Shown here piece after piece: positions 1 to 64,000 of a stretch of 64,000 nt of DNA; position 1 is the stretch's first letter, and the number at the start of each line of letters is the position of its first letter. The translations under genes and the position numbers were made by a program. Origin of the DNA: Streptomyces griseochromogenes (GTDB lineage Bacteria; Actinomycetota; Actinomycetes; Streptomycetales; Streptomycetaceae); assembly GCF_001542625.1 (NCBI RefSeq), contig NZ_CP016279.1:4960001-5024000 (forward strand), given 5' to 3'. The notes beneath the pieces are model-generated. The model was not told where the DNA came from, made no database searches, and worked only from the letters and a program-made list of their open reading frames with translations.

Positions 1-2
1 GT

Positions 3-122
3 GCGTCCGGCAGCGGCTCTCAGAGCGCCAAGCAGTCCGCCCCAGGCACCTCACAGCTCAACAACCTCGTGGTCGACATCATCAAGGTCGACGGCGACCG
101 GGCGACCATCCGCCTTTCCTGA
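3..122 (+). CDS. C-terminal end of an unidentified protein (partial)
   Basis: An open frame enters from the left edge of the window and stops at a TGA at 120-122. The visible 39 residues start with a Ser/Gln-rich linker and finish with a short beta-like tail (VVDIIKVDGDRATIRLS). Third codon positions are almost all G or C, so this looks like real coding sequence. It lies 27 bases upstream of the FHA gene on the same strand and may share its operon. No family can be assigned from so little sequence. Confidence 0.5.
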   Translation, partial: ASGSGSQSAKQSAPGTSQLNNLVVDIIKVDGDRATIRLS

Positions 123-149
123 TTCGGCTCGCTGCGGGAGACATCATCT

Positions 150-938
150 GTGGAGTACGGAAATCCGCCCCTGTTCTTGGCGATCGAGGGAAGCTTCCTG
201 AAGCTCGATCCCGTCAGGACGTACACCATGGGTCGTGATCCGCAGTCGGACGTGGTGTTCCAGGAGACCGCCATCTCCCGGAACCATGCCCAAATCTACT
301 GGGGCGGTACGAGTTGGGTCCTGGAGGACCTGAACAGCACCAACGGCACCTACGGCCTCGGCCAGCGCATCTCGCTGGCCGAGGCCGGCCATGGTTCAGT
401 GTTCCGCCTCGGCGACGAAGCCGAGGGCCCGCAGCTTCGCTTCACCGGTCAGCCGGGGCCGCAGGACGGCGCCAAGGCGGCCTCCCTCACCCGTATCGGC
501 CGTTCGTCCGACAACGATCTGGTCGTCCGCGGGACCGAAGTCGCTTCATATCACGGCGAATTCCGATGCACTCCATCCATCCACGAGGTCGTCGACCTGG
601 GCACGCCCCACGGAACCTACGTCAACGGCCGTCGCGTCGAGAGGGCTCGGTTGCAGCCCGACGACACCATCACGGTGGGCCACCGCAGCTTCCGACTGAT
701 AGGAGATCAACTCAGACCCTCTGCCGATGCACAGGAGTCATCTCTGATGGTCCGTCAACCAGGGGCTGCCCTGACTGGGGTCCGGGAAGCAGTAGGCCAC
801 CACCCCGCCACGGGCCGCGAAGAGTCCTTCCCTCGCCTGGATCCCAGTGTCACAGTGGGGACCTGCGGACGGGGAGGCATGAATGAACGCAGGGGGCCAT
901 GGGGGCGGAGGCCACGGAGGCGTGGGCCGGTGAACTGA
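150..938 (+). pseudogene. FHA-domain protein, 3' end lost at an IS701 insertion
   Basis: The GTG start at 150 opens a protein with two tandem forkhead-associated domains, which bind phosphothreonine. FHA1 spans about residues 22-98 (GRD at 28-30, SRNH at 43-46, NSTNGT near 62). FHA2 spans about 112-184 (GRSSDND, then PHGTYVNG). In actinomycetes this tandem arrangement often precedes an ABC-transporter ATPase and membrane domain in a protein of about 800 residues. Here recognisable sequence stops near residue 187 (about base 712), and the frame then runs through low-quality sequence into the left flank of a transposase gene, ending at 938. I infer that the element removed the 3' part. A free-standing tandem FHA protein is possible but less likely. 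Confidence 0.6.
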
Positions 939-2202
939 CCGCTCTGCACGAGCGGTTCGTGCACCGGTTCAACCGGACGGAGCCGCGTGAGTCGGCGCTG
1001 CCCTATATGCGCGGGCTGATCGCTCCGTTGGGGCGGAAGAACGGCTGGACGCTGGCCGAGCAGGCCGGACATGCAGGCCCGGACGGCATCCACCGGATGC
1101 TGAACCGGATCGAGTGGGAAGCCGATGAAGTACTCGATGACGTGCGCGACTACGTCGCCGAGCACCTCGGAGACCCCGAGGCCGTCCTGATCGTGGACGA
1201 CACCGGCTTCCTGAAGAAGGGACTGCGGTCGGCCGGAGTCCAGCGGCAGTACTCCGGCACCGCCGGGCGGACGGAGAACTGCCAGATCGGCGTCTTCCTC
1301 GCCTACGCGACTCCGCGTGGACGGACGCTGATCGACCGACGGTTGTATCTGCCCACGTCCTGGATGGAGGACCGCGAGCGGTGCCGCCGGGCCGGCATTG
1401 GTGACGAAGTCGGCTTCGAGACGAAGGTGGCCATGGCGAAGGCGATGGTCCGCCGCGCGATCGCGGACCGGACCCCGTTCCGGTGGGTGACCACGGATGC
1501 CGCCTACGGCTTTTCCAAGGGCTGGCGTTTCGAGCTGGAGCAGGCCGATGTCTTCCACGTCATGGCCACCACCCGGCACGACACCGTCGTGACCCGCTGG
1601 GCGATCGATCACCCCGTCCACGACCTGTTCAACGGCCTGCCTCGGCAGAAGTGGAAGCGCCGATCGTGCGGCACCGGGGCTCACGGCCGGCGGATCTACG
1701 ACTGGGCTCGCATCGAGGTCCGGCCCTGGCACCGGCCCGATCGCCGCCACTGGGTGATCGCCCGCCGCAGCGTCAGCCGGCCCGGGGAGGTTTCCTCCTA
1801 CATCGCCTACTGCCCCGCCGAAACCACGCTTGATGGCCTGATCCGCATCGCGGGCAGCAGGTGGGCCATCGAGGAATGCTTCCAGAGCGCGAAGCAGGAG
1901 TGCGGCCTGGACGACTACCAGGTCCGACGCTACCCCGGCTGGCACCGCCACATGACCCTGGCCATGGCCGCCCACGCCTGCCTGACCGTCCTGCGAGCCC
2001 GCAAACTGGACACCGACAAAGCAGAAACGGACCCTCCCAACTCATCCACCTCAGTCTCGCCGAGGTCAGACGGCTGCTCACCCGCCTCACCGACCGCCGG
2101 CCCGTCACTGTCGACCACATCCCGCACTGGTCACACTGGCGTCGACGACGCCAACACCAAGCCCGCGTCAGCCACTACAAGCGACGCGGGCACAGTCCAT
2201 GA
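899..2202 (+). mobile_element. IS701-family transposase, frameshifted near its C-terminus
   Basis: The frame from ATG 899 encodes a DDE transposase of the IS701 family. The first catalytic Asp is in VLIVDDTGFLKKG with GTAGRTENCQ following, the second is in VTTDAAYG, and the Glu is in WAIEECFQSAKQECGLD. Near base 2035 the coding frame shifts by one. The expected tail (LSLAEVRRLL, then HWSHWRRRRQHQ, ending HYKRRGHSP) continues in another frame to a TGA at 2200-2202, while the original frame runs on as junk to 2365. The element interrupts the upstream FHA gene. I could not define terminal inverted repeats or a target duplication. A programmed frameshift is conceivable, but I see no classical slippery heptamer, so a simple inactivating indel is more likely. 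Confidence 0.8.
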
Positions 2203-2577
2203 AGCTGCCCAACAATCAGCACAAACACCGTTGCAGTACTACCAGCGGCTTTGCTGGGTAACCCGGAAGCGCCTGAGCAAGCCCCCTCCACGTAAAGCCC
2301 CCCTTGTCACGCCCACGCGCCATCGCGCTCGGCGCTGCCTGCGCTCCGTGGTGAGGGCGGCGTAAACCTGAAGTTCCGCTCCTTCTACTTCCCGAACACT
2401 GATACCTGACCCCACCGCCCCGGTGCAGGCCCGAACAAGCCCTGCACCGGGGCAACGTCGCAAGTGAACACCCCAAGGGACGCCCCCCAACCTTCGGAGG
2501 CAACAGTCAGTCTTCGCTGCGAGAGGCCAGCCGCACACGAGGAGGCCGCCCAACCGACTGATGCCGGCGCCAATACG
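2203..2577. other. Right flank of the IS701 element, no gene recognised
   Basis: This stretch follows the transposase and contains a sequence (CGTTGCAGTACTAC near 2230) resembling element ends, but no matching inverted repeat was found on the left. No reading frame with convincing composition is present. Confidence 0.3.
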
Positions 2578-2716
2578 TCACCCCGCGAACCCCATTTCGT
2601 CGGTAGCTCTGAGAGGACGACGCAGGTCCTCTTCGAAGGCGACCTTCTTGTCGCCGAGTTGGGCGGGGCTGCTGTAGTTGTAGGAGATCTGGAGGCCGAT
2701 CACGGAGTCAAGGCAC
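2578..2716 (-). pseudogene. C-terminal remnant of an unknown protein
   Basis: On the minus strand a frame ending at 2578 has strongly G/C-biased third positions over about 45 codons (it contains DSVIGLQISYNYSS and KKVAFEEDLRR), unlike its surroundings. It has no start codon or ribosome binding site at its upstream edge, so it looks like the surviving 3' end of a gene. The family is not recognised. Confidence 0.3.
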
Positions 2717-2863
2717 CGTGACTCTCTGGGCCCGTCAGCGCAGAGCGTGCTGCCGTCCACCCGTGGGCGGAGACGTCTCCACCCGGCGCTGTACCGAAAG
2801 ATCCATCCACCGTTCCCCCTGGGGACCGAGGCGCAGGGTCCTGCCCGGGAGAACAGTGGAGGC

Positions 2864-4636
2864 ATGAACAAACCTCTCAACACACGCACCCTCCTCCGTG
2901 CGACGGCCTGTGCTGCCGTGCTGGCCGCGGTGGTCCCGCCCGGCGGCGCGCAGGCCGCAGCCTCTACGGAGCCGGAGTTACAGGCGCCGCAGAGCACGGT
3001 CGTCCTGCCCAACCTCGACGACGACGCACGGCGCTGCACGCTGCGCCCGGGCGACCTGGACCGGCTTGATGCGGCCGTGGACGAGCGCCTCGCCGCCTGC
3101 AACGACGCTGCGGACGATACGGTTGACGGCCCCGAGGACGCCAAGGACCTCACGCCGCTGCGGGTACGGCCCATGACGGTGGGGGAGGGGGCGAGCGGCC
3201 GTGTCGCGGTGCCGGCCGCGCAGAGCCTCTATGCGCGCATCTTTGTGGAGCGGAACGGGCGGCTCATCTCGCTGGGAGCAGGCGGGTCGCTTACCGCCGA
3301 GGAGCTCCGGCATGGTGTACGCCTGGCCGTCGAAGGGCGCGACATCGTCCGCGATCCCCGACGGTGGGACGGACGCATCCCGGTGACCCTGTCCGTCACC
3401 GATCAGGGCGCCACCCGCATCGCGAAGCTGACCCTGCATATCGCACCGGTGCTGCTGCAGCACGATCTGCAGCGCGCGCAGTACGTCTTTGCCGCCGCGC
3501 CCGGCCCGGGCGTGGGCCAGCCCGTCGAGGTCCCGGTCTCGCACCGGCGCCCCGGCCAGTGGAAGGAGTTCGCACGGTCGCTGCGCGAGGCCGCGAAGGC
3601 CTCCGGCCTGCCGAACCGCGACCTGCGCTTCCAGCGAGGCACCTCCCAGTGGTGGCGGGACATCTGGCGCCAGGACGTCGCCGAGCCCGGATACGTCAGC
3701 AGGCCGACGCCCGACGGCCCGCACACCATACGGATCCTGCTGCGCTCTCCCAACTACTGGACGTCGGACGACGGTCGCTCGGCGAGCCTGCGCCGCGCCG
3801 GACGGCTGCTCTACCGGGATCTGCGTGGGCCGGGCGTGGGCGTGGTCCAGCAGTTCACCGCGCGCCGCGGCGCGAACGTGGACGAGCTGCTGAACTTCAC
3901 CGGCAACTTCGAGTCGCTCCCGCCCTACGAGGCCTATCCGCGGGGCCGGATTGTCTACGGCAGCTCCGCACATCGCCGTCCGGACCCGTCGTTCGTCCGT
4001 ATGCTGCGCGCCCAGGGGCAGCAGCCACCGGTGGTGCTGGACACTTCCTGGCTGCTCGTCGGCCACGCTGACGAGACGGTGCATGTCATACGCGCCAACA
4101 ACGCGCGCGGCTGGACGCTGGCCGTGACCGATCCGCGCATGGCAATCAGCCTGCTGAAGCGGGTGCAGCACGCGGGCGAGGGCGGGCAGCGGCTCTTCGC
4201 GGATACTGCGGCCGCCCAAGAGCCGACGGTCGGCCAGTTCCTGCGCTATGAGCGGCGGTCAGGGGATAACGAGGACGCTGCCCGGCACATCGACGGACAG
4301 CTGAAGGTCCTGCTGCGGGCGACCGGGCTGAGGCCGGACGAGCTCGTGCGACTGCCCGTGCTGTACGTCAAGGACCGCTCGGGCGACGGCCAGACACGCC
4401 GCCAGATAGCGGTCTCGCCCGCTCTCGTCAACGGCTTGTCCCTGACCGCGCGCGACTTCGCCACCCCAGTGCCGCACGGGCCCCGCCTCGCAGGCCGTGA
4501 TCTCTTCCGGGACGAGGCCGAGCGCCGCCTGACCGCCCAGGGTGTGAGGGTGCACTGGGTGGAGAATTTCTCGTGGGCGCACCTGAGCGGCGGCGAGGTG
4601 CACTGCGCCACCAACGCGCTGCGGGAGATCGGCTAG
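2864..4636 (+). CDS. Secreted protein-arginine deiminase (PAD family)
   Basis: This 590-residue protein starts at ATG 2864 behind GTGGAGGC. Residues 1-33 form a signal peptide (MNKPLNTRTLLRATACAAVL, then a cleavage region near AQAAA). The C-terminal half carries the hallmarks of the vertebrate-type PAD catalytic domain, which converts protein arginine to citrulline. These are a WRDIWRQD segment (Asp271), a VGHADE motif (His401 and Asp403), a NFESLPP...YPRGRIVYG strand pair, and GEVHCATN with the candidate nucleophile Cys581 ten residues from the end. All four expected catalytic residues are present. An acidic NLDDD segment near the mature N-terminus recalls PAD calcium-binding loops. The gene stands alone and converges on an acetyltransferase gene. 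The protein is probably exported by the Sec route and could act on extracellular proteins or peptides; the substrate is unknown. Confidence 0.88.
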   Translation: MNKPLNTRTLLRATACAAVLAAVVPPGGAQAAASTEPELQAPQSTVVLPNLDDDARRCTLRPGDLDRLDAAVDERLAACNDAADDTVDGPEDAKDLTPLRVRPMTVGEGASGRVAVPAAQSLYARIFVERNGRLISLGAGGSLTAEELRHGVRLAVEGRDIVRDPRRWDGRIPVTLSVTDQGATRIAKLTLHIAPVLLQHDLQRAQYVFAAAPGPGVGQPVEVPVSHRRPGQWKEFARSLREAAKASGLPNRDLRFQRGTSQWWRDIWRQDVAEPGYVSRPTPDGPHTIRILLRSPNYWTSDDGRSASLRRAGRLLYRDLRGPGVGVVQQFTARRGANVDELLNFTGNFESLPPYEAYPRGRIVYGSSAHRRPDPSFVRMLRAQGQQPPVVLDTSWLLVGHADETVHVIRANNARGWTLAVTDPRMAISLLKRVQHAGEGGQRLFADTAAAQEPTVGQFLRYERRSGDNEDAARHIDGQLKVLLRATGLRPDELVRLPVLYVKDRSGDGQTRRQIAVSPALVNGLSLTARDFATPVPHGPRLAGRDLFRDEAERRLTAQGVRVHWVENFSWAHLSGGEVHCATNALREIG

Positions 4637-4755
4637 GTGCTGGCAGAAACAGAGGCAGAACCTAACGAAGCACTGAGGACCTGTCCGGTCGATCAAGCCG
4701 GGCTCAATTTTCGGGAATCCGTACCACCGAGAGACTACGGAGGACCTCTGTCAGA

Positions 4756-5751
4756 TCAGGCGGCGATCGGCTTGCGGTAGCGGAAGTACTCGTTCTGGCG
4801 TTGGAACCCTACGCTCTCGTAGAGGTCGTAGGACCGGTGCGGATTGGCGGCCCCGGTGTACAACCGGGCGGTCTGCGCACCGTGCTTGCGAAGACACCGC
4901 AACCCGTCCAGCAGCAGGGCCCGTCCAAGTCCCAGACGCCTTGACTCTGCCCGGACGCTCAGTTCTTCGACTTCGCCCACAGTGGGGTCGTGTCGACGGA
5001 TGGAGCACAGGGCGACCGCGGCCATATGTCGTCCTTCCCAGGCAGCCCGCCAGCAGGTCGGGTCGGCTGTGGCAAGGAAGCTCTCGAACGTCCACGTTTC
5101 TGTAAAGGCGGCATTCGCATACGAATCGACGACGGTCTTCCAGGCCGCGCGGTAGCCGCTCGGATCGACGGCACCGACTCGGATGCCGGCTGGCAACGGC
5201 TTGCCGTCGGGGAGCTGTCGGAGATCGACCAGCTCCAGCTCTACCAGGCTGAAGACAGGCCGGTATCCCGTTTCGAGCAGCAGCGTCGTTGCATCCTGTT
5301 CAGAGGCCATGGCGCTCGCGCCGAACACAGCCGTCTCTGTGGTTCCATGCCGCTGCACGAGCTGGCGGATACGGCATTCTGCCCAGTTGAGCATGGCTGA
5401 GCCGATGCCCTGGCCGCGGTGCTCGGGCAGCAGGTAGCCGCGGTGCAGGTACAACCACGTCCCGTCCCGCTCCTGCCACCACCTGATCGTTGAGTAGCCG
5501 ACGACGCCACCGTCGTGCTCCACCAAGACCTGGTTCTCGGATGGGTCGTCCAGCTTGGTGCAGGATTCGGCGATCTCGGCTGCCGTGGGGAGCCCCTCCA
5601 CAACCGAGCGGGCGTCGATCCGATCCCGCTGTGCACAGCCCAGCCGCACAGCGGCCATCCCGTCATGGTCGTGGTGGCCGCGATACGGCCGGAAGACGTA
5701 GCCAGGCAACCGTTCCCACGATGCAGGTCCGCTGCCGCTGTTCACGCTCAC
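4756..5751 (-). CDS. Tandem GNAT N-acetyltransferase
   Basis: The protein has two GNAT folds. The N-terminal acetyl-CoA loop is HRGQGIGSAM after a YLLPE strand (around residues 110-125). The C-terminal loop is SRRLGLGRALL followed by YTGAANPHRSYDLYESVGF, typical of a complete active domain. Tandem GNATs of about 300 residues occur in actinobacteria (mycothiol synthase MshD is one example), but no MshD-specific feature stands out. I favour the GTG at 5751, which follows GGGGGT by six bases; an ATG at 5787 would translate through that ribosome binding site. The gene converges on the deiminase gene. The substrate is unknown. Confidence 0.8.
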   Translation of the reverse strand: MSVNSGSGPASWERLPGYVFRPYRGHHDHDGMAAVRLGCAQRDRIDARSVVEGLPTAAEIAESCTKLDDPSENQVLVEHDGGVVGYSTIRWWQERDGTWLYLHRGYLLPEHRGQGIGSAMLNWAECRIRQLVQRHGTTETAVFGASAMASEQDATTLLLETGYRPVFSLVELELVDLRQLPDGKPLPAGIRVGAVDPSGYRAAWKTVVDSYANAAFTETWTFESFLATADPTCWRAAWEGRHMAAVALCSIRRHDPTVGEVEELSVRAESRRLGLGRALLLDGLRCLRKHGAQTARLYTGAANPHRSYDLYESVGFQRQNEYFRYRKPIAA

Positions 5752-5842
5752 ACCAAGACCCCCGTTACGTTGGATATGCGGTGTCATCGATCACGGAAGC
5801 GTAGGCCGTGCCGATCAGACGGCAGAACTCCCTTTCCGCAGC

Positions 5843-6330
5843 ATGACCGTTCGCGGGGACTTGACGGACGAGGCGTGGGACCTGCCGCAGCCGTTCCTGC
5901 CCATGAGTAACGGCCGGTGGCGGGACCACTGCCAGGTGATCGACGGCATCCTGTATCGAGTACGCACCGGGGTGCAGTGGCGTGACCTGCTCGAACGCTT
6001 CGGGCCATGGAAAACGGTCTACGAACGGCACCGGGTGTGGTCGGCTGACGGGACATGGGCGAGTCTGCTGGAGTAGGTCCAGGTCACAGCCGATGCGGCG
6101 GGCAAGATCGACTGGAACACCTCCGTGGACTCCACCAGTGTGCGTGCGCACCAGCACGCCGCCGGCGCCCGCACCGAACCGCCGTCGGCCCCGCATCAAA
6201 GGGAGCCGCAACGGCAGAACACCAGGACGAAAGGCCATGGCAGAAGCCGCACGGCCACCCGGTGGAGGTGCCGCACCAGGTGAGGGCCTGGGCCGCTCGC
6301 GCGGCCGCTTCACCACGAAAGTCCATCTGA
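5843..6330 (+). mobile_element. IS5-family transposase remnant (N-terminal part)
   Basis: From ATG 5843 the frame gives the N-terminal DUF4096-type region of an IS5-family transposase (DLTDEAWDLPQPFLP, then RVRTGVQWRDLLERFGPW). It is stopped by TAG at 6074-6076. Reading continues in the same frame past the stop (AAGKIDWNTSVDSTSVRAHQHAAG) and then shifts frame near 6200 towards GRFTTKVHLSADGR. The DDE catalytic C-terminal half is missing, replaced by a different IS remnant. It is clearly non-functional. Confidence 0.8.
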
Positions 6331-6354
6331 GCGCGGACGGCCGCTGCCCGGCCT

Positions 6355-6600
6355 CGGCGGAACGTGTCCGGGGCTTCGGCGAGATCCTCACCAACCGGTT
6401 CGGTGACACGCTTCCCACCAGGATCAATGCCGTCGACGTCAGCCAACTGCCCGGCCTCACAGGCTTCGCCCTTCACCTGCTCCGGGATCTCGACGCCGTG
6501 ACCATCGGCCTCACCGTGCGCTGGAGCTCCGGCGGCACCGAAGGCGCGGTGAACCGCGCCAAGAAGATCAAAAGGCAGCTCAGCAACAGCGGCTCGCGGG
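6355..6600 (+). mobile_element. ISL3-family transposase remnant (C-terminal part)
   Basis: Immediately after the IS5 fragment the sequence switches to the conserved C-terminal block of ISL3 transposases. It includes a LPGLTGFALHLLRDLDAVT helix and SSGGTEGAVNRAKKIKRQL, where the catalytic Glu of TEG sits. The piece begins and ends abruptly, so two different elements have been joined by deletion or nested insertion. Its 3' end abuts a truncated secreted-protein gene on the other strand. Confidence 0.75.
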
Positions 6601-6759
6601 ACTGGTCTGCGCCTGCCTCGACGAACGATGCTGTACGGTGGTCGCCGCCGAACTCGAGTGGGAGTCGGATGCGGTGGCTCCGGAGGTTGTGGCGAGTGTG
6701 AGACCACCGCCGAGGATGGCCGCGGAGACGGCCAGGACAATGTGCTTGCGAGCGTTCAC
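6580..6759 (-). pseudogene. 5' fragment of a secreted-protein gene (signal peptide only)
   Basis: A GTG at 6759 follows a GGAG-containing leader. It opens a frame with a textbook signal peptide (VNARKHIVLAVSAAILGGG, then ATTSGATAS) and about 20 mature residues before a stop at 6580. The mature part runs into the ISL3 remnant, so I read this as the 5' end of a secreted-protein gene cut off by the element. Its family cannot be assigned. Confidence 0.5.
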
Positions 6760-7196
6760 GAGTGAGGCTCCATCTCTCCCGTTGATCGAATAGGCAGCGC
6801 AGGGGACCCGTACCGGCGGAGCACTCCCGCGCGACCAATTCGGTGCCCACACGGGATACCACGGCATTCAGCCTGCTCCTTAGCCGGGTCCGGCCGCGTC
6901 CTTCATATTCCGTCACTGCACAGGTCACGTCATGTGCAAGGAGCGCACTCAACTTGGCGTACAGTGCACCGTTTGGTGTCCATGGCACCTGGCGACGATC
7001 GTGTGATATTGCGGTGGGATGCACCACGCGCCTGCCCGCCGCCGTTCGCCGCAACCTCGCACCTGATCGGGTCGGCGGATCCGTGGACCGACACGCTCAC
7101 GATCAAGAAACGAAGCCCTTCGCCAGTCAGGTGTCGCCGGCTGCACCGCGGCTCGACCGGTCCAGCTGCCCGGGCCAGCACACGCTGACCGGCGTG
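6760..7196. other. No gene recognised
   Basis: This region holds the leader of the truncated secreted-protein gene at its left edge. I see no frame with convincing composition, no repeat and no RNA gene. Confidence 0.4.
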
Positions 7197-7425
7197 TCAG
7201 GCGAGACCGAGCTGGCTGAGCGCTGGGGTCCAGTCGGTGGCGATGGCCCGCTGTGCGGCCTTGAGGGTGACGTTCCCTGAGCAGACCGCCGTGTGCGGCT
7301 TCGTCTCCACCGGGTCCTTCAGGTTGTTCACGCCCGAGCCCGGCTTGTGGCCCGGGTCGGCCGGCTCGACCCGGAGGTTGCGGGCGTCGTTCGGGTCACC
7401 GCCGATCTGCAGGGCCGGCGGGCCG
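7197..7425 (-). pseudogene. Decayed secreted HNH-like protein, copy 1
   Basis: The minus frame ending at 7197 carries the C-terminal block of a family of small secreted Streptomyces proteins. It has GGDPNDARNLRVEPADPGH, then VETKPHTAVCSGNVTLKAAQ and AIATDWT. Intact members carry a D-H-L-(I/V)-x-L-x-LGG...NLW-EP core that resembles an HNH-type motif. Here the DHL part and everything upstream are gone, and the upstream frame becomes a Gly/Arg-rich run. A second, longer copy lies at 13765-14106, and similarity extends into the 3' flank, so the two copies arose by duplication. Confidence 0.65.
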
Positions 7426-7679
7426 CCCCCACCCGCGAGCAGGCCGCCGCGTCGGCGCCGCCCAATGCCTTGAAGACGCCCCAACTGGGAGGAGCGGCCG
7501 CCGACATCTTCCGGACTGCGCCCCCAGGGCCCCGAAGTCCCCGACAGCGACTTGCGGATGATGTACAGCGGGAACCTGCCCGTGTGAGCACGCCCGATGT
7601 GACCCGGGACCTGCTAGACGCACGACGCAGCCTGCGCACCGACCGATTCCCGGCCGGGCAGGGAGTGGCCCCCTGTGCG

Positions 7680-8027
7680 TCAGCGGTGACCCAGCACGTT
7701 GACAACACGGCCGTTGGGGTCGCGGACGAAGAACCGTCGTACCCCCCACTCCTCGTCCTGCAAGGGATGGACGATCTCCACACCGCGCTCCTGCATGGCC
7801 GCGTAGGCAGCATCCACGTCGTCCACCTCCACACTCATGTCGGGGGTGAGCGGCGCCGTCTTGTCGCTGGCCATGAAGCTGACCTGCGCCGCCGGATTGG
7901 ACGGCGACGCGAGTGTCATGATCCAGCCGTGGTTCATGACCTCCTCGAAGCCCAGCAAGCCATAGAAGTCCCGGCTCTCCTGCGCGGCCTCTGACTGGAT
8001 GTTGGGTACGACTCGACGAACGGTCAT
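7680..8027 (-). CDS. VOC-superfamily (glyoxalase/bleomycin-resistance fold) protein
   Basis: This 115-residue single-domain protein starts at ATG 8027 after GGAGT. It shows the vicinal oxygen chelate pattern: MTVRRVVPNIQ opening strand, SRDFYGLLGFEEV helix, a D-V-D-A-A-Y segment, and the closing RRFFVRDPNGRVVNVLGH strand. The length fits one beta-alpha-beta-beta-beta module pair. Such proteins act as lyases, dioxygenases or drug-binding proteins; the specific role is not evident from sequence. It stands alone between a pseudogene and a lipoprotein gene. Confidence 0.85.
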   Translation of the reverse strand: MTVRRVVPNIQSEAAQESRDFYGLLGFEEVMNHGWIMTLASPSNPAAQVSFMASDKTAPLTPDMSVEVDDVDAAYAAMQERGVEIVHPLQDEEWGVRRFFVRDPNGRVVNVLGHR

Positions 8028-8030
8028 CGG

Positions 8031-8545
8031 GTGACTCCATGTGAGAACAGACGTGGCTCTGGGACTGTTCAGGAGTACTACGACTCATCCTTTGCCGCAC
8101 GTACTTTCGCAACAGGCCCGAGTCGGGTTGGTTACAGCTCTCGCCGTCGGTGCGTTGGGATCCCGGCTCCGTTTTCGAAGGTGGCCGGGGCCAGCCAAGT
8201 CAGGGACCGTGCCGCAGCAGCACTTGGCGAGGCGCACAGTCCGTACGGCATCGCCTCCTCCAGGCTGAGCAGCGCAAGACCTCGCCTGTCTGCTCCATGG
8301 GGGCAGAGTCGATCTCGTCCAAGCCTGGGTGCGCGTAGTCGTCCATGACCGGCCAACGTACCCGGCCGCTCTTCGGTCGCTATCCAACGACATGCACCCC
8401 CCGGGGCCTGACGCCGGCCAGGACTGCGCATGACGCATTGGTGAAGGGCGGTGGCCCGCACTGAGCTCAGCGGAGCAGGCACCTTGTGTACGGTCACACC
8501 CGGGAGGCGATGACCGGCGGCGGGAGCGGCCCCACCGCCCCCTGG
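8031..8545. other. No gene recognised
   Basis: This region is the upstream leader of the VOC gene plus about 450 bases in which both strands contain only short frames. A 48-codon minus frame from an ATG near 8344 (MDDYAHPGLDEID) might be the start of a decayed gene, but I cannot identify it. Confidence 0.35.
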
Positions 8546-9292
8546 TCACTGGGAATTGTAGGCTTTGACGCTCACTGCCGGGCCGCCGGAGTATCTGGCT
8601 ACCGCCTGGACGGCGCCGCCGGTGACCTTGACGACCCCCGTACCGTGAGCCGGTACGCGGACAAGCCCTCCAACGGGGGTGACAGAGATGGCTTGCTGGG
8701 TCTCGCCTTTGGCCGGCTGGTCGTAGACCAGGTAGGCAACGCGCACGGAAACCTCGAAAGCGTCGGGGTTCGTCACGCGCACGGCGGTGAAACGGGAAAA
8801 CTTGCTGGCGGTCTGCCCCGCCGCGTTGAGCGGCTGAGTGGTCACCGGGTGGATGTTGGCCCGCACCCTGGCTGTGGCCAGGTGAGTAACGGCAACCCGG
8901 ACATCGTAGACCTGGTGCTTGCCGGGCCCCGAGAAGCGCAGAATGTCGAAACCCCACCCGTAAGGAACCACCAAACGGCCACTGTCGCTGCCATATACGG
9001 TACGGACCTGCACCCCTGGCAGCCGGTGACCGTGCCGGTCGAGCGCGGTGAACGCCAAGACAGGGGTGACCGAGTCCCTGTCGGTGTTTCTGATGAACAA
9101 TTGCTGGTCGATGTAGTTGTCACCGCTGTGCCGGTGATAGGTGAACGTGAGCACATTCTTGTCCGGCTCGGCGACCGATTGGTGAGCGGTTGCGCCGCCG
9201 TCCTCCGCTCCGCTCTTCGCCGGGCCGCACCCGAGGAGTAGCGCCGCCATCATGGCCGCCCAGGCCCCGGCCACAGCCCATCTGCGTCTCAC
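8546..9292 (-). CDS. Putative lipoprotein, unknown function
   Basis: The GTG at 9292 follows GGAGAGG. Residues 1-22 form a lipoprotein signal peptide (MRRRWAVAGAWAAMMAALLLGCGP) with the lipobox LLGC, so the mature protein should be anchored at Cys22 on the outer face of the membrane. The 225-residue remainder is beta-rich with regularly spaced Thr/Val strands, suggesting immunoglobulin-like or DUF4352-like sandwiches, and contains no enzyme motif. It is monocistronic in appearance. No family can be named. Confidence 0.75.
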   Translation of the reverse strand: MRRRWAVAGAWAAMMAALLLGCGPAKSGAEDGGATAHQSVAEPDKNVLTFTYHRHSGDNYIDQQLFIRNTDRDSVTPVLAFTALDRHGHRLPGVQVRTVYGSDSGRLVVPYGWGFDILRFSGPGKHQVYDVRVAVTHLATARVRANIHPVTTQPLNAAGQTASKFSRFTAVRVTNPDAFEVSVRVAYLVYDQPAKGETQQAISVTPVGGLVRVPAHGTGVVKVTGGAVQAVARYSGGPAVSVKAYNSQ

Positions 9293-9716
9293 ATTGATCC
9301 TCTCCGACCTTTTGCGTTCGAAGCCCCACCCCGGAGCGCCGTGGGATCGTAGCCTGGTCTGGCGTCAAGGGTGATCATCAGTTGGCAAAGAGGCAAGCGG
9401 AGGCCACGCCAAGCCACGCCTACGCAGCGTTCGACGCAAAGGCATGCTCCACTATCTGGTCACAAGGTTCCGCTCTGCGCATTCACGCTGTGCGCCGCTA
9501 TACCGAAGGCTGCTGAACGTCGGCCAGGTCGTCGTAACTCTGAACGCGTTCGTCCCTCGCGCGAGGGCGAATCCGACGCAGGCCGGCGGGGCAGCCGTGA
9601 CGGACTCCCATGACTCCGGCGGCAGCGTCACGTGTGCAGCCCAAGAGCGCGAAGGCCCCGGCCTGCCGAAAGGATTCCCCGCGTCACGCCATCTGTCCTT
9701 GGTGCGTTTTACGGAC
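9293..9716. other. No gene recognised
   Basis: The gap between the lipoprotein leader and the end of the next gene holds only short frames without coding-like composition. Confidence 0.4.
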
Positions 9717-11263
9717 TCACAGGCGTCGGGCCTCCTGCGCCATTTCTGAACCGATCTCGGGGTCGGGCTCTCTGGCTGCAGCGGCAAGGAGGATCCGGCG
9801 AGCCGCAGAGGGAACGAACTCGGTCGGCCAGCCCTTCAGCGCCTTGAGCGCCATGCGTCGGTTCCTGCTCGTCCTATTGTTGAGGGCTGTCTCTATCAAT
9901 TCCCAGCCGTGGCCGGGGTGCTCGTCCAGGCGGCTCACGATGATGTCGAGAATCCGGTCGACATCGAACTCCCTTCCAAGACCCAGTTCAGTCGTCGGAC
10001 CGGTTCGCAGATCCTGGAGGGGCAGGAGGCGTACCGCCGCCTCGACGACCACCGAGATGCCTTCGCTCGGACAGTCGTCGATGAGCAGGAACCAGATGGT
10101 GCTGTCCTGAGGTTCCGACTCCACCCTCCGCAGTAGGGCGGGGCGGGCTGGGACGTTCATCCGTCTTGCCGCCCATGCCGCAAGACGAAAGGTGGTCAGC
10201 TCCTTGTCGGCGAGGCCGGCGAGTACGACGTCCCGTGATGCCGGATCTGTGACCACTGCCGTGAATCGGTCCCGAATGCGTCGCCACTCGTGATGTTCCC
10301 GGCACAGCGTGCTCATGCATGGGTCATGCAGAAATCTGTCGATCGACAAGAGGTTCCAAAGCCGCCGCAAGGTGATGCCTCTTGCTGTGGCGTGGAACAG
10401 ATAGCCATCCAGCGCACGTACTGCGTCGTCGTACGACGCCAGCGCCGGCCCCGGTCCATCGACATCGGTGAGCGCTTCGAGGAGCCTTCCCGTGCCGTCC
10501 AGGGTTTCCTCGTCCAGTTTTTCGCCGGCGAGGGCACCCGCGAGATCACCGACTCTCGCGGCGGTCAGCGCGAAATAGCTGTCCAGTACGTCGCCCGTGC
10601 ACGACTCACGGATCAACCACCTCTTGATCTCGGGATCCGACGCGCCTTCGAGCCGGCGGACGGCATCGACGCGAGCCCAGCCTTCCGCCTGCCGGGCCAG
10701 TTCGAACAGAGCTTGAGAGGGATCGGCCTGGGACCGCAGCAAGGCTTCACAGGCCTCGGTCGAGAACGCCCAGAAGACGCCCAGCGTCTTCAAGACGTCA
10801 CAGTCGTCGCCGGTCCCAGCCATGCCCAGCAGCAGGATGCCGAACCTGACGGCATTGGGGTGTTCGCCGTGCGTTGCGAACCACCGGCCCAACTGGCGCA
10901 TGCGATCGGAGGGAAGAGAACGCTCTCGAAGAGTCGCTTCGAGCGTGCGCTCATGGTCCCGCCACACAACGCGCCGAAGCTGTTTGTCCAGGACGGACGC
11001 CACCGAGCGATCGGCAGCGGATTCGGTCAGACGTGTGGCAGCCGCGGCTATCCGCGCAGCGGTGTCCTTCGAGCGGTTGGCGCGGCGGCTCGGCCGGGGC
11101 GCCCTTTGAGGGAGTCGATGGTCTCGTGGCCGCCCCAAGTGCTGCCGCTCGACTGCCAGGGCGTGGCCGTACAGGGAGGGTCGGCCGCTGAGGGTGGGGC
11201 CCAGGTCCCACGGTCGGGGGCGGTTCACCGGACGAGGACCCGGGTGTCCTTTCGCTTGATCAT
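9717..11263 (-). CDS. Helical-repeat protein of unknown function with a disrupted 5' end
   Basis: From about 11085 down to 9717 one minus frame encodes about 455 residues of Leu/Ala/Arg/Asp-rich helices (for example RNRRMALKALKGWPTEFVPS and ATRLTESAADRSVASVLDKQ). This suggests a HEAT-like solenoid; no catalytic motif is visible. The 5' end is odd. An ATG at 11263 starts a well-biased frame (MIKRKDTRVLVR) that hits TGA, coding bias then continues in the main frame (WDLGPTLSGRPSLYGHAL), moves to a third frame (GSTWGGHETIDSLKGRPGRA) and returns to the main frame near 11085. Three frame changes in under 200 bases imply decay or sequencing error. The remaining frame could still be translated from an internal start. 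Confidence 0.5.
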
Positions 11264-11503
11264 GTGATGATCTTCGCAGGTCGGTGCGGGACGAGCAAGA
11301 GCCGCGTCGCCGGTGAACACAACACGCACGGAACAACTGCGCTGCGCCAGTAAGCGACCAGCCGGTGGGACCGGGCGGGAAGGTGGTGGTGGCCGGCGCC
11401 CCGTGCGACTCCCTGTACGCGTTGGACGTCCTCCACCACCGCGACGGTGGCGAACACTCCGAGATGATCGTCACCGGTCTTTGCTCGTAGCAAGCGTCCA
11501 CTG

Positions 11504-12531
11504 TTGGAAGAACCCGTGTTCGACGGCATTCATCAGGAGCTGAAGGACACCGTGCGGGCGTGGTGGCCGCGACCGGGCGGTTGGCAGACCTTCCAGTTCG
11601 ATCACGGACTATGGGAGGAGGACTACCCGTCCGCCCTGGTCGGATGGACCGGCGCACCGGCCTGCGTCGCAGACGTCTCTGCCAGCGACATCGCCCTCGT
11701 GACCGGGCTGGGAACCAACGGGCAACGTTGGCAGGGGTGGCTCAACCTGAACAAGGCTGCGGCACTCCTCACCGAGGAGCCCGAGGGCTATCGCCAACGC
11801 CTGTCCTGGGCACGTGCTTTCAGGCGGTTGCAGCAGGCCGGAGTGGAGTGCACCGGCTCCTACGGAGCCGCCCTTACCCGCTATCTGCACCATGAAGGCA
11901 TCACGGTCACCGAGGTCAACCGACCCGACAAAGCCGCCCGACGCCGGCACGGCAAGTCCGGCTCCCTCGATGCGGCAGCCGCCGCCCGGGCGGTCTCCGG
12001 CCGGGCCACGGCCACCGCCAAGACGACCGACTGACCAGTGGAGACGATCCGGCTGTTCAAGACGGCCAACACTTCCGCGGTCAAGTCCCGTTCCATGGCC
12101 ATCAACCAGCTCAAGGCCGTGTTCGTGGCGGTAGAGCCGGCTCTGCGTGAGTCCCTGGCCGGGCTGAGCAACCTCAAACTCATCCGCCGGTGTTCGCAGC
12201 TTCGGCCCGCGCCCAGCACGGGGCCGCAGGCGGGATCCCGCCATACGCTCCGACTCCTGGCCAAGCGAATCATGCATCTCACCGAGGAGATCAACGACCT
12301 CACGGCACGGATCAGCACAGCGATCGATACCTGCGCACCCAAGCTCCTGGAGCTCTACGGCGTCGGTCCGGACCCTGGCGCTGGGACACCCGCACCCGTT
12401 CTTACGTGGAACGACGAGTCACTGAGGGCAAGACACGACGCGAAGCCATCCGATGCCTCAAACGCTACGTGGCCCGCGAGATCTACCAAGCCCTCCTCAC
12501 ATCCAGAAAGCAATCCCTGACACCGGCCCCC
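11504..12531 (+). mobile_element. IS110-family transposase remnant fused to an unrelated 5' fragment
   Basis: The first about 95 codons (to roughly 11790) contain DIALVTGLGTNGQRWQGWLN and do not resemble IS110. The frame then enters a DEDD transposase of IS110 type (GVECTGSYGAALTRYL, VTEVNRPDKAARRRHGKSG, LDAAAAARA). A TGA at 12032-12034 interrupts it, and the same frame resumes with RSMAINQLKAV. After LLELYGVGPD more than a hundred codons are missing, and the C-terminal tail (RWDTRTRSYVERR, CLKRYVAREIYQ) continues in another frame to about 12531. The element carries a nonsense codon, a large internal deletion and a frameshift, so it is dead. Confidence 0.8.
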
Positions 12532-12538
12532 GTCAGTT

Positions 12539-12622
12539 GACATCCATAGGGGCATCAACCTTGCCACCGCCTACCAGGCTGCCCTGCACCTCGCCGCCAT
12601 CCTCATCTGGGCACGACGTTGA
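12539..12622 (+). mobile_element. IS5-family transposase C-terminal scrap
   Basis: Twenty-seven codons (LATAYQAALHLAAILIWARR and stop at 12620-12622) match the conserved C-terminal helix of IS5-family transposases. It directly follows the IS110 remnant, showing another nested or adjacent insertion. Confidence 0.65.
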
Positions 12623-12754
12623 CCAAAGAGGCAGGACGTAGTGCCGCATCGGCCAACGTTCGCGTCTTGGGACGTCGACGGGTAGTTGGCCAGACGCCCG
12701 CACCCGGTCGTGGGAAAGGACCTGTGGCAGCCAGTACCCACGTAGAGTGCTCGG

Positions 12755-13156
12755 GTGTTCAATCGGCTTGAGGTCAGTGCGTTGCCACCGGGCCCCCGAT
12801 GGGCTGCGCAGTTGCAGTTCCGGATCGACGGCGAGGAAGTGGTGGCAGGGGCGGTCGGAAAGGGAGGCCGCGGCCCGTTTGCGGAGGAGGCGCTGCCCGC
12901 CGACGGTCACGGTCCCTTCTGGGCGACCGGCAAGGGGCGACGTGTAGTGCTGGGCGAGCCTGAGTGCACGGGCGGATGTTGTGGCTACCTGTCCGTGTTC
13001 GTGCAGCGCCATGGGGGGATCGTGGAGTGGTCCGACTGGGAGGTGCCCATTGACAAGGTGCGGCCCCCGGCGTTCCATTTCGACGCCGATCAGTACGACG
13101 CCGAACTCACCCGAGCACTGACAGACCGGCGCTGGCAGGTCTGGAGGAGTGGTTGA
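12755..13156 (+). CDS. Conserved Streptomyces protein of unknown function
   Basis: The GTG at 12755 opens a 133-residue soluble protein that resembles a widespread Streptomyces hypothetical family. It has an N-terminal PPGPRWAAQLQFRIDGE strand region, a central cysteine cluster (ECTGGCCGYLSVFVQR, three Cys in six residues) and a C-terminal FHFDADQYDAELTRA helix. The cysteines could bind a metal or form disulfides, but this is inference. The gene is complete and well biased although flanked on both sides by IS remnants. Confidence 0.7.
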   Translation: MFNRLEVSALPPGPRWAAQLQFRIDGEEVVAGAVGKGGRGPFAEEALPADGHGPFWATGKGRRVVLGEPECTGGCCGYLSVFVQRHGGIVEWSDWEVPIDKVRPPAFHFDADQYDAELTRALTDRRWQVWRSG

Positions 13157-13193
13157 CGCGCCACCGGTCCTGTCCTGGGACGCGTGGCCGTCA

Positions 13194-13470
13194 CGCTGTG
13201 CCGGTGGCTGAACGAGTAGGCGTCCGTGAGATCGATGACGCTGAGAGCCGGCGCCTCCTGCAGATCATTCGTAGAGGCACCGGTTCGGTGGTGAGGTGAC
13301 GGCGGGCCCAGATGGTGCGCCTGTCGGCGCGGGGCACGGCCGTTGCGAAGATCGCCGAGGTGACGTTCACCAGCGCGGATCGGGTCCGGGACGTGATCCA
13401 CAAGTTCAATGCCGACGGCTTCGAAGCGCTCTACCCGAAGTGCAAGGGTGGCCGGCCGAAGAAGAAGGCC
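13194..13470 (+). mobile_element. IS630-family transposase remnant (N-terminal HTH)
   Basis: The frame reads RVGVREIDDAESRRLLQII, RRGTGSVVR, a TGA, then RRAQMVRLSARGTAVAKIA and RVRDVIHKFNADGFEALYP. This is the paired helix-turn-helix N-terminus of IS630-family transposases. The TGA at the RRAQ junction replaces the Trp codon normally found there. The DDE domain is absent after GGRPKKK. Confidence 0.75.
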
Positions 13471-13580
13471 GAACCGGTCCGGCTGGTGCTGGACCCGCTC
13501 GCCCCAGAAACCCGCCACGGGGATGCTTCACGCCCCCCGGGTGCTCTACTGGACGGCCTGGGTAATGCCTACTGCGCGAT

Positions 13581-13735
13581 TCAGCGGTCGATGTGCACGA
13601 TGAAGTACAGATCTCCGGGCGCACCGCCATGCTTCCCCAGCCCGCCAAGTTCCCTGATCCGAACCTTCTGCCCGTCCCGGAGGCCGGCGGGGAAGCCACG
13701 CTCTGGGCCGATCAGGTCACACGGCTCCAATGCGG
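13581..13735 (-). pseudogene. DnaJ C-terminal domain scrap
   Basis: About 45 minus-strand codons read FPAGLRDGQKVRIRELGG and GKHGGAPGDLYFIVHIDR before a stop. This is the characteristic DnaJ C-terminal substrate-binding strand block (PAG-RDG-x-R-I-R-x-x-G-G-x-G-x-x-GG-PGDLY). Neither the J domain nor the zinc-finger region is present, so this is a fragment dropped between IS pieces. Confidence 0.7.
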
Positions 13736-13764
13736 CGCACGGGCCAGCACACCCCGATCGGGTG

Positions 13765-14106
13765 TCAGGCGAGATCGAGGCGGCTGAGCGTGGTGGTCCA
13801 GTGGGTGACGATCGCCTACTGCGCCGCCTTTGGAGTGACCTTCCCGGAGCAGACCGTCGTGTGCAGCTTCGTCTCCACCGCGTCCTCCAGGTTGTTCACG
13901 CCCCAGCCCGGCTTGTGGCCCGGGTCGGCCGGCTCACCCCAGAGCTTGCGGGCGTTGTCCGGGTCACCACCGAGCTGCAGGCTGATCAGGTGGTCGTACT
14001 CGGCGTCTCCAAGGCTGCCCTTGTAGCCGTAGGAGGCGGCGTTCAGCTTCTTCTCCTGGCGGGTGATGGCCTCAGGGGCCGGATGTTCTTGCCACCGCCA
14101 GGACAA
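13765..14106 (-). pseudogene. Decayed secreted HNH-like protein, copy 2
   Basis: This longer copy of the family seen at 7197 retains AASYGYKGSLGDAEYDHLI, SLQLGGDPDNARKLWGEPA, VETKLHTTVCSGKVTPKAAQ and, beyond a TAG codon, AIVTHWTTTLSRLDLA with the family's terminal stop at 13765-13767. The TAG immediately after AAQ replaces the second codon of a QQ/QR pair. The DHL...LGG...NLW core resembles an HNH nuclease motif, but nuclease activity in this family is only inference. The signal peptide and first third are missing. Confidence 0.7.
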
Positions 14107-14636
14107 CGATCAGCCAACGCACGTCACCCGTCTGGCCGGAAGCGTGATCGCATTCTCCTTGGGAGAAGCCAGCGGCAGGCCTTGTATACCGCTGCGGACG
14201 CATTCGCGAGTGCCTGTGGGGTCGACTCACAGGCGCCCGCGTCCCCAGTGAGCCTGCCTCTCACTACTTGAAGGGACGGCTGGCGCGAACCGCGTGCGTG
14301 TAGGCGGCATTGAGGCGCGGCAGGTGCTTGGAGGCCCGCCGCGCCTGTGTTTGAGCATGTGTCAGCAAGCATGAACGCTGTCTGTGACGGCGTGGAGCCG
14401 ACAGGTGGCCTTCGCATCATCAGGGCCCTTGTTGGGTGAAAGCGTGTGCGATCAGTACGCCGCGAACGCGACGAGCGTCCCTGGGGAAAATCAAGGCTCT
14501 GGCCGCAGTTCCGTGAAAGCGCAGGTCAGCGACAGGAAGACACCATCCGTCCCTCGGTTTCCGTACCGTAGCGATCAACGCGTGGGACGTAGGGGCAGTG
14601 GTCGGCTGTCCTGGGATGATCGACGGCCCGGCCGGT
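14107..14636. other. No gene recognised
   Basis: About 530 bases without a supported gene. Short frames occur on both strands but have no ribosome binding site, consistent codon bias or recognisable motif. Confidence 0.4.
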
Positions 14637-15170
14637 TCACGCCTGGAACTCGGTGAGATCGATGGCGTGAACGCGCAGTGGGTAGCCGTACACCGGGTGT
14701 GCCGTCTCCCGCTCGGGCACCATTCCGAGCTTGCGGATGACGTTCTCGGAGGCGTTGTCCCCCACCCGGTTGATACTGATGACGCGGTCCAGGCCGCGGT
14801 CCTGGAGCGCGAACTCCAGCGTGGCGTGCGCGGCTTCGGACGCGTATCCCTGGCCCCAGAACTGTGAGCCGAGCCGCCAGCAGATCGCCACGGCGGGCAT
14901 CACCTCCGGCAGGAACTCGGGCACGGACAGGCCCGTGAAGCCGATCAGTTCGCCCGAGGCCAGCAGCTCGACGGCGAAGAGCCCGAAGCCCTCCTCGTCC
15001 CACTCCTCCTCCCACCGCTCGATGTCCTCGGCTGTGTGGTCCAGGTCGCGCACCGAGCCGTCGTCGACCCAGCGCATGACCCGTGGGTCCGCGTTGATGT
15101 CCGCCATCGGCGTGAGGTCGTCGTCGTGCCAGCTACGGAGGAGGAGACGGGGTGTGCGGATCTCGGTCAT
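14637..15170 (-). CDS. RimJ/RimL-type GNAT acetyltransferase
   Basis: This complete 177-residue protein opens with the classic TPRLLLRSWHDDDLTPMADI block and has the acetyl-CoA loop FWGQGYASEAA followed by VISINRVGDNASENVIRKLGM, the signature of the Acetyltransf_3 subgroup. These enzymes acetylate N-termini of ribosomal proteins or small amines and antibiotics; the substrate here is not evident. An AGGATGG precedes the ATG at 15170. It stands alone. Confidence 0.88.
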   Translation of the reverse strand: MTEIRTPRLLLRSWHDDDLTPMADINADPRVMRWVDDGSVRDLDHTAEDIERWEEEWDEEGFGLFAVELLASGELIGFTGLSVPEFLPEVMPAVAICWRLGSQFWGQGYASEAAHATLEFALQDRGLDRVISINRVGDNASENVIRKLGMVPERETAHPVYGYPLRVHAIDLTEFQA

Positions 15171-15344
15171 GCGCCCATCCTGCCGAAGGCAGGCGCCTCA
15201 TCGGTAATCCGGCACTCGCCCGCGCTGCCGCTCCGGAACCACAAGGCGTCAAGCCGCCTGCACCGCACACCGTGACCGGAGCCCGGCATCGCCCGGCGTG
15301 GGGGACACCCGCCTTCTGAGCGGCCGTGTGGACCTGCTCGTACC

Positions 15345-15521
15345 GCGAGCCGTGCCGAGGCCCGGATAGCCGCAGCACTCGCGGCCGGCGGACGCCTGGT
15401 GAAGGACACCGACGCGCCGTCGAACTGGGTGCTGGCCGTCCCCGAGGGGAACGAGGCGTGTGTCGGCGTGGCCGGCCCGCCCGTGCATGTCCCTGCTCGG
15501 CGAGACCAGGTCGACTGTTGA
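15345..15521 (+). pseudogene. C-terminal remnant of a VOC/glyoxalase-like protein
   Basis: The plus frame IAAALAAGGRLVKDTDAPSN, WVLAVPEGNEACVGVAG runs to a TGA at 15519-15521. The WVLADPEGNEAC block is the usual last strand of a glyoxalase-like two-module protein. No start or upstream modules are present, and the tail after VGVAG looks degraded. Confidence 0.55.
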
Positions 15522-15849
15522 TCACGAGACGCGGCCGCGCGCCCCGGAGACCGGCCTGGGTTTCGGGGCGCGCCGAGCCTCCAGCTTGTCCGATGGGTCG
15601 GGTTGGCCCGCGTAGGGCGTGCCGCCCCGGCACCTTTCATGCTGGGAGTGTGTACGTCCGCCGGCCTGGGCGGCTGGCCCAGAAAGTCAGGTCCCGTGAG
15701 TTTCTGCAGTAGGCGCGACCTGGGTGGTAACGGAGCCACCAGTTCATGGTGGCGTCGCAGGCGCTCTGACCGCCAGCGCTATTCGACCGCTCGCGGCGAA
15801 CGGCACAAAGACTGTCCGAGGAAACCCTCGTGGTGTCAGAGCGCCGGGT
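15522..15849. other. No gene recognised
   Basis: This spacer lies between the VOC remnant and the end of the PspAA gene. No coding bias, repeat or hairpin of note was seen. Confidence 0.4.
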
Positions 15850-16128
15850 TCAGCCGGGAACCAGTCCGTCGTCGCCAAGCATTTCGCGGACTCCAGCGAG
15901 GGTTGCGTCTGGCGCTGGGAGGATCAGCTCGCTTGGGTCCAATGCGTCATCGGGGATGGGACTACCAAGTCGGCGTACAGCGTCGAGGAGTGCTCCCAGG
16001 GCACGCCGAAAACCCTCTTCTTCTCCGCTTTCCATCTCTTCAAGTAGTTCGTCGTCCAAGGCGTTGAGCTCAGGAAAATGGCTGTCATCCAATTTCCACT
16101 GGCCCTCGCCCATGATGCGCACGATCAC
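15850..16128 (-). CDS. pspAA: PspA-associated protein PspAA, orphan
   Basis: The GTG at 16128 sits behind a perfect AGGAGG. The 92-residue product matches the PspAA family over its full length (MIVRIMGEGQWKLDD, LNALDDELLEEMESGEEEGF, SELILPAPDATLAGVREML, DDGLVPG). In actinobacteria pspAA normally follows pspA, which encodes a phage-shock coiled-coil membrane-stress protein. No pspA is adjacent here: the upstream gene is a ferredoxin 178 bases away. This is an isolated paralogue. Its role is presumably in envelope-stress signalling, but without its partner this is uncertain. Confidence 0.85.
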   Translation of the reverse strand: MIVRIMGEGQWKLDDSHFPELNALDDELLEEMESGEEEGFRRALGALLDAVRRLGSPIPDDALDPSELILPAPDATLAGVREMLGDDGLVPG

Positions 16129-16305
16129 GATGGTCTGCCTCCTGTGGTCTACGACGTGTGTCTCCGGCCCGGGCCGCGTTCACCGCCATCTGTCGATGCG
16201 GGAGCTGGCCGATTCCACGCGGGACGCCGACGCTCACGCTGAGGTCGATCGCCGTGGACTCAGCCGGCGATGGCGGGCGGACGCACTGAGCTGGGTGGAC
16301 CCTTC

Positions 16306-16500
16306 TCAGTCCTGTGTGACCTCGATGGCCTGTACCGGGCAAGCCCGCGCCGCTTCGCGCACCAGTGGGTCACTACCCCCGTCCTCTCGGCCCGGAAGCA
16401 ACGCGGAGAACCCGTCATCGTCCTGGTTGAAGACCGATGGAGCGGTCAACGCGCACTGGCCACTGCCGATACACACGTCTTTGTCGATGGTGATACGCAT
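16306..16500 (-). CDS. Small single-cluster ferredoxin (P450-partner type)
   Basis: The ATG at 16500 lies just after GGAGCGACC. The 64-residue protein (MRITIDKDVCIGSGQCALTA, then EAARACPVQAIEV) has the Cys10-x5-Cys16...Cys-Pro pattern of [3Fe-4S] ferredoxins. The position normally occupied by a middle cysteine is Gly/Ser (CIGSGQC). In actinomycetes such ferredoxins donate electrons to cytochromes P450 and are usually encoded beside one. No P450 adjoins it here, but two occur about 4 kb away in the peptide cluster at 20.5-22.8 kb, which lacks its own ferredoxin. Confidence 0.87.
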   Translation of the reverse strand: MRITIDKDVCIGSGQCALTAPSVFNQDDDGFSALLPGREDGGSDPLVREAARACPVQAIEVTQD

Positions 16501-16745
16501 GGTCGCTCCATCCCCACGTTCCAAGTCGCAGATGCCCACTCTCACCCGTTCCGGTGAAACGCTGAAATGGCCGCTTCTGCACCCGTGCCGCTCCGTGGCT
16601 CGTCGCGAGGATCAAGTGCCTCCAGAGCTATTGGCTGGAGCCAGCACCTCGGCCAACGGGGCGTACAGGTTTCCGCTTGTGGTGATATTGGTCAGGTCGT
16701 TCTGGCCGCTGGCGGGAGTAGCGAGAGCAGCCTAGGTGTCCGGTC

Positions 16746-17852
16746 TTATGGGGTGGGTGCGAGGGAGTTGCGATCGGCGAAACCTTGTTCGGGGAGGACG
16801 ATGAAGATCCCGGAGCCAGAGGGGTGCTCCACTGAGGCCCTGCGGATGAGATCGGTCCACTCTGGGCTCGGCCACCGAGTGTCGCTGTCCCAGAGGATCC
16901 CAACGAGGTTCATCGTTGAAGGGTCCACGTCGCTGAAGTCGGCCCCTACGAAGTTGTTCGCTGCATCAACCAAATTGTCATGAGCTTCGATGAGGCCGTG
17001 GTCGAGGTCGAGGGCTCGGGTGACGTCGCGGGCACGAGTGGCTTCCTGGACCCGATCGAGGTCGACGGTGATGGTGGCGGCGAGGTCGCTGAGGTCGTAA
17101 ACCTGGTTGATGTCGTAAACCTGGTTGATGTCGAGGGCACGGGCAAGGCAGCAGGCGCGGTCAAGTCTCTGGTCGAGCTGGCGGGTGAGGTCACGGGTGC
17201 GGTCGAGGAGGCGGGGGAGGTCGTAGGCGTCGGCAAGCTCGTGGGCGAGGTCGCGAGCGCGGCCGAGGTCGGGCAGGTCGAGGGCTTCGGCAAGGTCGGC
17301 AGTGAGGTTGCCGACAAGGTGGCGATCGAGCGCGTGGTCGAGGTGGCGGGCGTGGTCGCGCGCTCGGTCGAGGTTGTCAGCCAGGTCGAGGGCGCGGGTG
17401 AGGTCGTTGACGTTTTCAGGGGCACTGGCGCGGATGAGGTCGAGGGTGTGGGCGAGGCGGCGGTCGAGGACGCGGGCGCGATCGCGGGCCTGGTCGAGAG
17501 CCAAAGCCAGGTCGGGGTTGCGGTCGAGGTCCAGGGTGAGGGCTGCAGCTGCTTCCTGGAGGGACTCTGCGACGGCCTGGAGGGTGCCACGACTGCGAAG
17601 CCGCTCCTGTGGAGATGCGGACTTCCAGCGAGTCGTCACGTCAGCCAGACTCGGCCCGGTTCGTCCGTCTTGGGCTGCGTCAGTCTGAGGAGTCTCACTA
17701 GGGCGAGAGACATCTGAAAATGAAGTGGAAGCGGTAGGACTATCCGGTGCGGGCGGAAGGCGGGAAACCTTCAGCGGAGGCCGGAAGCCAGGAGAACGTC
17801 GTGAGAGCACGGCCAGGACGCGGCCCACGAAGGATTCGGCAGTGATCGTCAC
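16746..17852 (-). CDS. Leu/Arg/Asp heptad-repeat protein with pentapeptide-like tail
   Basis: This 368-residue protein has three zones. Residues 1-95 are Ser/Pro/Thr-rich and probably disordered. Residues about 96-285 are a long series of imperfect seven-residue units of type LDxARDL (ARALDLADNLDRARDHARHL, LDHALDRHLVGNL, INQVYDINQVYD), predicted to be an extended amphipathic helix or coiled coil with strongly alternating charge. Residues 290-368 contain NFVGADFSDVDPSTMNLVGI, WDSDTRWP and a closing GSGIFIVLPEQ strand, like the capping part of pentapeptide proteins. The GTG start overlaps the stop of the upstream membrane-protein gene by four bases, so the two are translationally coupled. The function is unknown. 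Confidence 0.7.
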   Translation of the reverse strand: MTITAESFVGRVLAVLSRRSPGFRPPLKVSRLPPAPDSPTASTSFSDVSRPSETPQTDAAQDGRTGPSLADVTTRWKSASPQERLRSRGTLQAVAESLQEAAAALTLDLDRNPDLALALDQARDRARVLDRRLAHTLDLIRASAPENVNDLTRALDLADNLDRARDHARHLDHALDRHLVGNLTADLAEALDLPDLGRARDLAHELADAYDLPRLLDRTRDLTRQLDQRLDRACCLARALDINQVYDINQVYDLSDLAATITVDLDRVQEATRARDVTRALDLDHGLIEAHDNLVDAANNFVGADFSDVDPSTMNLVGILWDSDTRWPSPEWTDLIRRASVEHPSGSGIFIVLPEQGFADRNSLAPTP

Positions 17853-18419
17853 GCGGCACCTCCTTCGCCCGTCGGATCCTGCTGCGTGGCAACGCCCGTG
17901 CTGGGCTGCGAATTCCCTGCTGAGGAACTACCCGTCCGGGGTCCTGGCAGAGCACCGTTCGACTCCGCGGGACTGGGTTGCCGGCCCTCATGTCGGAGGG
18001 TCTGCGCTTGTTGCTGCGCCCCCTCCACTACACCACCCAGAGCAGCCCGTCCCGCGCTCTTGACCATCAACGGCACCAGAGTGGTGGCCTGTTGGACAGC
18101 CGACAGCGCTCCCAGTCCGATGAGAAACGCCACCAGTGGATTCGTGTTCTGCGGATAGGTGGGTGGCGGCCACGACACCAGGCAAGGCCCCGCTGACGAA
18201 CAGCCGCAGAGCCCCGGCGAACCAATACGCCTTCCAGCCGGGTACGGGCAGGTGCTCTTCGCCGGGCCGCACATCAGCTCTGTGTTTGGGAGGATCGATG
18301 GTGTCCGACTGAACGTTCCACGGCATCTGACGATGCCACTTGATGGCCTTGATGATGTCGACGGCCTCCATAGCGGCGCCGCCAGCCGCTCCCACCACCG
18401 CCGCCATGAACCAATCCAT
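17849..18419 (-). pseudogene. Small membrane protein paired with the repeat protein; one frameshift
   Basis: The frame from ATG 18419 begins MDWFMAAVVGAAGGAAMEAV (a Gly/Ala-rich membrane segment) and continues to YWFAGALRLFVSGALPGVVA (second segment). Near 18165 coding bias moves one frame, where PLVAFLIGLGALSAVQQATT (third segment), LMVKSAGRAALGGVVEGAQQ and a Ser/Gln/Thr-rich tail run to TGA at 17849-17851. Joined, they give a protein of about 190 residues with three membrane segments. The stop overlaps the GTG of the repeat-protein gene. Either the gene carries one inactivating indel or this is a sequencing error. The family is not recognised. Confidence 0.55.
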
Positions 18420-18438
18420 GTTCCGAGGCTAGAGGGAA

Positions 18439-20080
18439 TCATCCGACAGGGAAGTGATTCTGCGTAACCAACGTGCTGAGAGGGCGGCACGCCTGGGCGG
18501 GCACGGGCAGCGTGGGCGTGGGCGTATGGAGCTGGCGCGGCTGCTGGGCGGGCATCAGCGGACATGCCAGTCCGGGGATCGCGATGAGGTCGTCGCGGTG
18601 ATGCGGCATCGCAGTGTGCAACCGACGCTGGATGGACCAGAATCGCGCGGCTTCCTCGGGCGTGTAGGGGCGGGCCTGCTCTGTGACCAGGGCCAGCGCG
18701 GCAGCGCGGTGCCGCGCCCAAGCCCCTGGCCGTCACACGCGTTGTGGTAGAGGCGATGGGTGTCACGCCGCATCACCAGGACCGAGTCGACAGCTGACAG
18801 CTGCTCGGCCGTCGCCACCACCTCGGGCAGGACCGCGAAGTGGCTGTCGTGCCCGGCTGCGGTGGTGAACCGCGCAGGCACATTCCGCGGGCTCACCTGG
18901 GCATAGCGAGCGGCCGTGCCCTGGCGGGAATCGGCCGCGCGCACCGCCAGGACCACCAGCTCCACCCGGTAGCCGGCCTGCCGGAACAGGGACGCCCCCG
19001 CGACGAAGGCGGCGGCGCATGCCGGGGTGATCTCGATGACCACGTCCCCGCGCCGCTCGCGCACGTACGTCCCGGCCTGCGCCTGCCAGGCCCCGGTAGT
19101 CGGCATCTTGCCGGCGCCGGGCTGGGCCATCACGTACCCCTCGACGGGCGCCTCCTGCGGTTTGATCGGCCCGAGCAGCGGCGCGATCAAGTCGTCAAAG
19201 ATCCAGCGGTGCTCGTCCGTTGAGAGGCGGTGGCAGTCGACCCCGGCTGCTTCCTGGCGAGGCTGGGCGGTGCGTCGGAGCGGCTCGGCCCGGGCGGCGG
19301 CGCGCTCGGCGTCGCGGCGCACCGCCGGCGACCAGTCCTCCGGAAGCCGGGGATCGGCAAGACGCCGGTCGGCGTCGGCGAGCTGACGGCGGAAGAGTCC
19401 CGTTTCCGTGGGGTCCCACGGGCGTCTGCGCTCGGCGAGCACGGCGTCCGCCCGCGCCCGTCGGCGGCGCCACTGGCCGTCTGGGCCGAGCTCGTTGGCG
19501 TACACCGCGGGAAGCGCTGTTTCGGCGGAGCGCCGTACGACCAAGACCCGGTCCGCCAGGCGGCAGGCCTCTACCGTGGTGAGGGTCGCGAGCAGCCCAG
19601 CCGCGCACGTGGTGTGGTTGTCCCAGGAGACGTAGTGGGCCCGGCTTTCCTCGGCGAAGCGCGGGTATCGGTCCAGGATGCCGAGCCGGCCGACCGCCTC
19701 GGGCGCGGCCAGGGCCACGATCTCGACGCGGTACCCCTCCTCCCGGTACGCCGCCACTTGTGTCAGGAACTCCTGTGGTTGCGCCAGAGGCGCCTCCACC
19801 ACCGCGTCGAATCGGCCCTGGCGGACCCGCGCTTTGACTTCGGCCTGTCATCGGTAGGTCTCGGGCCGCCGCACCTGTACCCCGGCCGTGCGCACATCCT
19901 CGGTCAGGAAGTCGGCGTAGCAGGGGTGGGCGCTCTTGTAAGCGTCGCGGTCCGCTCTCACCGCGCCACCGCGCCGCCGGAGCGCGGCGTACACGAGGTC
20001 GACCACCAGCGTTTTGCCGCTGCCCTGCTGCCCTGCTGTCCGGCGACGAACACCACCACCGGACGCAGTATGTGACTTTG
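18439..20080 (-). pseudogene. Tandem zeta-toxin-type kinase, multiply disrupted
   Basis: Two zeta-toxin-like P-loop kinase modules lie in tandem. Intact zeta toxins phosphorylate UDP-N-acetylglucosamine and are held in check by epsilon antitoxin. Module 1 would read VVVFVAGQQGSGKTLVVDLV, but an 8-base direct duplication (AGGGCAGC twice, near 20030) shifts the frame inside the Walker A loop. A TGA at about 19849 then interrupts PETYR-QAEVKARVRQGRFD. Module 1 continues with EAPLAQPQEF and VEIVALAAPE. Module 2 has QPGAGKMPTTGAW, with Met in place of the Ser/Thr after the P-loop Lys. A further frameshift near 18730 moves the C-terminus (TEQARPYTPEEAARFWSIQR, LHTAMPHHRDDLIAIP) into the frame ending at 18439. 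With at least four lesions the gene is dead. No antitoxin gene was found. Confidence 0.75.
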
Positions 20081-20203
20081 GTGGTGCGGTGTTGGCCGTA
20101 GTGGAACCGCAGGTACGGCCGACGGGCCAGGGCGAACGCGCACTGCTCCTGTCCGGTCGATTTGGCGCCTGCGACTCCTCAACTGTGCCTCTTGGCCTGG
20201 GCG

Positions 20204-20220
20204 TTGATCATTTGTTGATC
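20204..20220 (+). promoter_or_regulatory. Direct repeat upstream of the RiPP precursor gene
   Basis: TTGATC occurs at 20204-20209 and again at 20215-20220, eleven bases apart start to start, so both face the same side of the helix. It lies about 90 bases before the peptide start codon, a plausible position for a promoter element or regulator site. This is inference from spacing only. Confidence 0.25.
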
Positions 20221-20307
20221 GTAGTGGGGGAGCATGGAGAAGCCAGCTGCGCACGGTCTTCACAAGGGGGCGTGCGTGACATCTCCGCCCTGGAAGGGGG
20301 TGTAGTG

Positions 20308-20388
20308 ATGAAGCTTCTCTTCGCCCTTCGCAACAAGGTGTCCGCTCAGAAGAGCCTGAAGAAGAGTGCCTGGTACTTCTGGTACTAG
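20308..20388 (+). CDS. RiPP precursor peptide, atropopeptide (tryptorubin) type
   Basis: The ATG at 20308 follows GGAAGGGGG by seven bases and encodes a 26-residue peptide. Residues 1-20 are a basic leader (MKLLFALRNKVSAQKSLKKS). Residues 21-26 are the presumed core Ala-Trp-Tyr-Phe-Trp-Tyr, directly followed by the stop. Tryptorubin A, the founding atropopeptide, derives from the hexapeptide Ala-Trp-Tyr-Ile-Trp-Tyr, in which one P450 builds carbon-carbon and carbon-nitrogen crosslinks between aromatic side chains. The core here differs only by Phe for Ile. The gene is 97 bases upstream of a P450 gene on the same strand. Leader cleavage probably occurs after Ser20 by a host protease, since no peptidase gene is adjacent. 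The call rests on core sequence and context, which agree. Confidence 0.85.
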   Translation: MKLLFALRNKVSAQKSLKKSAWYFWY

Positions 20389-20485
20389 GCCGATTCGTAG
20401 CATCCGGTGAGGTCGCCCCCGGCCGTACGGCGGGGGGCGACGCCGCCCGCCGCCCGCCTGCCCCTCGGCCTTCCGGAGATCCCGC

Positions 20486-21529
20486 ATGCGCCGCACGTTG
20501 TTCCATCCGCGACTTGCCGCCCTGTTCCGGGACCACCTAGGGCAGGACGTGTTCCGGCTCGAACCCGACACCGTCGGGGTCGCCGGGCATGAGGCCGCCG
20601 ACCGGATTCTCGCCGCCCGCCGGGCCACCGAGACCGAGCGGCCCACGTTCAAGCCGCTGCACGGACGCTCGATCTCGCGCGGCGAGGCGTCCTCGGTGAT
20701 GCGGACGATCGGCGGCGATGTGCGCGAGGCACTGAAGAAGCCCCGCTCCCGGCCCGAGGACGTCGATCTGTCGGGGGTGTGGCCGCTCAGGGGACATCTG
20801 TTCCTGCGGGACCTGATCCTTGGCCAGGATCCGTACCGGCTGCGGATCCTGATGAGCCGCAATCTCGAACTGACCCCCAAGCTGACCTGGGCGGTGATCG
20901 CGGCGGGCGCCGCGCTCCCGGGGCGGGTGGGCCGGCGCGGGGCCCCGCTGACCGCCATCGCGGGCCTGACGGCCGAGGCGGCCGGATATCAAGAGCGCCG
21001 ATATGCCATGGGCATGTATCGGAGGGCGGCGGCACCCGTGTGCTTCACGGTCTCCACCCTGGTCGCGAACGCTCTCTGGCTCGGCGCACCGTTCGACCCC
21101 GGCACGCCGAACCGGCACATCCTGTACGAGGCCATGCGGCTGCTGCCGCCGTCCTGGAACATCCTGCGCAACGCCTGCCCCGAGTACGCCGCCCTCGACG
21201 AGCGCATCGGCACGGGCGACGACGTCCTCGTCCTGCCCCTTCTCTCCCACCGGGATCCCAAGCTGTGGGAGGACCCGCACGTGTTCCGCCCGGAGCGCTG
21301 GGAGACCCTCGACCCCGACACCGCGCCCGGCTACCTCCCCTTCGGCCATTCCTCCGAGCGCTGCTGGGGCCGGCACATGGTGATGCCGCTCGCCGAGCTG
21401 CTCCTGGACCTGGTACGCGGCGCGGGCCTCGCCGTCAGCCCCGAACAGACCTCCGCGAAGGTTCCCCTCGTCGGACTGCTCGGCGTCGAGGACGTCCAGG
21501 TGACGAGGGTGCGCCGTGCAGCTGTCTGA
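20486..21529 (+). CDS. Cytochrome P450, probable peptide-crosslinking enzyme
   Basis: This 347-residue P450 is shorter than the usual 400. The heme loop is FGHSSERCWG with the thiolate Cys at about residue 293, and the K-helix E-x-x-R is EAMR in ILYEAMRLLPPSW. The I-helix region (APVCFTVSTLVANALWL) lacks the usual A-G-x-x-T oxygen-activation motif, as is seen in some P450s that abstract hydrogen or make radical couplings rather than hydroxylate. Lying directly after the aromatic precursor peptide, it is the best candidate for the crosslinking enzyme. Its 3' end overlaps the next P450 start by 14 bases, implying translational coupling. The start ATG is near the AGATCCCGC leader; a slightly different start is possible. 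Confidence 0.8.
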   Translation: MRRTLFHPRLAALFRDHLGQDVFRLEPDTVGVAGHEAADRILAARRATETERPTFKPLHGRSISRGEASSVMRTIGGDVREALKKPRSRPEDVDLSGVWPLRGHLFLRDLILGQDPYRLRILMSRNLELTPKLTWAVIAAGAALPGRVGRRGAPLTAIAGLTAEAAGYQERRYAMGMYRRAAAPVCFTVSTLVANALWLGAPFDPGTPNRHILYEAMRLLPPSWNILRNACPEYAALDERIGTGDDVLVLPLLSHRDPKLWEDPHVFRPERWETLDPDTAPGYLPFGHSSERCWGRHMVMPLAELLLDLVRGAGLAVSPEQTSAKVPLVGLLGVEDVQVTRVRRAAV

Positions 21530-22760
21530 GCCGTCGGACGAGATCGGGAACGAGACCGAGACCGAGATGGTGGGTGACTCCTTCGCCCGCCACCCTCATG
21601 ACGTCTACCGGCGCTGGCGCGAAGAGGGCGGTGTCCGCAAGGTCCGCTTCGCCGGTGCCGCGCCCTTGGCCGGGTGGGTCGTCACAGGGCACGCCGCCTG
21701 CCGGGCGGCCCTCGCCGATCCCCGGCTGAGCAAGGACGGCGCGACCGAGGCGTACGCCCGTCACGAGGGACTTCCCGTCGGCGGCCCGGGCGGCGGGCTC
21801 ACCAGCCACATGCTCAACTCCGACCCGCCCCGCCACACGCGCCTACGGCGTCTGGTCCAACAGGCGTTCACCCAGCGGCGGGTGGCGGATCTGCGCCCCC
21901 GGATCGAGGCACACGTCACGACGCTGCTCGACGCCCTCGACGGGACGGACGAGGGCGATGAGGTAGACCTGATCGCCCGGTTCGCGCTCCCGCTGCCGCT
22001 GGCCGTGATCTTCGACCTGCTGGGCGCGGACCCCGCCGCGCATGGGATCCTCCAGGTCCGCGGTCACACGGTGAGCGGGGACGGCGGCGACGGGGAGGTG
22101 TCCGTCCCGACGGCCGAGGCGATGCTGGAGCGACTGCGCGCGCTCATCGCGGAGAAGCGGGCCCGCCCGGGCGACGACCTGCTCTCCGCTCTCCTCACTG
22201 CCGGCGACGGAGGCGACCGCCTCACCGGGCAGGAGGTCACCTCGATGGCGTTCCTGCTGGTGATCGCGGGTCACCAGACCACTGTCAACCTAGTCGCCAA
22301 CGGCTTGCTCGCGCTGCTCGCCCACCCCGCGCAGCTCGCCGCCGTACGCGCCGACCCCTCACTCATCCCCTCCCTGACCGACGAAGTCCTGCGCCACGAG
22401 AGCCCGTTCGCTCTCGCGAGCCTGCGCTACACCACCGAGCCCGTGACGATCGACGGTACGACGATCCCGGCCGGGGAGTTCGTCCAGATCGCGCTGGCGG
22501 CCGCCAACCGCGACCCGGAGGTCTTCGCCGACCCCGACCGGTTCGACGTGACCCGCGACGCCTCCCAGCACCTGGCGTTCGGCCACGGCGTCCACCACTG
22601 CCTTGGCGCACCGCTGGCCCGCCTCCAGGCCGAGATCGCCTTCGCCCACGTACTGCGGCGCTTCCCCGGTCTGCGCCTCGCTCATCCGGAGCGCACCGCC
22701 GAGTGGCAGGACAACCCCCGGCACCGCGGCCTGCTCACCCTGCCGGTCCGGCTGCGCTGA
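21516..22760 (+). CDS. Cytochrome P450, canonical bacterial class I
   Basis: This 414-residue P450 starts at GTG 21516 inside the end of the previous gene. All landmarks are present: I-helix LLVIAGHQTTVNLVANG (acid-Thr region), K-helix DEVLRHESP (E-x-x-R), and heme loop FGHGVHHCLGAPLARLQ with Cys at about residue 362. It resembles actinomycete secondary-metabolism P450s (CYP105/107-like). Reported atropopeptide loci are described with one crosslinking P450, so this second enzyme may tailor the crosslinked peptide, for example by hydroxylation. An electron-transfer ferredoxin is not in the operon; the nearest is at 16306-16500. A stop-proximal palindrome and hairpin follow. Confidence 0.85.
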   Translation: MQLSEPSDEIGNETETEMVGDSFARHPHDVYRRWREEGGVRKVRFAGAAPLAGWVVTGHAACRAALADPRLSKDGATEAYARHEGLPVGGPGGGLTSHMLNSDPPRHTRLRRLVQQAFTQRRVADLRPRIEAHVTTLLDALDGTDEGDEVDLIARFALPLPLAVIFDLLGADPAAHGILQVRGHTVSGDGGDGEVSVPTAEAMLERLRALIAEKRARPGDDLLSALLTAGDGGDRLTGQEVTSMAFLLVIAGHQTTVNLVANGLLALLAHPAQLAAVRADPSLIPSLTDEVLRHESPFALASLRYTTEPVTIDGTTIPAGEFVQIALAAANRDPEVFADPDRFDVTRDASQHLAFGHGVHHCLGAPLARLQAEIAFAHVLRRFPGLRLAHPERTAEWQDNPRHRGLLTLPVRLR

Positions 22761-22800
22761 CGTCGTACGACGATACGTTTGAGCCCCGCACGGGGGGGCT
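22761..22800 (+). terminator. Hairpin region after the P450 pair, probable terminator
   Basis: Directly after the stop codon is a perfect 12-base palindrome (CGTCGTACGACG, 22761-22772). It is followed by a hairpin AGCCCC (22782-22787) / GGGGCT (22795-22800) with a seven-base loop. There is no long T tract, as is common in Streptomyces. It fits termination of the peptide-P450 operon. Confidence 0.5.
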
Positions 22801-23428
22801 TTGCCTCGCGGTCGGCCCAGGCTCCCGATGACTGGGCGTTCCCGCTGGAGGCCGTGCACCTGCTGGAAGCCGTGTACCTTATCGCCGGCCGCCGAACCGG
22901 CCTGCCGCATCGCCGCCGGGTTCCAGGCCGAGGCCGGCCTGATGGCCTTTCGGGGGACGGCAGCCTTGTCGGGCCGGGCGCCGCTGTGCGGGCCCCCGAT
23001 GCGCTGGGAGCCGCCGGCTCCGTCTGGAGCGCCGGCCGGGGCCGGCTTTGACACTTGAACGCCGCCGGCCTGTCCCGGCCACACCTGACGGTTCAGGACG
23101 GTCACGGTACCGGGCTCGGAAGCGGCGTGCGGCTGACGCGCATCTTCGACCGGCCGTGCGGTTGCTGCTCCCAGTCCTCCATGAACACCGCCTGGAGACC
23201 GTGGTGGCAGGCTGCCAGGGCCCGCCGGGGACAGGTCACCCGGTGGACGGGGTTCGTCGCGCATCTCACCGAGACGTGCGTGACCGACGTCGCGAACGTG
23301 ATGCAGCAGGCCGCGGCGCCCGAGCCGGGTGCGGATACCGGTCAGCGCCTGGGCGTCGTATGTGGTGGCCGAGGTGGTCGCCGCATCTGTGTAGCCGCCG
23401 TCGACCAGGTGTTCGGCGCCGCGCTGTC
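22801..23428 (-). mobile_element. Degraded region with a possible IS1182-like transposase scrap
   Basis: Near 23370-23425 the minus strand reads EHLVDGGYTDAATTSA, which resembles the second catalytic Asp block (LVDGGY) of IS1182-like transposases. Nothing else of the element is convincingly preserved, and the remaining 500 bases have no supported gene on either strand. I give this low weight. Confidence 0.3.
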
Positions 23429-23794
23429 CTAATGGGCCGGGCGTGCACCTGCGCTGCGCGGCGACAGCCGCCGTGTGATCCGGTCGAACAGCTCCGTCAG
23501 CGGCTCGCCGACGTCCCGACCGAACTCGGTCAGCCCGTAGGTGACCTGGGGCGGCGTCGTCGGCTCGACCTTCCGCCAGACCAGGCCGTCCTGGACCAGC
23601 GCGCGCAGGGTCTGGGCGAGCATCTTCTCGCTGATGCCCTGGATGCTCTTGCGCAGCTCGTAGAACCGGAGGTCGTTGCTCCGCAAGGAGATCAGCACCC
23701 AGATACCCCACCTGCTGGTCACGTGGTCGACCACATCGCGCGCGGGGCACTCAGTGTGAAACGCCTCATACCGCTCCTCCGCCTCGGCCTGCAT
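23429..23794 (-). CDS. HxlR-family transcriptional regulator
   Basis: This winged-helix protein of the HxlR/MarR-like type has a Cys near the N-terminus (FHTECPARDVVDHVTSRW), WGIWVLISLRSNDLRFYEL, the recognition region GISEKMLAQTLRALVQDGLV and the wing VTYGLTEFGR. I prefer ATG 23794, nine bases after GGGAGG, to a GTG at 23815; this gives 121 residues. The single N-terminal Cys could serve as a redox or electrophile sensor, as in other HxlR proteins. It is transcribed divergently from the NmrA-like oxidoreductase with a repeated site between them, so it probably represses or activates that gene and itself. Confidence 0.88.
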   Translation of the reverse strand: MQAEAEERYEAFHTECPARDVVDHVTSRWGIWVLISLRSNDLRFYELRKSIQGISEKMLAQTLRALVQDGLVWRKVEPTTPPQVTYGLTEFGRDVGEPLTELFDRITRRLSPRSAGARPAH

Positions 23795-23824
23795 GAGCTG
23801 CGCGCCTCCCGTCACGTGATGAGC

Positions 23825-23855
23825 TTACCCAAAGGTATGTCCTTACCAAAGGTTA
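23825..23855 (+). promoter_or_regulatory. Repeated operator between hxlR-type and nmrA-type genes
   Basis: TTACCCAAAGGTA (23825-23837) and TTACCAAAGGTTA (23843-23855) are near-identical units eighteen bases apart, and each has internal symmetry (ACC...GGT). They lie in the shared promoter region of two divergent genes. ACC/GGT half-sites with this spacing fit binding by HxlR dimers. The A/T-rich composition stands out in this G/C-rich DNA. Confidence 0.6.
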
Positions 23856-23906
23856 GCCCGACTCCTAGCGTCATGACTACAGAGGACATCGGACAAGGAG
23901 CTGATC

Positions 23907-24746
23907 ATGATCGTGGTGACAGGGGCTACCGGGAATGTGGGCCGGCCGTTGACGCGGGCGCTGGCCGAGGCGGGCCAGCAGGTGACGGCAGTGTCACGGC
24001 ACGCGAGGGTAGTGCCGGACGGCGTCCGCCACGTGGCGGCCGACCTGGCCGAGCCGGCCGGCCTTGAGCCCGCGCTGGACGGGGCGAAGGCACTGTTCCT
24101 GCTGCTGTCCGGCGACATGCACGCCGCCGGGGCCGGCCCGGCCGACATCATCGGCCGAGCCGCGGCCGGCGGGGTCCGCCGCGTCGTCCTGCTCTCCACG
24201 CAGGGCGTGGCGACCAGGCCCCTCGGTCCGTCGCGGGTCGCGATGCGCGCGGTGGAGGACGTGCTGCGGGAGTCCGGCCTGGACTGGGCCATCCTGCGGC
24301 CGGGCGGCTTCGCCTCCAACGCCCTGTGGTGGGCCGAATCCGTCCGCGCCCGGCGGGTCGTCGCCGCGCCCTTCGGTGACGTCGGGGTGCCGATCATCGA
24401 CCCGACGGACATCGCCGAGGTCGCGGCGGCCTGCCTGCTGGACGACCGGCACACCGGCGGCGTGTACGAGCTGACCGGCCCGGAAGTGATCACGCCGCGC
24501 CAGCAGACGCAGGCCATCGCCGCCGCACTGGGCTCGCCAGTGCGGTTCCACGACCTCACCCGCGACGAGGCCAAGGCCGCCATGGCTCAGAGCATGCCGG
24601 CGGAGCTCGCCGAGGACACCCTGGAAATCCTCGGCTCCCCGAGCCCGGCCGAGCTGCGCGTCAGCCCGGACGTCCAGCGGGTCCTCGGCCGCGCTCCGCG
24701 CCCCTTCGCCGACTGGGCCGCTCTCAATATCGCCGCGTTCCGCTGA
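23907..24746 (+). CDS. NmrA-like NAD(P)-binding oxidoreductase
   Basis: This 279-residue atypical short-chain dehydrogenase starts at ATG 23907, six bases after AAGGAG. The N-terminal MIVVTGATGNVGRPLTRALA carries the G-x-x-G-x-x-G dinucleotide loop. ILRPGGFASNALWW and IDPTDIAEVAAACLLD are typical of the NmrA/azoreductase-like group, and no Ser-Tyr-Lys triad is apparent. Members act as NADPH sensors or quinone/azo reductases. It is divergent from the HxlR regulator, a pairing often tied to response to quinones or other electrophiles. Confidence 0.85.
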   Translation: MIVVTGATGNVGRPLTRALAEAGQQVTAVSRHARVVPDGVRHVAADLAEPAGLEPALDGAKALFLLLSGDMHAAGAGPADIIGRAAAGGVRRVVLLSTQGVATRPLGPSRVAMRAVEDVLRESGLDWAILRPGGFASNALWWAESVRARRVVAAPFGDVGVPIIDPTDIAEVAAACLLDDRHTGGVYELTGPEVITPRQQTQAIAAALGSPVRFHDLTRDEAKAAMAQSMPAELAEDTLEILGSPSPAELRVSPDVQRVLGRAPRPFADWAALNIAAFR

Positions 24747-24785
24747 ATCCCGGTGATCGCCCGATCGGACCCGCACTTCGACAGG

Positions 24786-25318
24786 CATTGAGGCGTTGGA
24801 CGTGTCGGTGGGTGATGAGGCAGGTGGCGAGGCCGAAGAACGCCTCGTGGATGTCGTCTCTTCGCTCCCATCGGATGCGCAGGCGGCGGAATCCGTGGAG
24901 CCAGGCGATGGTGCGCTCGAGGACCCAGCGGTGGACGCCGAGGCCGGAGATCCGTGCGGGACACCGCGGCGTGCGATCACCGGTTTGATGGCCTGGGCCC
25001 AGACGAGCCGGCGGTACTTGTCGTGGTCGTAGCCGCGGTCTGCGAGCAGCGTCTCGGGCCTCCAGCGCGGGCGTCCGACCAGGCCTGGGACAGAAGGGGC
25101 CTTGTGCAGCAGGGGCAGGAGCTGGGTGATGTCGTTGCGGTTTCCGCCGGTCAGCGACACTGCGAGCGGGATGCCCTGGCCTTCGACGAGGACATGATGT
25201 TTACGGCCCGGCCGTGCGCGGTCGACCGGACTCGGCCCGCTTTTGGGCCTCGTCGGGCGGCCCGGGCGTGGGAAGAATCGGTCACCGCCCGCGACCAGTC
25301 CAACTGCTTGGGGACGTC
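24786..25318 (-). mobile_element. IS5-family transposase, two frameshifts and truncated
   Basis: The minus strand carries the DDE half of an IS5-family transposase in three frames. These are DWSRAVTDSSHARAARRGPK (first Asp), KHHVLVEGQGIPLAVSLTGG with NRNDITQLLPLL and LLADRGYDHDKYRR (second Asp), and GLGVHRWVLERTIAWLHGFR (Glu) with RWERRDDIHEAFFGLATCLI. Frame changes occur near 25200 and 24960. The N-terminal domain is missing at the 25318 end. Confidence 0.8.
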
Positions 25319-25576
25319 AGCAACCGCTGACTGCTAATAGCAGTGTTCGACGTGCGGTGTCGGGTCTGACGTTCGTTCCTGATGGACCAGTGGCGTTCTG
25401 GGGTGTTGTTGGGACACAACCCGGATGAGGGGTTCTACGTCGTCTGCGACGAGAGCAATAGCCCGCCCGACGGTCATCGCGGCCGCAGAGCTGAACGTCA
25501 ACGTCGAGACAGGAGCACCCCCGGGGGGGCCTGGCCCGGCGCCGGGCGTGTGGCTCGGCGCCGGGACCCGTGTGAG

Positions 25577-25900
25577 CTACTTGCCGAGGATGAGGGTGTT
25601 GTTGCACCCCAGGCTTGAGCCGACGTCGGTAGTCTGCGGGCCGGGTGAGCCCTTGCCGTTGGACCGATTTCCCTCCCGGCCGTTCTCGAACCCGGACTCG
25701 CCCTGTACGTCGGAGTTCTCTTCGGTCGTCGTGCATGAGGTGCTCTGGCCGATTTTTGTCGTCGTGCTCTCTCGACCGTGGTGCCCTTGCCCTTGCCCTT
25801 GCCCTTGCCCTTGCCCTTGGGCGTAGGCGGCGCCGGCGCCGAGGAAGCCGACGGTGCCGAGAAAGACGGCCACGACAGCGGTCTTGCGAGTCTTGCGCAT
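25577..25900 (-). CDS. Small secreted protein with (Gln-Gly)6 tract
   Basis: The ATG at 25900 follows a GGAGA and opens a 107-residue protein with a signal peptide (MRKTRKTAVVAVFLGTVGFL, GAGAAYA). The mature form begins with six Gln-Gly pairs. The remainder (IGQSTSCTTTEENSDVQGES, GFENGREGNRSNGKGSPG, GSSLGCNNTLILGK) resembles a family of small Streptomyces secreted proteins with two cysteines that may pair. The function is unknown. A longer frame from 26023 is open, but its extra 41 residues have no signal character. Confidence 0.75.
   Translation of the reverse strand: MRKTRKTAVVAVFLGTVGFLGAGAAYAQGQGQGQGQGQGHHGRESTTTKIGQSTSCTTTEENSDVQGESGFENGREGNRSNGKGSPGPQTTDVGSSLGCNNTLILGK
25784..25819 (+). 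repeat. Six tandem CCCTTG hexamers
   Basis: Six perfect copies of the six-base unit CCCTTG encode the (Gln-Gly)6 tract at the mature N-terminus of the secreted protein on the minus strand. Slippage would change the protein by two residues at a time without shifting the frame. Confidence 0.9.
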
Positions 25901-26389
25901 GTCTTCTCCGAGCGTTGAAGCGGACTCGTACGCGATCCGCCACGTCATAAGGTGACGAGAGGTTAATGCGCAAATGTCCGATATCCGCTCATCGGCACGC
26001 CGGATCGTCCGATCAACGAGCATGGGCGTCAGCCCGGCGGCCGGCAGAAGTTCCCTGTGCGGTCAAGGCGTCACGAGGCCGAACGCGAGCGTAGGCGCTC
26101 CGCACAGAACCACCCGTATGGCCTCGCCGCGAACGCAAGGCGGCATGGGCTATTCGGCGTTGAACTAAGAGCGCAGGCGAAACTCCCATGCGGCGTCGAG
26201 GAGTTCGTCTCGCGACATATCTCGACGACTCCAGGACCGGGGTACGACGTGTCAACGTTCTCTGAAATTTGACACCCTGCGAGTCCCGCAGAGTTGCCCC
26301 TTGTGGCCTCGTTGCGGATCTGGTTCAGGTCAGGAAGTCTGTGCGGGCAGATCTGCCGCATGGAAGACGAACTCCCGACCGTCTCTGTG
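25901..26389. other. No gene recognised
   Basis: This holds the leader of the secreted-protein gene and about 450 bases with lower G+C than most of the window. No supported frame, repeat or RNA was seen. Confidence 0.4.
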
Positions 26390-26690
26390 CGTCTGTGGCG
26401 TGCGGACGCCGGCGTGCTGTTAAAGCCCGTTTCTCTCGTGAACTGTGCCCCCAGGAACTGCGTCTGCCTCTGGAATTTCGCGCTTTTGTGGCGCGCGTAG
26501 TCGCGAAAGATGACCCCGTCAAACAGCGAACGGGGTGCCGCGGTGGTCGATGTCCGCGTCGGCGGAAAGGGTTCCGAGGTAGGCGGCCCGGTCGGCCGCG
26601 CTGACGTGAGCCAGGCATGCGCTGCGCCCGGGTATGTGGATGCCACCACATCCGACCGATTCGCGGCCGGATCGGCGCGCCATGCCCGCA
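26390..26690 (-). pseudogene. Pentapeptide-repeat protein fragment, frameshifted
   Basis: The upper part reads ESVGCGGIHIPGRSACLAH, VSAADRAAYLGTLSADADI and DHRGTPFAV before a TGA. This is the N-terminal block found in Streptomyces pentapeptide-repeat proteins. In the next frame it continues with FDGVIFRDYARHKSAKFQRQ and TQFLGAQFTRETGF, which has the A-x-F periodicity of pentapeptide strands. Coding character then ends. The gene has a frameshift near 26525 and has lost its 3' part. Confidence 0.6.
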
Positions 26691-26709
26691 GTGGAGCCAC
26701 AGCGGGTGG

Positions 26710-26749
26710 TCGGGTAGCCGGGGCGCATTGCTGCGTCCCGGCTACCCGA
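26710..26749. terminator. 18-base-pair perfect-loop hairpin
   Basis: TCGGGTAGCCGGGGCGCA (26710-26727) pairs with 26732-26749 in 17 of 18 positions around the loop TTGC. It lies about 180 bases beyond the stop of the minus-strand gene ending at 26926. No T tract follows on either side. A factor-independent or bidirectional terminator is the simplest reading; an element end is the alternative. Confidence 0.5.
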
Positions 26750-26925
26750 CCAGCTAAGGCAACTGAATTGCCGCCGGGTGCCGCGTGTCGGGCGTTTGGT
26801 TCCCCACTTGGTTGCGCAGTGAACGGAGGGGCCGGATTCGCCCGCCAGGTGAGGGTTCGGACCGCTCCTTCCCGTCAAGGGCGCTGTATCCGCTCTGACC
26901 GGCGGTACGGCGTGGCGTTGCCGCT

Positions 26926-27588
26926 CTATCGCTCGACGGTGCCGTCCTCACCGTCAATCTCGTAGATCCGTCCTTGAAGCCGTTCACCGGCCCAGTCCAG
27001 CCCGACGCCCAGGTCAAACCAGTGCCGATCCTTGCGGACTTCGGGCGATGAGAGGTTCACCGCCGCCCAGGAGAACACCCCCAGGAGGATGGAACGCCCG
27101 TGCTGCGTTGTGCGCACGGACAACGCAAACGGCGCGGCGAGTGCCGCGCGGGTGACCAACATGGCCTGTTCGTCTTCAGAATGTCGACGCCCACCCGTGA
27201 GAAACCGGGGCGTTTCAAGGATCTTGACCCACTCGACCACTGCGTCTGCCACCTGGGCGCGCAAGGACTCTTCGATGCCCTTCCGGACGGCTGTCGCGGG
27301 ATCATCGCCGAGCCAGCCAAGCCAGTGATCAGGATCAGTGAGCTTGCTGAAGTCGTCCTGTGGCACCCCGTGACGGAGATTCTCCTGGTACTCACCTGTC
27401 AGTTTCCCGCTGCTGTCCACCAACCACGCGCCACGGATTGCTTCGGGAGGTACGTAGCCGTTCGGGTCGTCGATATACGTCGGGTCGATCTCGGCGACGC
27501 TGCCACCGGGATTCTCAGCAGCCGCAGCCAGTAGCGCCGGCTCGTTCGGTATGCCCTTGCGTCGGCTTCGCGAGCCAAAACGCCCCAC
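26926..27588 (-). CDS. Soluble protein of unknown function
   Basis: I choose GTG 27588, preceded by GGGGGTGGGA, giving 220 residues. An upstream extension to 27741 is open but poorly biased. The sequence has a Tyr/Pro-rich segment (EIDPTYIDDPNGYVPPEAIR), DPDHWLGWLGDDPATAVRKG, a helical middle (ADAVVEWVKILETPRFLTGG) and a C-terminal GLDWAGERLQGRIYEIDGED. No signal peptide, membrane segment or catalytic motif is visible. The family is not recognised. The strong hairpin at 26710-26749 probably ends its transcript. Confidence 0.6.
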   Translation of the reverse strand: MGRFGSRSRRKGIPNEPALLAAAAENPGGSVAEIDPTYIDDPNGYVPPEAIRGAWLVDSSGKLTGEYQENLRHGVPQDDFSKLTDPDHWLGWLGDDPATAVRKGIEESLRAQVADAVVEWVKILETPRFLTGGRRHSEDEQAMLVTRAALAAPFALSVRTTQHGRSILLGVFSWAAVNLSSPEVRKDRHWFDLGVGLDWAGERLQGRIYEIDGEDGTVER

Positions 27589-27750
27589 GTTCCCACCCCC
27601 ACCGTTGCCCGCCCAGTTGACCACGATTGTGCCGCACCGGTCAGGACCGCATGAGGGGAGGGTGCGTGACGGCGACGGGCGGGTGGCGAATCTCGGTGAG
27701 CAGGTCTGTCCCACCCCCAAGCAAGGGGTGGGGATTTGCAAAGAGCGTCA

Positions 27751-27925
27751 TCAGCTGCCGCCCAGCTCGCCATACGCCACCACGGTCTGGTCGGTGCAGG
27801 TGTCGAGCATGGACGACAGGGCCGGCTTCTCCTTGTCGGTGGTGGTCAGCTTCCAGACGTACTTGGTGTGGGTGTTGTCCTTGGCGTAGGTGCACCAGAA
27901 GGTGTGGTTGGTGGGCTTTGCAATC
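27751..27925 (-). pseudogene. C-terminal remnant of a secreted-type protein
   Basis: The minus frame HTFWCTYAKDNTHTKYVWKL, TTTDKEKPALSSMLDTCTDQ, TVVAYGELGGS ends at 27751-27753 with excellent codon bias. Two cysteines (WCTY and DTCTD) probably form a disulfide, as in small extracellular proteins. The frame breaks at about 27925, so only the last about 57 codons survive. Confidence 0.5.
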
Positions 27926-28057
27926 GGTGGGTCCGCTGGCCGACCTCATCCGACACACGGCATCTGTCCGGTCGGCGCGCCGATTGGCTGCACAGCGGTG
28001 AGCCTGGCTGCCCTGGCGCCTTCGGGCTTCCATAGCCCCGTTGCCCAGCCGTGAGTG

Positions 28058-28870
28058 TCATCCGATCAGGCTGTGTGTCAGCTTCATCAGGCGCTCACAG
28101 GCCTCGGCGTCGTACACCTGCTCATGGGCACGTACATCCCTGAACTGGTCGAAGTATCGCCCCGTGGTGGTGCCGAGTTCCGGGTCGAGGAGCAGACGCA
28201 CTGTCGGCCGGACGCCTTCGTCCGTGCTGGTGACGGGTGTGAGGCCATACGTGCGGACGCCGTTCGTGTCCATCAGGTGGGCTGGGTGGAGGGCGTTCAC
28301 CGTGACTCCGCTGCCTTGCAGTTCGGCGGCCAGCTCGAAGGTCGCCATGATCATGGCCACCTTGCTTCTGCAGTAGGCGCGCAGCCCCTCATAGCCCCGT
28401 TCCAGCATGACGTCGCCGAAGTCGATGGCCTCCTGGCCGATCGAGGCGACGTTGATCACTCGGGCGGGAGTCGAAGCGGTGAGCAGGGGCAGCAGGCCGC
28501 GGGTGAGAGCGTAGGGGGCGAGGTGATTCACGGCGAAGCGAAGTTCATGGCCTTGGCGGCTCAGCTCGCGTTTGAGCGGTTCGGCACCGCCGCCCGCCAC
28601 CGCGTTGTTGATCAGACCATCGAGGTGCGGCTCCGCCGCACGAATGCGGTCGGCCATCGCATGCACCTGGTTCAGGTCGGACAGATCGGCGAGGTAAGTA
28701 CGGATGGTGGTGTCGGGGGCGATGACGCGTGCTTCGGCGGCCACGGCCTCCAGTCGATCGCGGTCCCGGCCGTGCAGCAGGACGGTGCCGCCGCGCGGCG
28801 CCAGATCGAGTGCGAGAGCGCGGCCCATGCCCTGGGTAGCGCCGGTGATCAAAGTGGTGCGTTGGGTCAT
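28058..28870 (-). CDS. Short-chain dehydrogenase/reductase
   Basis: The ATG at 28870 gives 270 residues of a classical SDR. The N-terminal TLITGATQGMGRALAL has the T-G-x-x-x-G-x-G dinucleotide loop, followed by a D-L pair (YLADLSDLNQ), INNAVAGGG (variant of NNAG), VINVASIGQ with the catalytic Ser, and YCRSK with the Tyr-x3-Lys pair. The C-terminal part resembles the retinol dehydrogenase/WWOX-like group (TVNALHPAHLMDTNG). The substrate is unknown. No coupled gene is adjacent; a small hypothetical gene starts divergently about 250 bases away. Confidence 0.88.
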   Translation of the reverse strand: MTQRTTLITGATQGMGRALALDLAPRGGTVLLHGRDRDRLEAVAAEARVIAPDTTIRTYLADLSDLNQVHAMADRIRAAEPHLDGLINNAVAGGGAEPLKRELSRQGHELRFAVNHLAPYALTRGLLPLLTASTPARVINVASIGQEAIDFGDVMLERGYEGLRAYCRSKVAMIMATFELAAELQGSGVTVNALHPAHLMDTNGVRTYGLTPVTSTDEGVRPTVRLLLDPELGTTTGRYFDQFRDVRAHEQVYDAEACERLMKLTHSLIG

Positions 28871-29117
28871 GACAGCCACCCTGGCAGCGCCGGACAAAGA
28901 GACGGGAGTGTCTGTCGAGCCTGGTGTGGTCAGCACCAGGCTCGCCACGTCGCAGTGGGCCCGGTTCGTTCTCTCGCAAAGCCCTGCCGCGCCCGCAGAT
29001 GGATCATGGGTCCTGCAGTGGCCGATAAGCGGCAGCCGCCGCCACATGCCGGGTTTCGTCCGTACCGCAGACCGGTGCCGCGCCCCGGCGATACCGTGAG
29101 GACACGTCACACGCGAT

Positions 29118-29375
29118 ATGACGCCCACGGAGCCCCGGACGAGCCAGCAGCCGGCCCCCGCCTCCGTCCCCGACCCTCAGCCACTCGATGAGCATGTCAC
29201 CGCGTCCGTCCGCGCCTGCGCGGCCGACCAGCGCGCCAAGGCCGACGACCTCGTCTCGGGGCCGGAGGACATCGCCGCCGACGGCTGCCCCTCACCCGAG
29301 TCGGGTGTGCGGTGGGAAGACGCCCGCGACGCTCACCTGGAGCGCTTCGCCGGCGAGCAACCCCGTGTTGCCTGA
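29118..29375 (+). CDS. Small acidic hypothetical protein
   Basis: This 85-residue frame from ATG 29118 has consistent codon bias (DEHVTASVRACAADQRAKAD, DLVSGPEDIAADGCPSPES, WEDARDAHLERFAGEQP). It is soluble and acidic with two cysteines. No ribosome binding site of quality is seen and no family recognised. It could be a true small gene or the end of a decayed one. Confidence 0.4.
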   Translation: MTPTEPRTSQQPAPASVPDPQPLDEHVTASVRACAADQRAKADDLVSGPEDIAADGCPSPESGVRWEDARDAHLERFAGEQPRVA

Positions 29376-29994
29376 CCACGGCCCGCGACGCTCCCGCCCC
29401 CTGCTGGTGGAGCCCGCGCTGAGCCAGCTTGCAAAGCTGACGACGACCGAGACGCACGGCCTGGACCGCGCCATCGTCGCGATCAGCGTCAACCCTGAGC
29501 TCGGCACCCCGGAACCACCGGTTGGTCAGGGGCGCGCTGCTGTGTCTGCTGCTCGGTACAGCAGGCATGCTGGGTGGTGCTGCTCGGTGGTCAGCTGCGG
29601 GCCAGGGTGCCAGCCAGAGAGCGTTGACACTCCACGGTCAGCATCCAGACAGCGTACGGGTGGTCCCCATGCAGCGGGCCCGCGACGCAAAGCAGCGGCG
29701 CCGTGCAGCAGACCGCTCCGACAGGGGGCCGCAGCCCGGCCGAGGTGACGGCGGGGGAGCAGCAATGGGGTCGCCAGTAGAAGCACGTCGACCGGTTACC
29801 TCGCCGCCATCATCCTCGCCAGCACCCTCATCCGGCTCGACCGAGCGCAATCGGCATGAGCGCGAATTGCAGTTGCTGGAGGCGGCGAAACCGATCACCG
29901 CCCGCGCGGCGTGTGAAATCCTCCCCATCCTTCACCACCGGACCAACGATCCGGTGATCGGAAAGACACCCCCGTCCGGCGGACCGTGGCCCGC
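29376..29994 (+). other. No intact gene; two possible coding scraps
   Basis: At about 29401-29520 one plus frame (LSQLAKLTTTETHGLDRAIV, AISVNPELGTPEP) has good bias and resembles the start of a small toxin-like hypothetical family, but it lacks a start and stops making sense after GTPEP. At about 29791-29857 the frame GYLAAIILASTLIRLDRAQSA resembles the C-terminal helix of IS5-family transposases. Both are tentative. Confidence 0.3.
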
Positions 29995-30825
29995 TCAGGT
30001 GGCGGGCAGCGGTCGGTTCCCGTGCGGGTGCAGGCGGTCGGTGAGGAAGGCGAGGATCTCGTCGCGGGCCCGGACCGTGGGGTGGCCGGCCTCGTCGACG
30101 AGATGGGCGGTGACGACGCTGTGTGGGGTGCCGACCAGGTCGGCGAAGAAGGGCGGCGGGGCCGAGTTGGCGGCGCTGTCCGGGAGGACGCGCCCATCGA
30201 AGGCGTCGCCGAGCAGTGCGCGGTAGGCGGCGAAGCGCTGCCCCGTGCACCAGCGGTCCCCCTCGAAGCGGTAGGCGAGGACGGTGAGTCCGTCGCGGTT
30301 GAGCCGGTCACGCACCGCGCGCGCGTCCGCCGCGTCGAGTTCGAGTCCTCCGGGGTCGTCGAGCGGCAGCGACGGGTGGTTGACCACCGGGGCGATCACT
30401 GCCGGCTCCAGGGCCATGGTGAGGGCGAAGTTGCCGGTGAAGCACAGGCCGATCGCGCCCACCCCAGGCCCACCGCACGCGGTGTGGGCCTGGCGTGCCA
30501 GGCCGCGCAGCCAGGCCGTCACCGGGCTGGTGCCGCCTCCGGCGAAGGCGCGGAACTCCGCGCTCACACAGGCGCGGCGGACGACCTCCCGGCCGCCCTC
30601 GACCGTGGGGAAGGCGCCGTCCGTCCCGAACAGGGAGGGCACATGGACGGTGAAACCCGCGTCCCGCACCCAGCGCGCGAACCGCAGGACGTCGGGACTG
30701 ATGCCCGGCATCTCGGGCAGCACCACGACGGCGGGCCCGGCCCCGGACACGTACACCGTCTTCTCCACCCCCTCCAGGGCCACGCTCCGGCGGGTGAAGT
30801 CGATGATTGGATCGTCGTCGCTCAT
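29995..30825 (-). CDS. Dienelactone hydrolase family protein
   Basis: The ATG at 30825 gives a 276-residue alpha/beta hydrolase. The nucleophile elbow is GLCFTGNF with Cys at about residue 128, as expected for dienelactone hydrolases (Cys-His-Asp triad). The candidate acid and His are in the C-terminal third (EGDRWCTGQRF and VDEAGHPTVRARD). The N-terminal VVVLPEMPGISPDVLRFARW is typical of the family. These enzymes open cyclic dienelactones in aromatic degradation or hydrolyse related esters; the substrate is not known. It is divergent from a GlxA-type regulator that probably controls it. Confidence 0.85.
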   Translation of the reverse strand: MSDDDPIIDFTRRSVALEGVEKTVYVSGAGPAVVVLPEMPGISPDVLRFARWVRDAGFTVHVPSLFGTDGAFPTVEGGREVVRRACVSAEFRAFAGGGTSPVTAWLRGLARQAHTACGGPGVGAIGLCFTGNFALTMALEPAVIAPVVNHPSLPLDDPGGLELDAADARAVRDRLNRDGLTVLAYRFEGDRWCTGQRFAAYRALLGDAFDGRVLPDSAANSAPPPFFADLVGTPHSVVTAHLVDEAGHPTVRARDEILAFLTDRLHPHGNRPLPAT

Positions 30826-30971
30826 GGGGCCAGCCTGGTCCCTGGGCCGGCCGCCGGGTGAGGGGCGGGATCGCCAAGGCCAGGGGTAATCTCGCCACAC
30901 ACGAGGAAGGCGAGCGGTACGGGGTTGGCGACCCGGGGCCGGGGACACCGGGGGGGAGGGGGACAGGAGCG

Positions 30972-32030
30972 ATGACGGAGACTGCGCGGCAGTCGGAGGA
31001 CGGTGCGGGTCCGGCCGCCGGACCGGGTGCGCTGCGGGTCGGGGTCCTGGCGTACCCGGACTGCTTCGGGTCCGAAGTGTTCGGCGTCCCCGACCTGTTG
31101 ACGATGGCCGGGCATGTCGCCGGACCGGACGCGCCCGGCTACCGGGTGTCGGTCGTCTCGCCTCGCCGTCGGGTCACCGCCTCGGGCGGCGCGAGCCTGG
31201 ACGTGCGTCCTTTGCGCGAGGTCGACGTCTTCGTCGTCCCCGGCTTCGAACTGCGCCCGGACACGGACCTCAACGCGCGGCTCGCCCGGCTCGCCCCCGA
31301 GATCGCGGCGATCCGCGCGCAGGCCGCCGCCGGCACCGCCGTCGTCTCCCTCTGCGTCGGCGCGTTCCTGCTCGCCGAGGCCGGGCTCCTCGACCGGCGC
31401 CGGGCCACCATCTCCTGGCTGCACGCCGACGAACTGGCCAGACGCTGCCCGGACGCCGACGTGCGGCCCGAGCACCTGGTCGTCACCGACACCGGGGTGA
31501 CGACCACAGCCGCCTTCAGCGCCATGTACGACTTCGCGCTGGACCTGGTCCGCCGACACAACGGCGTCCGGGTGGCCCGCACCACCGCACGGTTGGCGCT
31601 CGTCGACGACGCGCGGACTTCCCAGACCCCGTACGTCGACCCGCGGCTCCTCCCGCAGCCCGGCCGGGAGTTCTCCCAGCGGGTCATGCGGCGGCTCGAC
31701 CAGAACCTCGCCGAGCGGTACGATCTCGCCGCGCTCGCGGACGCCTTCCAGATCAGTACCCGCACGCTGCTGCGCCGCTTCGCCGAAGAGACCGGACGCA
31801 GCCCGCTGGCCCATCTGCAGGCCTCCCGGGTCAGCCGCGCCAGCCATCTTCTGGAGACCACCGACCGCACCGTCGCCGCCGTCGCCGCGGCCGTCGGCTA
31901 CCAGGACCCCGGCACCTTCGCCGCCCTCTTCGCCCGCCATACCGGCCACCGCCCGAGCGTCTACCGAGCCGCCTTCCGCCGCACGGCCCGGGCGTCCGCT
32001 CCGGACGGCCCTGTTGCCATCGAACCTTGA
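30972..32030 (+). CDS. GlxA-type transcriptional regulator (DJ-1/PfpI + AraC HTH)
   Basis: The ATG at 30972, five bases after AGGAG, gives 352 residues. Residues about 20-195 are a class I glutamine-amidotransferase-like fold with the elbow VVSLCVGAFLLAEAG (Cys in place as in DJ-1/PfpI), presumably a ligand sensor rather than an enzyme. Residues about 245-345 are two AraC helix-turn-helices (AALADAFQISTRTLLRRFAE and VAAAVGYQDPGTFAALFARH). It is divergent from the dienelactone hydrolase with a 146-base shared promoter region. Confidence 0.9.
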   Translation: MTETARQSEDGAGPAAGPGALRVGVLAYPDCFGSEVFGVPDLLTMAGHVAGPDAPGYRVSVVSPRRRVTASGGASLDVRPLREVDVFVVPGFELRPDTDLNARLARLAPEIAAIRAQAAAGTAVVSLCVGAFLLAEAGLLDRRRATISWLHADELARRCPDADVRPEHLVVTDTGVTTTAAFSAMYDFALDLVRRHNGVRVARTTARLALVDDARTSQTPYVDPRLLPQPGREFSQRVMRRLDQNLAERYDLAALADAFQISTRTLLRRFAEETGRSPLAHLQASRVSRASHLLETTDRTVAAVAAAVGYQDPGTFAALFARHTGHRPSVYRAAFRRTARASAPDGPVAIEP

Positions 32031-32585
32031 CCGCCTCGCTGGGCTACCCGTACACAGGGTGACTACCGAACGGCGGTACTGGGGAACCCGCTCAGTTACA
32101 GGGCGGCGTCTGCCGGGGCAAGCCCGCGAAATAGTGCCGGATCTGTGGGGGCGGAGTGCATGCGCAAGCAGCGGGACGAGCGGGCACGGCTCTACCGCAT
32201 CGACCGGGTACTCGTGGAGGGGCTCAAGCGGGCCTTCGCCATCGCCGATGCCCGCGCGGATCTGTTGCGCGGTGAACCAGTCGAGCGTTACCCGACGTGG
32301 CCGCGCCATCGGTGGAAGAACGTCTCGCCGGTCCCGTGCCGAGCTGGATCGGCCTGATCGCGGAAGCCGCGCAGCGGGGCGAGGCGGCCCTGGTCTTTGG
32401 TCGGCGTACCGAGGAAGGTCCGGGTCCGTGGGCCCGTGAGCCGCCCCCGCGCCCGGCTCGTCGGCGGGGACAAGGCCGGTTCGCCCTGCGGTAACCGCGC
32501 CCACCTGCGCGGACGCGGCATCCCGGATACGAGGGGATCAGGTCGACAACCGCAAGGAAAACGGGCTCCGGGTGCCACCGGCCCG
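32031..32585. other. No confident gene
   Basis: A plus frame from ATG 32160 (MRKQRDERARLYRIDRVLVE, GLKRAFAIADARADLLRGEP) has fair codon bias for about 60 codons up to 32357 but no family assignment. The rest of the stretch shows nothing. Confidence 0.3.
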
Positions 32586-32984
32586 TCAGCCACGGACTTC
32601 GGTGACGAGGGTGTAGAGCTCGACGATGACGCCGTCCTTGCAGTGGGCGATGTCCATACCGCTCACGAGGGGTGGTTGGCCGGCCAGACCGTACTGGAAG
32701 CCGAGGTGGCCGAGGTCGTCGTTGACGGAGACGGGGCCGTCGGGTTCGAAGACCCAGTCCGGGGTCTGCGCGCGCAGCTCTGTGGCGCGCTTGGCGAGAG
32801 CCTCGCGGCCATGATTGACGCGGTCGGGTTCGTGCCACACGACGTCCTCGGAGTAAGTCTGGGAGATGGCCGCGCTGCGGCGCTCGGGGTCCGGTTCGTT
32901 GAAGACGTCGAGGAGGTTGCGACGCATCAGATCGGTGACGGTGCTGTTCGTGGGCGGTCCTTCGGCTCGTGTCGGCCGCGTCAT
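32586..32984 (-). CDS. SnoaL-like (NTF2-fold) protein
   Basis: This 132-residue protein has the cone-shaped NTF2-like pattern. Helices LMRRNLLDVFNEPDPERRSA and AAISQTYSEDVVWHEPD are followed by HGREALAKRATELRAQTPDW and strands FEPDGPVSVNDDLGHLGFQY and IAHCKDGVIVELYTLVTEV. Members include polyketide cyclases and steroid isomerases, but many have no known activity. It is a single gene next to a decayed FAD monooxygenase on the opposite strand. Confidence 0.8.
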   Translation of the reverse strand: MTRPTRAEGPPTNSTVTDLMRRNLLDVFNEPDPERRSAAISQTYSEDVVWHEPDRVNHGREALAKRATELRAQTPDWVFEPDGPVSVNDDLGHLGFQYGLAGQPPLVSGMDIAHCKDGVIVELYTLVTEVRG

Positions 32985-33192
32985 CGTGCAGGCGTTCTGG
33001 GGCGGGGCGGGAAGTGCCTTGCCGGCTCCGTTCCGGAGGCTTCGTCGAGCGGCACGAAAGCGGCCTCGCCGGCCTCCACCTGCGCGCCTCGATGATCTGG
33101 ATCAAAGACCTCACCCGGACGATTCGTTGATCATGACTCAAAATGACGGCTTCCTCCGCTGGGCGGGCGTGATGTTGCGGCATCTGCTCGGC

Positions 33193-33643
33193 TCCTGGAC
33201 CAGTAATAGGCAAGCGTCACCGGCCGTCGCGCTCATCGGCGACGCCGCCCTGACCGGCGATCCCCTTGGCGAGTGGCATGCGGCTGGGATCTGCGGTACG
33301 CGCAATGGTTGGCAGAGGCGGTCGCTTCGGCCGCAACCGGTCGAGGTGACCTCAACAAGTCGCTCGTGGTGTACGCACGCAGACAGCGGCGCCGACGGCG
33401 CGGTCACCAGTACCCGGCCGCCGACTTCGCCAGGGCCCGCCCGTTCAATCCCTTGGAGCGGCGACGTTCTCGGCGGTAGCTCGCGACGAATCGGTGGCGC
33501 GGCACATGCATGTGTTTGCAGCCCGGCTGATCTCTCCGCTGCGACTCTTGAACCCCGTGGCGCCGGCCAAGGCATCGGCCGTCGACAGCACGCATCGCGG
33601 GGCGGCCGTTCCACCCGCGCACCAGTCACACACGAAGTCATGA
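33193..33643 (+). pseudogene. C-terminal remnant of an FAD-dependent monooxygenase
   Basis: The plus strand reads SPAVALIGDAALTGDPLG (the GD-A-A FAD-ribityl motif), then in the next frame GWDLRYAQWLAEAVASAA and LNKSLVVYARRQRRRR, GHQYPAADFARARPFNPLER, and after another shift TFSAVARDESVARHMHVFAA to a TGA at 33641-33643. This is the closing third of a PHBH-fold hydroxylase. The N-terminal Rossmann part is missing and at least two indels are present. Confidence 0.65.
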
Positions 33644-33876
33644 CTCTGCGTCCCAATACCCGGGCTCGTCACTCCCTCCGCTCGCAGGACATAAGCTATG
33701 CCTCCACTGTGCAATTACTGTGTGCGGTGGGTTTATGAGACAGGTAATGAACTGTACTGCGCAGATTGAAATCCCCGCCCGGGCCAGTCAAAAGATTGCC
33801 CTGAGTCTCACAAGAATTTCCTTGAAACCGGCCTCTTTGGTCTCGCGGGCTCGCCCGGTATCGAAGACTGCTGGGC
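33644..33876 (+). other. Upstream region of the GT39 gene, lower G+C
   Basis: This 230-base stretch is locally A/T-rich and presumably contains the promoter of the membrane glycosyltransferase gene. No box could be assigned with confidence. Confidence 0.3.
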
Positions 33877-36264
33877 ATGGCAACGACTGTCCGCGACCTG
33901 TCCGCCCGCCCTACCAGTGCCGATCGTCGCGCGCCCTGGAGATCGCCGGTGGGCCAACCCGTGTACGCGCGCCCGGCGCTGCTGGTCATCACCGTGCTCG
34001 CGGCCGTGCTCTACACCTGGGGGATCGAGCACAGCCAATACCACACGTTCTACGCGAACGCCGCTCGTAGCATGACGGAGAGCTGGAAGGCCTTCTTCTA
34101 CGGCTCTTTCGATCCGGGAAATTCCATCACGCTGGACAAATTGCCGGGATTCCTGTGGCCGCAAGCACTCTCCGCTCGCGTCTTCGGATTCCATCCGTGG
34201 GCGCTGACTCTGCCTCAGGTGCTCGAGGGAGTGGCGAGCTTGCTGGTCCTGCACCGTTTGGTGCGCCGTTGGGCGGGCGTCCCCGCGGCGCTGATCGCCA
34301 GTACGGCGTTCCTGTTGACCCCGGTCGCCGTGGGACTCTTCCGAACGGCGGTCGAGGACCCCGCCTTCACGTTGTGCGAGCTGCTTGCGGCTGAAGCCAC
34401 GCAACGCGCGGCCCGGGACGGCCGACTGCGCCCGCTGATGCTCGCCGGGGTGTGGGTCGGGCTCGGCTTCCAGGCCAAGATGCTGGAGGCGTGGGCAGTG
34501 CTTCCCGCGCTCGCCCTCGTCTACCTGATGGCAGCTCCGATCGCGCTGCGAAAGCGGCTCGCGCATCTGGGCTTGTCGGCCCTGGTGATGACCGCCGTGT
34601 CGGCGTCCTGGATGCTCGCCGTCACGCTCACCCCGGCCAAGGACCGGCCCTATGTGGACGGCACCACCAACAACTCCGCGTTCAGCATGGTGGTCGGCTA
34701 CAACTTCCTGAATCGCTTCTCGTCGCTCGGTATCACCGCAGCCTCCACGGGCAGTGTGAGCGCGACGCAGGGCGGCGGGGGCGGCCATGACGGACTGAAC
34801 GGGGCCGCGGGTGCCAACCGGATGGGACAAGGCGGCCCGGCAGGGCAGTACGGCCAGAACGGTAAGTCCGGTGCCGGCCGGTACAGCGGCAGCGGCCGGC
34901 ACGGCGGCGCCCTCCAGGGGACTGTCCGGAAGAACGGCACCGGACCCATTCCCGGCACCCACCACCGTCACACCGGTGTGGCAGGCGTTCAGGGCGGCCA
35001 GGTCACCCGGGGCCAAGCTGTCGGTCAGCCGCGCGGATCCTGGGCGAGCGCCATGCGCCAGGCAGGCGGCGGTGGCGGCCTGGGCGGAGGCCAGAACGGC
35101 TGGTCCAAGATGTTCGGCACGTCGCTCGCTTCACAGACCGGTTGGCTGTACCCGATCGCCGCCATCGCCCTCGTCTGTGGTCTGCTCTGGCGTCGGGGCA
35201 AACCGCGCACCGACCGGGTCCGCTCCGGATTCGTGCTGTGGGGTACCTGGCTGACCACATACTTCATGGTGTTCAGCGCGGGCAGCGTCGGCGGCCACAC
35301 GTACTACATGGGGGTGATCGCGGTGCCGCTCGCCGCGCTCACCGGTGGCGGCGTCACGCTGATGTGGCGCGCCTACCGGGCCGGCGGCCGAAGCGCCTGG
35401 GTGCTGCCGACCGCAATGGCGGCGACGGCGACGTGGAGCGCGTACCTGGCCGGCCAGTTCCCGTCGTTCCTGCCGTGGCTGGCGCCCGCGGTGGCCGTGC
35501 TCGGTCTCGCCGCCGTCGCCCTGCTGGTGCTGTCCCGTCCCGGTCGCCCCGCCCACGGCGGGCGGTTGGCCCTCGCCGGACTGGCCGCGTCCCTGGCGGC
35601 CGTACTGATCGCGCCGAGCGCGTGGGCAGTGCAGATATTCAACCCCTCGTACGGCAGCTCCGGCATGGGTGCGGTCGGCCCGTCCCGCACGGACCGCGGC
35701 CACCGCTCGGTGACTTCGGCGGCTCTGCGGATCGGCCAGACGCCCTGGGGCGGCAGCACGGCGCGGGGCAACGGTGCGAGCCGCCGAAGCATGGGCGGCT
35801 TCGGCGGCTTCAGCGAGAACGGCAAACTCACCGCGAGCCAACGAAAGCTGCTCCACTACACCACCGCGCGCCAAGGTTCGGCTGCCTATGTCTTCGCCAC
35901 CACCAGCTGGAACGGCGCATCCCCCTACATCCTCGGCGCCGGTGCCCATGTCCTGCCGCTCGGCGGGTTCAGCGGCAAGGTGCCGTTCCCGTCCGAGACG
36001 CAGTTTCGGCAGTTGGTCAACTCCGGCAGGCTCCAGTACGTGCTGCTGGGCGGCGGCCGCGGCATGAGCTCACTGTTCGGCGGCGGGACGACGACCAGCA
36101 CGCAGATCGCCAACTGGGTGCGGTCCACCTGCACCCGCGTCCCGGCCTCTGCCTACGGCGGCTCGGACTCCTCCGGGGCCATCTCCACCGCCCCGGACTT
36201 CACCGGAGCGGTTGAGGGGGAAGCCACCGCACAGACGCTGTACCGGTGCGTCCCCGGCCATTGA
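33877..36264 (+). CDS. GT39/ArnT-like membrane glycosyltransferase
   Basis: This 795-residue integral membrane protein opens with a cytoplasmic tail and a first membrane segment (ALLVITVLAAVLYTWGIEHS). It is followed by YHTFYANAARSMTESWKAFF and DPGNSITLDKLPGFLWPQAL, the extracytoplasmic loop of ArnT/PMT-type enzymes with its acidic residues. About ten membrane segments follow in two blocks (residues about 35-330 and 415-595), split by an unusual Gly/Gln/Ser-rich stretch (about 290-405). The C-terminal about 180 residues form an extracytoplasmic domain (TARQGSAAYVFATTSWNGAS, LPLGGFSGKVPFPSETQF). Such enzymes transfer sugars from polyprenyl-phosphate donors to envelope components. Streptomyces has many paralogues; the substrate is unknown. 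It appears monocistronic. Confidence 0.85.
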   Translation: MATTVRDLSARPTSADRRAPWRSPVGQPVYARPALLVITVLAAVLYTWGIEHSQYHTFYANAARSMTESWKAFFYGSFDPGNSITLDKLPGFLWPQALSARVFGFHPWALTLPQVLEGVASLLVLHRLVRRWAGVPAALIASTAFLLTPVAVGLFRTAVEDPAFTLCELLAAEATQRAARDGRLRPLMLAGVWVGLGFQAKMLEAWAVLPALALVYLMAAPIALRKRLAHLGLSALVMTAVSASWMLAVTLTPAKDRPYVDGTTNNSAFSMVVGYNFLNRFSSLGITAASTGSVSATQGGGGGHDGLNGAAGANRMGQGGPAGQYGQNGKSGAGRYSGSGRHGGALQGTVRKNGTGPIPGTHHRHTGVAGVQGGQVTRGQAVGQPRGSWASAMRQAGGGGGLGGGQNGWSKMFGTSLASQTGWLYPIAAIALVCGLLWRRGKPRTDRVRSGFVLWGTWLTTYFMVFSAGSVGGHTYYMGVIAVPLAALTGGGVTLMWRAYRAGGRSAWVLPTAMAATATWSAYLAGQFPSFLPWLAPAVAVLGLAAVALLVLSRPGRPAHGGRLALAGLAASLAAVLIAPSAWAVQIFNPSYGSSGMGAVGPSRTDRGHRSVTSAALRIGQTPWGGSTARGNGASRRSMGGFGGFSENGKLTASQRKLLHYTTARQGSAAYVFATTSWNGASPYILGAGAHVLPLGGFSGKVPFPSETQFRQLVNSGRLQYVLLGGGRGMSSLFGGGTTTSTQIANWVRSTCTRVPASAYGGSDSSGAISTAPDFTGAVEGEATAQTLYRCVPGH

Positions 36265-36702
36265 CCTGATCAAGCGGTTCAGACGTCCGGCCGGCCGGCC
36301 CCTGCCCACGCCACCCGCGGACGGGGCCGCAACCCGGCCGGATCCGGTGGACCACCATCTCGTGTTCCGCCAGGTCGGGCCATGGTCGACGCGGTGCCGC
36401 ACTCACGGTGTGCGGCACCGCCGGACTCGCCGTGCCTCATCAACCCGCCTCAGGCGCGGTCCGGACACCTCCTGCCGTTGGCGATCACGGTTTCTGATCG
36501 CTGTGCGCGGTGATCGCTTCTTGGGCGGTGCTGTCCGCGCGGCTTGACTTGATGTCGGGCGGAGGAGCCGTCCGGTACGAGGAGAGGGGGGAGACATCTC
36601 ATGGTGGGCAGCGAAACCCGAGGACGTAGCGCGGGGAGACTTCGATGCGCTCGCGGCAGGCGATCAGGGTACCGCTCGGACGCATGCCGCCGCTTCAGCC
36701 CT
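36265..36702. other. No gene recognised
   Basis: The gap after the GT39 gene has no supported frame. Its last part leads into a decayed methyltransferase gene. Confidence 0.35.
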
Positions 36703-37163
36703 CTGCTCGGCACTGTTTTTTCCTCCATGCCGTTCCCGAAGGGTGCGAAGACGCGCTGGACGTCGGCTGCGGAGACGGGCTGCTGGCGCGGAAGCCTGCT
36801 GGGCGGGCGAAACGCGTCACCGGGATCGACAAGTCGCCGGAAATGATCGCCGCGCACGCGAGTTCGCTGTCGACAGTCCACAACTCACTTTTTTCAGGGC
36901 GACTTCCTCATAGTCGAACTCCCCGCCGCAGAATGCGACTTCATCTGCTCGGTGACCACGATCCATCACATGGACTTCGAGGCAGCGCTTATGCGCATGC
37001 GTGATTTGCTGCGGCCTGGCGGCACACTGGTGGTGGTCGGTCTGGCCCGCAGATGAGCTACGCGCAGGTTCGGGCCGCGGCACGGCTGTTGCTGTCCGGC
37101 GTCCGCTACCGCCGACATGTGTTGCGCCGGTACTCGCTGACCTGGGAGAAACCCGCTCGCTGA
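36703..37163 (+). pseudogene. Class I SAM-dependent methyltransferase, decayed
   Basis: Three pieces in different frames reconstruct a methyltransferase. Piece one is FLHAVPEGCEDALDVGCGDG, LLARK and RVTGIDKSPEMIAAH (motif I and the acidic loop). Piece two is GDFLIVELPAAECDFICSVT, TIHHMDFEAALMRMRDLL and RPGGTLVVVGLARR. Piece three is YAQVRAAARLLLSGVRYRRH, VLRRYSLTWEKPAR and a TGA at 37161-37163. A frameshift near 36890 and a deletion of roughly 40 codons near 37056 inactivate it. The N-terminal start region is also missing. Confidence 0.7.
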
Positions 37164-37387
37164 GCGAGCCTTCGATTGCTACTTCCCCTCGAGGGACCTG
37201 GTCGTCGCGGAGCTGCTCGTATTCCCCTGACCTGGCTGGGTGGTTCGCCCTCTGTGCTCGCTCGTGGGTGATGCCGGTGAACCGGCGTGGCGGACGCGAG
37301 GCCGTGGCGTTGGCCCCTCGGCATGGGCTCTCCTCGCGTATCGTCTTCTGACAGTTGCGCTGGGCGCGGTGGGAAGAGAGGGCGACC

Positions 37388-40300
37388 GTGACGGATGCTG
37401 CGGCGGGGGACCCCGAAGGAATGTCGGGGCGCCGGTACGCGATCGTGGTCGGTGTCTCGGATTACGCGGAGCCGTTCTCCGATCTTCCCGAGGCCGTCAC
37501 CGACGCTGAGCACGTCGCAGACCTCCTCGCATCGATGGGCTACGAACGGGTCCTGCCGAATGCCTCCGTCAACCCCACGTCGGCCACGCTGCGCCAAGAG
37601 GTGAGCGAGTGGAGCAGGCGGGCCCGACTGGGCGCAGACGACGTGGTGGTCGCGTACTTCGGCGGCCACGGCCACCTCCACCAGGACCGGCATTACCTCA
37701 TCGGCGCGGACGACGGCGAGGACTTCCCCTACACGGCCCTGCCCGGAACCGACTTCGTCGGCATGGTGGCCAACAGTCTGGCCGGGAACGTGCTGGTCGT
37801 CATCGATGCGTGCTACGCCGGCGCCACCGCGAGGGACGCCGGGCGAACGCTGTTCGAACTGGGCGGCACCCGGTCCGCCGCAGGAGGCGGAACCTGGGTA
37901 CTGGCCTCGGCCGACAGTACCGAACATGCCCAGGTCGGTGCCTTCTCAAGAGCGCTCGAAGCGGCGGTTACGGGGGCGGGGGCAGGTAAGCGAGAGCGCT
38001 ATCTGAGCATGGAACAGGTGGCGGACGGGATCAACGGCTATTTCGACGCGCATGGGATCCGCCAGCACGCCGTCGCGGCCGGTCTGGCGACGGGCGGAGT
38101 GAACCCGTTCTTCCCCAACCCGGCGTACGTCCCTGGCCTTCCGCGTGACTCGCTTGACATCGGCAGCGTCGTTCGGCTCCGTCGGGAGCAGCAGGACCAC
38201 TTCATGTCACGGAGCCGGGGCGTGGCTCACGCCTCGGAACCGGGCGACTTCTTCACCGGACGGGTCCGGGCCCTGAGCGCGGTCGCGGACTGGCTCGGTG
38301 CGCCACGAGGCGAGGCGGGGTTTCTCGTTGTCACCGGCAGGGCCGGGAGCGGCAAATCGGCGCTGCTCGGCCGGGTCCTGGCGCTCATGGACCTGGACAG
38401 CACGGCCCGGTTGAGCGTGCCGCCGGGTGCGCTGCCGCCGACGGGCCTCTCGGTCATCGCGATGAACTGCCTGAACAGCGCGGTCGAGGACGTGACCCGG
38501 CAGCTGGCGGCCGCACTCGACGTGCGCCACCGCGCGCTGCCCGACGTATTGGCCGTACTCGCCACCCGCGCCGACCCGGTCGTGATCCTGCTCGACGGGC
38601 TCGACGAAGCATCGGAGAGCGGCCGCATCATCACGGACGTGGTCCGTCCGCTCAGCGAGCTGTCCGCTGTCCGGCTGATCGTCGGCACCCGGCGCTCCCT
38701 GCTCGCCTTCCTCGGCGCGGACGCAGGCGTCGTCGACCTGGACGCGCCGGAGTTCGTCGACGACACCGACCTCCGGGTCTATGCCCGCCGGCTCCTGGAA
38801 GCACCCGGAAATGGGCCGGACCACGGGCGATCCGCGTATTACCGCGCTCACCCGGCTCGCGCCGCCGCAGATGCCGCAGACATCGCCCGGCACGCTCGAG
38901 GCTCCTTCGGCAGGGCACAGTTGCTCGCCCGTGCCCTGCTCAGCGGAGACGTGCCGGGCGGCGACCTGTCGAATCTGTCGTCCCAGGGCTTTGAGGAATC
39001 CTTCGCGCGGTACCTCCAAGACTTCGGCCCACACAAGGAGCTTGCGGCTGGTCTCCTGCTGACGCTGGCCTATGCCCAAGGTCCGGGCCTGCCGGGCGAG
39101 TTGTGGGGCCCGCTGGCCGAAGCGCTGACAGGCACCCGGTACACCGAAGCCGACGTGAGCTGGTTCCTGGCGCAGCACGGCGGCGCTTTCGTCATCGCGA
39201 GCGCGACGGCCGACGGCGCGGTGTACCGGTTGGTGCACGAGGTGCTGGAGGAGCAGCTGCGGGCTCCCGCTGCGGACAGCGCCCGACAACGCTCACTCAC
39301 GCAGGCCCTCGTGCGGCAGGTGCCTGTAGCGGCCGACGGCGGCCGGGACTGGAGCGCCGCGCACCCTTACATCCGCGAGCACCTCGCCACCCATGCTGCG
39401 GCCGGGGGCGTCCTGGACATGCTGTTGCACGACGACGGGTTCCTACGGCAGGCCGAGTCAAGGGCCTTGGTGCGCGCGCTCCTCGAGACCGGTGCCTCCG
39501 GCGCCGCGCGTGCTCCGGCGGATTCGGAGCCCTCCGGTGACTCCCGGCAGGCCGAGTCGGCCGAGCGGATCGCCTCCCGGATCCTCTCCGACCGGGTCAC
39601 CGTACTCGTCGTCGCCACCGAGTGGTCGTCCGCCCACGGTGGCCTGAGTACCTTCAACCGTCACTTATGCGTCGCACTTGCCAGGGCCGGAGCAGTCGTC
39701 TACTGCGTGGTGGTCAGAGCCGACGACTCCGAGGTCGCCGACGCGTTGGCCAAGGGCGTCACCCTGCTGTGCCACCCGGGAGCTCCCGGCGCGCCGGATT
39801 ATGGCAAACTCACCCGCCGACCGCAGCTGCCGCCGGGCGTGGAACCGGATCTCATCATTGGCCATGCCCGCATCACCGGTCCCGCAGCAGCCCACTTGCA
39901 GGAGGATTTCTTCCCCCAGGCACGACGGCTGCACATCGTCCACATGGCGCCGGACGAAATCGAGTGGCACAAGCTCGATGACTCGACGACGCGGGCACAC
40001 AGAGCGGAGGAACGCACAGAGATCGAACGGCGGCTGGGCGCCTCTGCGCATCGCCTGCTCGCCGTGGGCCCCCGTCTGTGGGACCGCTACCGCAACGAAC
40101 TCTGCGACCTCGACGGGCCGGAGCCGCTGCGGATCGATCCGGGCTTCGACCTCCCTGAGCCGGGACTGCCTGCTCCGCGCAAGCCTCCGCCGGGCAACCT
40201 CTTCAAGGTGTTGATGACGGGCCGCATCGAGGACGCCGAGCTCAAGGGTGTCGACTTGGGCGCCCGCGCCTGCGGTCTCGTCCACGACCTGCGGACCAAG

Positions 40301-40825
40301 GCGTCCACTGAGCCGATCGAACTGGTGGTGCGGGGTGCTCCGCCAGGGATGGCCGACATCGAGCAGGAACGCATCCGTGACTGGTCGGGAGCACCGGGGC
40401 TGGAGGTGATCGTGCGCGCCTACTCGAGGGATCCGCGCCGCCTGGACGGGGACATGGCGAAGGCCAGCCTGGTCATCATGCCGTCACGCCGGGAAGGGTT
40501 CGGACTCGTAGGCCTCGAGGCCGTCATCCGGGGCGTGCCGCTGCTGGTGAGCGCGAACAGCGGCCTGGCCCTGTTGCTGCGGGAGGTCCTCGGCGGTGAC
40601 GCCGACCGGTTGATCGTCCCGGTCACACGGAACGACGAACTCGACGCGGACACCTGGGCCGCCTGCATCGAGGAGTGTCTCGTCGGCCGCGAGGCTGCCT
40701 TCGCCAGGATGGCGGCCGTGCGCAGCGCCCTCGCGGACCGGGTCACCTGGGCCGCGGCAGCCGCCGTCGTGCTGGGTGAGGCGCCGCCCCGGCCGGAACC
40801 GACCATGGCGGAGCGGCGCCCGTGA
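37388..40825 (+). CDS. Caspase-like protease / STAND NTPase / GT4 glycosyltransferase fusion
   Basis: The GTG at 37388 gives 1145 residues with three parts. Part one (about 15-250) is a peptidase C14 caspase-like domain: RRYAIVVGVSDYAEPFSDLP, YFGGHGH with catalytic His94, and VVIDACYAGA with catalytic Cys142. Part two (about 285-700) is a STAND/NACHT-like ATPase: Walker A GRAGSGKS at 317-324, Walker B VVILLDGLDEASE at about 398-410, a sensor-like LIVGTRR, then a winged-helix and helical arm. Part three (about 735-1130) is a GT4 retaining glycosyltransferase: TEWSSAHGGLSTFNRHLCVA donor-side start and SLVIMPSRREGFGLVGLEAV with the conserved E-x7-E-type loop. All key residues seem intact. The architecture suggests a self-regulated effector in which the NTPase gates protease activity. 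GT4 as third part is unusual. It converges on a membrane-protein gene two bases away. Confidence 0.85.
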   Translation: MTDAAAGDPEGMSGRRYAIVVGVSDYAEPFSDLPEAVTDAEHVADLLASMGYERVLPNASVNPTSATLRQEVSEWSRRARLGADDVVVAYFGGHGHLHQDRHYLIGADDGEDFPYTALPGTDFVGMVANSLAGNVLVVIDACYAGATARDAGRTLFELGGTRSAAGGGTWVLASADSTEHAQVGAFSRALEAAVTGAGAGKRERYLSMEQVADGINGYFDAHGIRQHAVAAGLATGGVNPFFPNPAYVPGLPRDSLDIGSVVRLRREQQDHFMSRSRGVAHASEPGDFFTGRVRALSAVADWLGAPRGEAGFLVVTGRAGSGKSALLGRVLALMDLDSTARLSVPPGALPPTGLSVIAMNCLNSAVEDVTRQLAAALDVRHRALPDVLAVLATRADPVVILLDGLDEASESGRIITDVVRPLSELSAVRLIVGTRRSLLAFLGADAGVVDLDAPEFVDDTDLRVYARRLLEAPGNGPDHGRSAYYRAHPARAAADAADIARHARGSFGRAQLLARALLSGDVPGGDLSNLSSQGFEESFARYLQDFGPHKELAAGLLLTLAYAQGPGLPGELWGPLAEALTGTRYTEADVSWFLAQHGGAFVIASATADGAVYRLVHEVLEEQLRAPAADSARQRSLTQALVRQVPVAADGGRDWSAAHPYIREHLATHAAAGGVLDMLLHDDGFLRQAESRALVRALLETGASGAARAPADSEPSGDSRQAESAERIASRILSDRVTVLVVATEWSSAHGGLSTFNRHLCVALARAGAVVYCVVVRADDSEVADALAKGVTLLCHPGAPGAPDYGKLTRRPQLPPGVEPDLIIGHARITGPAAAHLQEDFFPQARRLHIVHMAPDEIEWHKLDDSTTRAHRAEERTEIERRLGASAHRLLAVGPRLWDRYRNELCDLDGPEPLRIDPGFDLPEPGLPAPRKPPPGNLFKVLMTGRIEDAELKGVDLGARACGLVHDLRTKASTEPIELVVRGAPPGMADIEQERIRDWSGAPGLEVIVRAYSRDPRRLDGDMAKASLVIMPSRREGFGLVGLEAVIRGVPLLVSANSGLALLLREVLGGDADRLIVPVTRNDELDADTWAACIEECLVGREAAFARMAAVRSALADRVTWAAAAAVVLGEAPPRPEPTMAERRP

Positions 40826-40827
40826 CC

Positions 40828-41595
40828 TCAGGCTCGGGCGAACGCGTCGCCGGTGACGTCCCGTTCCAGGGCGGCGGCCTGGAAGCCGTAGGTACCGATG
40901 TCCGACACCTTGATCAGGATGCAGAAACGGTCGACGGAAGCGAGGGAGCGCGCCACGTTACGGTGGTTCCGTTTGAGGAAATGGATCGCGGCCTGGTTTG
41001 CCAGCGAACTCTGGCCGCAGATCAGGAAGATCGGACGGGTGGCCGTCGGCGGCGTGAACTTGGCCACCAGGGCGTACTCCTGGCTGTCTGGCTCGAACAG
41101 ATACCGCTGACCGCCGACGACGAAAGCCGCCGACTCGGGTCCTTCGCTGTACGGGAGGATGGCGATGCCGGGTAGGTGCGCGGTCAGGTGACCGCCGGTA
41201 CGGGTGTTGGCTCCACCGAGCGGCCCGCCGATGCAGAATTCCGTCCGGCCGTCGTTGCTGCCCCGAAATTCATTGCTGGATTCCGTGACGACGTCGCTGC
41301 CGAGTTGGCTGGCCAGCGTCGCCACTTCGATGAGGGCGCGGACGTCCTTGCCTGCCGTGACGTTCGGCAGGTTGTGTTTGCTGCCGATGACGATCAAACA
41401 GGGTTCTCCCGGTACCACCCCGAAGAAGTCCGCCTTGCGCCGTAGCGCACGGGACCGCTGCCCGCGCTCCCAGAGCCACACACACGCACCACCGATGAGA
41501 CTGGTCGCCAGACCGACCAGTACATTGACGATGATCGAAACGATTGCTGCCCCCTCATACCGACGCTCCCGGGAGAGGTTCGGCCCCCGGCCCAC
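40828..41595 (-). CDS. Membrane-anchored Rossmann-like protein of unknown function
   Basis: This 255-residue protein from GTG 41595 has one N-terminal membrane segment (IVSIIVNVLVGLATSLIGGA) followed by a basic stop-transfer (RGQRSRALRRKADFFG). A globular domain follows with alternating strands and helices (PCLIVIGSKHN, DVRALIEVATLASQLGSDVV, RTEFCIGGPLGGANTRTGG, RPIFLICGQSSLANQAAIHF). The layout resembles nucleotide- or ligand-binding Rossmannoid domains, with IGSKH and GGPLGGANT as the most conserved-looking loops. It converges with the caspase-NTPase-GT4 gene with only two bases between stop codons, a position that suggests but does not prove functional linkage. Confidence 0.65.
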   Translation of the reverse strand: MGRGPNLSRERRYEGAAIVSIIVNVLVGLATSLIGGACVWLWERGQRSRALRRKADFFGVVPGEPCLIVIGSKHNLPNVTAGKDVRALIEVATLASQLGSDVVTESSNEFRGSNDGRTEFCIGGPLGGANTRTGGHLTAHLPGIAILPYSEGPESAAFVVGGQRYLFEPDSQEYALVAKFTPPTATRPIFLICGQSSLANQAAIHFLKRNHRNVARSLASVDRFCILIKVSDIGTYGFQAAALERDVTGDAFARA

Positions 41596-41658
41596 AGATC
41601 CTCCACCACGCTCTCAGCCGTGACAACCGAAGACGATCCGCCCCGTGCTCTCCGGCGT

Positions 41659-43653
41659 CTACTTGATGCGTTGGGCGAGTGCTTTGATGAGGTCGGTCTT
41701 TGCGACCCGCAGTGCGAAGTGCTCAGCGGCAGAGGGAACGGGTCGGGCGTACCAGGGCAGTGTTCGGCGTCGCCACTTGGCGGGGGCCAGGTTCGTGGGG
41801 AGCGCGGGCAGTGGGACGGCCCACTTGCCGAGGCGGAGTTCGCCCGTCCAGATTCCGGCAGGGAGGGAGTCGACCGGTACGGCGGCACGGAAGTCCCGGG
41901 TGCCGGCGATCTGCTGGACCGGGAACTCGGCCGCTTCGCCGTTGCCGTTGCTCAATGCCAGGACCAGGGCGTTGGTGGGGTACTCGGCCAGATCGCATCG
42001 TCCGGTGAACTGCAGCTGCGTGGGCACACCTGAGGCCCAGCAGATGTCGTCGATGTGCAGCAGTGGCTGTACCTGGTGCTTTGCCTCACCGAGGTCGAGC
42101 GTGAAGTTGCCGTGCGGTTTGGTGGTGTAGAGGGTGACGGCGCGCAGGCCCCCGTTCCCGGCGACGACGCGCGTGCTGGTGGTGCCGGAGACGTCGGCGG
42201 CCCGCTTGCTGCCGATCCGGACCTCCTTCGACAGGCCCTGAGCGCCAACGGCGAGGAATATGTCCCACAGTCCGTCGGCGAGTGGCTTGCCGTCGCCTGC
42301 GAAGGTGACGTCGACGGCTGCCTCGAATCCGGCGAGGCCGTAGGTGTAGCGGCCCTGGTCCTGGTCCGCTCCCAGCCCGGGTGTGGCGGTGTGGGTGAGC
42401 GACAGACGGTACTCGGTGCCCCTGTCGCGCTCGCGCAGCACGAGTTCGGTGGTGACGTCCTGTGTCGCCACGCGGTGGAGGTAGCCGTGGCCTGCCAGAC
42501 GCAGTGTGGTGCCGTGCAGCTCTGCCCGAGTGAGGTGGTGGCGGACGCCGAGCTGGGCGGTGACGTCGTAGCAGAAGTCGGGGATGGCGCGGGCGGGGTC
42601 GCGCAGGAAGGGGTAGCGGGCGAGTGCCCGGCCACCGTCGACGAGGACAGGAGTGGCGACCTTGGTGCGGGCGAGCTGCTTTTCGAAGGCGAGTAGCTCC
42701 AGGAGTTCGTCGAGCATGCGGTGACGTACGAGGTGCAGGCGCAGTCTGGCCATGGCCGAGAGCCGCTCGTTCATCCCCTCGTGCCACAACGGCTCGATGA
42801 TCCCGGCCAGTTGGTCCAGCATCTTCTCCTGGATCTCGCGGGGCTCGAAGACGAGCTGGTCGGCGAGCATCTGCTGAACTTCGACAGTCAGGTGCCGGTG
42901 CGCCAGGTGGTCGCGGCCGGGCCCGGGTGCCACGTTCTCCAGGATCAGGTCGACCATGCGCGGCAGGAACCGCAGCCGGCGTTCAGAGCCCTTCAACCGG
43001 CGGGTGATGTTTCCCTCGTCCTCGCGCAGCACCCAGAACAGGCAGTCGTAGTCGGCGACCACGGAGACGCCCGAGGCATGCAGGTAGGCAGCGCCGACGA
43101 ACAGCTGGTCCTCGCCGATGGCCAGATCGGTGGGGAACCGCAGCTCGTGCCGCTCCAGCAGTTCCCGGCGGAACAGCTTCATCGGGTTGAGCGTCCAGTA
43201 CACCCGGGAGGAGAACACGTCGGTACGCGGCTGATTGCGCTTGAACATCGACGTGGGCGCACCGCGCCCACCGACGCCGACCATCTTGCCGAGCACGATG
43301 TCGGTGCCGTTGTCCTCGGCCATCCGCACCATGCGCTCCAGAGCCTCGGGGGCGAGGTAGTCGTCGGCATCGAGGAAGAACACGAACGTTCCCGTGGCGT
43401 GCTCGAGCCCGGTGTTGCGCGGCACGGACGGGCCGCCGGAGTTCTCCTGGTGCAGCACTCGCAGCAGCCCTGGGTAGACGCCTTCCAGCCGGTCCAGTTC
43501 GGCCGCTGTGCCGTCTGTAGACCCGTCGTTCACGACAATGACCTCGAGCCGGTCACGGCCGACGCTTTGCTCGGCGACCGAGGTGATGCAACGCGTCAGA
43601 TAGGGCATCGCATTGTACGCGGCGATGATGACCGAAATGCTGGCGCCAGGCAT
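41659..43653 (-). CDS. TarS-like GT2 glycosyltransferase
   Basis: The ATG at 43653 follows GGAG by nine bases and gives 664 residues. The N-terminal about 330 residues are a GT-A family 2 domain: SVIIAAYNAMPYLTRCITSV, EVIVVNDGSTDGT, NTGLEHATGTFVFFLDADDY with the metal-binding D-A-D, and GEDQLFVGAAYLHASGVSVV with a catalytic-base-like ED. The remaining half is beta-rich (TTELVLRERDRGTEYRLSLT, GLWDIFLAVGAQGLSKEVRI) and resembles the C-terminal sandwich domains of TarS/TarP, which glycosylate poly(ribitol phosphate) wall teichoic acid. The C-terminal helix (ALRVAKTDLIKALAQRIK) is basic. The likely role is decoration of a wall polymer; the acceptor is unknown. Confidence 0.82.
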   Translation of the reverse strand: MPGASISVIIAAYNAMPYLTRCITSVAEQSVGRDRLEVIVVNDGSTDGTAAELDRLEGVYPGLLRVLHQENSGGPSVPRNTGLEHATGTFVFFLDADDYLAPEALERMVRMAEDNGTDIVLGKMVGVGGRGAPTSMFKRNQPRTDVFSSRVYWTLNPMKLFRRELLERHELRFPTDLAIGEDQLFVGAAYLHASGVSVVADYDCLFWVLREDEGNITRRLKGSERRLRFLPRMVDLILENVAPGPGRDHLAHRHLTVEVQQMLADQLVFEPREIQEKMLDQLAGIIEPLWHEGMNERLSAMARLRLHLVRHRMLDELLELLAFEKQLARTKVATPVLVDGGRALARYPFLRDPARAIPDFCYDVTAQLGVRHHLTRAELHGTTLRLAGHGYLHRVATQDVTTELVLRERDRGTEYRLSLTHTATPGLGADQDQGRYTYGLAGFEAAVDVTFAGDGKPLADGLWDIFLAVGAQGLSKEVRIGSKRAADVSGTTSTRVVAGNGGLRAVTLYTTKPHGNFTLDLGEAKHQVQPLLHIDDICWASGVPTQLQFTGRCDLAEYPTNALVLALSNGNGEAAEFPVQQIAGTRDFRAAVPVDSLPAGIWTGELRLGKWAVPLPALPTNLAPAKWRRRTLPWYARPVPSAAEHFALRVAKTDLIKALAQRIK

Positions 43654-43689
43654 GAATATGTGCTCCAAGATACCGGACAACCCCATTCC

Positions 43690-44257
43690 ATGGAGCGTTC
43701 CGATATCTCCAATGGAAGCCCTACTTCAGGGAAGTTCCACGTTTTCTTGTGAACTTACCATGAACGAGTGGTGCCGGCGAAGTGGATGCCTGGTGGGCCA
43801 TCTGCTCGAGATCGGTTGTTCGCGTCGGTGCGTACTTCAGCCGGCCGCTCTGGCGCGCAGTTCAGCTGGGCATGACATCCAAAAAGATCTCGATCGTCCA
43901 GAATGCCCTGGGGTGGAGCATGAAGCCAGGTCAGGATGCGTCTGACGATCGCCACGGGGACCGATAACCCATGAACAGGCGATCGTTGCCCTGCTGGCTG
44001 CCTACGGCCTCCACCCGGCGGTGCCGGCCGACTGGCCACAGGCACAAACCCTGGATCCCCGTCCCGGGCCGCAGGACCTCAGCTCTGAGGACATCGGTCA
44101 CGGATGGACGGACCGGATCTTGTTCCGGCTGATTGCCTCACTGGTGCCCGACGCCCGCTTGCCGTGCCGGATCGCAGAGATCGGCGGCACCGCCGCTCAC
44201 CAGCATCCAGGCCGTGCGGCGGCACCTTCCGCCGACGACGCGAACGTCGGGACACCC
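43690..44257. other. No gene recognised
   Basis: This contains the leader of the GT2 gene and then degraded sequence. A plus frame (EQAIVALLAAYGLHPAVPAD, around 43976) has fair bias for about 60 codons but no assignable family. Confidence 0.35.
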
Positions 44258-44400
44258 ATGCATCACCACTGGGTTCTGGCCCGCCGTAGCCTGTCCCGCC
44301 CCGAGGAGATTGCCTACTACCGAATGCGACCTGGACCAGTACGAAGTCCGCAAGCTACGTGGGCTGGTATCGCCACATCACGCTGGCTATGCATTGCCGA
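44258..44400 (+). mobile_element. IS701-family transposase scrap
   Basis: The plus strand reads HHHWVLARRSLSRPEEIAYY and then, after a deletion, ECDLDQYEVRKLRG and, one frame over, WYRHITLAMHC. These are the two blocks flanking the catalytic Glu of IS701 transposases (compare HWVIARRSVSRPGEVSSY and LDDYQVRRYPGWHRHMTLAM in the element at 899-2202). The Glu helix itself is deleted. Confidence 0.7.
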
Positions 44401-44551
44401 GACGATCCCTTGCGACTGCGACAACCGAAGCGTTTTCGGGCGAACCCCCTCATGGGACCGCGGCTACTCGCGCTGACCGCCTTTGCTGAGCTGCCCCCGG
44501 CTGCCTCGCGGGTATGCGGACCGCGAGGCAGCCAGGCGCGGGATCGCTGCA

Positions 44552-45226
44552 TCAGCCTTGGACGACGAACGTCTTGGCCTTTCCGGAACGGCTGGAGCAG
44601 GACCGCTTCTCCTTGGCGGTCATCTTCCTGGACTTGACGACCACCGCGTTGCTCTGGCCGTCCGTCCCGTTCGGGGCAGGCCCGGTGACGACGTCGGGGA
44701 CGAACCAGAAGTAGTGACCCCACTTCCGGTCGTCGTAATGGGTCTGCCATGTTCCCGAGACGGTCTGCATCACCTGTGCGCGGGAGATCCAGCCGACTTC
44801 ACCGGGTTTCACCGTCATGTTGACGGAGCTGGTCTCCGAGTGCGTGCTCGACCAGGTGTGGCTGTAGGTCGCCGTCACGCTGAGGTCGATGATTCCCGCT
44901 ATCTTGCCGCCGGCGGTCACGGATACGCCCGCCGAGTCCGTGGAGCCGACCGTGTCGGACCAGGTCATCGACTGGGTGGCAGGCGAGGTGCTGCAATTGT
45001 AGAGCGAGTCGGAGACCCGGTGGAAACCTCCGAGATAGGCCTCGCCCAACTGCGGTTCGTTGAAAGTGCACTTCCCTTCCCCCGAGTCGCAGTCGGCTAT
45101 GAGTTGTGCCCGGGTCGGCTGGTCATCGGCCGAGGCCGGAACGGCTATCGCCGCGACCATGCCCAGGGCAGCCGCCGAGAGCGCCAGCATCCGACCGCCG
45201 TAGCGCATCCTGCGGTTGTTTGCCAT
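44552..45226 (-). CDS. Secreted protein, possible aerolysin/ETX-MTX2-like fold
   Basis: This 224-residue protein from ATG 45226 follows GAAAGG. Residues 1-33 are a signal peptide (RMLALSAAALGMVAAIAVPA ending SA-DD). The mature chain has a Cys-rich start (ADCDSGEGKCTFNEPQLG) and a long Ser/Thr-alternating stretch (VGSTDSAGVSVTAGGKIAGI, IDLSVTATYSHTWSSTHSET, SSVNMTVKPGEVGWISRAQV). The central stretch matches the pattern of the insertion hairpin of aerolysin-type pore formers, with amphipathic strands around a Ser/Thr-rich core and a P-x-E-x-G-W turn. The C-terminal part is basic with a Cys (KRSCSSRSGKAKTFVVQG). The fold call is inference from pattern; a structural or toxin-like extracellular role is possible. 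Confidence 0.65.
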   Translation of the reverse strand: MANNRRMRYGGRMLALSAAALGMVAAIAVPASADDQPTRAQLIADCDSGEGKCTFNEPQLGEAYLGGFHRVSDSLYNCSTSPATQSMTWSDTVGSTDSAGVSVTAGGKIAGIIDLSVTATYSHTWSSTHSETSSVNMTVKPGEVGWISRAQVMQTVSGTWQTHYDDRKWGHYFWFVPDVVTGPAPNGTDGQSNAVVVKSRKMTAKEKRSCSSRSGKAKTFVVQG

Positions 45227-45767
45227 ACATGTGCCTTTCGCTGTGCATGAGGGGGGTCGGCGATCGCGGGAAGAGTGACTGAAGGTCCCGTGACCACCGC
45301 CTGTTGCGATCTGGGAGACGCAACAACTGACGTATCTACACCATCAGTTGATAAAATCCCAGCCGTGGGCGACCTTCTGCCTGTAAGTGATGGGGCGGGA
45401 CCCACTTCACCTCCGCGATGATGTGCCACTCTCCAGGGCCGACGACCCCGGCCGGCCGCTCCGCCCGGGATGCTGGAGTGGGACGGTCACCAGCGGCCCC
45501 CAGTGGTGCAGTCGACGGTCACATAACGGCCGCACAAGGGACCAGTCCACGGAGGGGCATCTGCTGGCGCGTTCCCGGCGCCGTTCCCGTTTGCGCTCGA
45601 TGCCGTCCGGGGCGCCTCGCGGCACTGGCCGCGAACCGAGCGGGCGGGCGTAGTCTCCGGCAAGGCGGCATCCCAACCGGTCCCGCGGACAACGTGAGCG
45701 ACAAGACGACGGACCGGACAAGCCGTGACGTGAGCACTGCCCTGCAGTTCCTCCTGGCATCAGGATG
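45227..45767. other. Promoter region of the secreted-protein gene; otherwise no gene
   Basis: The first about 150 bases are locally A/T-rich and include the inverted repeat at 45324-45350. The remaining 400 bases show no supported gene. Confidence 0.4.
45324..45350. promoter_or_regulatory. Inverted repeat upstream of the secreted-protein gene
   Basis: CAACTGA (45324-45330) and TCAGTTG (45344-45350) are perfect 7-base inverted arms separated by 13 bases, about 100 bases upstream of the start codon at 45226. The spacing of arms (20 bases centre to centre, near two helical turns) fits a dimeric regulator site. Confidence 0.4.
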
Positions 45768-46217
45768 AGGTTGCAGAGCCAGAGCCCACTGCCGCGGCTA
45801 CGACAGCTACCGTCGCCGGCTGCGGTGATCAACGCCTAGATGAACCGCCTCATCGGTGATCGGCTCGCGGGCGGCGTCGACTCCGGACAGGGCGATGACC
45901 TGCTCGCCCGACTCCTCGCGGCTCGCGACGAGGGGGAACGTGCGCTCTCGCCCAAGGAGGTACGGGACGAGGCGGTGACACTCTGGGCGGCAGGCCACGC
46001 AACCACCTCGACCGCGCTCACCTGGGCCTGGTATCTGCTGGCCCGTTCCCGTCGGGCCCGCGCCCGGCTGACCGAGGAACTCGACCGGGTAATCGGTGGT
46101 CGTCCCCCAGCATTCGACGACTACGAGCAACTCACCGAACTCGGCCACACCGAGGCCGAGATGGCCGACCTCGCTGCCGCGGGCACCATCCGCCTTCCCG
46201 ATACGGCCAACCGGTAG
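45768..46217 (+). pseudogene. P450 fragment joined to a CoA-transferase tail
   Basis: The plus strand reads SPLPRLRQLPSPAAV, a TAG at 45837-45839, then MNRLIGDRLAGGVDSGQGDD, LLARLLAARDEG, the P450 I-helix LWAAGHATTSTALTWAWYLL and ARARLTEELDRVIGGRPPAF with DDYEQLTE. At about 46137 the sequence changes to LGHTEAEMADLAAAGTIR, which resembles the C-terminal end of a CaiB/BaiF family III CoA-transferase, and stops at 46217. The P450 heme-binding end is lost. The join is a deletion or recombination scar. Confidence 0.6.
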
Positions 46218-46436
46218 CCGCGCCAACACCACGATGGAAGGTCTGTCGTACCCGGCGGCGTTCAGCCGCACGTGGTGGGCGGCTGGACTGCAAACCGAGG
46301 ACTTTGCGCTGGACCTTCAGCGCCGCCTCGGCATCCGGCACCAGTCCGCGCGAGCGCGTCCAGAGCACGTGGACGCTCGCGGTCAGTTGCCCGGACAGCC
46401 CGAGTTGTCCGGCAAGCTCGATTCCGGCGGTCGCGC

Positions 46437-46892
46437 TCACGACAGGGATACCGGCTCCGATCCCACCCTGGACGAGGTAGCCGGGCAGCGTGGTCCCCTC
46501 ATAGGGGATGGACACCGGTTCGGCCGGGTGGTCCAGCGGAGCGGCGGCCGCCGCGAAGGTCTCGCGGACCCGCCCGCTCGGGAACGCCACCTCCGGGTCG
46601 TGGGCGGGGTTCTCGCGCAGGTAGCAGTCTGCAGTGCGGAAGTAGTCGCTCGCCCGCAGCAGAGCGTCCCGGGCGCTGACCTTGTAGCCGGCCTCCAGCG
46701 CGGTCAGGCCGACCCCGCGGAGCCGCTCGGCGAGTGCCTTCCACTGTTGGTGCCATGCCGCCTCGTCGCCTTCGGCTATCGCGCGTGCCGTGACCAGCAC
46801 CTCGCCGAGGTCGGCGCCGCGCCGTACACGGCGTAGCCGGCGGTGCGCAGCGCCTCGAAGGAGAATGCGTCGTTCTCGAACAGGAACTCCAT
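46437..46892 (-). pseudogene. FrsA/dihydropseudooxynicotine-hydrolase-like alpha/beta hydrolase, truncated
   Basis: The ATG at 46892 opens MEFLFENDAFSFEALRTAGY, AVYG; one base later the frame changes to ADLGEVLVTARAIAEGDEAA, WHQQWKALAERL, then ASDYFRTADCYLRENPAHDP and AAAAPLDHPAEPVSIPYEGT with LPGYLV. This is the helical lid and first strand of a long-lid hydrolase. The sequence loses family resemblance at about 46437, before the nucleophile elbow, so the catalytic core is gone. Confidence 0.65.
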
Positions 46893-47041
46893 CGGGACCC
46901 CAGCGTGTTGAAAAATGTGTGTGGTCAGCCACCCACACACCTGAGGGGTGCGGAGCCAGATGACGAGGGCTGCTGCCGTGGCGTTGGAGCCCGGGCCGCT
47001 GCTGCGGGGGAGTCAGCGGCGGCCCGGGCGGCCGGGGTGGG

Positions 47042-48385
47042 TCAGGCAGGCAGTTCGGAATCGGGGATCCAGTGGCCGTGGATACCGGCGGGCACCCTGC
47101 GGGGGAGTTCGACGGCGGCCACGGTGCTCAGGTCGCTCGCGTCCAGGACGAGCAGCTCCGAGGCGTCGGCCGTGAGGTCGCTGACGATGGTGAGCAGGTA
47201 GCCGTCGTCCTCGGCGGTCCCGCCCTCGGCGGGCGCGAAGACGGCCTCGCCGGGCATCCGGCCTTCGCTGTGCGCGAGCAGCTTCTCCTGGCCGGTACGC
47301 GTGTCGAACTTGACGGTGTGGTAGCCCGACAGGCCCGCGCCGGGGAAGGCGATGGCGTAGCTGTAGCGGTAGGCCGAACCGGTGTGGGCGTCGTTGATCG
47401 ACGGGAATTCGGTGACCAGGTCGTTGAGAGACTCAGTGGTGACCTTGCCCGTGGCCGGGTCCATGATCCACCGGTAGAAGGTCGAGCCCGTGGCGGGGCT
47501 GGTGCCGTAGCCGGGAGTGCCGACCCACCACTTCCACGAGCTCTCCCAGGCGGAACGGTCGAAGCATGGTGCTTCGAGGACGATCCGGCCCTGCGCGTCG
47601 GTGTAGGCGTTGGTGACGTGCAACAGCGCCGCCTGGTCGGCCACCTCGAACCAGGTGGTCCTGCCCCCGGCGCGCGGCATCACGCCGATGCGCAGCGGGA
47701 CGTCGTCGTGCCAGCGGTAGGGGATGCCGGACTGCTCGGCGTGGTCGAAGACCACCGGCGAGTTGATGAAGACGACGTGCTCGCGAGTGATGGCGAAGTC
47801 GTGCATGAGCGACGGGCCGGAGCCGTCGATGACCTCCGACTTGACGATATTGCCGGAGGCGTCGGCCACGTAGTAGGTCAGGTACGGCGGGAAGGGGCTG
47901 TAGCTGAAGAAGTGCAGCTCGCCGGTCTCCGGGTCCTCTTTGGGGTGGGCGGTCATCGCGCTGGTGAGCTTGCCGCCGAAGTCGTGGACGCCGATCGTGT
48001 CGAGGTCGGCGCTGACCTCCCAGGGCAGGTTGGCCTCCTGCAGGGCCAGATAGCGGCCTCCATGGAAGATGATGTTGGTGGCGGCGGCGCTGACTTCGAG
48101 CTCGGTTCCGGTGAACGGTACGCCGTCCAGGAACGGGGTGCGCACCCAACGGTTGCGGTACCACTCGGCCCGGCCGCCCGTGAGGCGGACGCCGTGGATC
48201 ATGCCCTCACCGCGGAACCAGTGGGTGGGGGTGATGCCCGGCTTGGGGTTGTGACCGTTGCGGAAGTAGCGGCCGTTCAGCTCGGGCGGGAGGGTGCCGC
48301 GCACTTTCAGCTCGCGGCCGGTGATCTCGTCGGTGACGGGGGTGAAGTGGCCGCTGATGTACGGCTTGTCCAGGGGCATGGTCAT
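47042..48385 (-). CDS. Carotenoid cleavage oxygenase family protein
   Basis: The ATG at 48385 overlaps the stop of the MFS gene (ATGA); the product is 447 residues. All four iron-ligand His contexts are present: AMTAHPKEDPETGELHFF, GPSLMHDFAITREHVVF, AALLHVTNAYTD and GIHGHWIPD near the C-terminus. The N-terminus GRYFRNGHNPKPG with THWFRGEGMIHGVRL is typical of the RPE65/CCD seven-bladed propeller. The enzyme uses Fe(II) and O2 to split conjugated double bonds of carotenoids, apocarotenoids or stilbenoids. The coupled exporter suggests product or substrate transport. No carotenoid biosynthesis genes lie in this window. Confidence 0.9.
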   Translation of the reverse strand: MTMPLDKPYISGHFTPVTDEITGRELKVRGTLPPELNGRYFRNGHNPKPGITPTHWFRGEGMIHGVRLTGGRAEWYRNRWVRTPFLDGVPFTGTELEVSAAATNIIFHGGRYLALQEANLPWEVSADLDTIGVHDFGGKLTSAMTAHPKEDPETGELHFFSYSPFPPYLTYYVADASGNIVKSEVIDGSGPSLMHDFAITREHVVFINSPVVFDHAEQSGIPYRWHDDVPLRIGVMPRAGGRTTWFEVADQAALLHVTNAYTDAQGRIVLEAPCFDRSAWESSWKWWVGTPGYGTSPATGSTFYRWIMDPATGKVTTESLNDLVTEFPSINDAHTGSAYRYSYAIAFPGAGLSGYHTVKFDTRTGQEKLLAHSEGRMPGEAVFAPAEGGTAEDDGYLLTIVSDLTADASELLVLDASDLSTVAAVELPRRVPAGIHGHWIPDSELPA

Positions 48386-49662
48386 GCCTTTCGTGTTGAG
48401 AGAGCCGAGATGAGCAAGGTCAGGGCGGCGCAGGCCAGAAAGGCCGCGCCGGAGGAGGGGAGAAGGGGCAGGAAGGACAGGCCGATGGCTCCGCCGATCT
48501 GCCGGGTGGCGTTGACCAGCCCGCCGGCCAGGCCGTTGTCGGCAGCTGGGACGCCCGTGGAGGACATCGCGGTGAGCCGGACGAAGGCCACCCCCAGCCC
48601 GATGCCGATGAGGAGCGTCGGGCCGAGCAGATCCACAGGGAAGGTGCCGTCGGCCGGGGTTCGGGACAGCCAGGCCAGTCCGGCCGCGAGGACCAGCAGG
48701 CCCACGGGGAGCACATGGCGGCCGGAGACCTTGCCGGTGGCCCACGACGAGAGGGTGATCATGAGGGCGAGAGGAAGCTGGGTCAGCCCGGCCTCCAAGG
48801 GCGAGTAGCCAAGGGTGCGTTGCTGGTAGAGGGGCAGGAAGTAGAACAGGCCGAGCCAGACCGCGCCCAGCAGGGCCATCAGCACGTTGGGCACCGCCAC
48901 CACGCTCATGCGCGTCGGCAGCAGCGGTTCGGCGGCGCGGCGCTGGAGCACCACGAACAGGCCGAGCAGCGCCAGACCGATCACGGCGAGCGGCCAAGGG
49001 CCTGACAGGCCGTAGGTGAGTGCGACCAGCCCCGCCGTCACCGTCACTGCGCCCGGCCCGTCCAGGCTTCCGCCACGCGGCCGGTCGGCCCCGACCAGCA
49101 GCCGGGTGGCCACCAGGACGGCCAAGGCGAGGGGCATCATCACGACGAACACCGCACGCCAGCCGTACAGACTGGTGAGCAGCCCACCCAGCAGCACGCC
49201 CGCCGCCCCGCCGGCACCGGAGACCGCGCCCCACACTCCGAGCGCGGTGCCACGCCGCTCCCTGTCGGGATAGATCGTCAGCACGAGGGCCAGCGCCGTG
49301 GGCGCCTGCAGCGCGGCGCCGATTCCCTGCACTGCCCTGCAAGCGATCAGCACGATCGCCGTGGGTGCCAGTGCCGCGCCCAGGGAGGAGAGAGCGAACA
49401 GGCCGATGCCGAGCAGAAACACGCGGCGAAGGCCGTATACGTCGCCTGCGCGCCCGCCCGGCAGCAACAGCGCGCCGAAGACCAGTACGTAGGCGTTGAC
49501 CGTCCACGCCTGGCCCGTGTCCGACAGATCGAGCCCGGCCCGGATCTGGGGCAGGGCGACGTTCACGATCGAAGTGCTCAGCACAACCAGGAACTGGGCA
49601 GTGGCCAGAACCGCCAGCGGTATCCAGCCGGTGGCGGTCGGTTGCCTTGCGGTGCGGGTCAT
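48382..49662 (-). CDS. MFS drug/metabolite exporter, DHA2-like
   Basis: This 426-residue membrane protein shows MFS motif A-like GGRAGDVYGLRRVFLLGIG after segment two and motif C-like GAVSGAGGAAGVLLGG in segment five. WIPLAVLATAQFLVVLSTSI and NVALPQIRAGLDLSDTGQAW at the N-terminus are hallmarks of the DHA2 group (EmrB/QacA-like). About 12 segments are apparent, slightly fewer than the usual 14. It is the first gene of a two-gene operon, translationally coupled to the carotenoid oxygenase, and is divergent from the LAL regulator. Confidence 0.88.
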   Translation of the reverse strand: MTRTARQPTATGWIPLAVLATAQFLVVLSTSIVNVALPQIRAGLDLSDTGQAWTVNAYVLVFGALLLPGGRAGDVYGLRRVFLLGIGLFALSSLGAALAPTAIVLIACRAVQGIGAALQAPTALALVLTIYPDRERRGTALGVWGAVSGAGGAAGVLLGGLLTSLYGWRAVFVVMMPLALAVLVATRLLVGADRPRGGSLDGPGAVTVTAGLVALTYGLSGPWPLAVIGLALLGLFVVLQRRAAEPLLPTRMSVVAVPNVLMALLGAVWLGLFYFLPLYQQRTLGYSPLEAGLTQLPLALMITLSSWATGKVSGRHVLPVGLLVLAAGLAWLSRTPADGTFPVDLLGPTLLIGIGLGVAFVRLTAMSSTGVPAADNGLAGGLVNATRQIGGAIGLSFLPLLPSSGAAFLACAALTLLISALSTRKA

Positions 49663-49798
49663 GGCTCGACACTCGCAGCGCGCGCCCGCCGCTCGCGTCG
49701 GTAATCATTGCCTATACGACTCCCTGCGGGACGGCTTCCGGGCCACTGGTGTCTGTTCTGGATTCCCTTGCGGCGCACAACCGCATAGGTTTTCGGAC

Positions 49799-52462
49799 AT
49801 GCCCGAGACCCCCACCGATGAGCTGATCGGTCGTCATGACGAGATACGGCAGCTCGACGCCCTACTCGAAGCGGCGCGGGAGAGCCGGGGCGGCGCCCTG
49901 GTCCTGCGCGGTGAGCCGGGCATCGGCAAGAGCGCGCTGCTGCGGCACCTGGACGCGGCCGCGACCGGATTCCTCGTCATGCGGGCGTCCGGCGCGGAGT
50001 TCGAGACGGAGCTGCCGTTCGCCGCGCTGCACCAGTTGCTCGCGCCCGTCACCGACCGGCTGATGGCGCTGCCTGCGCGGCACCGCAAGGCCCTGGAGAT
50101 CGCGTTCGGCCTCGACACCGGCACACCCGATCCGTTCCTGGTCGGCGTCGCGTCGCTGGGCCTTCTGGTGGAGACCGTGCGGGAACGCCCGCTCCTGTGC
50201 GTTGTCGACGACGCACAATGGCTGGACCGGGCGTCGGCCAAGGCACTGGCCTTCATGGCCCGCCGGATCTCGGCCGAGTCGATCGCCTTCGTGTTCGCGG
50301 CGCGCGAGCCGAGCCGCCTGCCCGAGCTGGACGAGCTGCCCGGCCATACGCTTCAGGGTCTTGGCGAATCGGATGCCCGCGCGCTGCTGGCCGAGGCGAT
50401 CCGCGCCCCGTTGGACGAGCGGGTGCGCGACCGCATCCTGGCCGAGGCGCGCGGCAATCCCCTCGCGCTGGTGGAGCTTCCCAGGACCGCCGGACTCGCC
50501 GGAATGGCGGGCGGTTTCGCCCAGCTCGACTCGGTACCCGGCGTGATCGAGCAGAGCTTCCGGTCCCGGCTGGAGCTCCTGCCCCCGGCGGCCCGGCTGC
50601 TGGTGACCGTCGCCGCAGCCGACCCGATCGGTGACCCCGGCCTGCTGTGGCGTGCGGCCGAACTCCTGGGCGTCGACGCGGCTGCCGCCGCGGAGTCCGC
50701 CCCGCTGGTCGAGTTCGGCACCCGGATCCGGTTCGGCCACCCCCTCGCCCGTTCGGCCACCTACCACGCCGCGGCACCTGAGGAGCGGCGCAGGGCGCAC
50801 GAGGCGCTGGCCGCCGCGACCGACCCGGTCGCCGACCCCGACCGGCGGGCCTGGCATCGCGCCCAGGCCAGTGCCGGCCCGGACGAGCAGGTCGCCGCCG
50901 AGCTCGAAGCCTCCGCCACCCGTGCCCGCGAACGTGGCGGTGTCGCGGCGGCGGCGGCCTTCCTCGAACGCTCGGCCGCGCTCACCATCGGCCCGGTCCA
51001 ACGCGCCGAGCGGGTCCTCGCCGCGGTCCAGGCCAAGCTCTCGGTGGGCGACTTCGACACCGCGGCCGAACTGCTCACCACAGTCCGGACCGACGATCCG
51101 AGCCAGGCCGCCAGGGCCGACCTGCTCCGCGGCAGGCTGTCGTTCGTCCGCCGCCGGGGGGACGAAGGCCCCACGAAGTACCTCCTGCGTGCCGCCGCCC
51201 GGCTGGCGGCGATCGACCCCGCCTGGTCACGGGAGTGCTATCTGGACGCCATCGAGATGGGCCTTCTGCTCGGCGGCCTCGACCACGTGGTGGAGGCCGT
51301 CAGGAAGGACCCGCCGTCGGGCGAGTCGGAATCCGGCGCGGCGGCGGTGTTGACCGGCCTGATCAGCCTGGTCAGCGACGGGCATCGGGCGGCGGGGGAG
51401 ATCCTCAGGCCGGTCGTCGGCGACGCCGACGACGAGGTGTGGGCCAGGCGGCCGTCACTGGGCTTCATGGTGGCCAACGAGCTGTGGAACATCGACGCCA
51501 TGCACGGCATCGCCAACCGTGCCGTCACGGCCGGCCGGGAGTCGGGCTCCTTCCACGCGCTGCCCATCGGACTGGCCATGCAGGCCGCCGTGACCGTGCA
51601 CACCGGCGACTTCGGTGCCGCGGTGGAGCTGATCTCCGAGGAGGAGGCGATCGCCGACGCCACCGGCGCGGCGCCGTTGGTCTATCCGCGCCTCCACCTG
51701 GCCGCGCTGCGCGGACGGCGCAAGGAGGCCGTCGAACTGTTCGCGTCGGTGGACCACCGGATGAGCCTCAGCGTGCAGTGGGCGACGGCCGTGCTCAGCA
51801 ACGGCCTGGCCGACTACCCGGCCGCGCTGAATGCGGCGAAGCAAGCGGTCGAGTACGGCCCCGTTGGCACGGCGGGCCTTGCCCTGCCCGAGTTGGTCGA
51901 GGCGGCCATGCGGTGCGGCGAGACCGAGACCGCCGCTGCGGCCCTCACGTCCCTGCAAGAGCGCACCCAGGCGGGCCGGCACGCGTGGGGTCTTGGCGTC
52001 GAGGCCTATGCGCGGGCCCTGGTGACCGAGGACGAGTCCGCCTACCAGGAGGCGATCGGTCTGCTCGACGACGGCACACTGGTCGTCTACCGCGCCCGGG
52101 CACATCTGCTGTACGGGGAGTGGCTGCGCCGCCAGGGCCGAAGGCGTGACGCCCGGTCCGCGCTGCGGCTGGCGCACGAGTCGCTGTCCGACCTCGGCGT
52201 GGAGGCGTTCGCCGAGCGTGCCGCCGGCGAGTTGCGCGCCACGGGCGAGCAGGCCCGCAGCCGCACGTCCAAGGCATCGGACCAGCTGACAATGCAGGAG
52301 GTGCACATCGCACGCCTGGTCGCCGACGGCGCCACCTCCAAGGAGGTGGCGGCGAAGCTGTTCCTCAGCCCACGGACGGTCGACGCGCACCTGCGCAACA
52401 TCTTCCGCAAGCTCGGGCTCACCTCACGCAGACAACTACGAGACCTGCCCGACATTCGTTAG
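49799..52462 (+). CDS. LAL-type LuxR-family transcriptional regulator
   Basis: I start at ATG 49799, although the frame is open further upstream; this gives 887 residues. Walker A is LRGEPGIGKSALL (K44), Walker B is LLCVVDDAQWLD, and the N-terminal ELIGRHDEIRQLDALLE is typical of the large ATP-binding LuxR (MalT-like) group. The middle (about 400-810) is TPR-like. The C-terminal helix-turn-helix is TMQEVHIARLVADGATSKEV, AAKLFLSPRTVDAHLRNIFR, KLGLTSR. Such proteins activate pathway genes on ligand binding. It is divergent from the exporter-oxygenase operon by a 136-base region and is its likely regulator. Confidence 0.9.
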   Translation: MPETPTDELIGRHDEIRQLDALLEAARESRGGALVLRGEPGIGKSALLRHLDAAATGFLVMRASGAEFETELPFAALHQLLAPVTDRLMALPARHRKALEIAFGLDTGTPDPFLVGVASLGLLVETVRERPLLCVVDDAQWLDRASAKALAFMARRISAESIAFVFAAREPSRLPELDELPGHTLQGLGESDARALLAEAIRAPLDERVRDRILAEARGNPLALVELPRTAGLAGMAGGFAQLDSVPGVIEQSFRSRLELLPPAARLLVTVAAADPIGDPGLLWRAAELLGVDAAAAAESAPLVEFGTRIRFGHPLARSATYHAAAPEERRRAHEALAAATDPVADPDRRAWHRAQASAGPDEQVAAELEASATRARERGGVAAAAAFLERSAALTIGPVQRAERVLAAVQAKLSVGDFDTAAELLTTVRTDDPSQAARADLLRGRLSFVRRRGDEGPTKYLLRAAARLAAIDPAWSRECYLDAIEMGLLLGGLDHVVEAVRKDPPSGESESGAAAVLTGLISLVSDGHRAAGEILRPVVGDADDEVWARRPSLGFMVANELWNIDAMHGIANRAVTAGRESGSFHALPIGLAMQAAVTVHTGDFGAAVELISEEEAIADATGAAPLVYPRLHLAALRGRRKEAVELFASVDHRMSLSVQWATAVLSNGLADYPAALNAAKQAVEYGPVGTAGLALPELVEAAMRCGETETAAAALTSLQERTQAGRHAWGLGVEAYARALVTEDESAYQEAIGLLDDGTLVVYRARAHLLYGEWLRRQGRRRDARSALRLAHESLSDLGVEAFAERAAGELRATGEQARSRTSKASDQLTMQEVHIARLVADGATSKEVAAKLFLSPRTVDAHLRNIFRKLGLTSRRQLRDLPDIR

Positions 52463-52798
52463 CCGCATGGTGGTGGCCGCGGCCTCGGGCCCGTTCATCG
52501 ACTCCATGGGGCCGGGCCAGCTCAACCCGTACTTCGCCCGGTAGGCACCGGAGACGCGCTGGACGAGCTCGGGGTCATCCACCGGTCGGAGGGTGACGGA
52601 CAGCCGGACCCCGGCCACCTCCACCTCCGTGTCCACATGCCGCAGGACCCGGCGGTACCAGGCACTGCGCCGGCCGAAAGCCGAGCGGACATACGCCTCC
52701 CCGTTGAGCACCACCACCCAGACCGTCCTGGGCGACCACCGGCCGTCCGCATGCCGTACCCACAAAACGATCTCCGCGCGATCCATGTAAGTGGTCAT
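52436..52798 (-). CDS. DUF2255 family protein
   Basis: This 120-residue protein has EIVLWVRHADGRWSPRTVWV, VVLNGEAYVRSAFGRRSAWY, RRVLRHVDTEVEVAGVRLSV and VQRVSGAYRAKYGLSWPG, which follows the DUF2255 pattern of a small split-barrel-like fold. Its 3' end overlaps the 3' end of the LAL regulator gene by 27 bases (convergent). The function is unknown; related split-barrel proteins bind flavin or deazaflavin. Confidence 0.7.
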   Translation of the reverse strand: MTTYMDRAEIVLWVRHADGRWSPRTVWVVVLNGEAYVRSAFGRRSAWYRRVLRHVDTEVEVAGVRLSVTLRPVDDPELVQRVSGAYRAKYGLSWPGPMESMNGPEAAATTMRLTNVGQVS

Positions 52799-52905
52799 GG
52801 ACCAACTTTCACCGTGGCGGCACTACGTACGCGTCGGTGGTCTTCACCTAGATAGGCGGGCTTCACCGACGCGAGAGCGGTGCTCTCGCGACGAAGCTGA
52901 GTGTC

Positions 52906-53166
52906 ATGACGAACATCGACATGGCGAAGCCCGAAACCGCAACCGACACCGACACGCGCACCCTTGAGGCGGCCCCTGGCACAGAGGCGCTTCACCACAA
53001 GGGCACGAAGAAGAACAAGGGCACGAAGAAGACCAAGGCCCGGCGGCGCGCCGCCAAGGCACTGGCGTACTTCGCCCTGATCTTCTCCGGACTCCTGGTC
53101 CTGGCCGAGCCGTGGCTGCTGATCCCGGTCGTCGCCCTGGTCCTGGCGATCTCCCTCTGGGACTAA
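52906..53166 (+). CDS. Small membrane protein with Lys-rich cytoplasmic part
   Basis: This 86-residue protein starts at ATG 52906. Residues 1-35 are Thr/Asp/Glu-rich, residues 36-52 are a dense Lys run (GTKKNKGTKKTKARRRAAKA), and residues 53-86 hold two closely spaced hydrophobic segments (LAYFALIFSGLLVLA and LLIPVVALVLAISLWD). The basic stretch should face the cytoplasm. Its function is unknown. The frame has strong codon bias and ends with a clear stop. Confidence 0.65.
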   Translation: MTNIDMAKPETATDTDTRTLEAAPGTEALHHKGTKKNKGTKKTKARRRAAKALAYFALIFSGLLVLAEPWLLIPVVALVLAISLWD

Positions 53167-53643
53167 ACTTTGCGCCGCCGGGACGAAACTCCACGAGTGT
53201 GTGCGGCAGGTCGAGTGCGGCAGGATAGGTCACCACGAGGCAACGAGGTCCCATGGCTGGCCAGTTGAGGGACATCTCGCTCAACAGTCCGAGGGCCTCG
53301 CCTGTTACGGCCCGCCGCCCGTCACCTGATCGATGGCCACTCTGAAGAAGCTCAGTAGAGCCTGGTCCGGATGGCTGGCCGTGAGGACGTCGGGGCAGAC
53401 ACGGACGAGGACCCGTGCGAACTCTCCCCTGAGACGTCCGTGAGCACACCAGTGATATCCGTTCGCGGAACTTCCTGCCGAGTGCCGGGTCTTCAAGACC
53501 ACAGGTGAGCGCATGGACAGTGGCTTCCAGCCGCGCTCTGCTCGTCGCTGGCCCTTGGTGGTGGGCCCCGCCGGTCGCACCGACCGGGCGACTTCACATC
53601 CTGTCGCCCCGGCTCGGCTTTCAACAGGTCGAGGGCTGGTCTC
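53167..53643 (-). other. No intact gene; possible minus-strand scrap
   Basis: On the minus strand ending at 53305, RGEFARVLVRVCPDVLTASH, PDQALLSFFRVAIDQVTGGG has fair codon bias and could be the end of a decayed gene. Nothing else is supported. Confidence 0.3.
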
Positions 53644-54204
53644 TCATCCATGAGAGGGGGGCCTTCCGTGCGTCCGGGGCTGCTGCAGCCGGGCCGCGAG
53701 CTCCCTCGGCAGGACGTCCCGGTTTGCCGGAGTGAGCTGGACGACCTCGATGTCGGCGCGCCGCTTGAGGGCGTCGGTGAACGGATCGCGGTGCGTGTGG
53801 ACCGTGGCGACGACGTCGACCTCTGCGACGAACAGCGCGTCGACCGCGTGTCGGAACGCCGTGCACGCCAGTTCCATCCGCCCCAGCTCGTCGATGAGCA
53901 CCAGCCGTCCTGTTGCCTCCCCGGTCGCTGTCGGCCGAAGCGACGGCAGCGCCAGTCGTTCCATGACGCCCGGGTCGACGCCGTATTTCCCTACCCGTGG
54001 CGGACCGGGCAGGTCGACATGGGCGAGCACTTCCCGTCGGCCTGCCAGGGTCTCCAGGGCGAAACCGACGCGGGCGCCGGATTGCCGGATCTCCTCCGTG
54101 GTGAAGCCGGTGGCCGCGTGGGTGGGCAGCAGCGCGGCGAGCCGACGCAGGGCGGTCGTCTTTCCCGCGCCAGGACGGCCCTCGAGCAGGATCCTTGTCG
54201 GCAC
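53644..54204 (-). CDS. THEP1-type nucleoside-triphosphatase
   Basis: This 186-residue protein from GTG 54204 has MPTRILLEGRPGAGKTTALR (Walker A G-R-P-G-A-G-K-T), then GFTTEEIRQSGARVGFALET, YGVDPGVMERLALPS, and Walker B RLVLIDELGRMEL. These are the diagnostic blocks of the THEP1/NTPase_1 family, which hydrolyses NTPs with low turnover and is found mostly in archaea, hyperthermophiles and scattered actinomycetes. The C-terminus VVATVHTHRDPFTDALKRRA completes the fold. The cellular role is unknown. It is divergent from the PEBP gene. Confidence 0.87.
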   Translation of the reverse strand: MPTRILLEGRPGAGKTTALRRLAALLPTHAATGFTTEEIRQSGARVGFALETLAGRREVLAHVDLPGPPRVGKYGVDPGVMERLALPSLRPTATGEATGRLVLIDELGRMELACTAFRHAVDALFVAEVDVVATVHTHRDPFTDALKRRADIEVVQLTPANRDVLPRELAARLQQPRTHGRPPSHG

Positions 54205-54314
54205 ACTGCCATCTTCACCCCCGCTTCCGGAGGCGGCCCGGGCGGGCTCGGCCGAGCGGGGGTTTTGGGGTGCGGACCGGTGCCGGTGCCGCCGTTGCGG
54301 GTATGGCGGCGCGC

Positions 54315-54767
54315 ATGAGCGGAATTGAACTCAGCAGCACCGCGTTCGACGACAAAACGGTGATCCCCCGTCGGTACAGCGGGGAGGGTGAGAACATCTC
54401 ACCGCCCCTGACCTGGTCGGGGGTGCCCGACGAGGCCACGGAGCTGGTGCTCCTGTGCGAGGACCCGGACGCGCCGGGGATGACCTTCGTGCACTGGCTG
54501 GTGACCGGCATCGATCCGGTGACCACCGGGGCGGCGGAGGGCCAGAAGCCCCAGGGGGGCCTGCCGTGGCCCAACGGCTTCGGCCGCGTGGGCTGGGGAG
54601 GGCCGATGCCTCCACCGGGGCACGGGCCGCACCGCTACTTCTTCCGCCTGTACGCCCTGTCCGAGCCGCTGCCGCTGCACGACCACCCGGGCGCCGAGGA
54701 CGTGCACCGTGCCCTGAAGGGCAGGGAGCTGGCCTCCGGCACCCTGGTCGGGACCTATCAGCGCTGA
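54315..54767 (+). CDS. YbhB/YbcL-type PEBP family protein
   Basis: I use ATG 54315 (150 residues); ATG 54303 in the same frame is an alternative. The signature blocks are present: IPRRYSGEGENISPPLTWSG, ELVLLCEDPDAPGMTFVHWL (the D-P-D-A-P motif), and HGPHRYFFRLYALSEPL (the G-x-H-R-Y motif). These small proteins bind phosphate or phospholipid-like ligands; the physiological role in bacteria is mostly unknown. It ends six bases before the convergent PCMT gene. Confidence 0.88.
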   Translation: MSGIELSSTAFDDKTVIPRRYSGEGENISPPLTWSGVPDEATELVLLCEDPDAPGMTFVHWLVTGIDPVTTGAAEGQKPQGGLPWPNGFGRVGWGGPMPPPGHGPHRYFFRLYALSEPLPLHDHPGAEDVHRALKGRELASGTLVGTYQR

Positions 54768-54772
54768 GCGCG

Positions 54773-55417
54773 TCACCGCTGGTCGTAGCCATGGGCACCG
54801 TACAGCCGGACGAACCGGGCCGCGGTGACCGTCCTGCGGTGCACCAGGTTGTGGGCCCGCCGCTCGTACAGCTCGACGCGCTCCTGCCCGCCCTGCCCGA
54901 TCGGCTGGACGAGCCGGCCACCGGTGCGGAGCTGATCCACGAGCGGCTCAGGCACTCGCGGGAAGGCCGCGCAGACGATGACGGCGTCGTACGGGGCACG
55001 GGTCGGCATCCCGAGGGTCCCGTCGCCGAGTACGACCTCGGCATTGCCGACGCCCTGCCCGGCCAGCCGCAGGCGGGCCTCGTCGACCAGATCGGGCCAG
55101 CGCTCGACGCTGACGACGTACGCGGCCAAGCGGGCCAGCAGCGCGGTCTGCCAGCCGTAACCGGTCCCGACCTCCAGGACCTGTTCGTCTCCGGTGAGGC
55201 CGAGAGCGGAGACCATCATGGCGACCAGCGAGGGCTGGGTGGTCACCTGCCCGTGGGGGAGCGGAACGGGTGTGTCCCGGTACGCGGATGCCACCTCGTC
55301 CGCGGGGACGAATTCCGCCCGGGGGATGCTCCGTACGGCCTCCAGGAGACGGGTGTCGGTCACGCCCGCGGCGTGGGCCGCGCGGACCAGGTCCTCGGGG
55401 GTCCCTTCATGGGCCAT
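54773..55417 (-). CDS. Protein-L-isoaspartate O-methyltransferase-like protein
   Basis: I start at ATG 55417 (214 residues). SIPRAEFVPADEVASAYRDT, PVPLPHGQVTTQPSLVAMMV (the substrate-proximal Q-P-S region), VLEVGTGYGWQTALLARLAA (SAM motif I), VERWPDLVDEARLRLAGQGV and YDAVIVCAAFPRVPEPLVDQ follow the PCMT pattern closely. PCMT repairs isoaspartyl residues using SAM; actinomycete paralogues also act in RiPP and other pathways. The final strand block (GGRLVQPIGQGGQERVELYE) is complete. The start overlaps the end of the FdhF fragment by 11 bases. Confidence 0.87.
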   Translation of the reverse strand: MAHEGTPEDLVRAAHAAGVTDTRLLEAVRSIPRAEFVPADEVASAYRDTPVPLPHGQVTTQPSLVAMMVSALGLTGDEQVLEVGTGYGWQTALLARLAAYVVSVERWPDLVDEARLRLAGQGVGNAEVVLGDGTLGMPTRAPYDAVIVCAAFPRVPEPLVDQLRTGGRLVQPIGQGGQERVELYERRAHNLVHRRTVTAARFVRLYGAHGYDQR

Positions 55418-55775
55418 CGGACCCCGGGGCCGTGGCGGTGGCGCCGGTGGCCCTGGTCGTGGTGCGTTCAAGAAGCCGCGCGGCGTGATCGTGCTCGCCG
55501 CCCGACGCCGCCTCGTTGCTCACGTGCTTGGCGCCGTTCTCGCAGTACTCGTTGCGGTGCCGGTGAGCGGGGTCCGGTTCCGGCCAGACGCAGCCTGGGC
55601 AATCGAAGCCCTTGGTCTGGTCGAGGTCGAGCGGCGTCAGCGCCGTACGGCGGACCGTCGTCCGCTCCAGCGAGTACCGCAGCGGGCTGGCCACCGCCGG
55701 CACGCCTACCGCCCAGGTCTTGGGCGGGGTGATCGAAACGTCCGTCTCCTCCGCGCCGCTCCTGCTTCTGTCCAT
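55407..55775 (-). pseudogene. FdhF/YdeP-type molybdopterin oxidoreductase, N-terminal fragment
   Basis: The ATG at 55775 opens a 122-residue frame with TPPKTWAVGVPAVASPLRYS, LERTTVRRTALTPLDLDQTK, GFDCPGCVWPEPDPAHRHRN and EYCENGAKHVSNEA. This is the N-terminal block, with the C-x2-C...C cluster-like cysteines, of formate dehydrogenase-like FdhF/YdeP oxidoreductases, normally about 750 residues long. After about residue 95 the sequence becomes Thr/Ala/Gly-rich and stops at 55407. More than 80 percent of the gene is missing. Confidence 0.7.
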
Positions 55776-55906
55776 GTGCCTCATCCGTCGCTCATGCGCC
55801 GCGCTGCCGCTCCAGGCCCAGTGTCGGCATGTTCCGCGCGCGGCGCGATCCGGGGCGGTCGGGCGCAAGGGGCGACCCGTGATCCGGGAGGCGCGGCGCG
55901 TCGGCG
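55776..55906. other. Spacer between FdhF fragment and baeRF gene
   Basis: A short gene-free spacer. No terminator-like hairpin could be singled out. Confidence 0.3.
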
Positions 55907-57004
55907 TCAGGACGGGGTCCCCGGGTCGATGTACCGCAGCAGGGCGCCGACGCCCTCGTACAGCCTCAGCTCGCTCTCCGGTACGACGACCAGCTCGGCA
56001 CCGGTGCCGACGAGGGCCCGGACGAGGGCCTCGTCGGCGCGTTCCTCGCGCGGGGCCCGCACGCCGAAGGACATCAGCTCCGCCTCGGTCAGGGCGAGCT
56101 GAGTGGGCTGGGGGCCCGCCCAGAACCGCAGCGAAGACCCTGGCGGCCCGTTCAGCAGCAGTGCCGCGACCTGGCCGCGCTGGAGGGCGGCGACGGTGGC
56201 GGCCAGCCCCTCCGTCATGGGTCCGTCCAGGGCTCGCCGGCCGATGAAGATGTCCACGAGTTCCCGGTCGTGCGCGGCCATGCGGCCGCGGAAGACGCTG
56301 TCGAGCTGCGGCTCCAACAGGGCGCGTCCGGTGTCGGTGGGGGTCCGGCCGCCCACGCGTACGACCTTGTCCCGCAGGGTGTGCGGCAGGCGGCGGATCA
56401 GTACGTTGCACGCCCACTCGTCCCCGCCCACGACGACGGCGTCGGCATGGGCGCGCCGCGCCCGTTCGTCCAGCTGGTGACCGAGCCGGAGGGAGGTGCG
56501 GTGCCAGGTCGCCACCGCGACCCTGTGGTGCAGCCGCTCACCCGGGGTGACGGTGGACGCGGGCCAGGTGCCGGTCTCCGCCTCCAGAGTTACCCAGCCG
56601 TGGGTCTCGGCGGTCGGAAGGCCGCCGTAGTGGACGACCACGGCCATGTAGGGGATCTCCGGAAGGTGCTGGGTGACCAGGGGCATCGCGTCCGGCAGGG
56701 TGCTGTAGCGCGCGGAGTCGTGCTCGGGCGGCCTGGGCAGCTCCCCGTCCAGGACGAGCGTGCCGTGGGCGGCGAAGATGGCCTGACCGTGCACCCCCGG
56801 CACCTCTGTGTCGGCGCCGACCACCTCCTCCAGTACGTTCAGCAGCGCCCGGTCCGAGCCCTGACGGGACAGACTCTCGCGCAGCCGCAGCCAGCGCAGC
56901 GCGATCGCCCGCTCGGGATGCGCGACGTTTCGGGAGGTGTCCAGGTACACGGAGGCGAACGGGCCCGGCTCCGCATAGAGGGGTTCAAGGAACGACAACC
57001 TCAT
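55907..57004 (-). CDS. Rv2629/Vms1-type baeRF domain protein
   Basis: I use ATG 57004 behind GAGGAGTGG, giving 365 residues. FLEPLYAEPGPFASVYLDTS, RNVAHPERAIALRWLRLRES and the later HADAVVVGGDEWACNVLIRR, GRRALDGPMTEGLAATVAAL, ALVRALVGTGAELVVVPESE match the bacterial-archaeal release-factor-like family 2 exemplified by mycobacterial Rv2629, a dormancy-related protein. The fold belongs to the eRF1/Vms1 class, whose eukaryotic members cleave peptidyl-tRNA on stalled ribosomes. Whether this protein acts on ribosomes is inference. Confidence 0.8.
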   Translation of the reverse strand: MRLSFLEPLYAEPGPFASVYLDTSRNVAHPERAIALRWLRLRESLSRQGSDRALLNVLEEVVGADTEVPGVHGQAIFAAHGTLVLDGELPRPPEHDSARYSTLPDAMPLVTQHLPEIPYMAVVVHYGGLPTAETHGWVTLEAETGTWPASTVTPGERLHHRVAVATWHRTSLRLGHQLDERARRAHADAVVVGGDEWACNVLIRRLPHTLRDKVVRVGGRTPTDTGRALLEPQLDSVFRGRMAAHDRELVDIFIGRRALDGPMTEGLAATVAALQRGQVAALLLNGPPGSSLRFWAGPQPTQLALTEAELMSFGVRAPREERADEALVRALVGTGAELVVVPESELRLYEGVGALLRYIDPGTPS

Positions 57005-57010
57005 CGCCAC

Positions 57011-57509
57011 TCCTCGTCGATGGTCTCCTCTCCTTTGATGATGCGCGCCCCGGGGGCGATGGAGCTCGACGAGCGCGAAGCGGTGCGGAACGCGGGGCGG
57101 TCAGGCGCCGGCCGGCAGCGGTCGGCCGAGATCTTCGCCCGAGGCTGTGCGAGTACCAGCCGCTGATCCGGGCGTCGGCGACCGACACGTCGAACGCGCA
57201 GCGTTCCTGGCCGCGGCTGCCGCTGCCGAGCGGGTCCTGCACGAGGCCGACCTCGCAGCCGGCCGCGCCGCTCCACCGGAGTGGCGAAGCGGTGCGAGTC
57301 GGGCAGGTACGTGATGTCGGCGATCTCACCGGTGACGTCGCCGAGGCGCGGGGCGGCCTGCGCCTTGCCCGCCACGAACGGGGAGCCTGCCGTCGGCCCC
57401 GGCCTGTCGCCGTCCGGGCCGGGGGCCAGGGCGTGGACGACGTCGTCCGCGACAACGCCGCCCTCCCCGGCCCGGTTGCGACCGCCTGCTCGATCGCCGC
57501 CCCGGCGGT
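57011..57509 (-). pseudogene. Remnant of an unidentified gene
   Basis: Minus-strand frames here carry biased coding scraps: APRLGDVTGEIADITYLPDS with HRFATPVE, then one frame over CEVGLVQDPLGSGSRGQERC, AFDVSVADARISGWYSHSLG. They read as one decayed extracellular-type protein with a frameshift near 57280. The family is not recognised. Confidence 0.35.
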
Positions 57510-58620
57510 CTAGCCGTTCTGCCCCGTCAGGAGTGACGAGGCACGCTCGGCGATGGCCAGCACGGTGGCGTTCGTGTTGGCGGCGATGATCGAGGGCATC
57601 ACCGAGGCGTCGGCGACCCGGAGGCCGTCGATGCCCCGGACGCGCAGATCCGGGTCCACGACGGCGTGTTCGCCCGTCCCGATGGCGCAGATGCCCACGA
57701 GGTGGCACAACGAGCTGGTGGCCGGCTTGATGTAGTCGCGGAGTTCCGCGTCGCCGGTGACGTCCGCGCCGGGCGCCGACTCGCCGTTCCGCCAGGGGCC
57801 CAGCGCGCCAGCGCCGCCCAACTGCCGGGCCCGGCGCAGGGCGGTCACCATCAGGTCGAGGTCGCGCGGATCCGTGTAGTAGCCGAGATCGATGAGCGGC
57901 GAATCGCCGGGATCGGCGCCGGCCAGCCTGAGGCTGCCGCGGCTGTGCGGCCGTTGCAGCGAGAACAGGACCGAATACCCGTCCAGCCGCTCCGGCCGCC
58001 AGGCCGAACCGCCCCACGGCTCCATCTCGGCGCCGGGCTCGCGGTGCGGCAGCGGGAAGTGCACGAACACCAGTTGTAGGTCCGGGTCCGCGGCGGGGTC
58101 GCTGCGCAGGACCACGTGCGGGGTGTCGGGCATGCTCGCGGTGTCGACGGGCTCCCGCGTGGTGAACGTGACCTGGGCGAAGGGGTGGTCCTGCAGGTTC
58201 TGCCCGACGCCGGGCAGGTGCCGCACCACCTCGATGCCCAGGCTCCGCGACTGCTCGGCCGGCCCGATACCCGACAGCATCAGCAGCTGCGGCGATCCGA
58301 CCGCTCCGGCGGCCAGGACCACGTCCCGCGCGGCCCCCGCCGTGCGCCGCTGCCCGTCGAGTACGTACTCGACGCCTGCACCGGCGCCCCTCGAACACCA
58401 GCCGCCGCACGAACGCATCCGTGACGACGGTGAGGTTCGCCCGGTGGCGCGCGGGGCCGAGGTAGCCGTCTGCGGCACTCTGGCGGGCGAAGTCCACGAG
58501 GTTCATCTCGGTGCGCGCGACCCCTTCGGGCTGCTCCCCGTTGCCGTCCGCCGTGGCGGGCACGCCGGCCTCCACGGCGGCCTCGTCTCTACGAGCTCGG
58601 CGCCGGGCCGGTTCACTGCC
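57510..58620 (-). pseudogene. GMC-family oxidoreductase, N-terminus lost and frameshifted
   Basis: The upper part ([37 protein letters not shown]) and, after a frameshift near 58390, [60 protein letters not shown] and GQNLQDHP, through to VVDPDLRVRGIDGLRVADAS, VMPSIIAANTNATVLAIAER, form the C-terminal two-thirds of a choline-dehydrogenase-like GMC flavoenzyme. The catalytic His region (SSLCHLVGICAIG) and the closing block are intact. The FAD-binding N-terminus (about 170 residues) is absent. Confidence 0.75.
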
Positions 58621-58655
58621 GACGACGACCGCGGTCGCGGGTCGTCGGGCGGGGT

Positions 58656-59700
58656 TCAGCAGAAGGCAGCGAGGACGGAGGGGCCGTCGAGCAGCCAGTC
58701 GTGCACGGGGAGCGCGCCGGTCCGCGTGTCCGGGGCGTGCCGATGGGCCTCCAGGCGGTCGAGGAGTACGCCGACGGCGCGGCGGGCCTGTGGTTCGAGC
58801 AGACGCGCCTGTATCTCACGCGCCCCGTCGATATACGTCCAAGTACCGTCTTGAGTGTCGTCCCGGTGCCAGGAGGTGTCGGCCGCGAGCCGGACCGCTG
58901 CCAGGCCCGCGCCTGCGACGGCTCTGCGATCCAGCGGAGCCGTCGGGTTCGCCCAGGTGCGCAGGAATGCGGCCTCCGCGTCGGAGCACCGGCCGCCCTG
59001 GACCATCAGCACGGCGCGCAGATTGCCCACCGCCGCGTGCAGGTCCTCTGCGCCGAGTTCGTCGGCCAGGCGGTGTACGTCCGCCAAGCGCTGCTCGGCC
59101 GCGGCGCGGTCGCCCTCGGCGAGGTCGAGGAATCCGATGCGCAGCACGGCGTACGCCCAACGGATGCGGGCGCCGACGGACTTGAAGATAGTCGCGGCCT
59201 CGGTCCATCGCCGACGTGCGCTGTCGCGGTGACCGTCGCTCTCCTCCGCGTCGCCACAGAGCGTGAGCGACCAGGCCTGGGCGAAGGCGTCGGCAGCGGT
59301 ACGGGCCACCCCCACGGCGGTCAGCGCGTGCCCGCGGGCGCCTTCGGCATCCCCGTACCGAAGGCAGTGCATCGACCATTTGGTCTACAGGACCACCCGC
59401 TCCCAGTGCAGATCCGTGCCCGTCACCGCGGCGTCCGCCGCGACGAACATCTGCTCCAGATCCTGCCGCCCGTTCAGCATGGCGTGAAGGGGTCGTAGCA
59501 GCGCCCCAGCATGGCGAGGACGGGGTTCTTCGCGCGCCGCCACACCGCCTTGTGCCGTTCGGCCAGAGCGCCGGCCTCCGCGTACCGGCCGGACATGTAG
59601 TTGAGCCAGACCAGCCAGGCGATCGAGTAGAAGAGCGCCCACTCCTCGTCCTCCCCAGGTGGTGGCGATTCGGGGCGGCGCGGCGGCCGACGGCACACAG
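58656..59700 (-). pseudogene. TPR-containing regulator-like C-terminus, disrupted
   Basis: In the frame ending at 58656, MHCLRYGDAEGARGHALTAV, WTEAATIFKSVGARIRWAYA, VLRIGFLDLAEGDRAAAEQR and HAAVGNLRAVLMVQGGRCSD are TPR-like helices of the type found in the C-terminal half of AfsR/LAL-like regulators. A TAG at about 59391 and a frameshift near 59480 separate an upstream part (EEWALFYSIAWLVWLNYMSG, RYAEAGALAERHKAVWRRAK). No ATPase or HTH domain remains. Confidence 0.6.
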
Positions 59701-60013
59701 TGGGCCGAGCCGCCGCTGGACTTGCTGAGGTCGATGCCGGCCTCGGTCCGTGGCACAAGGCATGCCTTGATCTCGTGGATCTGCTGGCAGGGCAGGGCCG
59801 CTTCGCGGAGGCGAGCCAGTGGCGGGACCGGAGCGAAGCGCGTCCATGCGTGGGAGGCAAATGTAAATCGCGCCTTCTTCAGGAGGTCGGCCAAGGGAAC
59901 GGTCGTGGTGACCGCTGTGGTCGCGACCGCTGTCGTCCCCTTCGTGCAGGCCCCGATGTCCAAAGTAGCCGAGGACGTATACGTGCAGGCAGGCGCGCGC
60001 GTCGATCCAACGC
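59701..60013 (+). other. No confident gene; possible repeat-protein scrap
   Basis: The plus frame near 59735-59830 (GPWHKACLDLVDLLAGQGRF, AEASQWRDRSE) looks like part of a tetratricopeptide-like Streptomyces protein, but it is short and isolated. Confidence 0.3.
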
Positions 60014-60259
60014 TTGCTCCGTCGGGCCCCCTCCCGGAGCGAGGCCGGCAACGGGGCAACGCTACTCATCGCGGATGGCCCCGACGCACACATCTCCTTG
60101 TGCCTGTTGTCAGATGCCACAGACGAGGCCCTGCGGGCCCTGGCGTCCCTCAATCTCGACGAGCTGACCGCTCAGCGGCCTGACCGTGACCGGATCCGTC
60201 TGGTCTGGAACCCGGCCACTTCAAGGTGGCAGGTCCGTGGCGACCGATCAAGCCAGTGA
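60014..60259 (+). CDS. Hypothetical fragment or small protein
   Basis: From about 60047 the frame has good codon bias (GNGATLLIADGPDAHISLCL, LSDATDEALRALASLNLDEL, RIRLVWNPATSRWQVRGD) to a stop at 60257-60259. It could be an 81-residue protein from ATG 60014 or the 3' end of a larger gene cut on its left. The family is not recognised. Confidence 0.35.
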   Translation: MLRRAPSRSEAGNGATLLIADGPDAHISLCLLSDATDEALRALASLNLDELTAQRPDRDRIRLVWNPATSRWQVRGDRSSQ

Positions 60260-60317
60260 GGGATCGCCATTCGGCCCCCTGCACCCCGCGTCCCATGCCA
60301 GCCTTCAGGGGACTGGC

Positions 60318-60513
60318 CAGTGAGAATGGAATTTCACACCATCTCGGCCGGCACCGTTGGGTCGTAGAGAGGACGGTGTCCTGGCCGGCGGGCTGCCGTC
60401 GACTCCATCGCCGCTACGAGCGAAAGGCTGAGCACTTCCTCGCCTTCGTCGGCATCGCGGCAGCCCTGATCTGCCACCGGCGTCTGATCAATGGAGCAAC
60501 GTCTCATGCATGA
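60318..60513 (+). mobile_element. IS5-family transposase C-terminal remnant
   Basis: The plus frame HHLGRHRWVVERTVSWPAGC, RRLHRRYERKAEHFLAFVGI, AAALICHRRL is the conserved final third of an IS5-family transposase, including the catalytic Glu in VVERT. A Leu-to-Pro change (SWPAGC) and loss of everything upstream show it is dead. Confidence 0.75.
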
Positions 60514-60600
60514 CTCGCCTGCTAGGCCGGGGCCAGGCAGAGTCTGGAACTGGTCGGGCAGGTCGATGAGGAGACCGGTCCGCGGGATGGCGGCCTGCGA

Positions 60601-61218
60601 TCACCCGTACAGCGAGCGGGCTCCCGGGCTGTTGCCCTTGAAGCGCTGGCCCATGGTGATCTCATCGCCCACTACCGACCAGACGGTCTCGTCGTCCTGG
60701 AAGGGGAGCGGGTCGATGCTGCTCATCTCCTCACGGATGCGATCGACCTCGCCGTCAAGGCGCTCGAAGTCGGCCTCCTCGTCGCCCTCGTCGCCGCTGA
60801 AGGTGAACTCTTCGAGCAGCCGCTGGAACCGGAGGGTGACCTGGACGAGGGAGGAGACGTCCGTGTGGAGTTCCTGCACGGTCTCCGCGTCGGGATCGAA
60901 GGCGTGCACCTTGCCGGATACGGGGTCGAGAGCGAGGTGCGCGTTGAGCAGCCAGCCGATGACGGGCCAGGCGCCCGCGCCCTCCGCGGAGTCCTCGAAG
61001 TCCTCGATGCAGGCGACGTCCTGGGCGAGGGGCAGCAGGCCGTCGTCCTCGTCGGGCTGACGCAGCAGGAGCGTCCCGGTGGGGACGCCGACGGTCTGAA
61101 GGAGGCGGGCGCCCTCGGTGTCCGCGGCGGCGGGCGGGAAGGCGGTGGCGGGCAGGGTCGCGATCCGGTCCTCGCCGAAGATACCGGCGAGTTCGCCGCG
61201 GGTGACGTCGAAAAGCAC
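60601..61218 (-). CDS. SUKH-4 family immunity protein
   Basis: This 205-residue acidic protein from GTG 61218 shows the Streptomyces SUKH-4 layout. MLFDVTRGELAGIFGEDRIA and TLPATAFPPAAADTEGARLL open, TVGVPTGTLLLRQPDEDDGL and WPVIGWLLNAHLALDPVSGK form the core strands with the G-x-V pattern, and ELHTDVSSLVQVTLRFQRLL gives the characteristic C-terminal helix. SUKH proteins neutralise polymorphic toxins, usually encoded next door. No toxin gene is visible here, so this may be an orphan immunity protein. A GETA-like tail of 50 residues is highly acidic. Confidence 0.72.
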   Translation of the reverse strand: MLFDVTRGELAGIFGEDRIATLPATAFPPAAADTEGARLLQTVGVPTGTLLLRQPDEDDGLLPLAQDVACIEDFEDSAEGAGAWPVIGWLLNAHLALDPVSGKVHAFDPDAETVQELHTDVSSLVQVTLRFQRLLEEFTFSGDEGDEEADFERLDGEVDRIREEMSSIDPLPFQDDETVWSVVGDEITMGQRFKGNSPGARSLYG

Positions 61219-61633
61219 TGCTGGAACTCCGAACTCCGCGGCGGCACGGGCGCCGTGGGACTCTCACTGGATGGTAGCGGTCACAACAACAGCGTTGCGG
61301 ATCGATGCGCTTTCGGCGACTCCGATCCCGCCCCGCCCGCTCACCCGCCCTCTTACGGAACGAACTTGTTGTCCGAGGGCGAGGAGTTCCACATCTCCGA
61401 CCGGCGAGCAGCATGACCCCCTGAACGAACCAGTCGGTCGAGTGGGTCGCACGGCCGGGCGCGGCGCGCAACCGACCGACAGGACGTCCAGGGAGCAGGG
61501 AACACCTCCTGCGATACGGGGTACGCGCCGCTGGAGGTCCCTTGTCAACCAACTCAGTCGCCGCAGGTCAGCCGGCAGTGGGCGACTGAGTGCGCTGGCC
61601 GCATTTCATCGGTTCCCCGTCCATCGCCGGCGG
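61219..61633. other. No gene recognised
   Basis: The gap between the SUKH-4 leader and the end of the quinone-oxidoreductase gene contains only short unbiased frames. Confidence 0.4.
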
Positions 61634-62413
61634 TCAGCCGCGCACGTGCAGCCCGAAGCTCGTGCGGCCGGCGGGCTCCAGTCCCTTCTTCAGTTGCAGC
61701 GAGGGGATCTCGTAGTCGCCGAAGTTCTGGCGCCGGAACGCGATCGGTTCGGTCGACTCCAGGGTGAGCAGGCGCTGCTCCCATGCCTTGGCGACGTCCG
61801 GGTAGTCTTCGTCGGTCATCCGGTCAGTGCCGTACAGTACGAACGGCGGCAGCACCTCGATGCCCGGGTAGTAGAGGATGCCGTGGTGGATCGGGAACAG
61901 CAGATCGTCGATGGGGCCGTTGATCCCGCGAGCGGCGTAATGCGACTCCGGGCCGCCGGCGGTCACCGACAGCAGAGCCTTCCTGCCCGCGAGGGTGCCT
62001 TCACCGAAGCGCTCGCCGTACCTGGTGTCGCTGTGCTCGCCGACGCCGTACGCGAAGTGGTAGGTGAACACCCGGTCCACCCAGCCTTTGAGGATCGCGG
62101 GCATCGTGTACCACCACAGCGGGAACTGGAAGATGATCGTGTCGGCCCACAGCAGCTTCTCCTGCTCGGCGAGGACGTCCGGGGTGAGCGTCCCGGCGTC
62201 GAAGGCCCGGCCCGAGTCCAGGGCGACCTTCAGCGGACTTGAGGCGTCGGGGCCGTAGTCCGCGGCGTCCACGACAGCCTTCCAGTTCATTGCGTACAGA
62301 TCGCTCACCCGTACCTCGTGCCCCGCGGTCTCCAATGTGGACACCGCGAGGTCCTTCAGCGAGTTGTTGAGCGACTTCGGCTCCGGGTGGGCGTAGACGA
62401 TCAGTGTCTTCAC
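61634..62413 (-). CDS. Flavodoxin-fold NAD(P)H:quinone oxidoreductase
   Basis: This 259-residue protein from GTG 62413 follows AAGGAG. MKTLIVYAHPEPKSLNNSLK, AGHEVRVSDLYAMNWKAVVD, LLWADTIIFQFPLWWYTMPA (FMN/FAD-binding P-L-W-W-Y), WVDRVFTYHFAYGVG and LSVTAGGPESHYAARGINGP are the NQO1/KefF/MdaB-type blocks. These enzymes reduce quinones with two electrons and protect against electrophiles. It is divergent from an MmyB-like regulator that is its likely controller. Confidence 0.88.
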   Translation of the reverse strand: MKTLIVYAHPEPKSLNNSLKDLAVSTLETAGHEVRVSDLYAMNWKAVVDAADYGPDASSPLKVALDSGRAFDAGTLTPDVLAEQEKLLWADTIIFQFPLWWYTMPAILKGWVDRVFTYHFAYGVGEHSDTRYGERFGEGTLAGRKALLSVTAGGPESHYAARGINGPIDDLLFPIHHGILYYPGIEVLPPFVLYGTDRMTDEDYPDVAKAWEQRLLTLESTEPIAFRRQNFGDYEIPSLQLKKGLEPAGRTSFGLHVRG

Positions 62414-62450
62414 GGGAACTCCTTGGGATCGGGTGCCTTCGATTCTGGGC

Positions 62451-62467
62451 GCCGGGGCGCCCGGCGT
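62451..62467. promoter_or_regulatory. Inverted repeat in a divergent promoter
   Basis: CGCCGGG (62451-62457) and CCCGGCG (62461-62467) form a perfect inverted repeat around a three-base centre. It lies in the shared region between the quinone oxidoreductase and the MmyB-like regulator genes. This could be the operator of the latter. In G/C-rich DNA such repeats also arise by chance. Confidence 0.35.
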
Positions 62468-62551
62468 TCAGGGGCTCCTCTTCCATCGGACGGGACTTCC
62501 TGGTACTGGCAGGACCACCTTCGCCGGCACCATCGAGGCCATACTGGGGGC

Positions 62552-63442
62552 ATGGACGATCTTGCGAGCTTCCTGCGGACCCGGCGTTCCCGGGTCGACC
62601 CGGCGGCTGTCGGTATCCCTACCGACAGCCGCCGCCGGGTCGAAGGGCTGCGCCGCGAAGAGGTCGCGCACCTGTCCGGAGTCAGCGTCGACTACTACGT
62701 ACGCCTGGAGCAGGGCCGCGCGACCCAGCCGTCCGAGCAGGTCCTCGACACGCTCGCCCGCGTCCTCGGCCTCGACGAGACCGAACGCGGGCACCTCTAC
62801 CGGCTCGCCCGGCAGCGCCGCCGCCGCACGAAGGCGCCGGGCGGGCGGGTCCGGCCGCAGCTGCTGCGCGTCCTCGACCTGGTCGCCGACGCACCCGCGC
62901 TGATCATGGACCACCGCCTGGACGTGCTCGCCGGGAATCGCCTCGCCGGGCTCCTCTACGGCCGGCCGATGCCGGGCCTGAACACCGCCCGGCACATCTT
63001 CCTCGAGGAGGCCGAGCGCGGGCTTTACGCGGACTGGGAGAAATGCACCCTCGACGTGGTCGGGCACCTGCGCCTGGCCGCCGGCAAATACCCCGAGGAC
63101 CCCGGTCTGGCCTCACTCATCGGCGAGCTGGCGATGGGCAGCGAGCGCTTCCGCCGCCTCTGGGCCCGCGCGGACGTGTGCGCCCGCACACATGGCCGCA
63201 AGGCGTACCGGCACCCGCTGGTCGGACTCCTGGAACTGCACCAGGAGAACTTCGCACTACCGGATGAATCGGGCATGGAGTTGCTAGTACTGTCCGCGGC
63301 CCCCGGCAGCCCCGCCGAGGACGGACTGCGCCTGCTCGCGGGCCTGGGCGCGGACAGCGGTGACACGCATCCTGCAGTGAACACCCAGGTCGGCGAGCAG
63401 CTCAACGACGCCCGCCAACCGCCGGGAACGCCTCAGCGCTGA
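62552..63442 (+). CDS. MmyB-like XRE-family transcriptional regulator
   Basis: I use ATG 62552 (296 residues). The N-terminal HTH is LASFLRTRRSRVDPAAVGIP, RVEGLRREEVAHLSGVSVDY, YVRLEQGRATQPSEQVLDTL. The C-terminal ligand-binding part (LIMDHRLDVLAGNRLAGLLY, VVGHLRLAAGKYPEDPGLAS, ELLVLSAAPGSPAEDGLRLL) matches the MmyB-type domain found with oxidoreductases in actinomycetes. It is divergent from the quinone oxidoreductase. Confidence 0.9.
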   Translation: MDDLASFLRTRRSRVDPAAVGIPTDSRRRVEGLRREEVAHLSGVSVDYYVRLEQGRATQPSEQVLDTLARVLGLDETERGHLYRLARQRRRRTKAPGGRVRPQLLRVLDLVADAPALIMDHRLDVLAGNRLAGLLYGRPMPGLNTARHIFLEEAERGLYADWEKCTLDVVGHLRLAAGKYPEDPGLASLIGELAMGSERFRRLWARADVCARTHGRKAYRHPLVGLLELHQENFALPDESGMELLVLSAAPGSPAEDGLRLLAGLGADSGDTHPAVNTQVGEQLNDARQPPGTPQR

Positions 63443-63491
63443 CGGCTTTCCAGTCCCGGACCTGTCTACCTGGCCTGCCGCACTGACACCT

Positions 63492-63782
63492 GTGCCGCGC
63501 TCGAATGAACTCGGCGGCGCCGTACGCACCGTCTTCGCTTGCGACTACCTCGCCGATCTTGCGAACACCGTGCTGCACTACGGCAAGGACGGCGCCCTGA
63601 CCGGCCCGGACAAGGAGCACGCCGAGACCAGCATGCTTGCCCTGCACCTGTTCCAGACCAGCCTCGTCCACATCAACACCCTGCTGCTCCAGCAGGTGTC
63701 CCGCCCTGCTGCGGTCGACGGGGCTCCGTGGCGTTCGATCGTGTTCAGGGCACCTTTGATCGGTCAGCATGTTTGCCGGTAG
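63492..63782 (+). mobile_element. Tn3-family transposase remnant
   Basis: The plus frame NELGGAVRTVFACDYLADLA, then after a deletion YGKDGALTGPDKEHAETSML, ALHLFQTSLVHINTLLLQQV is from the C-terminal catalytic domain of Tn3-family transposases. The segment between ACDYLAD and YGKDG, normally about 25 residues, is missing. The frame then runs into the tail of a gene on the other strand. Confidence 0.72.
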
Positions 63783-64000
63783 GGCGCGCCATGGATGTAT
63801 GTGTGCCATTGGGTCCGGGTCAGGCCCGTTCCGGCTCGCTTGCACGCCTGGGCTGCCGTGTGTTCCGGAGCGATGTCATACAGCTGCAGCGGCACGTGTG
63901 CGCTTGATGTGTACAGCGTTCTGTTGTCGGAGCCGAAGGCCACGGCGAGGACGGCCGTACCCGTCGTGGGGAGGGCGGAGCCGAGTTGTCGGCTGGAGTA
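63764..64000 (-). CDS. C-terminal end of a WD40-type protein (partial)
   Basis: The minus frame ends at TCA 63764-63766 (complement) and runs open to the window edge, 78 codons. TGTAVLAVAFGSDNRTLYTS is a WD40-like strand pair. The following PLQLYDIAPEHTAAQACKRA, GTGLTRTQWHTYIHGAPYRQ, TC matches the terminal tail of Streptomyces WD40 proteins that sit behind trypsin-like or NTPase domains. The N-terminal part lies outside the window, so the complete architecture is unknown. Confidence 0.65.
   Translation of the reverse strand, partial: YSSRQLGSALPTTGTAVLAVAFGSDNRTLYTSSAHVPLQLYDIAPEHTAAQACKRAGTGLTRTQWHTYIHGAPYRQTC

Follow-up and report, generated by a model that had tools for sequence, protein, structure and literature searches.

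Atropopeptide products are crosslinked and show non-canonical atropisomerism. The core of tryptorubin is AWYIWY, and the tryptorubin (trp) cluster consists of two genes. Atropopeptide clusters are defined by a short precursor (10–40 aa) with a KSLK-like motif next to a P450, and their cores carry a conserved Trp at position 2 and an xWxxW pattern (PMC11450843). The same source describes 683 putative clusters, in which extra P450s are a frequent kind of tailoring gene, and reports the lau cluster of Streptomyces laurentii (LauB1, LauB2) with its product laurentirubin B, published in 2024 (PMC11450843). LauB1 alone yields tryptorubin B; the fourth bond, an aryl ether linking the second Trp to the last Tyr, requires LauB2 (PMC11450843). 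The published lau fragment measures 2436 bp, the two-P450 layout was first seen by its authors in strain MMG1121, and the paper points to two more characterised clusters that have an additional P450, citing its reference 30 (PMC11450843). The LauA core is given as WYIWY, and ScaB, whose own core has Phe at another position, accepts many cores (PMC12352619). The scabrirubin, varsorubin and amyxirubin clusters share the family of precursor and P450 with the locus described here, differing from it in their cores (TWFIWYS, SWYQWL and others) and in that the sections covered of the two papers name no second P450 for them (PMC11450843, PMC12352619).

Our analysis of a 64,000-nucleotide stretch of Streptomyces griseochromogenes DNA, taken as a whole and referred to as the window, places a real, open-framed laurentirubin-type atropopeptide cluster at the following positions.

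20172..22765, + strand: conserved cassette of upstream region, precursor, P1 and P2, seen as a single block match at 94% identity in S. alanosinicus (L017)
20292..20300, + strand: Shine-Dalgarno-like GGAAGGGGG preceding the precursor, a purine-rich site in aligned upstream regions
20308..20388, + strand: precursor gene, 26 aa, MKLLFALRNKVSAQKSLKKSAWYFWY, with a comparable ORF upstream of P1 at 116 of 119 loci
20350..20361, + strand: leader KSLK recognition motif, residues 15–18, as defined in PMC11450843
20368..20385, + strand: core peptide AWYFWY, present at 23 of 119 loci
20486..21529, + strand: P1, family-defining atropopeptide P450 of TryB/LauB1 type, 347 aa, assigned from sequence relatives and Pfam
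21341..21370, + strand: P1 heme-ligand motif FGHSSERCWG, a sequence motif
21516..22760, + strand: P2, second P450 of LauB2 type, CYP107-like, 414 aa, assigned from Pfam and sequence relatives
22266..22280, + strand: P2 I-helix motif AGHQT, with Gln254 replacing the usual acid, from the motif and alignments

All three ORFs are open in the window. The precursor ORF begins with ATG at 20308, runs for 26 codons with AWYFWY at its C terminus and ends in a stop at 20386–20388; 97 bases (20389–20485) separate this stop from the ATG of P1, and P2 starts with GTG at 21516, overlapping the end of P1 by 14 bases. The original prediction had described just this arrangement, namely a 26-residue peptide ending in Ala-Trp-Tyr-Phe-Trp-Tyr, a 97-base gap to a short P450 without A-G-x-x-T and a canonical second P450 with a 14-base overlap. 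The sequence confirms it, with coordinates exact to the base, and P2 carries AGHQT, ExxR and FGHGVHHCLG. Like the lau cluster, the locus combines a precursor with a LauB1-type and a LauB2-type P450 at near-equal length (precursor to P2, 2453 bp); unlike lau, which has Ile4, its core has Phe4, and its product is a predicted one. With the trp cluster it shares the KSLK leader motif, the AWYxWY core and the family-defining P450, whereas a third gene and Phe4 set it apart. Phe thus sits where tryptorubin has Ile, as had been proposed.

The precursor and P1 fit the atropopeptide family in several respects. At 26 aa, with KSLK at residues 15–18 and a position 97 bases ahead of P1, the precursor has the defining features, and its core has both Trp2 and xWxxW. 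Pfam p450 matches P1 and P2 at 50.1 and 110 bits, respectively. P1 carries ExxR and FGHSSERCWG and has no A-G-x-x-T, the absence of which is the rule in this family, since the string is missing from 113 of the 119 distinct P1 sequences obtained from all fetched loci combined; the remaining six have one at scattered places. Among the 60 listed of 152 matches to solved structures, the best stretch of P1 begins at about residue 201, and the alignment with the top match, 9ulw, is confined to the C-terminal part. P1 is 58–96% identical to the other 118 P1 sequences, and comparison with these relatives places it among the family-defining P450s. Among them, a P1 at 73% identity is placed on S. jumonjinensis contig NZ_VCLA01000160.1 (L094) over the jum cluster, a characterised atropopeptide cluster (PMC11450843).

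A precursor-like ORF, sought by pattern as a KSLK-like motif plus an aromatic core within 1200 bases upstream of P1, is found at 116 of the 119 distinct loci. A chance ORF is rejected because an ORF of the same design recurs at this many P1 loci. The original prediction of a tryptorubin-type atropopeptide locus had named a lack of precursor-like peptides beside homologous P450s as its refutation; the 116 loci speak in its favor. At a threshold of E ≤ 1e-80, relatives of P1 were detected in 45 of the 392 genomes sampled from the genus, in 14 of 70 from another genus in the family and in 2 of 14 from the family holding G043 (Catenulispora by the name on P0081). This other genus would be Kitasatospora, as the P1 of genome G552 equals that of the named record L029. 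A scan of named genomes, with 80 of 113 relatives kept, includes Xanthomonas, Dyella, Luteibacter, Collimonas and one Burkholderia record.

P2 is a P450 of full length and CYP107-like type, with TamI and PikC among its best relatives of known structure. It is 85% identical to a protein of strain MMG1121 (P0005) and 79–80% identical to four proteins labelled S. laurentii (P0011–P0014), a species label that carries no strain name. On these identities P2 is in all likelihood the ortholog of LauB2, the S. laurentii-labelled proteins standing in for LauB2 itself in the comparison. Together with the 14-base overlap with P1, this gives the locus the two-P450 layout of the lau type. At E ≤ 1e-130, a P2 relative is present in 6 of the 392 genus genomes and in 9 of the 200 from the family sample, and across both P2 searches plus G043 and G046 a Gln-type P2 lies directly behind P1 in 14 of 14 distinct genomes. 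The proposed coupling of a second P450 to the locus is supported. That such a P450 would depart from the known pattern does not hold, as the layout is already published for the lau cluster of S. laurentii, on which account uniqueness of the two-P450 pattern is rejected (PMC11450843). A single unlinked P2 relative, with the motif AGHETT, is the S. specialis protein P0089 of G145, a genome outside the 45 of the genus with a P1 match. P2-like P450s at 42–50% identity are common elsewhere in these genomes; of the six unlinked loci inspected, five have AGHETT (L012, L014, L015, L016 and L130) and L013 gave no pattern match.

By analogy with lau work on an Ile core, from which the bonds, their order and the product are taken, we consider it quite probable that the locus is a three-gene lau-type atropopeptide cluster in which P1 makes the tryptorubin bonds and P2 closes an aryl ether on AWYFWY. 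The precursor leader would, through its KSLK motif, feed the core to P1, which would form the Trp-Trp C–C, Trp-Tyr C–N and Trp-backbone N bonds with loss of 4 H. P2 would then close the aryl ether from the second Trp to the last Tyr with a further loss of 2 H, and host peptidases would cut off the leader, with the N-terminal Ala being lost from part of the product. The computed [M+H]+ values predicted for the action of both P450s (−6 H) are 929.3617 for AWYFWY and 858.3246 without Ala, and those for P1 alone (−4 H) are 931.3774 and 860.3402. The same arithmetic at −6 H gives 895.3774 for AWYIWY and 824.3402 for WYIWY, and the published masses of the lau products are 895.3760 and 824.3401 (PMC11450843). 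This agreement supports the lau-type reading, as do the P1 relatives across the genus, elsewhere in the family and outside it, with a precursor-like ORF at 116 of 119 loci, the identity of P2 to S. laurentii-labelled and MMG1121 proteins (the strains named for the two-P450 cluster), the span of 2453 bp vs 2436 bp, the 14 of 14 genomes with P2 behind P1 and the dN/dS values of both enzymes. It is weakened by the demonstration of the lau enzymes with Ile and not Phe at position 4, by a P2 dN/dS above that of P1, and by relatives in which P2 is broken (L018, L109) or absent (L020, L021). The cluster adds a compact, expressible example to the small set of peptides whose six-residue core is modified by two P450s in succession.

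P1 and P2 are under purifying selection. Against nine relatives, dN/dS is 0.16–0.25 for P1 and 0.22–0.42 for P2, the P2 value being the higher in 9 of 9 comparisons. This selection and the three open frames in the window argue against a silent or decayed locus that makes no product, a reading we regard as unlikely even though P2 is broken in two close relatives (L018, L109) and the locus gave no sigma-70-type promoter match, a weak test in Streptomyces. Scans of the locus for promoters, terminators and RNA families gave no matches. In L018 (S. monashensis) an internal stretch of P2 is replaced by a low-complexity repeat, and in L109 P2 is truncated near residue 187; both keep Phe4, and both breaks may be assembly faults. 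L020 and L021, whose P1 is 82–84% identical, have no P2, and their core is changed as well, to SWYIWY.

A comparison of core residue 4 across the P1 loci relates the Phe4 core to the presence of P2. The AWYFWY core had been thought new; its occurrence at 23 of 119 loci removes that claim as far as nature is concerned, and uniqueness of the core is rejected on the same count. The string AWYFWY is absent from the main texts of the papers searched, and literature matches to WYFWY, judged by titles and abstract openings, all come from other fields. Among two-P450 clusters a Phe4 core is common: the 26 loci with intact P2 have Phe in 19, Ile in 6 and Val in 1, the two with partial P2 (L018, L109) have Phe, and the loci that lack P2 over at least 1 kb downstream have Phe in 2, other residues in 83 and an unreadable core in 3. 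Phe4 is therefore present in 19 of 26 loci with intact P2 vs 2 of 85 readable loci without it, a count from which the contig-end loci L033, L082 and L114, the partial P2 loci L018 and L109, and L058, L085 and L132, which have no readable precursor, are excluded. Three loci were reached by P2 search alone, L149 (Phe), L150 and L155 (both Ile), and L151 (Phe) was reached by P2 search first and P1 search later, each of which enriches the sample for P2.

Because related loci are not independent, two kinship-aware tests were run on this association. The independent-pairs test (112 loci, 107 with both traits) yields 5 supported pairs, with 2–4 in the same direction and 0–1 in the opposite one, and cannot reach 0.05 with only 5 such pairs. 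A Pagel-type likelihood test on 119 loci, run on a quick, midpoint-rooted tree with a flat prior at the root, favors the dependent model, with LR 19.1–19.5 at 4 df and p 6e-4 to 7.5e-4 regardless of how the two partial P2 genes are scored. According to its fitted rates, gains of Phe4 are almost confined to loci with P2, and loss of Phe4 is fast in the absence of P2. P2, for its part, has a higher loss rate at Phe4 loci (3.9) than at the remaining loci (0.6), which argues against a simple mutual need. Since a few deep events can mislead such tests and the sample is partly drawn by P2, we rate the link as suggestive: Phe4 appears to go together with P2 in related bacteria, which is the mildly new part of this analysis.

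How far this link reaches into chemistry can be weighed against the same data. No column of the P2 alignment cleanly separates Phe from Ile/Val cores, and Phe4 is kept at four loci where P2 is broken (two) or absent (two); both observations argue against a direct contact between Phe4 and P2. A functional coupling, in which Phe4 is gained almost only with a LauB2-type P450 and quickly lost without one because it would position the last Trp and Tyr so that the ether can close, or would itself take part in a further bond, with an I-helix Glu-to-Gln change marking a switch from oxygen insertion to phenol coupling, is a tentative and rather doubtful proposal. If the Phe4–P2 link holds, it would provide a simple sequence rule predicting four-bond atropopeptide clusters, along with a direct mutational test. 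We regard it as unlikely that P2 modifies the Phe-containing core differently, for instance by a bond or oxidation at Phe4, so that the product would not be the plain Phe analogue of laurentirubin. The enrichment of Phe4 among intact-P2 loci and the favored dependent model (p ~7e-4) would suit it, but six Ile cores and one Val core also accompany an intact P2, and the core modified by the characterised LauB2 has Ile as well (PMC11450843, PMC12352619). The lack of a separating P2 column, the four Phe4 loci with broken or absent P2, the faster loss of P2 from Phe4 loci and the mere 5 supported pairs tell against it as well, and ether closure on AWYFWY remains the preferred reading.

The I-helix of P2 has a Gln of its own. 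In ordinary P450s the I-helix acid serves proton delivery. At the position of Gln254, both TamI and 8w6z carry Glu in the alignment. Among the best 120 of 1095 P2 relatives this position is occupied by Gln in 91 cases and by Glu in 28, and one sequence has a gap there; ranks 1–86 are all Gln, the first Glu comes at 87 and five Gln follow later. By alignment, AGHQ(T/S)T is present in 26 of 26 linked P2 proteins, whereas a pattern count of AGHQ gave 25 of 26, the pattern having caught another string, AGHIS, in one. For a biarylitide enzyme, prediction of the crosslink type is reported with mention of crucial I-helix residues (PMC13417212). If the AGHQ signature marks ether-forming P450s, it too would be a simple sequence rule predicting four-bond atropopeptide clusters. 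That P2 is a generic CYP107-type hydroxylase, there by accident and not acting on the peptide, is highly improbable: among solved structures it is most closely related to TamI, PikC and further P450s of polyketide type, but a Gln-type P2 follows P1 in all 14 distinct sampled genomes, and the LauB2 it resembles is needed for the fourth bond (PMC11450843).

Comparison of window positions 8001–36000 with eleven related loci, whose stretches reach at most ~5–6 kb beyond the block on each side (roughly 5 kb in S. alanosinicus), delimits the cassette. As in S. alanosinicus, single block matches are found in L147, L019, L148, L037, L045 and L030 (73–88% identity); the match to L055 begins at 20531 (71% identity), those to L149 and L018 are split in two pieces, and that to L020 is limited to the precursor and P1. 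Outside the block, the eleven loci give no match in this range except 124 bases at 75% in L019. The conserved block and unmatched flanks indicate that the cluster comprises the three genes with up to ~135 bases upstream, set in differing surroundings. A Zeta-toxin-like kinase with two matched stretches (18555–19802, − strand) adjoins the cluster, and downstream an HxlR-type regulator (−) faces an NmrA-like NAD(P)-binding protein (+) at 23429–24746; both are unmatched in the compared related loci. A 368-aa ORF of ARDL/ALDL-like repeats, with no Pfam family, lies at 16746–17852 (− strand). On either side of the cluster, at 13312–14271 and 23997–25160, lie ORFs that match HTH and DDE transposase weakly, in keeping with a mobile neighborhood.
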